The notes under the pieces were generated by a model, which was not told where the DNA came from, searched no databases, and worked only from the letters and a program-made list of their open reading frames with translations. This document shows, piece after piece, positions 1 through 37,655 of a DNA stretch of 37,655 bases. A program made the position numbers and the translations under genes. Where the stretch lies: positions 1-37,655 of the IMG/VR virus record IMGVR_UViG_3300032516_000076; one strand, given 5' to 3'. Source of the stretch: a virus. Each line of letters starts with the position of its first letter. Positions within the stretch are counted from its first letter, which is position 1.

Positions 1-175
1 CTCATAACGGAGCAGTCGAGCATCGGTCAAAGAGGCCACATGGACACTATCAATAAGATCGGCGTTTAGATTAGTATTCAGGGTCGTCGAGGTGGCGGCG
101 TAGGGTGAGGTTCCGGTAGCTACGGTGGATATAAAGTTAGCGGCGGTCATTGCTCCTGTAATTGTCATGCTGTCG
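1..175. repeat. Terminal direct repeat (left copy)
   Basis: The first 175 bases recur at 37481..37655 in the same orientation. I see two differences: g at 128 against t at 37608 (Ser to Tyr in the encoded fibre) and g at 175 against a at 37655 (silent). The tail-fibre frame is continuous if position 37480 is joined to position 1. This is what a circular or circularly permuted phage genome gives on assembly. The mismatches suggest either strain variation in the sample or two similar repeat units inside the fibre gene. Confidence 0.93.
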
Positions 176-1425
176 GAGGTTAAGGCACCATTAATGGTCA
201 GGGTTTCAGCCACAAAATCACCCAATATCAAAGGATCGGTTCTTTGGCTGTTCGAGATGTAGAGTTTGTTGTCCCCCAGCTCGCTGTACCCGGCCCGGTA
301 TCCCAAGAAGAGGTTACCGTATCCCTCGTCGTTACTGTAACCAGCCTCCGAGCCAACGGCGGTGTTTTTTCTGGGAATAGGGGTTCCGAATACCCAGTTT
401 GTATTCCCTCCGCCGTCAGTTGAGTTGTCCCCGGCGTACCAGACTCCCGCCTCGATAGCATAGCAGTCGGTTATGCTCATATAGTTTTCGTTTATTTCTC
501 CCGAGGGTGTGGAGAAGTGGTAATGGGTTCCGGCACTAGTTGATAGCATCTTCGCCAAACTTCCAGCGCTTCCATTGGTAGCGAAGTTCGTCATTGTCTG
601 AGTGGTCCCAGCTGTAAATTTAGTTCCTGTAGCAAGACCAGCAGTATTGAGGTTTAATGTGTTAAACGTGTTACTTCCAGTAACTGTCTGATTGTTACCA
701 CTAAGGTTTACGGTATAGTAAGTTTTGCCTCCACCAGCGATTGTCTCCCCCCCGTGGGTTATGCTTATTGTTGATGTACCTGCCGTAACTGTCCCGCCAG
801 ATACTGAAAAAGCTCCACCAACGGTCATGGTCGATGACCCCAAACTTAGAGTGCCAGCAGACGACCAGGAAAAATCTCCACCAAGTGTGATAGTAGATGA
901 ACCTAAAATGAGAGAACCGCTCGTGTCTACTGTTAAATTATCAGTAGTAATACTATAGTTATTAGTAGTTATCGTCCCACCTCTTACTAACAATGTGTCA
1001 TCAGTAATTGATGGCATAATTAAATTGCCAGCGAGAGTATAAGTTCCGGTAAATTTAAAGTAGGCATAATTTATGGTGACTCCGTTGGGGGTAAATACAG
1101 AAGAAGATCCAGATAGAGTGAGTGTTTTCAAAGTGCCACCGTTTATCGTTTGTCCACTCTTTAGAGTAAAGTTTCCTCGTATTGTTACATTTCCGCTTAA
1201 ACTCCATGTTAGTGTTTGATCTATTGCCGAACTATCCCAACTCTTAATATCAACAAGGTTGCTTCCGCCGTCTGAAATTGCCGAAGTCACGCTGAAAGAC
1301 GCGGCGTCAAATGTCACATCATCACTTATCCCCGGAACAGTTTCTCCCCCAGCCCCTCCACTGGTGGCACTCCAATGGGCCGTGTCGTTCCAAGTCCCAC
1401 CGTTTCCAACCCAATATCTTGCCAT
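1..1425 (-). CDS. Tail fibre, N-terminal part (continues at 37480 across the junction)
   Basis: The frame opens with ATG at 1425, two bases past the stop of the preceding gene, and is still open at position 1. Joined to 37480..35789 it gives about 1,038 residues. The N-terminus reads MARYWVGNGGTWNDTAHWSA, followed by about 300 residues of short Thr/Ser/Gly-rich beta repeats (patterns such as TITLGG and GSSTMTVGG), as in beta-solenoid fibres. Near residue 353 a head-type repeat begins (NTAVGSEAGY, then GNLFLGYRAGY and LYISNSQ), typical of fibres that carry trimeric head domains. The role is inferred to be host recognition at the tail or head fibre. No catalytic domain is visible. The family name is uncertain, but a structural fibre role is very likely. 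Confidence 0.8.
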   Translation of the reverse strand, partial: MARYWVGNGGTWNDTAHWSATSGGAGGETVPGISDDVTFDAASFSVTSAISDGGSNLVDIKSWDSSAIDQTLTWSLSGNVTIRGNFTLKSGQTINGGTLKTLTLSGSSSVFTPNGVTINYAYFKFTGTYTLAGNLIMPSITDDTLLVRGGTITTNNYSITTDNLTVDTSGSLILGSSTITLGGDFSWSSAGTLSLGSSTMTVGGAFSVSGGTVTAGTSTISITHGGETIAGGGKTYYTVNLSGNNQTVTGSNTFNTLNLNTAGLATGTKFTAGTTQTMTNFATNGSAGSLAKMLSTSAGTHYHFSTPSGEINENYMSITDCYAIEAGVWYAGDNSTDGGGNTNWVFGTPIPRKNTAVGSEAGYSNDEGYGNLFLGYRAGYSELGDNKLYISNSQRTDPLILGDFVAETLTINGALTSDSMTITGAMTAANFISTVATGTSPYAATSTTLNTNLNADLIDSVHVASLTDARLLRYE

Positions 1426-1426
1426 A

Positions 1427-1753
1427 TTATGTAGTATTCAAGGTATATAACGCCATTTTCCCTATCGCTACATTATCGTGGCCTATCTTTATGTTGAACC
1501 CGGCCTGATATCCGACCATCGTATTCCTGCGACCTTGGTCTAGGTCAACCCCCGATGATCCAAAGGGGATAATTTTATACAAAGCGTCCTGGCCGTAGGC
1601 TGTATTCTCTCCTCTAATGTGCTTGAACCGGGCGTTACCAATGGAGTAGGGAAGAATGTCATCCTCACTTAACCTTTTATCTTCCTGGTTAGCCCACTCC
1701 TCCTTTGCTGGTATCTCCGGGAAGTAGACTATTTTTTGTACTTCTTCGGCCAT
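1427..1753 (-). CDS. Short fibre-base protein ending in a truncated head repeat
   Basis: A protein of 108 residues. The ATG at 1753 is chosen because the stop of the upstream gene and this start form TAATATG, a coupling seen elsewhere in this genome; a longer in-frame extension would lie entirely inside the upstream gene. The N-terminal half is charged (KEEWANQEDKRLSEDD). The C-terminal half carries head-type repeats (NTMVGYQAGFN, then NVAIGKMALYTLNTT) and stops exactly where such repeats normally continue into another unit. The next gene (tail fibre) resumes the same repeat type after about 350 unrelated residues. It probably attaches the fibre to the virion. See the finding on the split fibre. 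Confidence 0.72.
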   Translation of the reverse strand: MAEEVQKIVYFPEIPAKEEWANQEDKRLSEDDILPYSIGNARFKHIRGENTAYGQDALYKIIPFGSSGVDLDQGRRNTMVGYQAGFNIKIGHDNVAIGKMALYTLNTT

Positions 1754-1754
1754 A

Positions 1755-3203
1755 TTAGACTCGCGTTTCGTCTTTGAGGTCGTCGTACTCAAGGGCGAGT
1801 GAAGTAATTGTCGGGCCGGTGGCCGCGGAGGTCGCCGGGATAACCTCAAACTGAAACTCCTTAAATCTGGCGCTGGAGGTTGCAATCGGCAGTCTTGTCT
1901 CCGTATCACCAACTGTTGAATTGGCCGTCGCGGTCGTGTAGCTGGAGGCTCGGTTGGTTTTGTATCCCAGTTGGACGCTGTGGCCGCTTACCAGGGCCGT
2001 GTGAGTGGCCTTCAGGGTGATGGCCAGTTTGTCCTGATACGGACGGTTATCGTCGAAAATCATGCTCTCGAATCGCCCGGCGGCAAATGGACTGGCAGTT
2101 TGGATTATTTTGTCCACGCCGTAGGTAGTGTTATCCCGCCAACCGACCAGCATGAAACTCCCGATACCTTTGACAGCTCCTATTTGCAAGGTCGTGGACT
2201 GGGTAGTGCCGGTGGAAATCGTGTAACCGAAGTTCAAGGTTTCCGTGTATCTGTCGCTTTTAGCTCCCCATTCGTAGACTCCCTGCTCAATGGACGTAGA
2301 GTCGGTAGAACCGGCCACTCCCAGATTGGCAAGCCCCTTCCAGTTAGTGACCGCGCCGGGATAGACCTCTAGGTTCTTAGAGTATTCCAACTTAGGAATT
2401 TTGTGGACTTTTTGGAATGGGCGGTAATTAAGATAGACAATGCCATTAGAACCGGCAATAGTTAATAATCTATTCCGGGAGTTCAGCAGGGCGTTTACTC
2501 CACCCTCCGGTATCTGGACAAAGAAGTCGTAACCAGCAGTTGTTCCGTCCCAGAAGAAAACGTATCCGTTCTCGGACGCGGTGATGGAGGTTCCCACCCA
2601 GGTACCGATTGCCAGATATTCGTCAATTACCTCTAAGGATCTGATATTGAATCCCGGAGGTAAGGTCAGTTTGGCAAGAGTCCACACGGTGCCGTCCCAC
2701 CATCCCAGTTTGTTACCGTGGCCTACAGCCAGCCCATTGGCGAATGCCTTGATCGGCGCGAACTTCGACCCGGAGGTATCGTTCAATCCCGTCTGCCAAG
2801 CATCCGTAAAGGTTGGAGTTCCTGAAAGTAGACCATATCGGCCAATCTGGGTATTTTGGGTATAGTAGATATAGTCATTAAACATCTCCATTCCCTGTCC
2901 GACGCAGTTTGATGTGGTTTGTAATACTGACCATGATCCGGCAGACGTCCTTTTGTAGAATTTCCCGGTGTCCCCAATAGCATAGGTATTCGTGTCGTAA
3001 GGAGTTCCAGAAACGATCCATTTAACCAGATCAACTACGATGGCCCCAGACTCCTTGGCCGATGCAGGCATCAGGGTCAGTTCCGTTGGTTCAGAAAAGA
3101 TATTTAAATTCTTGGCGAAGAAAAAAGCCCCCCGTAACCCTTCGCGGGAACTATCTGAAATTCCCCCGTTGAAGTATTTTTGAACAAGTACCTTTTTTGC
3201 CAT
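1755..3203 (-). CDS. Tail nozzle-like (beta-propeller) protein
   Basis: A protein of 482 residues from ATG 3203 (MAKKVLVQKYFNGG); the frame extends upstream to 3236 but without a better start. It consists of repeated beta-strand segments rich in aromatic and Gly residues (DYIYYTQNTQIGRYG, KLGWWDGTVWTLAKL, GYVFFWDGTTAGYDFF, NRLLTIAGSNGIVYL), which look like propeller blades. In P22- and T7-like podoviruses the tail nozzle (gp10, gp12) contains a beta-propeller and is encoded just after the head-tail adaptor, as here. Assignment rests on gene order and repeat character, not on a specific motif. It could instead be another beta-rich tail or baseplate protein. Confidence 0.6.
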   Translation of the reverse strand: MAKKVLVQKYFNGGISDSSREGLRGAFFFAKNLNIFSEPTELTLMPASAKESGAIVVDLVKWIVSGTPYDTNTYAIGDTGKFYKRTSAGSWSVLQTTSNCVGQGMEMFNDYIYYTQNTQIGRYGLLSGTPTFTDAWQTGLNDTSGSKFAPIKAFANGLAVGHGNKLGWWDGTVWTLAKLTLPPGFNIRSLEVIDEYLAIGTWVGTSITASENGYVFFWDGTTAGYDFFVQIPEGGVNALLNSRNRLLTIAGSNGIVYLNYRPFQKVHKIPKLEYSKNLEVYPGAVTNWKGLANLGVAGSTDSTSIEQGVYEWGAKSDRYTETLNFGYTISTGTTQSTTLQIGAVKGIGSFMLVGWRDNTTYGVDKIIQTASPFAAGRFESMIFDDNRPYQDKLAITLKATHTALVSGHSVQLGYKTNRASSYTTATANSTVGDTETRLPIATSSARFKEFQFEVIPATSAATGPTITSLALEYDDLKDETRV

Positions 3204-3211
3204 ACATAAAT

Positions 3212-4024
3212 TTAAGTCGCAGATGACGGAAACCAACCAGGAGCGGCCATTGGGAAGGTGTGATAAGAAACGCCCGATCGGGATATATTCGAGCGGGTCT
3301 TAGTCCCCCACCGTCTCTTCCCGGCCTCAATCCCTGCGGTGAAAAGAGTCCAGTATTTCGTTTCCTGAGTGGTGTCCTTCTTCATCGCGAAATAAAACGC
3401 CATAGCATAGTAAATCGGGAGGATCTGCATCTCCTCCGGCAGACCAAACATCTCATGGATCAGGGAAGCAGTAGTGACCGTGGCCCCCTCGTATTTGTTC
3501 TCCAACTCCATGCTTGCCGTACTGGTGAACGAGGCGATCCTGTAGAAGAAACCATCGGGAGCCTTGACGTACCGGCCAACCATCGCGGCAGTGAACCCGG
3601 TGGCACTGTGGGCGATGGTTTCGTCTCCATTTGTTAAGGTGATATTCCCGGTGTTGAATACATCGACGCTTAAATCCTTGTCGATCACCTCATAGACTAC
3701 ATTCACCGGCAGACTGGCCGAGGAAGGAATTGGGTAAAGCAGAAGCTGTGAATGGCCCACGCCGAAGTTGTTACGTACGAAAAACCTCTCAACCATGTCC
3801 GAATACTGGACGTAGGTATTTAGCGCGTCCCAAGTCCCCTGATCCTCGACCTCGATCACCGGAGTAGTCCTTCCTCCTACCGTGATGGTGACGGATTTGG
3901 GAAAAGAGCAGTTCATTGGTAAATTAACGTGTTGGGTCTGAGCCACTGTAACCAACCCACTGCTGGTCTTCTCGATCACCGGCCTGGCTATCTCCGATAA
4001 GACCAATTTATAACCGATATTCAT
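3212..4024 (-). CDS. Head-tail adaptor/connector protein (in-frame ATG form)
   Basis: A protein of 270 residues from ATG 4024. It is mixed alpha/beta, with an N-terminal helix (YKLVLSEIARPVIEK) and a C-terminal helix with YYAMAFYFAMKKD and a basic tail (GKRRWGTKTRSN). Position after small head genes and before the nozzle protein fits the adaptor ring (P22 gp4 / T7 gp11 role) between portal and nozzle. The same frame upstream of the ATG, back to about 4124, reads like genuine protein (HWDDGQSLCQYLGSDSTS) but lacks a start. The true gene probably begins at ATG 4145 with a one-base frameshift near 4124..4130. Confidence 0.68.
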   Translation of the reverse strand: MNIGYKLVLSEIARPVIEKTSSGLVTVAQTQHVNLPMNCSFPKSVTITVGGRTTPVIEVEDQGTWDALNTYVQYSDMVERFFVRNNFGVGHSQLLLYPIPSSASLPVNVVYEVIDKDLSVDVFNTGNITLTNGDETIAHSATGFTAAMVGRYVKAPDGFFYRIASFTSTASMELENKYEGATVTTASLIHEMFGLPEEMQILPIYYAMAFYFAMKKDTTQETKYWTLFTAGIEAGKRRWGTKTRSNISRSGVSYHTFPMAAPGWFPSSAT

Positions 4025-4115
4025 GTCCCGTTTAAATGCAGTGAGCGTCCCCGAGGTGGAATCGGAGCCAAGGTACTGACAGAGAGATTGGCCATCGTCC
4101 CAATGAATAATTTTG

Positions 4116-4145
4116 CTATCCTGCCTTTCTTAATGAAGTAACCAT
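4116..4145 (-). other. Probable true 5' end of the adaptor gene, out of frame (likely frameshift)
   Basis: An ATG at 4145 lies seven bases after a TATAAT (4153..4158), the start arrangement used by many genes here. It opens only nine codons (MVTSLRKAG) before TAG at 4116..4118. Removing one A from the AAA run near 4126..4128 would join it to the open frame that continues, with protein-like sequence, into the adaptor CDS. Possible causes are a sequencing or assembly error, a real disabling mutation, or programmed +1 frameshifting. Confidence 0.55.
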
Positions 4146-4152
4146 TTAATAT

Positions 4153-4158
4153 ATTATA
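4153..4158 (-). promoter_or_regulatory. TATAAT hexamer 7 nt before ATG 4145
   Basis: The minus strand reads TATAAT, then ATATTAA, then ATG. The spacing equals the usual distance from a -10 box to the transcription start, so the mRNA would be leaderless. No clear -35 was seen. Confidence 0.5.
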
Positions 4159-4163
4159 ACACC

Positions 4164-4409
4164 CTAAGACTCTGGTTCTTTGCCTCCTAGTCGTGACATT
4201 TGTACCTTTACCGTTTCCAATTTATCCTGTAAAGAGAGGCATTCTGTGGTCAGCATCCTTAGTTTGTTCATTTTTATTACCGACTCCCGGTCGAGGTTGA
4301 AGTTTACGGTTTGGAGTTCTCGTTTGTATTTCTGCAAATCAACAATCTGCTGGTTAAGAAGTTCTACGGCCCTGATTAATTCCTTCTGTTTCTGGATCAG
4401 GTCGATCAC
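4164..4409 (-). CDS. Small coiled-coil protein
   Basis: A protein of 81 residues, almost entirely helical with heptad-like hydrophobics (IQKQKELIRAVELLNQQIVD and onward), ending SRLGGKEPES. It starts within the stop of the preceding gene (ATGA overlap at 4406..4409), so it is translationally coupled. It lies between small head proteins and the adaptor. No catalytic motif. It could be a minor virion or assembly factor; function unknown. Confidence 0.62.
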   Translation of the reverse strand: MIDLIQKQKELIRAVELLNQQIVDLQKYKRELQTVNFNLDRESVIKMNKLRMLTTECLSLQDKLETVKVQMSRLGGKEPES

Positions 4410-4702
4410 TTCGGCAGGACGATCCCCTCCTCGGGTTTGATTATCTGCGGGGGCTTCCGGGTACAGGTCAGAGAGTTATTGGCGATGTTGAAGTTTATGG
4501 TGTAGTCCTCGATGTTTATTCCCAGCCGGGGAACCACCTGACCTATGATGAAGTTCTGCATGAAGAAGTCGGTGTCCGAAAGAAGAACTCTGTATTGGTT
4601 GATTAGAGCCTGACGAGGCTGTAATATCTGTAATTCCTCATTACTGAAGGTAAAGGTCTTGGTGTCGTTCTTTTCTGATTTAATCACTCCGTCGGTCAAC
4701 AT
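4406..4702 (-). CDS. Small head-region protein of unknown function
   Basis: A protein of 98 residues beginning MLTDGVIKSEKNDTKTFTFS. The N-terminal half is charged and helical (SNEELQILQPRQALINQYR), the C-terminal half is beta-like (INIEDYTINFNIANNSLTC). It starts three bases after the stop of the 225-residue gene and overlaps the next gene by four bases. No recognised family. Position suggests a virion or assembly role. Confidence 0.6.
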   Translation of the reverse strand: MLTDGVIKSEKNDTKTFTFSNEELQILQPRQALINQYRVLLSDTDFFMQNFIIGQVVPRLGINIEDYTINFNIANNSLTCTRKPPQIIKPEEGIVLPK

Positions 4703-4705
4703 GGT

Positions 4706-5383
4706 TTAGAATTTCTTGATTTTATCAATTAAATCCTGAACATTTTCCTTGCCGGAAACCTCAATCCCCAGCTTCTCGCAGTCGGCTAAAAGTTCTTTCC
4801 TTGATGGTCGGGGCTTGGAGTCGTCCCAGATGGAAGGTTTGTCGCCGAGAATGGCATCAGGTAGCCCCTTGAGTCCCACATTTTCTGTCACCTCCGATAC
4901 CGACTCACTAATAGATTTGGGTTCCGCCTTCAATATTCCCATCAACGGATCGGGTATAGTGCCGAGGTCGACCGGCCTTTCCTCTGGATTAAGCGTATCG
5001 ACCATCTTTGCCACCTTTTCTCCCTGCTCCACCTCAGAGTCGGCCATGTACCAGGTATCAACGCCCAATAAAATCTCTTTTATTATCTTCGGTCTCTCAA
5101 ACGATGATTGAATCAGCCCTTTCCTCCCGGTCTTCTCTTCCATCCTCATCAGCACATGGTCTGCCAGATGCTTTGCGTAATGCTCGGCCAGGAAGCGGGG
5201 CATCTTCTTGGTCTGGCCGGGAACTATCCTGTGGGGATGGCCTGACCATCTGACCTGAAAATAGTCCGAGTGGTTGTAGTCGTCGTCCGTGTCCTGTACC
5301 GCGCAGTCAATATCAATATTTTTTACTACCAGTACGTCTAAGTTGTTAGGTATGGGGGATTTGGTAGAAGTTGTGTCAGGCAT
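4706..5383 (-). CDS. Head-region protein with C-terminal SAP/HeH-like helices
   Basis: A protein of 225 residues from ATG 5383. The N-terminal ~60 residues are beta-like and contain FQVRWSGHPHRIVPGQTKKM, a pattern met in phage proteins next to capsid genes. The middle is acidic and helical. The last ~32 residues (SRKELLADCEKLGIEVSG and onward) form a short helix-extended-helix resembling SAP or HeH DNA-binding motifs. It has its own near-consensus promoter (5405..5432). It could bind packaged DNA or help complete the head; this is inference. Confidence 0.62.
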   Translation of the reverse strand: MPDTTSTKSPIPNNLDVLVVKNIDIDCAVQDTDDDYNHSDYFQVRWSGHPHRIVPGQTKKMPRFLAEHYAKHLADHVLMRMEEKTGRKGLIQSSFERPKIIKEILLGVDTWYMADSEVEQGEKVAKMVDTLNPEERPVDLGTIPDPLMGILKAEPKSISESVSEVTENVGLKGLPDAILGDKPSIWDDSKPRPSRKELLADCEKLGIEVSGKENVQDLIDKIKKF

Positions 5384-5404
5384 GTCTTTGCAGCACTATG
5401 ACTT

Positions 5405-5432
5405 ATTATAAATATAAATGATGAGATGTCAA
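5405..5432 (-). promoter_or_regulatory. Sigma70-type promoter before the 225-residue head protein
   Basis: On the minus strand a perfect TTGACA (5427..5432), a 16-base spacer, and a perfect TATAAT (5405..5410). The start codon is 21 bases further on, so this transcript would have a short leader, about 14 nt. No Shine-Dalgarno sequence is evident in it. Confidence 0.7.
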
Positions 5433-5433
5433 A

Positions 5434-5952
5434 TTATGTGGTCGTTGCTACCACGCTTCCATCATCAGAGATGGGTTTCCAGAGGGCATAAAAATCAATC
5501 TGACCAGCCGTAACATTTGCTCCACCAGCGATAGTCATAATGATGTCGTTTCCATTAAGTATATATTCAGGTACATTTCCAGTAGCCGCTGACTCCAAAC
5601 CAACATCAATGTAAGTTACATTAGCAGCGTCATTCACCCAGAGTTGTCCTGCGTCTATTTGTGTGGCTGTTTCTACTGGGAGGAAGATTGCCGTTGCTCC
5701 AGTAATACCTACAGATAGGGTAGCTGCACCATCTGAATCCAAAAGAGTGTTACATACTGCAATTATTTTAATCTGGACTACACCTGTAACTGTAAACATT
5801 ACTCCACCATCTAAAGTTCCGCCATCATCTCCCCATGTATTGCTTCCTGCGGCACCTGTGAAAGTAATTGACCTTTTAGTTCGGAACGGATATTCACCTG
5901 CTACGGGGACTCTGTTTGCATCTCTGTCTACTGCTTCTGCGAATGTTGACAT
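5434..5952 (-). CDS. Structural (decoration-type) protein
   Basis: A protein of 172 residues, beta-rich, Gly/Thr/Ala-rich and low in Lys and Cys, as expected for capsid decoration or fibre-trunk domains (SITFTGAAGSNTWGDDGG, TGVVQIKIIAVCNTLLD). It ends GSVVATTT. The start at 5952 follows the motif TATAAT-ATAAAT-ATG. A free-standing virion surface protein is likely. No enzymatic motif; exact family unknown. Confidence 0.65.
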   Translation of the reverse strand: MSTFAEAVDRDANRVPVAGEYPFRTKRSITFTGAAGSNTWGDDGGTLDGGVMFTVTGVVQIKIIAVCNTLLDSDGAATLSVGITGATAIFLPVETATQIDAGQLWVNDAANVTYIDVGLESAATGNVPEYILNGNDIIMTIAGGANVTAGQIDFYALWKPISDDGSVVATTT

Positions 5953-5958
5953 ATTTAT

Positions 5959-5964
5959 ATTATA
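5959..5964 (-). promoter_or_regulatory. TATAAT hexamer 6 nt before ATG 5952
   Basis: The minus strand reads GTATAATATAAATATG. The same 16 bases precede the gene starting at 6240. No convincing -35 element was found at 16-18 bases. Confidence 0.5.
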
Positions 5965-5967
5965 CTA

Positions 5968-6240
5968 CTAAGTTTTTCCAACGATAGATAAAATCTTTTC
6001 CAAGTACTCCTGAGCGGTTTTTAACATCTCAGTTAAAGTATCAATTTTCCCCTCAATCGTGTCTAATTTTGTACTTAAAGCGGCAACTTGTTCTGCTCCG
6101 TCAACTTCACCTTTAAAAGAATAACCAAGTTGATTACAGTCAGTACAGGGAATAACTTGACCAGAAGGAGTTTCTGTAATTACCTTAGTTCCCAAACAGG
6201 TTGGGCAGACTACTATAACATGATACGGTTCAACTGCCAT
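5968..6240 (-). CDS. Zinc-knuckle plus coiled-coil protein
   Basis: A protein of 90 residues. The start is taken at ATG 6240, six bases after TATAAT, rather than at an upstream in-frame ATG. Four cysteines in two CxxC pairs (C12/C15 and C32/C35, CPTC and CTDC) resemble a DnaJ-type zinc knuckle. The second half is a coiled coil (VAALSTKLDTIEGKIDTLTE). Short Zn-knuckle/coiled-coil proteins in phage head operons are usually uncharacterised; it might be an assembly factor or trimeric head-fibre stalk. Confidence 0.65.
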   Translation of the reverse strand: MAVEPYHVIVVCPTCLGTKVITETPSGQVIPCTDCNQLGYSFKGEVDGAEQVAALSTKLDTIEGKIDTLTEMLKTAQEYLEKILSIVGKT

Positions 6241-6246
6241 ATTTAT

Positions 6247-6252
6247 ATTATA
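6247..6252 (-). promoter_or_regulatory. TATAAT hexamer 6 nt before ATG 6240
   Basis: The minus strand reads GTATAATATAAATATG, identical to the context of the 5952 start. Leaderless-type start. Confidence 0.5.
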
Positions 6253-6312
6253 CACTTTCGGTTTAACCTCCCACCGAAAAGGAGTTACTTTTAACTTTAA
6301 AGTTCGCTCAGT

Positions 6313-7305
6313 TTAAGACGGAGTTATAGACAAACCTGCATCTGACGCAGTTGGCTGTGTCATAGCACCGATTACCTCCAATGAGGTAAATGAATCGGAA
6401 AGGTCGGTTACTCCCACCATCCAAGAGTCCCAAAGAATTACTGAACCACCCAAATTGGCGGTACAGTCAATACCTACGGTCATTGTAGTTGCCCCTGAAT
6501 GCACTGCATTGTGGAACAAACAGTGGTCAAACAGAACAAATCTATCAATGTCACCTTCGTCACCAATACTAACAAAGAAAGGTGCTGCAGCATCTGCTAA
6601 CCGTAAGAACCTACAATGATTGAAAATGTTTCTAGCACTGCCGTTACCGACTGCACCTATTTCCAATAAATTGTTGGCTGCTGTACTAGCAACTGAATCA
6701 ACTCCAAAAGTACAATCATTAAATACTGTTTCTCCAACACCAGTTAATTTTACACATCTGGCATTAGCGGAGTCGGCTGCGGTTGCATTAGCAATACCTG
6801 AAAAATGACAGCCCTCAAAATAGTTATAATCTCCACCATTTACATGGACTAAGGCATAACTGTCTGCTACACCCTGATTGAAGACTACATTTTTGAAGAT
6901 ACAACCATTTTCTGTAACTACAAACTGGAAAGTCGTAGTTGCAGCGGTGAGAGTAAAGTTCATACCTGCTCTCGGTGTCATAGTTGTTGGAGCTGCCATA
7001 CCTACTAAATGAGTAAATCGCTTTGCCCAAGTAATAGCTGCCGCTTCTGTCGTTCTTCCTGTACCCCCTGTTGGAACAATGAAAACCACATCGTGTTTTC
7101 CGCTAGTACATTTATCATAAGCGGCTTTAACTGTGGCTAGTGCGTCATTCTGAGAAGTCCCAGAATTAGCAGTATCACTACCTGCATTGGGGTCTACATA
7201 CCAAATATTCCCTACATAGGGAAGTCCCATCATACCAGCCATATCCTCGGGCATAATTTTATGTCCGAATTTCAAAGCTGGAATAAAATCTCTTGCTTTT
7301 CCCAT
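6313..7305 (-). CDS. Beta-helix-like structural protein
   Basis: A protein of 330 residues. After a short N-terminal region (MGKARDFIPALKFGHKIMPE) the sequence has the rhythm of a right-handed parallel beta-helix: IWYVDPNAGSDTANSGTS with a repeated-event pattern, then rungs such as GCIFKNVVFNQGV, NYFEGCHFSGIAN, ETVFNDCTFGVDS and RNIFNHCRFLRLA. Such folds form head or tail fibres and spikes that bind surface sugars. No catalytic residues were assigned. It has a strong Shine-Dalgarno (AAGGAGGTGA), unlike neighbours with TATAAT-type starts, and is separated from the capsid operon by a terminator. Confidence 0.7.
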   Translation of the reverse strand: MGKARDFIPALKFGHKIMPEDMAGMMGLPYVGNIWYVDPNAGSDTANSGTSQNDALATVKAAYDKCTSGKHDVVFIVPTGGTGRTTEAAAITWAKRFTHLVGMAAPTTMTPRAGMNFTLTAATTTFQFVVTENGCIFKNVVFNQGVADSYALVHVNGGDYNYFEGCHFSGIANATAADSANARCVKLTGVGETVFNDCTFGVDSVASTAANNLLEIGAVGNGSARNIFNHCRFLRLADAAAPFFVSIGDEGDIDRFVLFDHCLFHNAVHSGATTMTVGIDCTANLGGSVILWDSWMVGVTDLSDSFTSLEVIGAMTQPTASDAGLSITPS

Positions 7306-7354
7306 AAATCTTATTCACCTCCTTAGGTAAATATAATTAATATTTGCCTTCCAT

Positions 7355-7418
7355 AAAAAAAGCTCCCGTAAAGGAGCTAAGCTACTTTACGCATCCTGAA
7401 AGGCTCGTCAATGCGTAG
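7355..7418 (-). terminator. Intrinsic terminator with competing upstream helices
   Basis: On the minus strand AGCTCC (7373..7378) and GGAGCT (7361..7366) enclose a 6-base loop TTTACG and are followed by seven Ts: a clear Rho-independent terminator. Upstream, CGTAAAG (about 7386..7392) is complementary to CTTTACG covering the loop, and TACGCAT (about 7412..7418) is complementary to ATGCGTA. Three alternative helices therefore exist in about 64 bases, between the 243-residue protein and the beta-helix gene. Confidence 0.75.
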
Positions 7419-7429
7419 TAAATAAATTT

Positions 7430-8161
7430 TTAATCAATGGTCAAGAAAATCGGATGAGCGTAATTTTGAACCGCAGCAATATGGTACGCAGTACCTACGA
7501 CTGGTGTGGTAATAAAATTAGCTTCGGCTACGATGTCAACTGCACCTGCAACTGACCCATCTTCCATCGCCCTTGAACCTGCGGCAATAGTTGCGTCAGA
7601 GAATACTGCACAGACACCTCTGGTTTGGAGCCAGCAGTAGTCACCAAGTGCGGTAACAGCTACCAACGGAACACCGGTTGAGAGCAGGGTGATAGTTCCT
7701 GTATGCAGAACGCGGTTCCAAGGGTTAGCAACGATATCAATCTTGGATGTGGTATCAAGGGCGACCTTGATCGGGTCAAAGAGATTGACGTAGCTGGATG
7801 CTCCGCTGACAAGTGCCGCCATGCTGGAGATCTTGTAGGTCTGGCCTATTCCGGTTGCGTAGGTCACACAGACATAACCTTCATCGAAGTACCCGGCGGT
7901 CGTGGTAGTCACGGCGTTGGTGAAGTTGATCTGTTTTGCTCCGATGGCGCCAGAGATAACCGCCATATTGGTCAAAGAGGTATTCCCGGTAGGTTCAGTG
8001 GTCAGGTATCCTGCGGCCAAGGCTTCCCCAGCTACGGCATATCTGAAAATCCTGTCAGCGTCGTAGACCCTCTCCCCGATGTTGTGGGCTTGGGCCTTGT
8101 CAGTCACCTCGATGTTGTACGGATCGAAGTCTAATACTTGGGCTATTCCTGCTAATCTCAT
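7430..8161 (-). CDS. Capsid decoration-like structural protein
   Basis: A protein of 243 residues directly after the major capsid gene. Beta-rich with Ala/Gly/Thr/Val stretches (AVAGEALAAGYLTTEP, GDYCWLQTRGVCAVFSDATI, TPVVGTAYHIAAVQ). The motif of a Trp-Leu/Val-Gln-Thr strand followed by a short Gly turn recurs in phage head proteins encoded next to the coat gene. A head decoration or minor capsid role is inferred. Its -10-like element overlaps the stop codon of the capsid gene. Confidence 0.65.
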   Translation of the reverse strand: MRLAGIAQVLDFDPYNIEVTDKAQAHNIGERVYDADRIFRYAVAGEALAAGYLTTEPTGNTSLTNMAVISGAIGAKQINFTNAVTTTTAGYFDEGYVCVTYATGIGQTYKISSMAALVSGASSYVNLFDPIKVALDTTSKIDIVANPWNRVLHTGTITLLSTGVPLVAVTALGDYCWLQTRGVCAVFSDATIAAGSRAMEDGSVAGAVDIVAEANFITTPVVGTAYHIAAVQNYAHPIFLTID

Positions 8162-8167
8162 ATTTTT

Positions 8168-8173
8168 ATTATA
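8168..8173 (-). promoter_or_regulatory. TATAAT hexamer 6 nt before ATG 8161
   Basis: The minus strand reads GTATAATAAAAATATG. The TAA of the capsid gene (8169..8171) lies inside the hexamer, so the capsid stop and this leaderless-type start are interlocked. Confidence 0.45.
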
Positions 8174-9248
8174 CTCCTGTTACTCCGGTCAGAGTTCCGT
8201 GCCTCCTGGGCTGGAAGCTCACCAGATTTCCTAAAATAATAATGTCAGCGATTCCTGCGAACTGTCCTGTCGGCGCTCTGAACCCGGACCAGTTAAATCC
8301 GTTGAACTCGCTCATCGGGGGTTCGTTGTACAGTCCTTCGATTGTCTGGCTCCCCAGTCCGATCTTGTCATAGCCAAACATTCCCCGTGCATCCCAGCCG
8401 TACCAATCCAGCCAGTTTTCATTGAGCATCCAAATCCTCTGGGCGGTGGATTTCTCATCCCTGACCCAGGGAATGCCCTTGTAGGTCACCGCTACGAATC
8501 CCTGTGTGCCGGAAAGACCTTCTTTGGGCCTTCTGGCGCCACCATTGCGGCCAACCTCGTAATATCCGAACATGGTGTAGTTTTCTCTGACTGAAGGAGT
8601 CAAAAGCTGTTCATAGAGATCCCAAACGGTCTCGTTGGAAACAATCAGGGTGGGGCTAGAAAGACCTGAACCGCTCGATACTGCGCTGAATAGAGTTGCC
8701 AGTTTTGCCAAGGTCAAGGTTCCGCCGGATGCTGTGCGGGTGGCTTTGACTACCGGGTATGTGGTTCTGCTTAATCCGCCCAAAGTATCAACCGTGGTTC
8801 CGTCATCGACGATTGCCTGAAGTCCAAGTGGATCTTTGTTTGAATTGCCGGTACCATCGCCGTAAATGACGTCAGCCATTTTATCGAGTAATTCCTGTTG
8901 ACTCTCTTCCAAGGCCTCCTTGACCAGATCCGTGACCTGGGTTTCGGTGACTGCGTTGGCGACCGCTTCCATACCGGAAATGCCGACCGGAATACGCAGA
9001 CCTCTCATGTCGTAGGAGAATCTAACCTTGGTTGACAATTGAGTAGCAGTGAAGGTGTCCATCCCTGAGAACGAGGTGGCTCCGCCGGAGGATTGATATT
9101 TAATAGCTTTCTTAATAGACTCGCCTTTTCCCTGTTTTGCGTTTCCAACCAGACGAAGTGCCAATACGTTCGATCCTAATACGTTATCTACAACTTTTGG
9201 AAGTAAATAATTTTGCGTTAATGACAGAACTCTTTCTCCGAATACCAT
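8169..9248 (-). CDS. Major capsid protein
   Basis: A protein of 359 residues, located after the scaffold gene and in the usual size range for HK97-fold coat proteins. It has an N-terminal helix-rich arm (VLSLTQNYLLPKVVDN), a strand-rich E-loop-like section (QSSGGATSFSGMDTFT), a spine-helix-like segment (TDLVKEALEESQQELLDKMA), and C-terminal strands ending GTLTGVTGV. Fold family is inferred from this pattern and context, not from alignment. Its leader holds a hairpin with a T-run. Confidence 0.85.
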   Translation of the reverse strand: MVFGERVLSLTQNYLLPKVVDNVLGSNVLALRLVGNAKQGKGESIKKAIKYQSSGGATSFSGMDTFTATQLSTKVRFSYDMRGLRIPVGISGMEAVANAVTETQVTDLVKEALEESQQELLDKMADVIYGDGTGNSNKDPLGLQAIVDDGTTVDTLGGLSRTTYPVVKATRTASGGTLTLAKLATLFSAVSSGSGLSSPTLIVSNETVWDLYEQLLTPSVRENYTMFGYYEVGRNGGARRPKEGLSGTQGFVAVTYKGIPWVRDEKSTAQRIWMLNENWLDWYGWDARGMFGYDKIGLGSQTIEGLYNEPPMSEFNGFNWSGFRAPTGQFAGIADIIILGNLVSFQPRRHGTLTGVTGV

Positions 9249-9263
9249 ATTTTTGTTTAGAAA

Positions 9264-9290
9264 CTAAAAAACCAGCCCTCTCGGCTGGCT
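9264..9290 (-). terminator. Hairpin with T-run in the capsid-gene leader
   Basis: The minus strand has CCAGCC, loop GAGAG, GGCTGG, then TTTTTT: a complete intrinsic terminator. It lies downstream of the HNH gene but also between the only visible promoter (9310..9338) and the capsid start, so capsid transcripts from that promoter must read through it or gain stability from it. Confidence 0.8.
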
Positions 9291-9309
9291 CTTATAGAAC
9301 TCTGCGAGT

Positions 9310-9338
9310 ATTATACTGTCCTGTCAAGTGGTTTGTAA
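9310..9338 (-). promoter_or_regulatory. Promoter for the major capsid gene
   Basis: The minus strand has TTACAA (9333..9338), a 17-base spacer and a perfect TATAAT (9310..9315). It overlaps the 3' end of the HNH endonuclease gene. The predicted transcript begins near 9303 and carries a 55-base leader containing the hairpin at 9264..9290. Confidence 0.55.
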
Positions 9339-9653
9339 AGAGGTAAAAAATTTAACTCGGGAATGAATCAGTTTATGGCAATGAGTACATACCCTTCCCT
9401 TATTAGAATCATCGTCATTTCTTGAATTCCCGTCTAAGTGATGCACTTCAAGTCTATCTTTTCTACTACAAACGAAACATGATTTTCCATCATGATTTGC
9501 CAACAACCTTAACTTTTTATTGAAATTATCTTGGTCTATAGTTTTATATCCAGTAACAATTTGGTGTATTCTTTGCCTAGATAAGCCTAACTTCCTACCG
9601 ATTTCAGCATAACTATTTCCCTTTATCCTTAAACTTATAGCCTCTTCCCTCAT
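9324..9653 (-). CDS. HNH homing-type endonuclease with N-terminal HTH
   Basis: A protein of 109 residues. Residues 1-36 form a helix-turn-helix (SYAEIGRKLGLSRQRIHQI). Residues 59-97 hold a zinc-bound HNH core: C59xxC62, H71-H72, N76, N84, C89xxC92 and H97. The gene lies between scaffold and capsid genes, a common insertion site for free-standing homing endonucleases. It cleaves DNA, probably at a site in related phages lacking it. It is visibly more A/T-rich than the flanking structural genes, consistent with recent arrival. Confidence 0.85.
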   Translation of the reverse strand: MREEAISLRIKGNSYAEIGRKLGLSRQRIHQIVTGYKTIDQDNFNKKLRLLANHDGKSCFVCSRKDRLEVHHLDGNSRNDDDSNKGRVCTHCHKLIHSRVKFFTSLQTT

Positions 9654-9705
9654 CCACCAAGTATTGACAAATCAATCCTAAATGTCAAGTCCTATTCAAA
9701 ACCAT

Positions 9706-10389
9706 TTATTCCCCGTACCGCCTCACTATCTCGTCCATACTCAATCCATGAATTTCTTTATATGTCGGCTTGTTGGCGCCGGTACTCGACCTGGCCGAAG
9801 AACCTACTGGGGCGTCAGCACCGAACGGACGCGGATTAGATTTAATCAACTTCCCTTCCTTGGGATCGAAAGTATATCCGGCGCTAACGTAGTCGGTCCT
9901 TAAAGATGCCATCGAAACCAGATCAGGTGAATTGTATTTGATCCCCAAAGCAAACAGTTCCTTCCTTGCCTGCTTGCCCGCATCGTTCGGATCCTTAACG
10001 TCTTTAACCGCCGGGATGACTCCCTCCTTCTCTAGTTGGGTCAGTTGGGTGTCGAAGTCCTTGTCTATCTGCTCCTGCAGTCCCGATAATTGCTGTTGCC
10101 TGGTCTTTTCCTGCTCCTGTTTCTCGACTTCCTTTTCGTCCCATGCTTTTAGAGCGACTTCCCTGGCCTTAAGGGGAAACTCGTCCCAAGTCTTAGGTTT
10201 CCATTCCGGGGCCGGTGTTTCTGGTTCTACCGGGGTGGTTGCAACTGTAAGTTTATCTTCAAACTCATCAAGTCTTCCGGTAATGCCCGCCAGGCCATCA
10301 TTTAACTGCGATAAAGTATCGGAGATTTTGCTGATGTCTTCCTGCGCCACGGGAGGAGGTGTTGCTGGCGATCCTGTCGGCTCTAGCAT
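9706..10389 (-). CDS. Scaffolding protein
   Basis: A protein of 227 residues, highly charged and rich in Glu, Gln and Lys, with coiled-coil stretches (ISDTLSQLNDGLAGITGRLD, EVEKQEQEKTRQQQLSGLQE) and Pro-rich ends. It lies between the portal region and the capsid gene, the standard scaffold position. The C-terminus (KPTYKEIHGLSMDEIVRRYG) is helical, as in scaffolds that touch the coat. It is not expected in the mature head. Its promoter gives a leaderless start. Confidence 0.78.
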   Translation of the reverse strand: MLEPTGSPATPPPVAQEDISKISDTLSQLNDGLAGITGRLDEFEDKLTVATTPVEPETPAPEWKPKTWDEFPLKAREVALKAWDEKEVEKQEQEKTRQQQLSGLQEQIDKDFDTQLTQLEKEGVIPAVKDVKDPNDAGKQARKELFALGIKYNSPDLVSMASLRTDYVSAGYTFDPKEGKLIKSNPRPFGADAPVGSSARSSTGANKPTYKEIHGLSMDEIVRRYGE

Positions 10390-10395
10390 AGTTTC

Positions 10396-10424
10396 TTTAT
10401 ATATTTATGTAACGGAAATGTCAA
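10396..10424 (-). promoter_or_regulatory. Near-perfect promoter giving a leaderless scaffold mRNA
   Basis: The minus strand has TTGACA (10419..10424), a 17-base spacer, TATAAA (10396..10401), then six bases GAAACT before ATG 10389. The predicted transcription start coincides with the start codon. Confidence 0.72.
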
Positions 10425-10729
10425 GACTTGTCGTATTCGTGCATCTTCTTCTTCATCACGTCCATCTTTATTTCTTTCTCCGGCTCCGTTTTGTCCATCA
10501 TATCTTCCGATTTTCCCATCCCCATCGCCTTCATTATTTTGAACGTCCCCTCCATTTTCCGGCTGGACTCCGGCATGAAGACGTCGCCTTTGCTTTGCCT
10601 GATCATCTCCGCCATCACCTTTATGCTGTATTTTCCCCCGACCTTCCACGTCTTGATTTCCGGCAGTTCGTCCTCCGTTAATGTGAGTGTCGGCTGGGGT
10701 TTCGATGGCCTTTCTGTTAGTCGGGGCAT
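10421..10729 (-). CDS. Conserved-looking small phage protein
   Basis: A protein of 102 residues from ATG 10729, which is joined to the preceding stop as TAATATG. It opens MPRLTERPSKPQPTLTLTED and contains WKVGGKYSIKVMAEMIRQSK, then a Met/Lys/Glu-rich helical tail. Phage genomes often carry a protein of this kind between portal and scaffold. Function unknown. Confidence 0.62.
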   Translation of the reverse strand: MPRLTERPSKPQPTLTLTEDELPEIKTWKVGGKYSIKVMAEMIRQSKGDVFMPESSRKMEGTFKIMKAMGMGKSEDMMDKTEPEKEIKMDVMKKKMHEYDKS

Positions 10730-10730
10730 A

Positions 10731-10940
10731 TTATCCTGTCTTTGACCGTTCGTGCATCCGCATAATCTTCTCGTTGTGGTTTGGTTTGGGGATTTTCGCC
10801 CCTGACTTCCGGGCTTCGGCCAATGCAATCGCAATATTCTGCTTATGGCTTCTGGCTTTTCCACGCTTGGTCTTGGAGTTTTCCAACTCGCTGATGTTCT
10901 TTGATATGGTCTTTTTGCTGGTCCCTTTCAGTAGCGGCAT
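10731..10940 (-). CDS. Small basic protein (KQAIAIA-type)
   Basis: A protein of 69 residues, strongly basic, with the pattern GTSKKTISKNISELENSK, then SHKQNIAIALAEARKSG. I recognise this arrangement from small uncharacterised phage proteins (DUF6496-like, from memory). It may bind nucleic acid. It is coupled to the following gene through TAATATG. Confidence 0.6.
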   Translation of the reverse strand: MPLLKGTSKKTISKNISELENSKTKRGKARSHKQNIAIALAEARKSGAKIPKPNHNEKIMRMHERSKTG

Positions 10941-10944
10941 GTTG

Positions 10945-11160
10945 TTATGGTCTGGTAAACCACTCGGTCATCCTTTTAACTCGTTGACCAATCGTAGGCT
11001 TAGGCATCTGGGCTTTGTTGACCATATCGCTGGCCCTTTTTACCATTCCGACTCCCTTTTCCGCACCCGTCGATTCCATAAAACCTTTGACCCGGCCCCT
11101 GGCTTTCTCCTGATCGGATTGAAGCTTGTTTATTTCCGCTAGTCGCTCGCTTTGCTTCAT
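10945..11160 (-). CDS. Small basic helical protein
   Basis: A protein of 71 residues, opening MKQSERLAEINKLQSDQEKA and ending RMTEWFTRP. Helical and basic, no motif recognised. It follows the portal gene and starts eight bases after a TATAAT. A minor virion or assembly role is possible but unsupported. Confidence 0.58.
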   Translation of the reverse strand: MKQSERLAEINKLQSDQEKARGRVKGFMESTGAEKGVGMVKRASDMVNKAQMPKPTIGQRVKRMTEWFTRP

Positions 11161-11168
11161 GTTTATCT

Positions 11169-11174
11169 ATTATA
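11169..11174 (-). promoter_or_regulatory. TATAAT hexamer 8 nt before ATG 11160
   Basis: The minus strand reads TATAAT, AGATAAAC, ATG. It sits just before the stop region of the portal gene. Leaderless-type start. Confidence 0.42.
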
Positions 11175-11177
11175 ACA

Positions 11178-13229
11178 TCATAACAATGGTGGACTCCCGC
11201 CCGCCGGAGGCGCTTGTGGGGCTGAAACCGGCCCCGGTGGTACCTGACCAGCCTGACCTTGACCTGCACCTTGCTGTTCGGCTATTGTCCTTAATTTAGC
11301 AATATGGCCGACAAATCTTTGTTTGGTTTCATCGTCTAATTGCTGGAAGTTATCCGATTTCTCGAACTCCAACATGACCTTCAGGTAAGCCTCATCGACG
11401 AACTCCGGTTCAAAGTCCTCCCCTGCCTGTATCCTTTGGATGTCCAAGATGGCCTGCTGTTGGCTTTCATCCGGTGTCTTCCCGGCCATGCCCGCTTCCG
11501 GCATCTCAATTCCCGCGACCTTGGCATAACCAGCATAATCCTGCGTTAGGAAAAGGAGGAGCCTCTTCGCCCGCTCCTTGGGGTTGGGCATATCCAGATC
11601 CTCAATTAAGGTAAGTGGGTCTATTGATCTCCGGGCCGCCAGCACCAAGGCATCGTTCCTCTTTTGCTGTTTGTCCACCGAACTGGCCTTGACGTTCACG
11701 GCGATACCATCCTCGATCTTGTCCCGTGTTAATTCAATCTGTAAATATTCGCCGTTCTTTCCAAGGTTCTTGACGAAGTGGGGCTTGTCGTACATCACCT
11801 TCATCATTTGGGTCGCCCAGTTCGCCATTTCATAGACCACTCTTTCAACGACGATGTTAACTATGTCGTCGCTGACCATAAGATCGCCTTCTCGGGTGAT
11901 CTGCTTTGATATACCCGACTCACTGGGTTGAGTTTCCCCCCTGGTCGTGGCATGGGTGGCGAACTTAGAGTCAATCTGCATCCGGTTGCCGACTAAATCC
12001 TGGTAAAGGATCGGGGATGGTTGCTGAGCTGGGATATACATTACCGCCCGGTTGATGTCCTCTGTGTTTTGGATCCAGATATGCTCATCCGGGTCGTTAG
12101 TCACCCGCCGAGCCTGTTCCTTGTCTATGTATTTGCCGGAGAAGGCCAATTTGGGAACTGCGCGATCGGCAATCTGGGTTATCTGCCTTCCCCTCTTATT
12201 AACAATCTTTTGCAGGGGGATGGATTGCTCCACTGGGCTGGTGTCATCTATAGGGTTCCTTCCCAGACTCTGGTGACTAAGGAATATATATGGTTTCCGG
12301 GGCCGGTCGAAGTGATTATGATACAGTTTCTCAACCGATGTCTTTTTGCCGTCCACGATCTTAGGTTCATCCAATTTCTTGTCGTACCCCTCCCAGTCAT
12401 AGTAGGGGTTTTTCATCTTGCTGAGGATTATCTTTTTGTATTTCCAGCACACTCCCTCATAAATGTCCCCGGAGGCGTCATACCAGGTAAACCAGACCTC
12501 CTGGTATTTCATCTTCGTCGCCATTTGCCTTTGAGTTCCCCGGATGATCCCTAAACTTAAAAACAGTTCGTCCTTTTTCGCGGGGAACTTGGATGCTACC
12601 AGGGCGATAGGTTCCTCCAGGGTTTCCACGATAAAGTCCATATTGTCGGCCGTGAACCCGTCGTCTGGGATTGTAGCAGTATGATCTACCGTGATCCGTT
12701 GTGGTCTAGTTAGTTCAAATATGTAATCCCCGTTCTCCCCCTTGTTCTTGTCCCAGCGGCATTTAATAGCCGACTGCAGATAAAGCGCCAAGTTTCTAAG
12801 TCCATGCTTAATCAATCGCTTCGAGGTATCGTTCCTGATCTTTATGTCCAATGCCTTCTCCAGACTCTTTGCTATTTCCCCCTTCAACACCTCTTCACCG
12901 GAAGGGGTAACGACGATATCCGGCATCCGCGAGGAGGCAATAGCTATCCGGGTTTCTAAATCCTGCCAGATAATATTGTCCTTGTAGGGAACCTGCCAAT
13001 CATAGAGTTTGCTTTCGTCGAACTGCTTACCGATCCAGAAGTCCTCATTAGTTTGTCTGCGGGAGTCCAGATGGAGTTCGTTCTTATAATACTGAGTAGA
13101 TTCATCGACCTTCCTGTCTATTAAATTTGCCAGGTCGTTGTCCTCGATATTCAGGGTAAATGCGCCGGACTCAACCGTAATCTGCGACTCTTTTTCTTTT
13201 TCTGGAGAGGGGGATTGGGGGAAATCCAT
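11178..13229 (-). CDS. Portal protein
   Basis: A protein of 683 residues, close in size to P22-type portals. It has a helical N-terminal region with aromatic clusters (YYKNELHLDSRRQTNEDFWI), a DWQVPYKDN segment, a central region with FELTRPQRITVDH, FTWYDASGD and NHFDRPRKPYIF, and a long helical C-terminal stem ending in a Gln/Pro/Gly-rich tail. It follows the large terminase with one small gene between. It forms the dodecameric ring through which DNA is packaged. The large size and absence of a tape-measure gene support a podovirus-like virion. Confidence 0.82.
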   Translation of the reverse strand: MDFPQSPSPEKEKESQITVESGAFTLNIEDNDLANLIDRKVDESTQYYKNELHLDSRRQTNEDFWIGKQFDESKLYDWQVPYKDNIIWQDLETRIAIASSRMPDIVVTPSGEEVLKGEIAKSLEKALDIKIRNDTSKRLIKHGLRNLALYLQSAIKCRWDKNKGENGDYIFELTRPQRITVDHTATIPDDGFTADNMDFIVETLEEPIALVASKFPAKKDELFLSLGIIRGTQRQMATKMKYQEVWFTWYDASGDIYEGVCWKYKKIILSKMKNPYYDWEGYDKKLDEPKIVDGKKTSVEKLYHNHFDRPRKPYIFLSHQSLGRNPIDDTSPVEQSIPLQKIVNKRGRQITQIADRAVPKLAFSGKYIDKEQARRVTNDPDEHIWIQNTEDINRAVMYIPAQQPSPILYQDLVGNRMQIDSKFATHATTRGETQPSESGISKQITREGDLMVSDDIVNIVVERVVYEMANWATQMMKVMYDKPHFVKNLGKNGEYLQIELTRDKIEDGIAVNVKASSVDKQQKRNDALVLAARRSIDPLTLIEDLDMPNPKERAKRLLLFLTQDYAGYAKVAGIEMPEAGMAGKTPDESQQQAILDIQRIQAGEDFEPEFVDEAYLKVMLEFEKSDNFQQLDDETKQRFVGHIAKLRTIAEQQGAGQGQAGQVPPGPVSAPQAPPAGGSPPLL

Positions 13230-13239
13230 AGTTTTATCT

Positions 13240-13245
13240 ATTATA
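13240..13245 (-). promoter_or_regulatory. TATAAT hexamer 10 nt before ATG 13229
   Basis: The minus strand reads GTATAAT, AGATAAAACT, ATG. Spacing is slightly longer than in the other leaderless-type starts, so the mRNA would have a leader of a few bases at most. Confidence 0.42.
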
Positions 13246-13253
13246 CAACCTAT

Positions 13254-13499
13254 CTACTCCACCCATAGTTTTGTATGACAATGTCGGTTCACCGCAGTCC
13301 CGTTCACATATTCTGTTATAGCACCGTTACATTGAACAACAATCGGGGACTTTTTGGCCCCTTCCATTTCTCCGGGCATGATAATACGGATAGAAGAATA
13401 ATACTCAAAAACAACTTTCCCGCACATGGGACATCTGAACTTCTTTAACTGATCCTCGCTGTCATCATCTAACCAAACACTTATTTTTTTCGACTCCAT
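13254..13499 (-). CDS. Small zinc-ribbon protein between terminase and portal
   Basis: A protein of 81 residues with FRCPMCGKVVF (C23, C26) and a second pair C57 and C74, the latter within RHCHTKLW; this can form a zinc ribbon. The N-terminus is acidic (WLDDDSEDQ). Proteins of this type occur as small accessory genes in phage packaging operons. Role unknown, perhaps nucleic-acid binding. Confidence 0.65.
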   Translation of the reverse strand: MESKKISVWLDDDSEDQLKKFRCPMCGKVVFEYYSSIRIIMPGEMEGAKKSPIVVQCNGAITEYVNGTAVNRHCHTKLWVE

Positions 13500-13506
13500 T
13501 CAAATT

Positions 13507-13534
13507 ATTATACCACCGCTAATTATTCTCCCAA
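13507..13534 (-). promoter_or_regulatory. Promoter with leaderless-type start before the zinc-ribbon gene
   Basis: The minus strand has TTGGGA (13529..13534), 16 bases, TATAAT (13507..13512), then seven bases and ATG 13499. Confidence 0.52.
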
Positions 13535-14988
13535 GTCTTGCCCAGCTTCAGGTTTTGATCCTTCATTGCCGCCCAGAAGTCGGGTGACTGGATCTCGCCG
13601 CGCTCGTTAAGTTCAAAAGTCTTAGATGGTTTTGTCGGCCCGCTCTCTTTAACCGCTCCTGAAGCCACCATAACCTCCCAATGGCGCATCAGGGCTATGG
13701 ATGCGGCATCAAAGGCATGGTCCTCACCCGCCTTGTCGATCATCTCCAGCCGATCCTTTGAGTAAACCAGTTCGGGAATTGTCCTGATTAGATTCTCGCA
13801 CCGATTGAGAACCTGAAAATATGGCTTCCCATCCGGCGCATCACGCAGGTAGTTGTGGGTTATCGTCACCCGGTTCTGCACCGCTACCGTACCCATTGTA
13901 TTTCCCCGGACAATGAAAGGTCTGAACGCTCCGAGATCCCTCCATGTGTTTTCAAATATCGAGGCCACGGTTTCGTTTCCGCCCAGCATAGAGAAACAAT
14001 CGTGTGGCAGGACGACCTCGCTAACCTTCTCCACTTGTAGGAATATCTTGATCTGGTTGGCCCATTCCTGTGGTTCGGTTTTATTTTGATATAGTTCCCT
14101 GTATGCGTATGCTCGGCCATCGGGGGTAAATGCTTCCCAGATGGCACAGCCGGGGTTATTGTATCCCCAGTCAAAGCCTATCTTCTTCTCGCAGAGTTCG
14201 ACAGGGTATTCCGGGTCGGCCAATGTGTGCCTCTCCCGGCGCCATTCCTCAAACACTTGGCCGGAGAATATATCCCAGTCGCCCTCCATATATGCCCGGC
14301 GTTTGGCATCTGGCAGAGAGGACAACTGCTTTACATACTCCTCGGTCGTATAGGAATTGTCTGCATATCTGGCCGGGACGAAAAAAAACCTATCCTGCTC
14401 ATGATCCGGGCTTTTGGCGTCAGGAGTCACCCACTTCCTCTTAACGAATCCGTGTCCCACTCCGCCGGGATTGGTTGCCCCGACGAATTTAACATCGTTG
14501 ATTTTCCCGTACCTTAACCTGAACCGGAGATCGTCAAAGGTGGACTCCTTGTTTTCAGTTAACTCCTCGACCAGTATGGCCGCGAACTCGGCCGACTTGT
14601 ACTTAGATGGATCGTCAAGATTCCTAAGTAAAACCAGAAACGATCCATACTTAGGACTGCCCATAAATGCGTAACCCTCGTCCCGTGACTCCTTAATTTG
14701 ACCGAGGAAATCCGGAATCTCGTTCTTTATCTTAATCACCTGCCGGTCCTTTAATGTTGGATAGTCGGCAGAAAAAAGACCAATGGGTACATTCTCAATT
14801 CCATATTTGGCGAAGTAATACATTCCGAGACCGATTGAAGCCCAACGCAGGAAGTAGGATTTCCCACCAGAAGCCGCACCTCCGTAAAGTAGGTATTTGC
14901 ATTCCGGCTTGAGGAGCGTAAACCACGCCGTTTTCTGTTTCTCCTGAAAGTTGGCGAGCTGGGTAAACTTGATCTCCTCATTTTCCAT
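13519..14988 (-). CDS. terL: Terminase large subunit
   Basis: A protein of 489 residues: the DNA-packaging ATPase-nuclease. Walker A is GGAASGGKS at residues 36-44; Walker B with catalytic Glu is ILVEE at 138-142; an ATP-coupling motif GATNPGG lies at 170-176. The C-terminal RNase H-like nuclease starts at GFDWGYNNPG (D273), with a late acidic motif DHAFDAASIALMR near residue 440. Length is normal for the family. The start overlaps the small-terminase candidate by 11 bases. Packaging by headful is plausible, given the permuted assembly. Confidence 0.92.
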   Translation of the reverse strand: MENEEIKFTQLANFQEKQKTAWFTLLKPECKYLLYGGAASGGKSYFLRWASIGLGMYYFAKYGIENVPIGLFSADYPTLKDRQVIKIKNEIPDFLGQIKESRDEGYAFMGSPKYGSFLVLLRNLDDPSKYKSAEFAAILVEELTENKESTFDDLRFRLRYGKINDVKFVGATNPGGVGHGFVKRKWVTPDAKSPDHEQDRFFFVPARYADNSYTTEEYVKQLSSLPDAKRRAYMEGDWDIFSGQVFEEWRRERHTLADPEYPVELCEKKIGFDWGYNNPGCAIWEAFTPDGRAYAYRELYQNKTEPQEWANQIKIFLQVEKVSEVVLPHDCFSMLGGNETVASIFENTWRDLGAFRPFIVRGNTMGTVAVQNRVTITHNYLRDAPDGKPYFQVLNRCENLIRTIPELVYSKDRLEMIDKAGEDHAFDAASIALMRHWEVMVASGAVKESGPTKPSKTFELNERGEIQSPDFWAAMKDQNLKLGKTWENN

Positions 14989-15322
14989 TTGTGTCTATCT
15001 TAATCATTGGGGTAATCTTTTCTCCCTTACTAGTGATATCAGCCGTGGATACAGGATATCCGTCCGTCCGGTCCATGATATCCTTGATTGCCTGCCGATC
15101 GCCTTCTACTCCCATTTTTAATAGCCGCTTTGCTATAGCTTTTTTTGCCGAAATCATTTGACCGTCCTTTGCCGTCAATACCTCCTCTGCCGCTTCCTCT
15201 AATAGATCAGCCCATGTCCAGCCACGCTTTGGCCGACCATTGGGATTTCCCGATTCTCCGGGTTTCCATCTATGTCCTATGTTAACTTCTTGTTTTACAT
15301 CGCCGGTGTCACTGTCTGCCAT
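14978..15322 (-). CDS. Terminase small subunit candidate (DUF5681-like)
   Basis: A protein of 114 residues with the hallmark WKPGESGNPNGRPKRG near the N-terminus, known from DUF5681 proteins encoded beside terminases. The rest is helical (LLEEAAEEVLTAKDG, AIAKRLLKMGVEGDRQAIKD). Position directly before terL supports a role in DNA recognition for packaging. It overlaps both neighbours (28 bases with the methyltransferase, 11 with terL), so all three are probably translated from one mRNA. Confidence 0.75.
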   Translation of the reverse strand: MADSDTGDVKQEVNIGHRWKPGESGNPNGRPKRGWTWADLLEEAAEEVLTAKDGQMISAKKAIAKRLLKMGVEGDRQAIKDIMDRTDGYPVSTADITSKGEKITPMIKIDTNGK

Positions 15323-16434
15323 TCTTCTCCTTTCTTTATGAAGTTAGCATAGCGTTTGCGGATGGTATCGACATAATTTGGATCGAGTTCCATCATTTTA
15401 CAGGTGCGGTTGGTTTGTTCACAGGCGATGAGGGTAGAGCCGGAGCCGCCAAATAGATCAACAATGTTTGTATTTTCAGCCAATGAGTGATACTTCATGG
15501 CTCTTATATATATTTCAATCGGCTTTTGTGTTACATGAAGTCCGTGTTCCTCCTTGCCCATATTTATTCTGCGGACATACCATATCATCTGCTTATGGCT
15601 TGGATACATCCACGCCAATTCAAACGAACTTCCAAACACATCATTTTCTTGGTCTGAATGTGCTTTTGCCCATACGATAAAATTACCATCATAAAAGTTC
15701 GGGATAGTATTGCAAAAGTAATTCGCACCCCATATACACCAAATATCACATTTCGGCCATGCGATTGTTGTATAATCAAAGGGTTTATCATCACCTATAA
15801 TTGGCCGTTTTACATACGTTGGTTTTGCCCAATTCTTGCTTTCCTTATAAGCTATCCCGTATGGAGGGTCAGTTAGTATCATATCCGCTTTCTTCCCATC
15901 CATTAGTTTTTCCACATCTTCAATCTTGGTCGAATCACCGCAAAGGAGTCTGTGTCTTCCGAGTTGATACATTTCGCCCAGCTTTGACGCAGCCGGTTCA
16001 TCTGATACTTCTGGTACTTCATCCTCTACCACCTCTTTAAACTGATCCAGTAAATCCTGAAGGTTTGTCGGTTCCTTTAAATCCACACTGTAATCTTCCC
16101 AATTAAACTCCGGATAATTAGGAACGAGATTAGCTAACAAATCGTCGTCATAAAAACCAGACCTTTCGTTGAGAACCAGAGCGATCCTTAATTTCTCTGC
16201 CTCGTCTTTTGGTTCGACCACCTCCACCCAGACATCCTTTATTTGCAGGTCACGGTATGCCTTGATACGCATATTTCCCCCGAGAACCTCGCCATCGCCG
16301 GTAATGACCAAGGGTTGCATCTGTCCGTGGTCAGTAATGTGTTTCTTTAACCTTTCAAAGCCATCCTTTGTTATAGATCGGGGATTGCGGTCCCATTCAT
16401 GGAGGGTTGATATGTTTCTGAAGTCTTTTGCCAT
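15295..16434 (-). CDS. ParB-like nuclease domain fused to DNA methyltransferase
   Basis: A protein of 379 residues. Residues 1-90 form a ParB/Srx-like domain (LKKHITDHGQMQPLVITG, GEVLGGNMRIKAY). Residues 160-370 form an amino-methyltransferase: DPPYG at 189-193 and the SAM-binding FGGSGS at 328-333, with TQKP at 302-305. The order DPPY before FxGxG marks the beta class. It would methylate adenine N6 or cytosine N4 in phage DNA, probably against host restriction. No cognate restriction enzyme is visible. It starts the packaging operon. Confidence 0.88.
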   Translation of the reverse strand: MAKDFRNISTLHEWDRNPRSITKDGFERLKKHITDHGQMQPLVITGDGEVLGGNMRIKAYRDLQIKDVWVEVVEPKDEAEKLRIALVLNERSGFYDDDLLANLVPNYPEFNWEDYSVDLKEPTNLQDLLDQFKEVVEDEVPEVSDEPAASKLGEMYQLGRHRLLCGDSTKIEDVEKLMDGKKADMILTDPPYGIAYKESKNWAKPTYVKRPIIGDDKPFDYTTIAWPKCDIWCIWGANYFCNTIPNFYDGNFIVWAKAHSDQENDVFGSSFELAWMYPSHKQMIWYVRRINMGKEEHGLHVTQKPIEIYIRAMKYHSLAENTNIVDLFGGSGSTLIACEQTNRTCKMMELDPNYVDTIRKRYANFIKKGEEWQTVTPAM

Positions 16435-16440
16435 ATTGTA

Positions 16441-16679
16441 ACGGTCTGGGTTTATTTTAACATAGCATTTATTTCACGGCCGTCATTTTTCATTCCTAGG
16501 CGTGAGGCCGATGCGAATAACCCCGATGTTTGGGAGTCAAGCACCAAAATAACACGGCCAAAAGTGGCAAATAACACGGATGGGATGGGATAATCGACAT
16601 TTCTCGAAGCGTATAATTGAATTAGTGGCGATGTTAAGCCACGCCTAGCACATTAAAATAGAAAGGGGGTGAAACCCAA
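16441..16679. promoter_or_regulatory. Divergent control region between the methyltransferase and the plus-strand cassette
   Basis: A region of 239 bases with no gene. It holds two direct repeats AAATAACACGG (16547..16557 and 16569..16579) exactly 22 bases apart, a 9-base inverted repeat CTAGGCGTG/CACGCCTAG (16496..16504 and 16640..16648), a plus-strand TATAAT (16612..16617) without a good -35, and a hairpin GTGGC/GCCAC (16625..16642) in the predicted leader. The repeats end at about -45 from the predicted start, fitting an activator or operator on one helix face. Confidence 0.6.
16612..16617 (+). promoter_or_regulatory. -10 element of the plus-strand cassette
   Basis: Perfect TATAAT on the plus strand; the -35 position (GATAAT at 16589..16594) is poor, suggesting activation by a protein bound at the upstream repeats. 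Predicted start near 16624. Confidence 0.5.
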
Positions 16680-16859
16680 ATGGATAAACCAGCGCAAGAT
16701 GAATGGAATGCTTGGAAGGGGATAGTATCTACCCTAAAAGAAATTGGTGTGGATATAAATGAACAAGATGCCCTGACCGAAGCAATCCGATTCTGGGGAT
16801 GGAAGTTTTATCACTTCCAAACTTGGCAAACGGAATCCAAACACCATGACACAACCTAA
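16680..16859 (+). CDS. Small plus-strand protein 1
   Basis: A protein of 59 residues, beginning MDKPAQDEWNAWKGIVSTLK and ending SKHHDTT. The start is fixed by a strong Shine-Dalgarno (AAGGGGGTG) eight bases upstream of ATG. It is Trp-rich and probably helical (KEIGVDINEQDALTEAIRFW). No family recognised. Together with the next gene it is the only protein-coding transcription unit on the plus strand, with its own -10 box and terminator, so a separately timed regulatory or host-directed role is plausible. Confidence 0.72.
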   Translation: MDKPAQDEWNAWKGIVSTLKEIGVDINEQDALTEAIRFWGWKFYHFQTWQTESKHHDTT

Positions 16860-17097
16860 AGGCCGAGGATGGCATTTACAGATGTCAATCGTAAACGCTC
16901 GGAGTTGGGTCAACAGGTGTTACCCAAAGTATCCACTATTTGAGGGCTTGGATAAGAAACAAGCTCACGAATATCTGAACCGGTTAGAGAAAGCCGGGAT
17001 GATTTGGGCACCGTGCGGATGCGATAAATGCGCACTGGACGGTAGATGTCTGGGATGGGATACTGACGAGAAGTATCCTACCATCGTATGCTCGTAA
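16846..17097 (+). CDS. Small plus-strand Cys-rich protein 2
   Basis: A protein of 83 residues overlapping the previous gene by 14 bases. The middle (FEGLDKKQAHEYLNRLEKAG) resembles a recognition-helix region of a small winged helix. The C-terminus is Cys-rich: C57, C59, C62, C68 and C82 (PCGCDKCALDGRCLGW), possibly a metal site. It could be a DNA-binding regulator. Not recognised as any known family; stop followed at once by a terminator. Confidence 0.72.
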   Translation: MTQPKGRGWHLQMSIVNARSWVNRCYPKYPLFEGLDKKQAHEYLNRLEKAGMIWAPCGCDKCALDGRCLGWDTDEKYPTIVCS

Positions 17098-17102
17098 ATA
17101 AT

Positions 17103-17130
17103 CGGGCGGTCTAGCAAACCGCCCTTTTAT
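17103..17130 (+). terminator. Intrinsic terminator of the plus-strand cassette
   Basis: GGGCGGT (17104..17110), loop CTAGCAA, ACCGCCC (17118..17124), then TTTT. The hairpin lies between convergent genes; on the minus strand no T-run follows, so it works mainly for the plus direction. Confidence 0.85.
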
Positions 17131-17672
17131 CTTACCAGATTTTTAATAAATGATTTATATCTCTCTGGGTCGGATCTGGCTTCGATCACTCTCTCTTTGA
17201 AAGCCGCAATCTTTTCTTTCTGCCGGGACTCGTTACTCTGGACCTGTTTACTATAATCCACCAACCTTGAGTATCCGGCGCGTCTAATCTCCTCTGACGA
17301 AAAGAAATTATGAACCTTGTCTGGGTATTTATCCACGAACTCCGGGTTGATCTCTAACTTCTTAGAGGTCTTGTTATAGGTATGGGGCTGGATCAGATCG
17401 TCGTGATGTTTTTCCCTTTGCTTTTTAATCCGTTCCGATCCCTCCGTCAGGTTTCGGGGTTTGCCTTTGGAATAGGTTTCGACCTTGGCCCGGCAGTCCC
17501 GACACCAGATCACGCCGTACTGGGGATGGACCTCTGCCGGTTTGATCCCGCACCGGGGGCAATCTATGGATAGACTGTCATTTTTGCATAGATTGTTATT
17601 CAGCCGATTCTTTTTCTTACGGGCAATAGACCTCGTTTCCTTGGCAGACCCCCTTTTAGGATGACTTTTCAT
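17127..17672 (-). CDS. Zinc-ribbon basic protein, last gene of the early module
   Basis: A protein of 181 residues with a zinc ribbon at C38xxC41 and C57xxC60 (CPRCGIKPAEVHP, WCRDC), preceded by a strongly basic N-terminus (RSIARKKKNRLNNN) and followed by a charged helical C-terminal half. The TAA stop lies inside the terminator tail of the convergent plus-strand unit. It overlaps the preceding gene by 17 bases. Nucleic-acid binding is likely; the exact role is unknown. Confidence 0.65.
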   Translation of the reverse strand: MKSHPKRGSAKETRSIARKKKNRLNNNLCKNDSLSIDCPRCGIKPAEVHPQYGVIWCRDCRAKVETYSKGKPRNLTEGSERIKKQREKHHDDLIQPHTYNKTSKKLEINPEFVDKYPDKVHNFFSSEEIRRAGYSRLVDYSKQVQSNESRQKEKIAAFKERVIEARSDPERYKSFIKNLVR

Positions 17673-17934
17673 CGTCGTCTATTATATTCTTCATCTGATT
17701 GATAAAACCCTTGTCCTTTTCCTCTTGGATCTCCTCTGGCCTGATCGCCTTAACCATACCGCTCTTGGTGTCCTTCTCGGAACCATCGGTGGCCTGCCGT
17801 GGGGCGTTCTTGTCCTTAGAGGGTGTACTTGTCCTCTCCCTTAGTTTTCCGTTGGCCCATACGTACATCACTACCGCCCCGGCCATCCAAAATGAAATAC
17901 CAATGAAAGCCAGTAAATTAATCTCAATCGTCAT
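17656..17934 (-). CDS. Small membrane-anchored protein
   Basis: A protein of 92 residues with one N-terminal transmembrane segment (LLAFIGISFWMAGAVVMYVW, residues 7-26) and a long charged cytoplasmic tail. Starts within the stop of the preceding gene (ATGA). Could be a membrane-associated host-takeover or exclusion protein; no family recognised. Confidence 0.62.
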   Translation of the reverse strand: MTIEINLLAFIGISFWMAGAVVMYVWANGKLRERTSTPSKDKNAPRQATDGSEKDTKSGMVKAIRPEEIQEEKDKGFINQMKNIIDDDEKSS

Positions 17935-18137
17935 ATCATCCTTTCTATTTCCTGCAACTTTTTGTATTCATCCAATATCGACCAATGGAGAAGCCAGCGG
18001 TGTTTGCAGCGCATACAGGTAACAACCTGATCCCCGGTATGCTTTAAAACAACACTCCCGTCGCCGCAGGGAAGTTTCAGGATCTTCTTCTTCGATTTCC
18101 TGTCCCGTTCCTCGAACCTTTTAAATTTATCATTCAT
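17931..18137 (-). CDS. Small protein with CxxC zinc motif
   Basis: A protein of 68 residues from ATG 18137 (MNDKFKRFEERDRKSKKK); an alternative start two codons earlier is possible. C24 and the pair C41/C44 (VVTCMRCKHRWLLHWS) suggest a metal site, perhaps with a histidine. The N-terminus is very basic. It overlaps its upstream neighbour. Function unknown. Confidence 0.58.
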   Translation of the reverse strand: MNDKFKRFEERDRKSKKKILKLPCGDGSVVLKHTGDQVVTCMRCKHRWLLHWSILDEYKKLQEIERMI

Positions 18138-18327
18138 CGCCATACCGTTTACGTTTGTCCTTCCAGTTTTTAACAGGTTTGGCATTACCGGCGTCAAATT
18201 GCTGTTTCTTTTTCTGCCTACAAGATTTGCACCTTTTAGGATAGGTGAACCCCATCGTGTCGAAGAATTTCTGCTCGCCTTCAGCGAAGTCGAAATTTTC
18301 CCCGCATGAGATACAAGATATTGTCAT
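18130..18327 (-). CDS. Zinc-ribbon protein (zf-trcl-like)
   Basis: A protein of 65 residues with C5xxC8 and C33xxC36 around FAEGEQKFFDTMGFTYPKRC, the arrangement of the probable zinc-ribbon family PF13451 (recognised from memory). A basic tail follows. It overlaps the NinG-like gene by four bases (ATGA). It may bind RNA or DNA. Confidence 0.75.
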   Translation of the reverse strand: MTISCISCGENFDFAEGEQKFFDTMGFTYPKRCKSCRQKKKQQFDAGNAKPVKNWKDKRKRYGDE

Positions 18328-18704
18328 TTTTTAATTTTGTTTAATTGTCGGTAATGTTGATATAAATTTTCTAATTCCTCATAAGTAAACTTATGTATTT
18401 TCCTGCTTCTTTGTACTAAGTCATCAATTTTATCTTTGCCATATTTTTTAATCAATCTAACTGCATATTCCCCAGCATTTCCCCTTTTCCAAATATTGCA
18501 GTTATAGCATTGAGCATTCACGTTCACCTCGTCAAAATAGGTCGCCCCATAAGTCCGGGGAACAAAATGTCCAGCGTGCATTTGGGAACCCCGTGCCGGT
18601 TTATCGCAGGTAAAACATATCCATGAGTCTCGCTCTCTTATGTACCTAGAAAATTCTTTCCAAACCAATTTTTTAATTTGCGATACCCTCTTAGATTTCA
18701 TTAA
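18324..18704 (-). CDS. NinG/Rap-like recombination nuclease
   Basis: A protein of 126 residues from ATG 18704; an in-frame ATG at 18722 would add six residues and overlap the previous small gene more. It shows the NinG/Rap pattern: C29xxC32, then HAGHF (H42, H45), a VNVNAQCYNCN stretch (C65, C68), and the C-terminal helix FTYEELENLYQHYRQ. Lambda Rap (NinG) resolves Holliday junctions and branched DNA. Here it sits with other nucleic-acid genes of the early module, consistent with recombination or clearing of branched DNA before packaging. Confidence 0.85.
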   Translation of the reverse strand, partial: LMKSKRVSQIKKLVWKEFSRYIRERDSWICFTCDKPARGSQMHAGHFVPRTYGATYFDEVNVNAQCYNCNIWKRGNAGEYAVRLIKKYGKDKIDDLVQRSRKIHKFTYEELENLYQHYRQLNKIKK

Positions 18705-18837
18705 TTTTATTTTTATCGGCATTTAACCGTTTTTTCTTTTCCTTGTCCCTCAACGAATCCATCTTTCTTTTTAGTTTCTTTGCCTCGCCCCGAGGTGGAT
18801 GGAGTGAAGGGTCGTGTTGTCCCATCTTAAACTCCAT
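18691..18837 (-). CDS. Tiny basic protein
   Basis: A 48-residue frame from ATG 18837, overlapping the end of the preceding gene by 11 bases and the start of the NinG-like gene by 14 (from 18704). It is extremely Lys/Arg-rich (EAKKLKRKMDSLRDKEKKK). It fills an otherwise empty gap in a tightly packed operon, the main evidence that it is real. Confidence 0.5.
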   Translation of the reverse strand: MEFKMGQHDPSLHPPRGEAKKLKRKMDSLRDKEKKKRLNADKNKINEI

Positions 18838-19096
18838 CAGGTTTAACTTTCCTCTTCAATATCTGCTCCTTCTTGTGGGCAACAACCCTGTCGACATTCT
18901 CCTTGATCTCCTTGCCGGTATAGAACCTCCAGTTCCGGTCGTTTACCGTCAGACTGCGGTTGGCCAGGTTAATCACGCCGGTCCGTTCCATCTTAAGGAG
19001 CGTAATGTATGAGTGGCCGATCTTCAGTTTCGGATACTTCTCTCCCGCCGCCTTCAATGCCTCCATCATGTGTTTTTTGGTGTATAGATCGTCCAT
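18827..19096 (-). CDS. Small winged-helix/MerR-like DNA-binding protein
   Basis: A protein of 89 residues. LYTKKHMMEALKAAGEKYP followed by a strand pair and FYTGKEIKENVDRVVAHKKE resembles MerR/excisionase-type winged helices. It is basic at the C-terminus. A transcription-regulator or recombination-accessory role is possible. The TATAAT upstream (19110..19115) is 13 bases before ATG. Confidence 0.6.
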   Translation of the reverse strand: MDDLYTKKHMMEALKAAGEKYPKLKIGHSYITLLKMERTGVINLANRSLTVNDRNWRFYTGKEIKENVDRVVAHKKEQILKRKVKPDGV

Positions 19097-19109
19097 ACTA
19101 TATATTTAT

Positions 19110-19115
19110 ATTATA
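19110..19115 (-). promoter_or_regulatory. -10-like TATAAT before the 19096 gene
   Basis: The minus strand reads GGTATAATATAAATATATAG before TATGG; the hexamer is 13 bases from ATG, so a leader of about six bases is predicted. Confidence 0.42.
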
Positions 19116-19152
19116 CCACTTATTTCGGCAGCGTAGATGATGAGGTGGTGGA

Positions 19153-19368
19153 TCATAATTTTCCCCAAGTAACTTCAATAATCGGATTTTCTTTATATGG
19201 AGTCAGTCTAACGATTCGCTCACCGTTGGGCAGTTCCCAGTTCAAATAAACTCTTCCATTTTCTTCCGAGTACCATTCAAGCACCGTTATCTCTTTTACC
19301 TGCTTTATTGGTTTCTCTTTCCTTTCCCGGCTTCTGGGGGGAGTCTTTACTGATGGTGAGTTAGTCAT
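19153..19368 (-). CDS. Small protein of unknown function (SPSVK N-terminus)
   Basis: A protein of 71 residues beginning MTNSPSVKTPPRSRERKEKP, then a beta-type C-terminal half (ITVLEWYSEENGRVYLNWEL). Its 5' end shares an exact 18-base sequence (19344..19361) with the 5' end of the next upstream gene. ATGA overlap with that gene. No function recognised. Confidence 0.6.
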   Translation of the reverse strand: MTNSPSVKTPPRSRERKEKPIKQVKEITVLEWYSEENGRVYLNWELPNGERIVRLTPYKENPIIEVTWGKL

Positions 19369-19574
19369 ATTTTGGTAGCAATATTTAGAACAACGGCAAG
19401 AATAAATAACTGAATAAACATTATGTAAATTAGTCCCAAAAGGATAGCTCTTTTAATTTCATTCCATAACTTTTGATTTTTGTCATGGCTTACTGCCCAT
19501 TCCTCAAGTATTTTGCCAACAAGTTCTGCTTGTGTTGTGTCTTTCTTCTTTACTGATGGTGAGTGGGTTTTCAT
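19365..19574 (-). CDS. Small single-pass membrane protein
   Basis: A protein of 69 residues with one transmembrane segment near the C-terminus (AILLGLIYIMFIQLFILAVV). It opens MKTHSPSVKKKDTTQAELVG, whose DNA repeats that of the following gene. Coupled to both neighbours by ATGA overlaps. Role unknown. Confidence 0.6.
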   Translation of the reverse strand: MKTHSPSVKKKDTTQAELVGKILEEWAVSHDKNQKLWNEIKRAILLGLIYIMFIQLFILAVVLNIATKI

Positions 19575-19870
19575 GCCTTCTTGGCCTCCTCAAAATGATT
19601 TAACATTATCTTTCTATCTAAGCATGACTTGGTATCTTCGGAATAATAAATAGCCTGTCTCCATTTCTCTAATATTTCCTTTACTGCTTCTTTACGGGAT
19701 TGAGTGAGGAGGGAACGGATGAAGTCAATTAAGCCAGACCAATATTTGAACGGTACATCTATGTAAAATAGATTGGTTTCCAGTTTTCTCTCCCACTCTA
19801 CTCTCTCGTCTTTACTTGATACTGGGGTTACTCTCTCGTCTTTCTTGGTTTTAATTAGCTGTTTTGGCAT
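19571..19870 (-). CDS. Small helical protein with duplicated KDERV N-terminus
   Basis: A protein of 99 residues. The N-terminus carries an internal duplication (KDERVTPVSSKDERV) encoded by two exact 15-base repeats 30 bases apart (19799..19813, 19829..19843). The rest is helical with aromatic residues (FYIDVPFKYWSGLIDFIRSL). No family recognised. Confidence 0.58.
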   Translation of the reverse strand: MPKQLIKTKKDERVTPVSSKDERVEWERKLETNLFYIDVPFKYWSGLIDFIRSLLTQSRKEAVKEILEKWRQAIYYSEDTKSCLDRKIMLNHFEEAKKA

Positions 19871-19872
19871 AG

Positions 19873-19944
19873 TTATTTCTTCCCTACGGTAATCCCCAGT
19901 ATATAACCAAGAACAAAGGCAAAGATGATCTTGAGAGTAATCAT
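19873..19944 (-). CDS. Micro-protein with one membrane helix
   Basis: A 23-residue frame, MITLKIIFAFVLGYILGITV then GKK, immediately after the FolE-like gene and overlapping its 3' vicinity. It is nearly all one transmembrane helix with a basic end. Translation is plausible through coupling but unproven. Confidence 0.42.
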   Translation of the reverse strand: MITLKIIFAFVLGYILGITVGKK

Positions 19945-19957
19945 AAATACCAGAGTT

Positions 19958-20449
19958 TCATGATCTTTTTGAAAACCAGTTACGATATAGAACAACCTCG
20001 GCATCTCTTGACACCCCGTCTTTGTGGTTGCACTCGTATTTCCCCCGCATCTCAAATGTAAAACCCTTCGGTTTCACTCTCTTTTTAAATTCCTCACAAA
20101 ACTCCTCAAATATGTCTTCCATCAGTAGGGGTTGGGCCACAATCGCCCGGAAAACCATGTACGCCTTAGAGGTGCCAATCATCTTATTGCCAGATGGAAC
20201 ATAAGTAAGAGTCGCTGTGTAATGGGTAGGCAAGAAATGGTGGGGGCAAAGACCCTCTGCCTCAAATCCGGTTAATGTTATTTCCCCCGAATAGGAGGAT
20301 AAAAAAGTCGTGTCTAATTCTTCTAACACCGATTGTTTCATTTCCACTCCCCGATAATAATAATTGACCATCCGTTCCCACCGTTCCACTGATTTGTCCA
20401 GACTTTCTGCATAGCGGGGGTCGATTTTGATGTAGTCGTTTATTTTCAT
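19958..20449 (-). CDS. Divergent GTP cyclohydrolase I-like (FolE, T-fold) protein
   Basis: A protein of 163 residues. GLCPHHFLP (C68, H70, H71), YVPSGNKMIGTSKA and a late Cys (C140 in KYECNHKDGVSRDA) match the zinc ligands and strands of FolE, which converts GTP to 7,8-dihydroneopterin triphosphate. E111 aligns with the guanine-binding Glu of FolE. By hand alignment, the residues matching E. coli His179 and Arg185 are Tyr/Asp-like here, so substrate or chemistry may differ. It is shorter than E. coli FolE (about 220). It is coupled (ATGA) to the CYTH gene. No QueD, QueE or QueC partner is present. Confidence 0.82.
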   Translation of the reverse strand: MKINDYIKIDPRYAESLDKSVERWERMVNYYYRGVEMKQSVLEELDTTFLSSYSGEITLTGFEAEGLCPHHFLPTHYTATLTYVPSGNKMIGTSKAYMVFRAIVAQPLLMEDIFEEFCEEFKKRVKPKGFTFEMRGKYECNHKDGVSRDAEVVLYRNWFSKRS

Positions 20450-20994
20450 TTAAAGTGTGGGTCCGGGGTGATCCCCTTAGATAAACACAAATCCTTGTAA
20501 ATCCCATCGTAGGAGCGGGTGATGTTGGCGTTAAGGTCGAAACCCAGTTTTACCGCCAGCTTTTTTATTGGTTCCTTTTCACCTTCAATCTCGACATAGT
20601 TTCCGAAGGAAAACTCGTCAAGAAATACTTTCACCCCGCCCAACTCCCAAATGGTGCGGTGTCGCTGATAACTGGAAACTGGCGTGTACCCCAATTCCTT
20701 CAAAACAAAGGCCACCTGCTCGGGGTTTTCAATCTCTGACTCGTATTCGATCTCTACCTTAATGCCGTTCCTGGTGACAGGTCGCTTGTATGATAGAGAG
20801 TTTATGTGACCGGCGGTCCTGATCCGAAGCCGTCCGTCCGACTCGATCATAAACTTGGAGGGGTTGTCGTACATGGTGGTGGTTTCCAGTACCCGGAGGT
20901 GAAAAATCCGAGCCCCGATTTTATCTATGGCCGCACGAAACTCTGCCATATTATCCAGTTTAAACTTCAACTCTATTTCAAGGTTGTCTTTCAT
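20446..20994 (-). CDS. CYTH-domain triphosphate enzyme (CyaB/ThTPase-like)
   Basis: A protein of 182 residues, the usual size of class IV adenylate cyclase (CyaB) proteins. The signature ExExK is intact (EIELK, residues 6-10), as are the tunnel residues: RLRIR (55-59), SYKRP (K70, R71), KVEIEYE (E81, E83), the basic pair near R111/R113, and FLDEFSFGNYVEIEG (D126, E135, E137). CYTH enzymes act on nucleoside or thiamine triphosphates or tripolyphosphate with Mg or Mn. Stop and start codons overlap those of the flanking methyltransferase and FolE-like genes, so a joint pathway is likely. Confidence 0.87.
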   Translation of the reverse strand: MKDNLEIELKFKLDNMAEFRAAIDKIGARIFHLRVLETTTMYDNPSKFMIESDGRLRIRTAGHINSLSYKRPVTRNGIKVEIEYESEIENPEQVAFVLKELGYTPVSSYQRHRTIWELGGVKVFLDEFSFGNYVEIEGEKEPIKKLAVKLGFDLNANITRSYDGIYKDLCLSKGITPDPHFK

Positions 20995-21668
20995 ATTTTG
21001 TAGATAGTGTATAAGACATTGAAATAACCCAAAGTATAGCCGTTCCCAGTTTGGGTAGTCCCTTTAACAATCTTCCTGATGTTGTTTTTGTTCTTATCCC
21101 ACAATTCGGGGCGTTTCTCCGACAGGAATTTAATCATCCCCAGCATTTCCTCATCCGTTTTTGTTTCCATGTTGATGGGGATAATTTCTCTCTCGTATTT
21201 AACATACTTTTTGACTATCTCCTGAACCTGCAAATCCGTCCTGTTGGAAATATCCGGGTGGATCTTCTCTTTGATTACCTGCATCAACCCGTCGTAGGTC
21301 ATATTGAAGATGTAAATCTTGCCCCCGACCTTGAGTAGTTGGTACATTTTAGCAATAGCCTTCTCTTTATCATCCAAGTAAGTCAACAAGTGGGAGGCCA
21401 AAATCACATCGTATCTGCTGCTGGTTTGAAAGTCCTCAAACTTGGTATTGTGGCAGACAATTCCCTGTTTTTCCAAGTTTTCACAGTAATTCTTCTTTTC
21501 CTCAACGACCTCTACCCGATCAAACATATCTTTCAAAGCAAGGGTTATTGTCCCTTCCCCACACCCTATATCCAGAAGTGACCCGCCTATCTTGCGGCGT
21601 AGGAGTGCAATCTGCTGAATCTTCTCGTCAGAGTGGCTAAGGAAAAACTGAAATTGATTGCCATTCAT
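20991..21668 (-). CDS. Class I SAM-dependent methyltransferase
   Basis: A protein of 225 residues with motif I LLDIGCGEG (31-39), an acidic residue after the next strand (VVEEKK), YDVILASHLLTYLDD, and a motif with LKVGGKIYIFN. It lacks the DPPY/NPPY motif of DNA amino-methyltransferases and resembles small-molecule methyltransferases. It is the first gene of a three-gene coupled cassette with CYTH and FolE-like genes. Its start lies seven bases after TATAAT of a near-consensus promoter (21676..21704), predicting leaderless mRNA. Target unknown; a pterin or nucleotide derivative is the natural guess. Confidence 0.82.
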   Translation of the reverse strand: MNGNQFQFFLSHSDEKIQQIALLRRKIGGSLLDIGCGEGTITLALKDMFDRVEVVEEKKNYCENLEKQGIVCHNTKFEDFQTSSRYDVILASHLLTYLDDKEKAIAKMYQLLKVGGKIYIFNMTYDGLMQVIKEKIHPDISNRTDLQVQEIVKKYVKYEREIIPINMETKTDEEMLGMIKFLSEKRPELWDKNKNNIRKIVKGTTQTGNGYTLGYFNVLYTIYKI

Positions 21669-21675
21669 AGTGATG

Positions 21676-21704
21676 ATTATATACCATGTTTATATAAATA
21701 TCAA
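21676..21704 (-). promoter_or_regulatory. Near-consensus promoter of the MTase-CYTH-FolE cassette
   Basis: The minus strand has TTGATA (21699..21704), exactly 17 bases, perfect TATAAT (21676..21681), seven bases CATCACT, then ATG 21668. The expected transcription start is the A of the start codon. Confidence 0.78.
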
Positions 21705-22231
21705 CTACCCCCCTTGCAATCGCAGAGTTCCAGTGGCTCCGATAGTTTCCACCCCCCGCAATATTCGCAGGTCACCGCGTGTACGGTCTTGGACCACCCG
21801 ATTGGTTTGCCACTCTCGGTCATCAGCCCCCGTTCCCTTAGTATGTCGCTCCGGCTCAACTCCCTGGCCTTTCCCAGCCATTCCTCGGCCTCCTCCTTGG
21901 TCTTGGCTTTGTTTATCTCCGGCAGAGCCAGACGGAGTTTGTCGTAGGGGATCTCGGCTATTTCCTCCATCCGGTACTTCAATCGTAGGATCATCGTCTC
22001 GTAAACCTGAATGTACGCCTGGACCGTGGACGGCTTCTGGCTCAGCTCCCCGCTGCCCAGGAACTCCGTCCAGGTGTCGTAACCCCCCTGGCCCAGATCC
22101 CGGTACAACTTGTCGTCCCGGAACCGCTTCAATATCCTCCCGATCTCCAAAAAAAGGTAACTCTGGGTTCGGAGCATGTCCTTCAACTCCTTCAGGAGGT
22201 CGAAGGCGACTATAGATTTGTTTTTGTCCAT
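21701..22231 (-). CDS. Helical protein with C-terminal zinc motif
   Basis: A protein of 176 residues. The body is helical (YLFLEIGRILKRFRDDKLYR, then DTWTEFLGSGELSQKPSTVQ), resembling phage proteins of unknown function encoded near replication genes. C155/C158 and C170/C172 (TCEYCGGW, ELCDCKGG) could bind zinc. It starts four bases past the stop of the OB-fold-like gene. Possibly DNA-binding regulatory; not recognised further. Confidence 0.62.
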   Translation of the reverse strand: MDKNKSIVAFDLLKELKDMLRTQSYLFLEIGRILKRFRDDKLYRDLGQGGYDTWTEFLGSGELSQKPSTVQAYIQVYETMILRLKYRMEEIAEIPYDKLRLALPEINKAKTKEEAEEWLGKARELSRSDILRERGLMTESGKPIGWSKTVHAVTCEYCGGWKLSEPLELCDCKGGS

Positions 22232-22234
22232 GTT

Positions 22235-22585
22235 TTATCCCAAGGCTTTGGCCGCGTCCTCGGCGACCTCTTCCGAAGTATAACCCACGTCCTTATATTC
22301 CACCTTCCAGATATGGGGGGCTTGCTTACCGCCCTTGCCCTTCTCTCCCAGACCCTTGTAGGTTATACGAACCTGCTGGCCAATCCTGACCGGGATCATC
22401 CGCTGGTCCAGGATAGTCGTACCCCAAATTTGGATGATTTCGTGGTCGGACAACCTCTCGATGTAGTAGATATTGGACTTGTTTTCTCCGACCTCGATTT
22501 CCTTGTTGATGTAAAGTCCTTCCACTACCTCGCCTTCCTTGGTAGGTTTCCAAAATGAACCTTCTGAAATTTTGTATTCGCTCAC
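22235..22585 (-). CDS. Putative OB-fold (single-strand DNA-binding-like) protein
   Basis: A protein of 116 residues. The start is set at GTG 22585 because AAGGAGG lies eight bases upstream; a GTG at 22594 would overlap that Shine-Dalgarno. Five-strand pattern: EGEVVEGLYINKEIEVG, SNIYYIERLSDHEIIQIWG, TTILDQRMIPVRIGQQVRI, KGLGEKGKGGKQAPHIWKVE. This looks like an OB-type barrel with a basic loop (GEKGKGGK) found in phage recombination modules. Single-strand binding is inferred from pattern and from the nearby RecB-like nuclease gene. Confidence 0.6.
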   Translation of the reverse strand: MSEYKISEGSFWKPTKEGEVVEGLYINKEIEVGENKSNIYYIERLSDHEIIQIWGTTILDQRMIPVRIGQQVRITYKGLGEKGKGGKQAPHIWKVEYKDVGYTSEEVAEDAAKALG

Positions 22586-22598
22586 ATTAATCACCTCC

Positions 22599-23075
22599 TT
22601 AGATCCGGGCTGTTGACCAGCCCTTTTTAATCGTTCCGATGATGTTTGAGGATTTGGCCTGCTCGATGATCTCTTTGTTTCTTTCGTTAGCCATTTCCAA
22701 CGCCAGATCGGCGATGGCCCTCTTTAACTCACTGAAAAGCCTTTCAACGCGCTCTTCCGTTGTCTCGGCAGTCGAAGGTTGTGAAATTGGTCCATTGGAT
22801 TGGGGTTGAAACGTAATCAGGTCTTCCTTGTCCATCTGGGATTGTAAATCCTTGTTCTCCTTTATTTTCCTGACCACCCATCTCAATATATCCCCGCCTC
22901 TCAACCTCACTACCTTTTCACCGGCCAAAACAGCTTGGATTTCCTTGATCCAACGATAACCCGTTGACATGACTACCCCAACAGCATCAGACGCTTCTTT
23001 ATATGAGAAGCTTCTGTTGTAGGTGTTCCAAAGGATCATAACCTCTGTGGCGTTTAAGTATTTCTTGTGTTTCAA
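22599..23075 (-). CDS. HTH-containing regulator-like protein
   Basis: A protein of 158 residues beginning at TTG 23075, which overlaps the previous stop (TTGA) and is preceded by AGAGGTG. N-terminal helix-turn-helix: SFSYKEASDAVGVVMSTGYR followed by WIKEIQAVL. A Pro/Gln/Ser linker leads to a long helical C-terminal part (ERVERLFSELKRAIADLALE). It may be a transcription or replication regulator. Confidence 0.62.
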   Translation of the reverse strand: MKHKKYLNATEVMILWNTYNRSFSYKEASDAVGVVMSTGYRWIKEIQAVLAGEKVVRLRGGDILRWVVRKIKENKDLQSQMDKEDLITFQPQSNGPISQPSTAETTEERVERLFSELKRAIADLALEMANERNKEIIEQAKSSNIIGTIKKGWSTARI

Positions 23076-23266
23076 ATTGTTTCACCTCTTTCTTTGCGTG
23101 TTACCTTAAAATCTATGACCCTAAACATATCCGCGATGTGACTTAGTACCCAGTAAGCAAGAAGTACCGGCAGGAGTACCAGGATGGCGAACAAGGATAA
23201 TTTGCCGTATTGCATGGCCTCTTCCTTTTCGGTCAGATATTTTCCTTTGTTTTTTGTCGATTGCAT
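23072..23266 (-). CDS. Small single-pass membrane protein
   Basis: A protein of 64 residues from ATG 23266 (MQSTKNKGKYLTEKEEAMQY) with one transmembrane helix (LSLFAILVLLPVLLAYWVLS) and a basic end. A longer frame to 23311 would start inside the -35 box of the promoter that drives it, so the shorter form is chosen. Role unknown. Confidence 0.62.
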   Translation of the reverse strand: MQSTKNKGKYLTEKEEAMQYGKLSLFAILVLLPVLLAYWVLSHIADMFRVIDFKVTRKERGETI

Positions 23267-23281
23267 AGATTTATCTTTGTT

Positions 23282-23311
23282 ATTATAGCGTATATATAGA
23301 TATAAAGTCAA
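23282..23311 (-). promoter_or_regulatory. Promoter before the 23266 gene
   Basis: The minus strand has TTGACT (23306..23311), 18 bases, perfect TATAAT (23282..23287), then 15 bases to ATG, giving a leader of about eight bases. Confidence 0.65.
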
Positions 23312-23320
23312 ATTCTGTAT

Positions 23321-23347
23321 TGCGTCCCCCTGGCTGGGAGGAACGCA
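23321..23347 (-). terminator. Strong hairpin after the secreted-protein gene
   Basis: A 10-base-pair stem (TGCGTTCCTC with GGGGGACGCA, two G-T pairs) and 7-base loop, 13 bases past the stop of the secreted FN3 protein and before the next promoter. There is no T-run, so it may be a weak terminator or an mRNA 3'-end stabiliser. Confidence 0.5.
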
Positions 23348-23359
23348 GACAAAACTCGT

Positions 23360-24220
23360 CTACCAAACCAACCAATAGGTTGTCTTGAAAATACGACTTT
23401 GATTGCTGTCTACAACCACTGGACTAATAAATGTACCGTCACTGCAGGGATTTCTCCCCCGGATGGTAAATGTATATCCCAGGTTCGGGTTAAGGTGGTC
23501 TATCACCACATGGCCGGTGTTTACCCCGGTCCATGAAAACTGCCAGTCTTTGGCATCGACCTCCTTGTAAAAGACATCTATCAACGAACTATCGCCGGGA
23601 ATCCAGCGCAGAGTCGCTGAGTCACCAGCTCTTTCAACTAGGAAGTTCCAGGGTTGAACGGCCGGTGAAGGCTCTGAACACATAGGAGCCTTGGGTTCCT
23701 CGCCCCCGTTTTGGGGTTGAGGGAATCCTCGGTCCGGTTCCGGCGTTGGTGTCACCTCGGGTTCCCTTGTCGGTACCGGCGTAATTGAAGGTTCCGGCGT
23801 GATCGTCGGTTGGGGCGGGATCGGAGTTTCCGTCGGGGGGATAGGAGTAGATGTCGGCGGCACCGGCGTCACAGTCGGGGGAACTGGTGTCGGTTGTGGC
23901 ACCTGACAATCGTTGTAAAAGATCGCTTGGCCTGTCACATCCCAGTTTCGGGAAGACCAGTAACCATCCCTGTCATCATCATAGAACGGCGGGATTATAT
24001 CCTGACCATCCTGGTGAGATGATTTGTTGTGGTCGCCATTTCCTAATCCGTCAACTGAATCGTCGTCGACATTGTTGAAAGTCCAACCACTCCCGTTGTT
24101 TTTGTGGCAAATATCAACCTTGTGGCTGACCGGGGTTCCATGCGCGAAGGCTACTATACCGAAATAGGCCGCCCCGATTAATAGTGCGAACATTGAAGCT
24201 AAAAATATATACTTTCTCAT
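23360..24220 (-). CDS. Secreted or surface protein: signal peptide, Pro/Thr linker, FN3 domain
   Basis: A protein of 286 residues with Shine-Dalgarno GGAGG 11 bases before ATG. Residues 1-26 are a signal peptide or anchor (RKYIFLASMFALLIGAAYF; possible cleavage after VAFA). Residues 32-80 contain KVDICHKNNGSG and GQDIIPPF, a Cys/His motif I recall from bacterial secreted proteins. Residues 107-170 are a Pro/Thr linker with repeats such as TPVPPT. Residues about 186-282 look like a fibronectin type III domain (LRWIPGDSS, GYTFTIRGRNP). Expected outside the membrane or in the cell wall. Not a known virion protein; it may alter the infected cell surface. Confidence 0.8.
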   Translation of the reverse strand: MRKYIFLASMFALLIGAAYFGIVAFAHGTPVSHKVDICHKNNGSGWTFNNVDDDSVDGLGNGDHNKSSHQDGQDIIPPFYDDDRDGYWSSRNWDVTGQAIFYNDCQVPQPTPVPPTVTPVPPTSTPIPPTETPIPPQPTITPEPSITPVPTREPEVTPTPEPDRGFPQPQNGGEEPKAPMCSEPSPAVQPWNFLVERAGDSATLRWIPGDSSLIDVFYKEVDAKDWQFSWTGVNTGHVVIDHLNPNLGYTFTIRGRNPCSDGTFISPVVVDSNQSRIFKTTYWLVW

Positions 24221-24223
24221 TAT

Positions 24224-25306
24224 CTAATTCACCTCCTCCGCAATCTCCTCGTCGGGTTTTATTCCCTTCGCCTTGGCGTCGGCAACTAACCCGTCGAAGT
24301 CAGAAAAATGCTTTTTAATCTCCTCGATTATTACCAGATTGGCCGGGGTCATCTTGTCTCCCTTCACGCACCGCCCCATTACTCTATTCCAACTGTTGAC
24401 CTTCGGCGCCCATTCGTTCTCGTATTCGGCCTGGTCTTTGTATTTATAGAGCATTGTCAAAAACACGGAGTACGCAACCTTCCAGTTCCGGCTGAATTTG
24501 CCCGCCAGGGGGTCGTAGGTGACGAGTTTCTCGGCCGGAGGGGTTTCGTTTGATCTGTAGTACCCAGTCATGGTTTCGATGTCCTGCCGATAAAGTTGTT
24601 CTATCGGGGGTATCGGGTACACGAGTTTGTAACCCGGAGGCGGGGCCAACTGGTTGAGAACCCCGAACTCCAGCAGTCGCAGGTCATCCCGGCAGATATA
24701 GACGATGTGGGCCTCCCTCATCCCCTTGCCCTTCAAATAATGGAATGCCTGTAGTTGGTGATGGGGGTCGGGTCCGGTCTTCTCGTACCGCTCGAACATA
24801 AAAGAGGAGCAGGATTTTATCTCCAGAACTATCTCGTTCAGCCCTTGGGGATAGTTTTTAGACAAATACTCTACGATCTTAGAGGTCGCCCGACCAAAGA
24901 ACTCCGGCAGTTCCAGACTCGCTACTTCTTCCTTAGCCTTTTCCCAGTCTATCTTCCCTCCGGCGATAAAGTCCAATTTACCAGTTACTTTTAAAAGCCC
25001 GGGGTATTGGAAGTTGACATACTCCTGGGTTCCTTTAAAAATACCGGCCCTTTTTAAAACCATCCCAACCAACCATTCAAAAGTGTTGCCGGCCTCGAAT
25101 TTTCTCCTGCTTCGGGCATTGGGCGGGTTAGTGGGTTTGGTACCCTTCATTTTCAGGTATCGATCGATCATCGACCCACCGGTCTCCGAGGCCCAAATGT
25201 AGTCCCTCATCTTTGGTTCCCGTTCCTCGCCGGTTTCAAGTGCCTCGTTCCATGCGGTCTGGAGTCCCCAGGTCATGTCGTTTTTCTTGTTGTTTACCAC
25301 GCTCAT
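24224..25306 (-). CDS. PD-(D/E)XK nuclease (RecB/Cas4-like exonuclease)
   Basis: A protein of 360 residues. Nuclease core: GNTFEWLVG (E77), KVTGKLDFI (D112), VLEIKSCSS (E162, K164), HHQLQAFHY (Q184, Y190), the order typical of RecB-type PD-(D/E)XK enzymes. No four-Cys iron-sulfur cluster as in Cas4 is evident. It probably processes DNA ends for recombination or degrades host DNA. It precedes the secreted-protein gene, whose Shine-Dalgarno lies in its last codons. Its start lies against an A/T-rich TATATAATATG context. Confidence 0.82.
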   Translation of the reverse strand: MSVVNNKKNDMTWGLQTAWNEALETGEEREPKMRDYIWASETGGSMIDRYLKMKGTKPTNPPNARSRRKFEAGNTFEWLVGMVLKRAGIFKGTQEYVNFQYPGLLKVTGKLDFIAGGKIDWEKAKEEVASLELPEFFGRATSKIVEYLSKNYPQGLNEIVLEIKSCSSFMFERYEKTGPDPHHQLQAFHYLKGKGMREAHIVYICRDDLRLLEFGVLNQLAPPPGYKLVYPIPPIEQLYRQDIETMTGYYRSNETPPAEKLVTYDPLAGKFSRNWKVAYSVFLTMLYKYKDQAEYENEWAPKVNSWNRVMGRCVKGDKMTPANLVIIEEIKKHFSDFDGLVADAKAKGIKPDEEIAEEVN

Positions 25307-25327
25307 ATTATATATAAATATACATCA

Positions 25328-25462
25328 TTAATCAAGTTTGCGCGGATGTTTCGGGCAATAACTTCTGTCTCCGTAATAACCCTGCTCTATTTCCTTGGCG
25401 CCGCAAACCGGGCAGTAAATACCCCAAATTTTCCCGATCAGTTTTTTGATAAAGAGTTTCAT
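25328..25462 (-). CDS. 44-residue zinc-ribbon protein
   Basis: Starts within the stop of the preceding gene (ATGA) and reads MKLFIKKLIGKIWGIYCPVC, ending KHPRKLD. C17, C20, C36 and H39 give a CCCH zinc site (YCPVCGAKE, SYCPKH). It fills a gap in a run of coupled small genes. Confidence 0.65.
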   Translation of the reverse strand: MKLFIKKLIGKIWGIYCPVCGAKEIEQGYYGDRSYCPKHPRKLD

Positions 25463-25680
25463 TTGGTCAATTTTTGCTCTTCCAATTCGACAAATAAACA
25501 TTTAATCAAGGTTAAGAACTCGTCTTTTTGTTTCCCCATGTATTTGGGGTAAATCCAGGTGAATGTTTTTTGAGTCCTTGAGTGGGGCAATCTTATTGTA
25601 ATTTTGCCGTTGGAACGGTAGGTCTGGTACCCGGTGTCCTCGTAAGACCAGTCTTCCCACCATTTTATTTTTCGTTGCAT
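25459..25680 (-). CDS. Small basic aromatic protein
   Basis: A protein of 73 residues, rich in Trp, Tyr and Lys (KIKWWEDWSYEDTGYQTYRS, then TFTWIYPKYMGKQKDEF). Probably a small beta domain followed by a helix. Overlaps its upstream neighbour by 16 bases and the next gene by four. Function unknown. Confidence 0.6.
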   Translation of the reverse strand: MQRKIKWWEDWSYEDTGYQTYRSNGKITIRLPHSRTQKTFTWIYPKYMGKQKDEFLTLIKCLFVELEEQKLTK

Positions 25681-25853
25681 AAGTATTTTCTTGAAAGTTC
25701 CAAATAATTAGACATGATCCTGATGATGTCGTCCCGGTCTAGTTTGCCCTTGGAGAGTTCCCTCACCCTGGGGATGTCGAACATGTTGGTCTTGCCGGAT
25801 TTTCTGATCCTCTCGTAAATCAGGAACAGTTTTTTGTTGTCTTCATCGGTCAT
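25665..25853 (-). CDS. Small helical protein
   Basis: A protein of 62 residues from ATG 25853 (MTDEDNKKLFLIYERIRKSG), overlapping the previous gene by 11 bases. Helical and charged with FDIPRVRELSKGKLDRDDII, which may be a small helix-turn-helix. Unknown role. Confidence 0.58.
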   Translation of the reverse strand: MTDEDNKKLFLIYERIRKSGKTNMFDIPRVRELSKGKLDRDDIIRIMSNYLELSRKYLCNEK

Positions 25854-25953
25854 AAAAGTAGGCAAAGATGAGAAATAACGCGTTGCCGACAAGGTAAATC
25901 AAAATACCAATTGCCTGAATGATGAAATACGCAGCCACCAAACTCCAGATCAT
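25843..25953 (-). CDS. 36-residue membrane protein
   Basis: Starts inside the previous stop (ATGA at 25950..25953). Sequence MIWSLVAAYFIIQAIGILIY plus LVGNALFLIFAYFYDR: one long or two short membrane helices. Part of a chain of coupled micro-genes. Translation plausible; role unknown. Confidence 0.52.
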   Translation of the reverse strand: MIWSLVAAYFIIQAIGILIYLVGNALFLIFAYFYDR

Positions 25954-26282
25954 ATCTCGACCTCCAGCTCCAGGTATCTGAACGCCTTTTCCAATCTTTG
26001 CCTGGCTTCTTCCTCGGCGTGGTTGTCCAGCCAGTAACTCCATCCTATCTCCTTAAACTCCGGGCCGTTTTCGTCCAGTCTTGACCATAAATTGCTATCA
26101 ATCGCCATCTCCCGGCAGTATGCCTCCTGCCAGGTGTTCGGTTTAACGTGCCATTCCCTCTTCATAAATTCCTCCCCTTCGGTTTGGTATCTCTCCTTCA
26201 ATGTTTCCGCCACCGACATCGCCAGGTTCTCCTGTTCCTCATTCCCTAAATCATTGAAATCAACCGAAAAATGCCTTTTCAT
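25950..26282 (-). CDS. Small acidic protein of unknown function
   Basis: A protein of 110 residues from ATG 26282, fixed by AGGAGG seven bases upstream and by the ATGA overlap with the preceding gene; the longer frame upstream is antisense-like noise in the other gene. Acidic and helical (LGNEEQENLAMSVAETLKER) with a Trp-rich middle (WSRLDENGPEFKEIGWSYWL). No family recognised. Confidence 0.65.
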   Translation of the reverse strand: MKRHFSVDFNDLGNEEQENLAMSVAETLKERYQTEGEEFMKREWHVKPNTWQEAYCREMAIDSNLWSRLDENGPEFKEIGWSYWLDNHAEEEARQRLEKAFRYLELEVEI

Positions 26283-26497
26283 GCGTATTCCTCCTGTAAA
26301 TACTCCTTTAGGTCGCTGTATTGGCTCTCGTGGGCCTCCGGGTCGAGGCACTTGGCGCAGGTCCAGTCCTCCTTGCCCAATGCTTGCCCGGTTTCCTTGT
26401 CGTAGTCGTCCGCCCAAAATACCCTTACGCAGAAGTTCCTTTCCTTGCAAATCGCGCATTCGTTTAACCCGATCCTAGTTTTATTATTGTTTATCAT
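26279..26497 (-). CDS. Small zinc-ribbon protein, first of a micro-gene chain
   Basis: A protein of 72 residues with C14xxC17, C23, and C47xxC50 (ECAICKERNFC, WTCAKC), consistent with a zinc ribbon. It has its own strong promoter with a leaderless-type start and a palindrome over the -10 box, so it opens a separately controlled early unit with five coupled small genes behind it. Confidence 0.68.
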   Translation of the reverse strand: MINNNKTRIGLNECAICKERNFCVRVFWADDYDKETGQALGKEDWTCAKCLDPEAHESQYSDLKEYLQEEYA

Positions 26498-26498
26498 G

Positions 26499-26532
26499 GG
26501 TACATAGTACCATATATAAATGTAAATGTCAA
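26499..26532 (-). promoter_or_regulatory. Strong early promoter overlapped by a palindromic operator
   Basis: The minus strand has TTGACA (26527..26532), 17 bases, TACTAT (26504..26509), six bases, ATG 26497. The -10 box is the centre of the perfect palindrome GGTACTATGTACC (26499..26511), a likely repressor site. The -35 also contains the stop of the upstream gene. Confidence 0.7.
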
Positions 26533-26828
26533 GTCGTGGCCTGTTTAGGCGCGAATATGGCCTCGGCCTCGGTTATTTGCCTCTCAAACACCGGGTCCGG
26601 CGCCGGTTTATAAGTCCGTCCGGCTCGTAAGGTAAAAAATTCCCTCATGTGTAACTGCATCCAGGCCAAAGATTTCCGGGGAGGTTCAATCGGCTTAACA
26701 TGACCGGTTACATGATCCGCCGGCGACTTTACAGGTTCCTTTAATCTATGCAAATCTTCCGGTTCTTGCATAGGTTTGGTTTCCCAGGGGAGTGGCTGAC
26801 CGGCCGAATTGTAGGTTATATTATCCAT
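26529..26828 (-). CDS. Small Pro-rich protein of unknown function
   Basis: A protein of 99 residues, Pro/Glu-rich and largely unstructured in the first half (GQPLPWETKPMQEPEDLHRL), helical later (KSLAWMQLHMREFFTLRAGR). It overlaps the preceding gene by eight bases. Not recognised. Confidence 0.6.
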   Translation of the reverse strand: MDNITYNSAGQPLPWETKPMQEPEDLHRLKEPVKSPADHVTGHVKPIEPPRKSLAWMQLHMREFFTLRAGRTYKPAPDPVFERQITEAEAIFAPKQATT

Positions 26829-27165
26829 TTTTTATCAGTTTGACCTCTCCGTCTAAAACCATTCTTTTATATTCCTTTGCAAATTCCCATTCCTTCTCAT
26901 ACTTGTCACCACCATAGCGACTGTTAAGAGCATCTATTGATTTGAGGTTTCCACTCACCCATGCCGGGAAACATGGGTCATTTATAATCCGGTTCGTCTT
27001 TATCCTCATTTTCTCTTCGTCTGCAATTGAAGCAATGGAAACCCCATTTATAACTGCATATCCCAAGTTTACAGGGAGTCGGCTTTCCATCCCGGCGATT
27101 AAAGCCTTGGCCTCATCCTCAGTTACCAGAAACTCATCTCCGTTAATTAGTTTGACTTTCCACAT
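26821..27165 (-). CDS. Small protein of unknown function after the initiator gene
   Basis: A protein of 114 residues with a good Shine-Dalgarno (GAGGAGG) inside the end of the initiator gene. It opens MWKVKLINGDEFLVTEDEAK, a small beta-hairpin followed by a helix, and ends in a charged helical part (YEKEWEFAKEYKRMVLDGEV). Unknown; perhaps a replication accessory protein by position. Confidence 0.62.
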   Translation of the reverse strand: MWKVKLINGDEFLVTEDEAKALIAGMESRLPVNLGYAVINGVSIASIADEEKMRIKTNRIINDPCFPAWVSGNLKSIDALNSRYGGDKYEKEWEFAKEYKRMVLDGEVKLIKNG

Positions 27166-27826
27166 GGATCATTCCTCCTCTCTTTTGCTGGGTTTTTAGT
27201 TTAAAGGAGTCGGTCTTGACCCACTTCATCAGCGTCAGTCTCCAGTTACGACCCCGGAGTTTAGAATTGCCGGGGCGTTCGCCGGCCCAAAGAACCATGT
27301 CATCGTATTTACTCCTGACAAAAGAGGTCGGTACTTGGTACTTGTTTGAGATTTCCTCGAAGTCTTTTTCACCAACGTCTCCTATAGAGAGAGTATGTGT
27401 ATCCTTCTTATGTGTATCCTTTATATACAGTTTTTCTGTAGGTGGTTTTGCAGTTAAACTGTAGGTGGACTCCACCTGTTGTTTTTCTGTAGGTGGATCT
27501 TTTCTCCAAATAGATTTATCGAGTAAGACATAAGTATTGTTCATCCAGACACCCTTTTCGTTTTTAGTTCTCTTAATATCAATTAATTCATATTCCTTTA
27601 ATTTTTTGATTTTACTCATTACTGTTCGTTCCTTTATTCCCAGTTCTTCGGCTATTAATTTTTGTGATGGGAATGCTTCTTGGGTTTTGGAACAATGTCG
27701 GCATAAAGATATGTAAATCATCGAAGCCGTAACTCCTAAATGTTTTGCAAAACCATTAAGATAGAGATCGTCTACTACAAAATACTGTTTATTTCTCGTG
27801 TCAATTACCCTGAAAGGTTTCCCCAT
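27143..27826 (-). CDS. Replication initiator-like protein (winged helix)
   Basis: A protein of 227 residues. Residues 25-100 form an HTH_36-type winged helix (AFPSQKLIAEELGIKERTVM, SKIKKLKEYELIDIKR). Residues 110-148 are a linker with internal repeats (PPTEK twice, KKDTH twice). The C-terminal ~70 residues (RSKYDDMVLWAGERPGNSKL, NWRLTLMKWVK) resemble the C-terminal ends of DnaD-like phage replication proteins. The linker DNA carries direct repeats like an origin. First gene of the early module, with TATACT six bases before ATG. Replication role is inferred; a transcription regulator is the alternative. Confidence 0.7.
   Translation of the reverse strand: MGKPFRVIDTRNKQYFVVDDLYLNGFAKHLGVTASMIYISLCRHCSKTQEAFPSQKLIAEELGIKERTVMSKIKKLKEYELIDIKRTKNEKGVWMNNTYVLLDKSIWRKDPPTEKQQVESTYSLTAKPPTEKLYIKDTHKKDTHTLSIGDVGEKDFEEISNKYQVPTSFVRSKYDDMVLWAGERPGNSKLRGRNWRLTLMKWVKTDSFKLKTQQKRGGMIHVESQTN
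27394..27496 (-). repeat. Iteron-like repeat cluster inside the initiator gene (candidate origin)
   Basis: In plus-strand terms: three 16-base units GTTTTTCTGTAGGTGG at 27430 and 27481 (identical) and a variant at 27453 (three mismatches), two 13-base units TATGTGTATCCTT at 27394 and 27409, and the palindrome AGGTGGACTCCACCT (27463..27477). Phages such as lambda carry their origin iterons inside the initiator gene, which makes this a candidate origin. Confidence 0.62.
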
Positions 27827-27832
27827 ATTTAC

Positions 27833-27838
27833 AGTATA
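27833..27838 (-). promoter_or_regulatory. -10 element (TATACT) 6 nt before ATG 27826
   Basis: The minus strand reads TATACT, GTAAAT, ATG. The -35 region is weak (ATTGAT or TTGGAC at non-ideal spacing); two tandem 10-base repeats lie upstream at 27869..27888 and may bind an activator or repressor. Confidence 0.5.
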
Positions 27839-27868
27839 ATTACATTTATTTCAATCAATGTCCAACAC

Positions 27869-27888
27869 CACTTTCTATCACTTTCTAT
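27869..27888. repeat. Tandem 10-base repeat upstream of the initiator gene
   Basis: CACTTTCTAT occurs twice in perfect tandem, one helical turn apart, about 45 bases upstream of the initiator start. A protein-binding site is likely. Nearby, TCAATGTCCAAC occurs at 27855..27866 and again at 28100..28111. Confidence 0.55.
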
Positions 27889-27930
27889 AACAAACCATAC
27901 CAGAATTTATTGGCACTCATCCCCCCCGGT

Positions 27931-27959
27931 TTGCCAAATAACGGCCCGTAATATATAAT
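27931..27959 (+). promoter_or_regulatory. Plus-strand promoter of the small RNA
   Basis: TTGCCA (27931..27936), exactly 17 bases, perfect TATAAT (27954..27959) on the plus strand. No protein-coding gene follows on this strand; a structured sequence ending in a T-run does. Confidence 0.65.
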
Positions 27960-27965
27960 CGTCGC

Positions 27966-28037
27966 AAACCTGTGGGATGTTACGCCTCCCGGCTAACGAC
28001 CCGTCCTAAAAAACGAGTTCAAACCACGGGTTTTTTT
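27966..28037 (+). ncRNA. Probable phage small RNA (about 70 nt)
   Basis: Starting seven bases after the TATAAT, the sequence has CCTGTGG (27969..27975) pairing with CCACGGG (28024..28030) as a 7-base closing stem, directly followed by seven Ts. Inside is a hairpin GTTA-c-GCC / GGC-TAAC with loop TCCC (27979..27997) and an unpaired A-rich stretch (CCTAAAAAACGAG). An alternative pairing ACCCGT/ACGGGT (27999..28004 with 28026..28031) would also form a terminator. It does not fold as a tRNA. No reading frame fits. A regulatory or host-directed RNA is inferred. Confidence 0.6.
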
Positions 28038-28221
28038 ATTGGCAGAGCGACAAGAACGGCCTAGTTGATTTTCATTTGCCAGACGGCCGACCCTTGGGGT
28101 CAATGTCCAACCGATCGCCCGAGTCGCCCGGCCAATGGGTTCCCTTCGAGATGGAGTCAACCCTTACTCCACCTTCCTAACTTAACACTTTATTTCCATA
28201 AGTACTAGACGGGGGATAGTC
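28038..28221. other. Non-coding stretch without recognised gene
   Basis: No supported gene. It holds a small hairpin GACCC/GGGTC (about 28089..28101), a near-tandem 9-base repeat (CGGGCGACT and CGGGCGATC on the minus strand) and the second copy of TCAATGTCCAAC. It separates the late lysis block from the early module. Confidence 0.6.
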
Positions 28222-28509
28222 TTATTCGGTATATTCCTCCCTAAACCCCAATTCCTTTCCTTCCTCCTCGTTGATGATATACAAAACTTCCGGTTCTGGC
28301 CCACCTCCCCTTCCAAAAATTCTTCCTATATGCCTAATTACTCCCATAGCGAATAATCCATCGGCATTACTGCAGTTCTCTCCCTCGTAAAAGGTTGCGA
28401 TATCAACATCTTTATTTAGTCCCGGGTTAGTATAGTTTTTCAGGGGTACTCCTAAAAGGAATTTACCTCTCTCTATTCCACTTCCGAAACAAACTCTGAA
28501 AGGGGTCAT
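28222..28509 (-). CDS. Protein of unknown function at the end of the late operon
   Basis: A protein of 95 residues (MTPFRVCFGSGIERGKFLLG, then NADGLFAMGVIRHIGRIFGR). Coupled by ATGA to the HNH gene. Compact alpha/beta with a Gly-rich loop; no motif recognised. Last gene before the non-coding region. Confidence 0.6.
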   Translation of the reverse strand: MTPFRVCFGSGIERGKFLLGVPLKNYTNPGLNKDVDIATFYEGENCSNADGLFAMGVIRHIGRIFGRGGGPEPEVLYIINEEEGKELGFREEYTE

Positions 28510-29141
28510 CTTCTCCTCCTTACCGGTTTGGGGGGAGGTTCGTCCTCTGGGTAACTTCTGGTACCGTCAAAAATATCCCACCAGTGCTTTTTCTTACTTG
28601 GATCGTATCTGGGATTGGGTGCGGTATCGGGTTTTTTCTCTCCGGGATGGGTCAGGAGATACCTAGTAGCTTTATCCTGCATCTTCTGGATGTAGTAATC
28701 ATCTAATTCCGGTGTACCCGAATGGTATCTTTCTCCGGCCTTTTGCATCCGATGGTGTTCGTCAACCATGTCTTCAAAGGGAGACTGTCTGGGAATTTTC
28801 TTGCTTCTTATTCCGGTGATAGCTTTCATGTGTTCATTTTGTTGTTTCCATTCCCGATATTCTTTGTATGCCGCACCCGCATCAGGATGGAAGGCAAAGT
28901 TATCAGAGTATTCTTCGCCCCCCGTATTCCTTACATGATGTTGTTCACACAAGGGAAGACCAATGGCGTGTTCAGGATCGTCACCGCTTGCTAAGGCCGT
29001 CCCCTCGGGAATTATATGGTGGATTTGTCGGGAAGGTTTACCGCATTCGTGCATCCCATCTCTCTCGGTGTAGACACCACAGGTACAACGATAACCGTTG
29101 ACCTTGTGCCAGAAGGCTGCAGTTTTTTCCTTAAAGGCCAC
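28506..29141 (-). CDS. HNH endonuclease
   Basis: A protein of 211 residues beginning with GTG 29141, one base after the holin stop. Zinc/HNH features: C19, C21 and C33 (RCTCG, HECGKPSRQ), IHHIIPEG (H41, H42), GLPLCEQHH (C65, H68, H69). The C-terminal half is charged, with a Pro/Arg-rich tail. HNH proteins near lysis or packaging genes either assist DNA cleavage in packaging or act as homing enzymes. Which applies here is unclear. Confidence 0.8.
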   Translation of the reverse strand: MAFKEKTAAFWHKVNGYRCTCGVYTERDGMHECGKPSRQIHHIIPEGTALASGDDPEHAIGLPLCEQHHVRNTGGEEYSDNFAFHPDAGAAYKEYREWKQQNEHMKAITGIRSKKIPRQSPFEDMVDEHHRMQKAGERYHSGTPELDDYYIQKMQDKATRYLLTHPGEKKPDTAPNPRYDPSKKKHWWDIFDGTRSYPEDEPPPKPVRRRR

Positions 29142-29142
29142 A

Positions 29143-29394
29143 CTAAACGGGCATCAGTTTGGCAACTAATGATTTTTCGTCTAAACCAAACCAAACATCT
29201 AATTGATCCCTCAACCATTTACCAAAAGCTACTAGGAAACCAGTTAAGAAAGCGATCCCTACAATCTGTAAAGATTCTTCCAGTTTTGACCAGTCTGGTT
29301 GTAAGGCAAAAGCTGAAACCAATCCGGCTGAAACGGCAGCTCTCACGCCTCTGTATAAAATGATTGCCCATTCAGGAAATTGTTTTTTTGCCAT
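29143..29394 (-). CDS. Holin
   Basis: A protein of 83 residues with two membrane segments (AVSAGLVSAFAL and LQIVGIAFLTGFLVAFGKWL), a short charged N-terminus and a C-terminal amphipathic end. It follows the peptidase endolysin gene and has a strong Shine-Dalgarno (GAAGGAGGTG). Holins make the membrane lesion that releases or activates the endolysin. Confidence 0.75.
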   Translation of the reverse strand: MAKKQFPEWAIILYRGVRAAVSAGLVSAFALQPDWSKLEESLQIVGIAFLTGFLVAFGKWLRDQLDVWFGLDEKSLVAKLMPV

Positions 29395-29413
29395 AAATAG
29401 ATTTCACCTCCTT

Positions 29414-30349
29414 CTAAATCTTTTTATAGAGTTTCCATAAAAGACTAAGAATGGTCCAAGATTTAAGGAACCGATATCCTGCCGGGACTTTAGCGTCATT
29501 CAATTTCTGTTGCAGGGCATCCCTCTCGCCAATTAACGATTCTATCTGCTTTTTCACGGCTGTATGGGCAAGTAAAAGGGCTGAATCGGACGGAAAGGTA
29601 CCAACACACCCTTCAATAGAGTCCCGGTATTCCTGTATACGATCTTCCAAGATCATTAACTTAGCCATTTCCACTTCAACTTCTATTAAATTAGAACCTG
29701 CCGGGAGATTCCATTCTTCAACCCATTTAGAGATAAACCCATCCAGCATTTTAGCCTTAGATTCCAGTCCCGGCACCGCCAAATAACTGCCATGCCAAGA
29801 GCGAACTATCCCTTCGAGGTTATCTCCGGTCTTGCTGTTCGCAATCAGGTAATCCAAGGCTCGTTTTTGGTCGTCTGGAATTACAGGGGAAACTGTTGGA
29901 ATGGTTTTATTAAAAACAGCATAACCTTTAACAAGCGGATAATATGAGGTTGCTTTTTCTACTCCTGTCCAAGGATCTAACATTCTCTGATTGCCGGTAT
30001 AAACTACCCAATGCATATCTAATGGGGAATCAATCTTGCCGTCAAAATCTACTTCAACCAGGCTGAATCCGTTTCTCTGGATGGATTCTTTTACGGTATC
30101 GTTGTCGTATGCTTGACTCCGGGCAGCAAACTGCAATTCCGGGAAGGCGAGGGGAACTCTGGGCCAGTAAATTAAATCGTTCTGAAATCCCTGTACGGCT
30201 TTTAGACGGTCATTTGCCACATCGGGAGGGGTGTCTGTCGCCATCGCTATACAGGTCAGGGTACATCCGTATCGGCCAATGGTTGAAGTAGAAGAATCCC
30301 CCAGGAATTTATTACTCCATTTAGAATCTCTTTGAGAAAAGAGAGTCAT
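29414..30349 (-). CDS. Endolysin-like C39-family cysteine peptidase
   Basis: A protein of 311 residues. Residues 1-150 match the C39-like peptidase pattern: Q6 (oxyanion), C29 in IGRYGCTLTCIAMA, H113 in DMHWVVYTG, D125 in MLDPW. The C-terminal half is helical with coiled coil (EMAKLMILEDRIQEY) and a basic hydrophobic end (SWTILSLLWKLYKKI). In phages this domain replaces amidase or muramidase as the wall-cleaving lysin. The position between two membrane lysis proteins fits. It has no signal peptide, so it depends on the holin. Confidence 0.78.
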   Translation of the reverse strand: MTLFSQRDSKWSNKFLGDSSTSTIGRYGCTLTCIAMATDTPPDVANDRLKAVQGFQNDLIYWPRVPLAFPELQFAARSQAYDNDTVKESIQRNGFSLVEVDFDGKIDSPLDMHWVVYTGNQRMLDPWTGVEKATSYYPLVKGYAVFNKTIPTVSPVIPDDQKRALDYLIANSKTGDNLEGIVRSWHGSYLAVPGLESKAKMLDGFISKWVEEWNLPAGSNLIEVEVEMAKLMILEDRIQEYRDSIEGCVGTFPSDSALLLAHTAVKKQIESLIGERDALQQKLNDAKVPAGYRFLKSWTILSLLWKLYKKI

Positions 30350-30355
30350 TGTTTA

Positions 30356-30688
30356 TTATTTGAACAAATTAACGATGTCCGAAATCACTGTCGGCAACCG
30401 GGTGAGGACGAAGAACACCGCGGCACCTATCATTCCCGCGAAATACTTCCATATCTTGAGGGAGTTCTGGAAATCGTGGATCTCCTGTTTCATCCCCAAC
30501 ATCTCCTTATATGAGTTCGGGGCGTCGGTTTGCAATGCTAAGTCTTCAATTTTTTTTATCCTGACCTCATGCTCGGCAAGTTTGGTGCCGGTGCCGTCGC
30601 CCATCGCCTTGACATCGACGATCAACCTATCAACCTTGGCATTGAGCGTGATAAGTAAATCATGGTCTGACTTCATCGGGGGTGTCAT
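30356..30688 (-). CDS. Coiled-coil membrane protein (XhlA-like lysis/holin accessory)
   Basis: A protein of 110 residues: N-terminal helical coiled coil (DLLITLNAKVDRLIVDVKAM, HEVRIKKIEDL), then one C-terminal membrane segment (FAGMIGAAVFFVLTRLPTVI). The topology equals XhlA-type holin partners. It lies directly before the endolysin. Stop of the previous gene and this start form TGATATG. Confidence 0.65.
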   Translation of the reverse strand: MTPPMKSDHDLLITLNAKVDRLIVDVKAMGDGTGTKLAEHEVRIKKIEDLALQTDAPNSYKEMLGMKQEIHDFQNSLKIWKYFAGMIGAAVFFVLTRLPTVISDIVNLFK

Positions 30689-30689
30689 A

Positions 30690-31010
30690 TCAGAGTGTCG
30701 CCATTAACTTAGTGATGAGTTGTTTTGCCAGCACCTTGGTTTCGTCATCGAAATTACCGACCTGTTTTAACTTGGAAGGCTGACCCGCCGTAGCGCCCTG
30801 TGCGCCCTGCGGTGCTTGGGCTGGCGGTAAGGAGCCTGTAGGTAGAGAAGGTGTGGGTGGTGCTGGCTGTGGGGACGGTACGGGGACATTTGAGCCACCT
30901 GTCGGTAGTTGTGCGCCGGGACCGGACATCTGACTTATTACCGGAGATGCACCACCGCCTTGTCTTCGTGCTATAGCGTCCCTGATAGCTTGAATGTCGA
31001 TGTCTGCCAT
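30690..31010 (-). CDS. Small Pro/Gly/Ala-rich protein
   Basis: A protein of 106 residues: an N-terminal helix (MADIDIQAIRDAIARRQGGG), a low-complexity Pro/Gly/Gln/Ala middle (about residues 28-78), and a C-terminal helix (DETKVLAKQLITKLMATL). Typical of small disordered virion linkers. It starts six bases after TATAAT. Function unknown. Confidence 0.6.
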   Translation of the reverse strand: MADIDIQAIRDAIARRQGGGASPVISQMSGPGAQLPTGGSNVPVPSPQPAPPTPSLPTGSLPPAQAPQGAQGATAGQPSKLKQVGNFDDETKVLAKQLITKLMATL

Positions 31011-31016
31011 ATATTT

Positions 31017-31022
31017 ATTATA
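31017..31022 (-). promoter_or_regulatory. TATAAT hexamer 6 nt before ATG 31010
   Basis: The minus strand reads GTATAATAAATATATG, the same arrangement as at 5952, 6240 and 8161. Confidence 0.45.
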
Positions 31023-31024
31023 CT

Positions 31025-33574
31025 CTAGGGATTGCCGTACAAACCCTCCGGTGTTGTCGGCACCGTTTCCTCGCTTTGGATACCGGCACCGGTAGCTAAC
31101 TCGATGTATTTCCTGAAAACTGTGTCGTAAATTCCCAGTTTAGTCTTTACGGTTTCGGCATTATCGAGGAGTCCGGGTTCCAGACTGTTGGCTAACCTGC
31201 GGATTTCGTCTGGGTTAGCTTGCGCCCCCGTCCTTAATCTCAAATATGAATCGGCGACATTGTAAAGTTGAGCTTTTAATTGCCTGGCCCTTTGACTTGG
31301 AGTGCCGGGAGCCTTCAAAGAGGCAACTGTCGCTCTATCCAAACTCCCATCCGGTTTAAATATCAAATTGTTCACCTGGGTCAAGGAAGCTGACCCGGAA
31401 AGCGAATTACTGTAATTCTGCGCCGATACCTTAGTGACATTTCCACCTGCCGCTCCGCCGATTGCTGTTTCGTAGGCACTCTTAATTTGCGAGGCATACT
31501 TCGGGTATTTCAACATAAGATTGGCGATTCTTTGCGCTCTGGTATTTTCGTCTGTAGCTTGGCCGATATCCTTGGCCTCGGTCTTTACTTGTGTAGCACT
31601 TAATCCGGCGGGAGTTTCTGGCACACCGCCCATAATTGCCGAACCTGCCAAACCGGCTCCATAAGTGCCAGCACGAACAATACCCTCACCCAAACTTGGA
31701 GCAGTTACTTTCGGGCCAGATTTTAGAAAGTCGCTGATATATCCCAGATCGACTGATCCAGGCTGAAGACCGGCCGGTGTTGCCGGAACTTTTCCTGTTA
31801 CAGCGTTAATTACGTTCTGCATAGATGCCTTCCAAGGATCACCTACTGGGATGGCATCTACCACAGCCTGCGCACCCTTAATATCACCGGTGTTTAGGGC
31901 TTTTTCAATTAATGCCTGATGAGCCGGTCTTCCCGCACCCTCAACAACACCGGCCGCACTGGGCGCACTGGGGGTAAAATTTATTACCTCACCAAGGTCG
32001 GCGATTTTCTTTGTCAGGTCTGCAAGTTTGGACTGGTACATCTTGTTTGCGGCAGGAGTAGTTTTACCGCCCGTATTCAGGAAGTCGCTTTGAAGACTCT
32101 TAAACTGTGAAACCAGGTTAGCTTTCTGTGCCACTAAATCATCAACCGGATTGACCGTTCCGGTGAGATCCGCACCCCAGTTTATAGATCCTGGTTTCAT
32201 ACCTGCCGGAGTCGGAGGCACCGCACCTTCACCCGCCGTCTGCATCTGGGCTAAACGTGAGGACACTGCCGGGGTCTTGGTTAAAGGTTCAACTGCGGTC
32301 AAGGGTCTGGTTAGATCAAACTTCCCTAATCCTAATCCGGTAAGTCCTTTGTATTGGGCGTCCTGCAAGACATCCCGCAGGATTATTAATTCATGTTCCC
32401 GTGTCAAAGCCTCTCCTAATTCGGGGAATTGGTTTTTCAGAGTGTGCCGTAAGGTTTGGGCGACAACTTTATTCCCCTGGTCATTAACTGTCCCCTTAGT
32501 TGTCTGGATTATTGCCTTGCCAAATTCTTGATTAGCAAACCTGACCATCTCCAACGCCCTTTCGCCGGACACATTATTACCCTCGATAAACTTACCAGCC
32601 AAATCACGGCCCTTGAAACTTTGAGTGAATTTGGCAATGAAATCATCTAAGGCCGAAATTGCTTCCTCGTCCGGTACTGCTGATTTTAATAATTGGCCCC
32701 TTTTAAATTCCAACTGGTTCAATACCGGGGTCAGATCGACTTTCTGTTTTCCAATAGTTTTCAAATTACCCTGTAATCCTTTTTCAGTTTCGGAAAGTGC
32801 CTGTTGGAACCAACCAGAATTAGGTGTTTCAATCGGACCCACCATGTCATCAAGGTTCCCAACGACACCATATTTCTTAACCAAAGACCTCAAATCATAT
32901 CCAGCCTCGGCGGCGTTTTTATAAGCAGTCGGTGTAGCTTTCAATAAATCCTCAGCGGCTTTCTTACCAACCTTGTCTCCGCCTTTTTGCAGTAACTCCT
33001 TGCCTTTTTGGAATACCTTTCCGGCACCGTAAAATAGTCCCCCGGCAATAACACCACCCGCCACGCCCCCGACTACTGATCCTGGTGTGGCCTTTTCCTC
33101 TGACACCGCCCTCAACCCGCCCATTGCGCCGCCGAGAGCTAACGCACCTTTTAAAGTCTTACCCGCAGGAATAGTGTACGCGGCTGCACCGGCCCAGTTC
33201 TTTAATCCGGTTTCTAAGGGTTTCTCTCTGGTTAATTCCTGCTGGTGTTTGCTCATAAAAACAGGCTGATCCAATTTGGCAACTCTGGCTTGTGCTTCGG
33301 GCGATAATGCCCCGGCGTCCCCGAAGGTCGCCTGACGGTATTCCGGGTTAGTAAGGTTTATTAACTTCCTTCCAGCTTCCAAGGTGGTTCCTCCGAACTT
33401 TACCAACGGTCCATACAGCCAATTCTTCTCCGACCGGCGAAGTTCAGGCATCTTCACCTGTGATATATCTAAGCCGTATTGCGCCTTTATACGGGCGTTT
33501 ATTTGATCCTCTGGTACACCGGCCTGACGGGCAAGTTGGATCTTTTTCAATAGTTCTTCCGAATCGACATCCAT
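31025..33574 (-). CDS. Large internal virion/ejection protein candidate
   Basis: A protein of 849 residues, mostly helical. Residues 129-156 and 166-187 are Gly/Ala-rich and hydrophobic (LKGALALGGAMGGL, SVVGGVAGGVIAGGLFYGAG), suitable for membrane insertion. Long charged helices flank them (DFIAKFTQSFKGRDLAGKF, SALDDFIAKF). Podoviruses encode such proteins after the tail genes; they leave the capsid to form a DNA channel into the host. There is no lytic transglycosylase motif that I can see. A tape-measure function is less likely because tail-tube genes are absent. Confidence 0.62.
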   Translation of the reverse strand: MDVDSEELLKKIQLARQAGVPEDQINARIKAQYGLDISQVKMPELRRSEKNWLYGPLVKFGGTTLEAGRKLINLTNPEYRQATFGDAGALSPEAQARVAKLDQPVFMSKHQQELTREKPLETGLKNWAGAAAYTIPAGKTLKGALALGGAMGGLRAVSEEKATPGSVVGGVAGGVIAGGLFYGAGKVFQKGKELLQKGGDKVGKKAAEDLLKATPTAYKNAAEAGYDLRSLVKKYGVVGNLDDMVGPIETPNSGWFQQALSETEKGLQGNLKTIGKQKVDLTPVLNQLEFKRGQLLKSAVPDEEAISALDDFIAKFTQSFKGRDLAGKFIEGNNVSGERALEMVRFANQEFGKAIIQTTKGTVNDQGNKVVAQTLRHTLKNQFPELGEALTREHELIILRDVLQDAQYKGLTGLGLGKFDLTRPLTAVEPLTKTPAVSSRLAQMQTAGEGAVPPTPAGMKPGSINWGADLTGTVNPVDDLVAQKANLVSQFKSLQSDFLNTGGKTTPAANKMYQSKLADLTKKIADLGEVINFTPSAPSAAGVVEGAGRPAHQALIEKALNTGDIKGAQAVVDAIPVGDPWKASMQNVINAVTGKVPATPAGLQPGSVDLGYISDFLKSGPKVTAPSLGEGIVRAGTYGAGLAGSAIMGGVPETPAGLSATQVKTEAKDIGQATDENTRAQRIANLMLKYPKYASQIKSAYETAIGGAAGGNVTKVSAQNYSNSLSGSASLTQVNNLIFKPDGSLDRATVASLKAPGTPSQRARQLKAQLYNVADSYLRLRTGAQANPDEIRRLANSLEPGLLDNAETVKTKLGIYDTVFRKYIELATGAGIQSEETVPTTPEGLYGNP

Positions 33575-33578
33575 ATTT

Positions 33579-34589
33579 TTAGAATAGATTGGCGAGTCCC
33601 TCGAAGGGGTTGGTTGTCATCACGCCGAATATCTTATCAAGTAATGACTGTTGGTTCACTCCTGAAGTAGATACAGCGGTTGGTTGACCCATTGCAGTAT
33701 TAAATTCAGTCTGCAGTGCTGCCGGTGGGTTTCCTTCTGCTGTCTTCAGAGAATATTCTAATCTAAGTAATTCTTTCTTCTGGGTGAAATCCCTCTCGCT
33801 GGTCGCCAGGCTTGAGGCTTGTTGCCATTCCTGGTCTGCCAGTTGCTGACCTCTGGAGATTTTTGACAGAATGGTGCTAAGGACATTTTCCTGATCCTGA
33901 TTGAATCCGGTTAATTCTCTGGCGACCCGGTTGCTAACAGCGGTGATCTTGGCCTCGTATGGTTTAAGATTTTTCAACTGGTCAGCAGATAGATTGGACA
34001 GTTTCAACTTCATTTGCTCCAATGCGGTTGACAGTTGCCCGCTGACCTCGCCCATGCCTGTAGTTAATCTTCCCAGTTGAGTTTCCAACGGTGTCCCCTC
34101 CGCGGCCAACAACCTTCTCCTTTGAGCCTCGGTCATAAGTTGGCCTGTGGTCCTGGCGCCGACATCTTCTTCCAAACGGTCCAGAAGATCCTTAACCTTG
34201 AAAACCTCTCCCCTCACGGCTGTCAACTGTGAAGTTAATCCCGGCACACCCAACTCTGTACCATAACGATTGTAAGCAGTTTCCAAAGGTTCCTGTCCGG
34301 CAATAGCGGTTTTATATTCATTTAGGGCGGCATTCTCAGCTTCCGCGCCAGCTGATTCCTTAGCGGCTCTCCTCGCGAATAGATCAGAGGTAATTTTATC
34401 GACATCGAAAGCTGGTTCAGTTCCAGATGGAGCCAAGGCGGTCGAGGTTGCACCGGCAGTATCGCTCCACCATCTATCAACGCTTCCTGTTGCCGGGTTA
34501 AAATACCACGCCCCGTTCTGCCTTTGAGCCACCGGCACTACTGTAGGATTAGCCCAAGTTGCTTTTGTTCCTGTTTCTCGAAATGCCAT
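33579..34589 (-). CDS. Helical internal virion protein candidate
   Basis: A protein of 336 residues from ATG 34589 (MAFRETGTKATWANPTVVPV), seven bases after AGGTG; an upstream GTG at 34616 is possible but less well placed. A short Trp-rich beta head (GAWYFNPATGSVDRWWSD) leads into long helices (ALNEYKTAIAGQEPLETAYN, MGEVSGQLSTALEQMKLKLS). Position next to the 849-residue protein suggests a second ejection or structural protein. Confidence 0.6.
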   Translation of the reverse strand: MAFRETGTKATWANPTVVPVAQRQNGAWYFNPATGSVDRWWSDTAGATSTALAPSGTEPAFDVDKITSDLFARRAAKESAGAEAENAALNEYKTAIAGQEPLETAYNRYGTELGVPGLTSQLTAVRGEVFKVKDLLDRLEEDVGARTTGQLMTEAQRRRLLAAEGTPLETQLGRLTTGMGEVSGQLSTALEQMKLKLSNLSADQLKNLKPYEAKITAVSNRVARELTGFNQDQENVLSTILSKISRGQQLADQEWQQASSLATSERDFTQKKELLRLEYSLKTAEGNPPAALQTEFNTAMGQPTAVSTSGVNQQSLLDKIFGVMTTNPFEGLANLF

Positions 34590-34662
34590 AAGTAAACACC
34601 TAATAAAATCTGACACTCTCGGCGTTCACTTTATATAGTATGTTAATTATTATACCATCTGA
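34590..34662 (-). promoter_or_regulatory. Leader and -10 element before the 336-residue protein
   Basis: The minus strand holds GGTATAAT (hexamer 34649..34654) about 60 bases before ATG 34589, and AGGTG as a weak Shine-Dalgarno. The leader also contains a second A/T block (ACTATATAAAG) and a nine-codon GTG frame. No clear -35. Confidence 0.45.
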
Positions 34663-35412
34663 TTAAATGCCGGTGATAGAACCGGGGAACCGAGTTCGGC
34701 GGTAGTATTTCAGGTAGTTGGTGGTGGCGACTACGGATTCAAAAGCATAGTCTGTCGAAAATACGGGCGAACCACTAGCCGTCAGATCATTATTATTAGA
34801 AGTTTCGTCCAGATAATCATTATTGAATTTCCAATAGCCAACTAGATTAGCTTCAGTTCCCGTAAGTTCAAGATGAAAATTTGTTTCAATTTCATCAGCA
34901 GTGCGAACATCATTCCAAATACGAATATCATCAATTAATCCATCATGAGGACCTCCAGTATCTCCCCTAGCTCCAACTACAAATGCCGCTGAACTGTTGT
35001 ATAAAGCGGTGGCGGTACTGGTTTGGGTGTCCAATAACCCCCCATTTAGATATAATTTGTGTTCTGAAGTCAAGGCTTTCCACGTAAATGCCACGTGGTA
35101 CCAAATACCATTAGTTAAAGTCTGGGCAGTTACAGGACTTCCTTGCCATGAACCAGTACCAGATATATAAGTGTAAATATAGTAAGTTGCTCCTGATCTG
35201 GAATATCCAAATTGCCATGATCGTTGATTACCAGTACCATTCCATTTAGATGCAAAAGTATATTCCGTACCATCTCCTGGTTGTGATTCGATTTTTACCC
35301 AACACTCAACTGAAATATCCCCAGTTATATCTAGACCTGTTTGAGAAGCATCAGCAATAGAGGCGTATTGGTTACTGGATAATTCTAAATCCAACGAATG
35401 GGTATTGGCCAT
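34663..35412 (-). CDS. LamG/concanavalin-like lectin-domain virion protein
   Basis: A protein of 249 residues. Residues 1-200 have the LamG jelly-roll pattern: SLDLELSSNQYASIADAS, ISVECWVKIESQ, WYHVAFTWKA, HKLYLNGGLLDTQTST, HDGLIDDIRIWNDVRTADEI, NLVGYWKFNND. Such domains bind carbohydrates or proteins. A short C-terminal basic tail (NYLKYYRRTRFPGSITGI) may anchor it. Located between the fibre genes, it is likely an adhesin on the virion. No hydrolase residues visible. Confidence 0.82.
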   Translation of the reverse strand: MANTHSLDLELSSNQYASIADASQTGLDITGDISVECWVKIESQPGDGTEYTFASKWNGTGNQRSWQFGYSRSGATYYIYTYISGTGSWQGSPVTAQTLTNGIWYHVAFTWKALTSEHKLYLNGGLLDTQTSTATALYNSSAAFVVGARGDTGGPHDGLIDDIRIWNDVRTADEIETNFHLELTGTEANLVGYWKFNNDYLDETSNNNDLTASGSPVFSTDYAFESVVATTNYLKYYRRTRFPGSITGI

Positions 35413-35413
35413 A

Positions 35414-35773
35414 TCAGTCCGTCAGGGAGTTTACGAACCCGGAAATAGTAATCACGTTTGCGGTTCCGGCGAAAGCCTTAACCACCATCCCATTCTGAAG
35501 TATCAAACCGGGGACTATCAGCTGCAAACCTGACTTGCTCGCCAGACTGCTAATTATGTTTTGATCTGGTACCGTTGCCCCGCCGAACTCAATGGTTAGA
35601 GTTACAGCGGCACTATGTCCGTTGTACGCCCAGAGCCAGATTTCGTCAAATGTCCCCGCTGTGGTCCCAGCGACTGCGGTATGAATTGTGTCCCCAGCTG
35701 TTGCAGTTTGAACTACTTTGATAGGTTTTCCATCCGTGCTTCCCGAGAGTTTACGTTTGACTGCGGTGGCCAT
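35414..35773 (-). CDS. Small beta-rich virion protein
   Basis: A protein of 119 residues, beta-rich (TFDEIWLWAYNGHSAAVTLT, IEFGGATVPDQN), ending in strands (ANVITISGFVNSLTD). It resembles small decoration or fibre-cap proteins encoded beside tail fibres in metagenomic phages. Stop and next start form TGATATG. Role inferred only. Confidence 0.6.
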   Translation of the reverse strand: MATAVKRKLSGSTDGKPIKVVQTATAGDTIHTAVAGTTAGTFDEIWLWAYNGHSAAVTLTIEFGGATVPDQNIISSLASKSGLQLIVPGLILQNGMVVKAFAGTANVITISGFVNSLTD

Positions 35774-35788
35774 ATCTTCATTTTATCA

Positions 35789-37655
35789 TTAACTAAAAAC
35801 TTGGACCGTCAGGAAGGTCGTCGGGTTGACCCATTTTAACCCCGTCGCCTCGCCGGATTGTGCTTCAAGATGTTGTCCATTAGATCCCACTGTCAACTTA
35901 GATGCTGTGTTCGCCCCGGTTCCCCCGGCCAGATCTCCCTTGGCATCCCAAATTACATCTGTAGCAACAGCCTGATCGCCGGTATTATTTCCTGAATGAG
36001 TACCGCCAGAGATAGTACTGTCACCAGTAACTGTTAATGTTTTAGTGGCGGTTATAGCTAGAAACCCCGTAGACCAGGCGACGTCGGTTCCGTCACCAGT
36101 CAAGAATGCCCCCGCACCACCTTTAACAAGTTTAACCCACTTAGGAGTTGCACCTTGACCCGTAATAATATCCCCTCTGGCTACTGCCGCCGCCGTTGAA
36201 TCGGTATGAGTAGCTGATAATATTTCATGAGTACCGCTGGATGGTGTCTCCCAAGTCGGTGCCGCTGAAGCCCCGCCACTGGTTAATACCTTACCGGCAT
36301 CTCCGAAAGCTAATGCGGTTACATCCCCAGAACCATTCGAGTAAAAAGACCTCCACGCTGTTTCGTCCACGAACTGACTGAGAGTGGTATATCCGCCTCC
36401 GGCATGGGAGTGGAGAGTCGTTGCCCCGCCATCGGTCAAATCCGTCCAGTTCGTCCCCGTGAAGTTGGCTGAGTCCAAAAAGTAGGAACCGTGCTGGCCA
36501 TCGAGTAGGTCGGCATTGAGGTTGGTAACTACCGTTGTGGAGGCAACTATTAAAGGTGCCGTGCTTGTGGCGACATCTGATTCAAATGTCTGTGCTCTTA
36601 TCTCAAAACTTCCAGCATCCCAGTCTGCGGTCAATGCTTGGGTGCCATCTTTCCTTACAAATACAGAATTTAACACCTCGACAGATGTCGGAACGGCAAG
36701 AGAGGAGGCGTCCACACCTTCTGCGTACAACGCGATCGTGGCGTCTGATCCGGTTGCCTCTACGTTTGCGAACCATTTAATTATAATTCTGTCCGTGGCC
36801 GCGATAGTTACATCCGAGGTTACTGTGGCATGTAAATCTATAGCCGTTTTAGTGGTTATGTAATCAGATGTTTCCGAGGTCGCCCTCGGCGTTTCCGTCG
36901 TATCGGTAGCTCTGGTATATATGATGAAGTAAATTTTTGCCGGTTTTGTACCTGCGGTCTTTTCCGCATGAATGTGGGCGGGATACACTCCCGACTGAAG
37001 GGTAACTGCTCCGGGGATATTTGCATCGGTAGCAAAGTTAAATAGTGCTTGATTGTCACCCGCCCCTAAGGAACCAGAGGTAAAGGTAGATTCAGCCTCC
37101 CCCGTTAAGGATTCCAGCATTTTGTAATAAATTCCACCGATACTTGAAGCGGTATTATTGAAAAAATACTCCGATATAAATGAGATCGCTTGATCGACAT
37201 ACTCCTTGGTAACCAGATGGTTTGACGCCGTCGGGAATATACCTCCCACAACTCCGGTAAAATTCCTAGTACCGTCAATTAAAGAAAAGACTGATTCGTG
37301 AACTCCGTCCAGTAAATCGGCATTTAAATTAGTATTTACAGTAGTCGAGGTGACAGCAAACGGCGATGTACTAATAGCTAGGGTGTTCGTGAGTTGACCC
37401 GACATTGAAATTGTTGTTATCCCCCCCAATGCTCCGCTGGTTTCTGTGACCGTGGCGTTTTCGATTTGAGTCCCCGTCGACTCATAACGGAGCAGTCGAG
37501 CATCGGTCAAAGAGGCCACATGGACACTATCAATAAGATCGGCGTTTAGATTAGTATTCAGGGTCGTCGAGGTGGCGGCGTAGGGTGAGGTTCCGGTAGC
37601 TACGGTGTATATAAAGTTAGCGGCGGTCATTGCTCCTGTAATTGTCATGCTGTCA
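35789..37655 (-). CDS. Tail fibre, C-terminal part (continues from position 1)
   Basis: The open frame enters from the end of the window and stops at 35789. It continues the frame from 1425..1, since codon phase matches across 37480/1. It holds three degenerate repeats of the type TNLNADLLDG, at about 37310..37370, 36490..36545 and at the junction itself, then HSHAGGGYTTLSQF and a C-terminal Gly/Thr-rich region ending LTVQVFS. No S74 chaperone peptidase domain was recognised. The stop lies just before the next gene. Bases 37481..37655 duplicate the start of the window. Confidence 0.82.
   Translation of the reverse strand, partial: DSMTITGAMTAANFIYTVATGTSPYAATSTTLNTNLNADLIDSVHVASLTDARLLRYESTGTQIENATVTETSGALGGITTISMSGQLTNTLAISTSPFAVTSTTVNTNLNADLLDGVHESVFSLIDGTRNFTGVVGGIFPTASNHLVTKEYVDQAISFISEYFFNNTASSIGGIYYKMLESLTGEAESTFTSGSLGAGDNQALFNFATDANIPGAVTLQSGVYPAHIHAEKTAGTKPAKIYFIIYTRATDTTETPRATSETSDYITTKTAIDLHATVTSDVTIAATDRIIIKWFANVEATGSDATIALYAEGVDASSLAVPTSVEVLNSVFVRKDGTQALTADWDAGSFEIRAQTFESDVATSTAPLIVASTTVVTNLNADLLDGQHGSYFLDSANFTGTNWTDLTDGGATTLHSHAGGGYTTLSQFVDETAWRSFYSNGSGDVTALAFGDAGKVLTSGGASAAPTWETPSSGTHEILSATHTDSTAAAVARGDIITGQGATPKWVKLVKGGAGAFLTGDGTDVAWSTGFLAITATKTLTVTGDSTISGGTHSGNNTGDQAVATDVIWDAKGDLAGGTGANTASKLTVGSNGQHLEAQSGEATGLKWVNPTTFLTVQVFS
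37481..37655. repeat. Terminal direct repeat (right copy)
   Basis: Same as 1..175 with two mismatches. It codes for one of the fibre's TNLNADL-type repeats, so a genuine internal repeat could also have caused the assembly overlap. Confidence 0.93.

Follow-up and report, generated by a model that had tools for sequence, protein, structure and literature searches.

The virus genome analysed here, an IMG/VR record of 37,655 bases whose full length we call the window, carries a compact cassette of three genes encoding a methyltransferase, a CYTH-domain protein and a FolE-like protein. We conclude that this trio is a real accessory insert, probably co-expressed and present in a single phage among those searched, and not a demonstrated new pathway. 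The FolE-like protein, in which the zinc centre of GTP cyclohydrolase I is retained and four active-site residues are replaced, is the interesting part of the cassette and merits an enzyme assay.

All three genes lie on the minus strand. The first gene of the unit encodes a class I SAM-dependent methyltransferase of 225 amino acids (20991..21668), followed by a CYTH-domain protein of 182 amino acids, a predicted triphosphatase (20446..20994), and a FolE-like protein of 163 amino acids with a divergent GTP-cyclohydrolase-I fold (19958..20449). The 4-base ATGA overlaps reported in the initial annotation are indeed present at both junctions, methyltransferase/CYTH and CYTH/FolE-like, and by this gene layout the trio is likely to be co-transcribed as one transcriptional unit. 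Each product scores over the curated Pfam cut-off for its family: PF01227 for the FolE-like protein (E=1.9e-16), PF01928 for the CYTH protein (E=1e-16), and PF08241 for the methyltransferase (E=4.3e-11).

The promoter-like site upstream, TTGATA-17-TATAAT (21676..21704, minus strand), is also as first described: 11 of its 12 positions match, the spacer is 17 bases long, and seven bases lie between the end of the -10 element and the ATG of the methyltransferase gene, which makes a leaderless cassette transcript probable. Across its entire minus strand, the window holds five sites that match at 11 or more of the 12 positions, against ~0.4 expected; the promoter type is therefore genuine in this DNA, yet nothing peculiar to the cassette. 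Among the 56 window genes, 11 (1.6 expected) have a -10-like hexamer whose end lies 3-12 bases 5' of the start codon, as do, by the same measure, 142 of 871 ORFs of the relatives L004-L086 (32 expected), a set whose members overlap in part, so that its cases are not all independent. These counts suggest that leaderless transcription is a trait of this phage family, and the cassette promoter is of the family's own, seemingly leaderless, type. In the 11 window genes, all on the minus strand, the hexamer is mostly TATAAT and ends 6-10 bases 5' of the starts at 5952, 8161, 11160, 13229, 13499, 17672, 21668, 25306, 27826, 31010, and 35773.

Comparison with an empty site in a relative delimits an insert of ~2.6 kb (19097..21700, minus strand) that comprises the promoter, the three-gene unit and three small ORFs downstream of the trio. 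Upstream, the insert is flanked by a 176-amino-acid gene common to relatives (21701..22231, minus strand; its matches in G009 and G010 are 43% and 34% identical, respectively), whose product ends in a cysteine-rich zinc-finger-like motif, and downstream by an 89-amino-acid gene, likewise common to relatives (18827..19096, minus strand). The latter is 51% identical to an L157 gene that directly follows the upstream-flank homologue there. Since in L157, whose capsid protein is 80% identical, the homologues of both flanks are adjacent and overlapping, the trio must sit within the insert. In L158 (capsid protein 78% identical), the upstream-flank homologue and a small gene at the equivalent position are ~0.5 kb apart. 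The G+C content of the insert is 0.416 vs 0.466 for the whole window. The three small ORFs (19153..19870, minus strand; 99, 69, and 71 amino acids) are joined one to the next by 4-base overlaps and have no homologue among the relatives searched locally.

Recurrence of the trio in related phages, on which the initial annotation had staked its proposal, was not borne out. Family models for CYTH and FolE found no match in any of 58 distinct records of related phages, some 21 of which have lengths of 36-46 kb. The same tool recovered the window's own genes, and the CYTH search its CYTH gene; the methyltransferase gave one weak, generic match in 49 related records. Single-sequence searches of IMG/VR with each of the three proteins returned no close relatives, and a degenerate DNA pattern for the CYTH ExE strand had no match there. 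Among named phages, neither a tblastn search with the CYTH protein, which also covered plasmids, nor a search for the methyltransferase gave a match.

The cassette thus resembles phage morons: it is inserted between conserved neighbours, is absent from relatives, one of which preserves the empty site, has its own promoter, and is lower in G+C. It differs from them in its load, three metabolic genes and three small ORFs where morons have one or two genes, and in lacking a clear terminator: where the unit ends, the minus strand shows no terminator-like site. The corresponding stretch of L008 (680-2282) contains different small-molecule or nucleotide cargo, namely an ORF that we read as HAD-phosphatase-like although it has no Pfam match, an ORF that weakly matches DUF6206, and a HIT-domain protein.

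The FolE-like protein scores 60.4 bits against PF01227 and 42 bits against the FolE equivalog model TIGR00063, whose cut-off is 181.6. Its AlphaFold2 model has a pLDDT of 89.2, and all 50 PDB matches listed by Foldseek are GTP cyclohydrolase I (TM up to 0.81), which places it in the T-fold. We compared it with 31 proteins: the FolE of E. coli, those of five named phages, and another 25 from phages, bacteria and archaea. The zinc ligands Cys110, His113, and Cys181 (C68, H71, and C140 in the window protein) and the catalytic His112 (H70) are identical in 31/31, and Ser135, Lys136, and Glu152 are also retained. The initial annotation was right about the zinc ligands and missed four replacements elsewhere in the active site: His179 is Y138, Arg185 is D144, Arg139 is M98, and Gln151 is M110. 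In the comparison proteins, His179 and Gln151 occur in all 31 and Arg139 and Arg185 in 30 each. The protein thus shares with GTP cyclohydrolase I (PF01227, TIGR00063), including a subgroup of phages and Myxococcales with the sequence CPHH at the zinc site, the fold, the zinc ligands, the CPHH sequence itself, and the four further residues named above, and differs in its ~20-30% identity, its shorter N-terminal part, and the four replaced residues.

In GTP cyclohydrolase I, Arg139 and Arg185 bind the triphosphate, Gln151 lies at the guanine site, and His179, without which the reaction does not run to completion, protonates guanine N7. Because all four are replaced, the ordinary conversion of GTP to dihydroneopterin triphosphate, which had been assumed for this protein, is unlikely on the evidence of its sequence; a lost function, a partial reaction, or another substrate is possible, and K143, beside D144, might stand in for Arg185. 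When His179 of the E. coli enzyme is mutated, formamidopyrimidine triphosphate is formed and not a pterin, according to the title of Bracher 1999 (reference 40 in PMC7750480). In the collections searched, the altered FolE occurs once, although the tools may conceal records that are nearly identical, and with no homologue close enough, selection on the altered residues is unsupported. A CPHH FolE pattern retrieved 22 records, with His179 present in every FolE that reaches that site (the one in L100 ends before it). One CPHH pattern applied to genomes yielded 41 FolE relatives of 24-36% identity, ten of which were aligned, all with an ordinary active site.

The CYTH protein, with 61.7 bits against PF01928 (cut-off 23.2), keeps its active-site residues, as originally noted: ExExK is E6-E8-K10, the arginine pair is R57/R59, and ExE is E135/E137. 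A three-motif test separates CYTH triphosphatases from adenylyl cyclases (PMC8233210), and here ExExK, the first arginine of xRxR, and both ExE glutamates are present, with no in-frame HF 5' of ExExK. Since ExExK, RxRxR, and ExE occur without HF, we predict that the protein is of the triphosphate tunnel metalloenzyme type, i.e., a triphosphatase and not an adenylyl cyclase. The assignment of the active site draws on motifs, because the structure model, predicted without an alignment, is poor (pLDDT 49.7). The class IV adenylyl cyclase CyaB was rejected: its HFxxxxExExK, a small residue for the first arginine, and alanine for the second ExE glutamate are all absent, and the NCBIfam cyaB model TIGR00318 gives 56.9 bits, just under its cut-off of 57.95. 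Thiamine triphosphatase, which needs W/YxRxR, was also set aside, as residue 55 is arginine (RLRIR) and not aromatic.

By sequence, the best PDB match of the CYTH protein is the archaeal triphosphatase Saci_0718 (SaTTM), its closest characterised relative, described as a triphosphatase and tested on inorganic triphosphate (PMC8233210). The two share ExExK, RxR, and ExE, the archaeal type; unlike SaTTM, the window protein has R55 where other triphosphatases have a small residue, is one residue shorter before the ExE strand, and is phage-encoded. In this last respect it is like the CYTH triphosphatases already known in jumbo phages (PMC7824862), of which Xanthomonas phage PhiXhv-15 is an example.

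The methyltransferase, METHYLTRANSFERASE, belongs to class I and is of the Methyltransf_11/23 kind, with Pfam Methyltransf_11, 23, 12, and 25 all over cut-off; its C-terminal part, from about residue 130 onward, is unassigned. Its motif I, LLDIGCGEG (residues 31-39), is where the initial annotation placed a "small-molecule-type" motif; the motif itself stands, and alone it fixes no substrate class. The best PDB matches are diverse methyltransferases, mostly acting on small molecules.

That the three proteins act in one chain is suggested by the gene overlaps, which are the sole pointer to it, and overlapping phage genes are often functionally unrelated. Among 27 FolE-bearing phage records, one also has a CYTH gene, that of PhiXhv-15, where, unlike in the window, the two genes stand ~165 kb apart, CYTH at 57.5 kb of the record and FolE at 223 kb. 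As in the phages Typha, Finch, HVTV-1, and Vibrio phage 1.207.B, whose FolE belongs to 7-deazaguanine pathways, the window encodes a FolE homologue within a gene cluster. In those phages, however, FolE keeps its full active site and stands beside QueD/QueE/QueC or a tRNA-guanine transglycosylase. We found none of these partners, in agreement with the initial annotation: Pfam or PHROGs scans showed no QueD, QueE, QueC, or DpdA among the window proteins they covered, and 7-deazaguanine DNA modification was rejected as an explanation. Lone phage FolE genes are known and were left aside in a survey of 7-deazaguanine modification as genes whose role could not be told (PMC6884629). mRNA capping by a CYTH triphosphatase and a methyltransferase was considered and dropped, as no capping-methyltransferase family matched and no guanylyltransferase was seen.

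Our preferred reading, to which we give about an even chance, is that of a moron-like, acquired, co-expressed accessory cassette combining a triphosphatase, a methyltransferase and a catalytically altered protein of the GTP-cyclohydrolase fold. One member of a family that includes the TM7 (Saccharibacteria) phage DolZOral124_53_65 would have acquired the cassette between two conserved genes, and the cassette would be read from its own near-leaderless promoter. The CYTH protein would hydrolyse tripolyphosphate or nucleoside triphosphates. The FolE-like protein may still bind zinc and a purine-like ligand, and may either halt after opening of the imidazole ring, as in the E. coli His179 mutants, or take a substrate without a triphosphate. 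The methyltransferase would have a small-molecule substrate, which it may share with the FolE-like protein.

A less probable but serious alternative is that three unrelated accessory genes have gathered in one insertion hot spot with no common substrate: the triphosphatase would serve housekeeping, the methyltransferase would be an orphan, and the FolE-like protein would be a paralogue in decay or put to a new use. The different small cargo of L008, including its HIT-domain protein, speaks for this, and CYTH triphosphatases and FolE do occur separately in phages (PMC7824862, PMC6884629); yet the trio stands under one promoter with overlapping start and stop codons and no gene in between, and the reading frame and zinc centre of the FolE-like protein are intact. 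The pathway put forward in the initial annotation, in which FolE makes dihydroneopterin triphosphate, CYTH trims the phosphates, and the pterin is methylated for DNA modification or counter-defence, we now regard as very unlikely, given the altered active site of the FolE-like protein and the lack of conservation of the trio. The observation on which it was built is confirmed, and the overlaps, the fold with its zinc ligands, and the triphosphatase motifs of the CYTH protein all agree with it, but the interpretation is weak: besides the replaced residues and the relatives that lack the trio, SaTTM is described as a triphosphatase and not as a pterin enzyme, and the deazaguanine partner genes were not found among the scanned proteins. 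DNA modification and counter-defence have no direct support, and as to known defence genes, PADLOC returned for the trio only a generic methyltransferase-domain match.

Two further readings concern the FolE-like protein itself. GTP cyclohydrolase I is a decamer with active sites at its subunit interfaces, and a non-catalytic FolE-like protein could sequester a guanine nucleotide or poison the oligomers of host FolE while the CYTH protein lowers tripolyphosphate or nucleotides. The decameric architecture and the loss of four conserved substrate-site residues with the fold kept would suit such a role; a complete zinc centre together with His112 is unexpected in a purely binding protein, and we consider this reading improbable. 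Far more speculative is the proposal that the protein is a new zinc-dependent purine-opening enzyme whose substrate is N7-methylated by the operon's methyltransferase, with the CYTH protein removing phosphates. With a substrate already carrying the N7 methyl group, or activated in some other way, His179 would be dispensable, and, on the same slender odds, the cassette would produce or break down a guanine compound that is methylated and ring-opened.

An active FolE-like protein would be nature's equivalent of the His179 mutants made in the laboratory, and an example of how the fold of GTP cyclohydrolase can be turned to another reaction. Should the three enzymes work jointly, they would constitute a phage nucleotide-tailoring unit, probably in phages of ultra-small episymbiotic bacteria, organisms with very limited nucleotide metabolism; to our knowledge, no such unit has been described before. 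If neither is true, the cassette is an ordinary accessory insert.

The probable host is suggested by the portal protein, which shares 38% identity with its counterpart in Caudoviricetes MW202566 and 26% with the one in DolZOral124_53_65, whose record gives TM7 (Saccharibacteria) as its host. A host among the Patescibacteria is likely, because the portal resembles that of a TM7 phage. An alignment of the capsid protein retrieved 133 IMG/VR relatives; 80 of these were kept. A search for prophages as a route to the host, with two degenerate capsid-protein patterns over 84,980 genomes, found no relative.

Many relatives encode a GroEL-like chaperonin upstream of the terminase, often with a GroES-like gene (L011:2331-3977, L159:7219-8501, L160:5455-7083, L161:4726-6318, L162:2157-3821, and L002:6021-7646); none was seen in the window phage. 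At 15295-16434, the window encodes a ParB-like N-terminal domain fused to an N6/N4 DNA methylase (phrog_498), a protein conserved beside the terminase in near relatives. Weak, below-cut-off matches to the zinc-ribbon-like restriction-alleviation protein Lar family occur at 5968-6255 and 17127-17672, and the protein at the latter position is common to many relatives.
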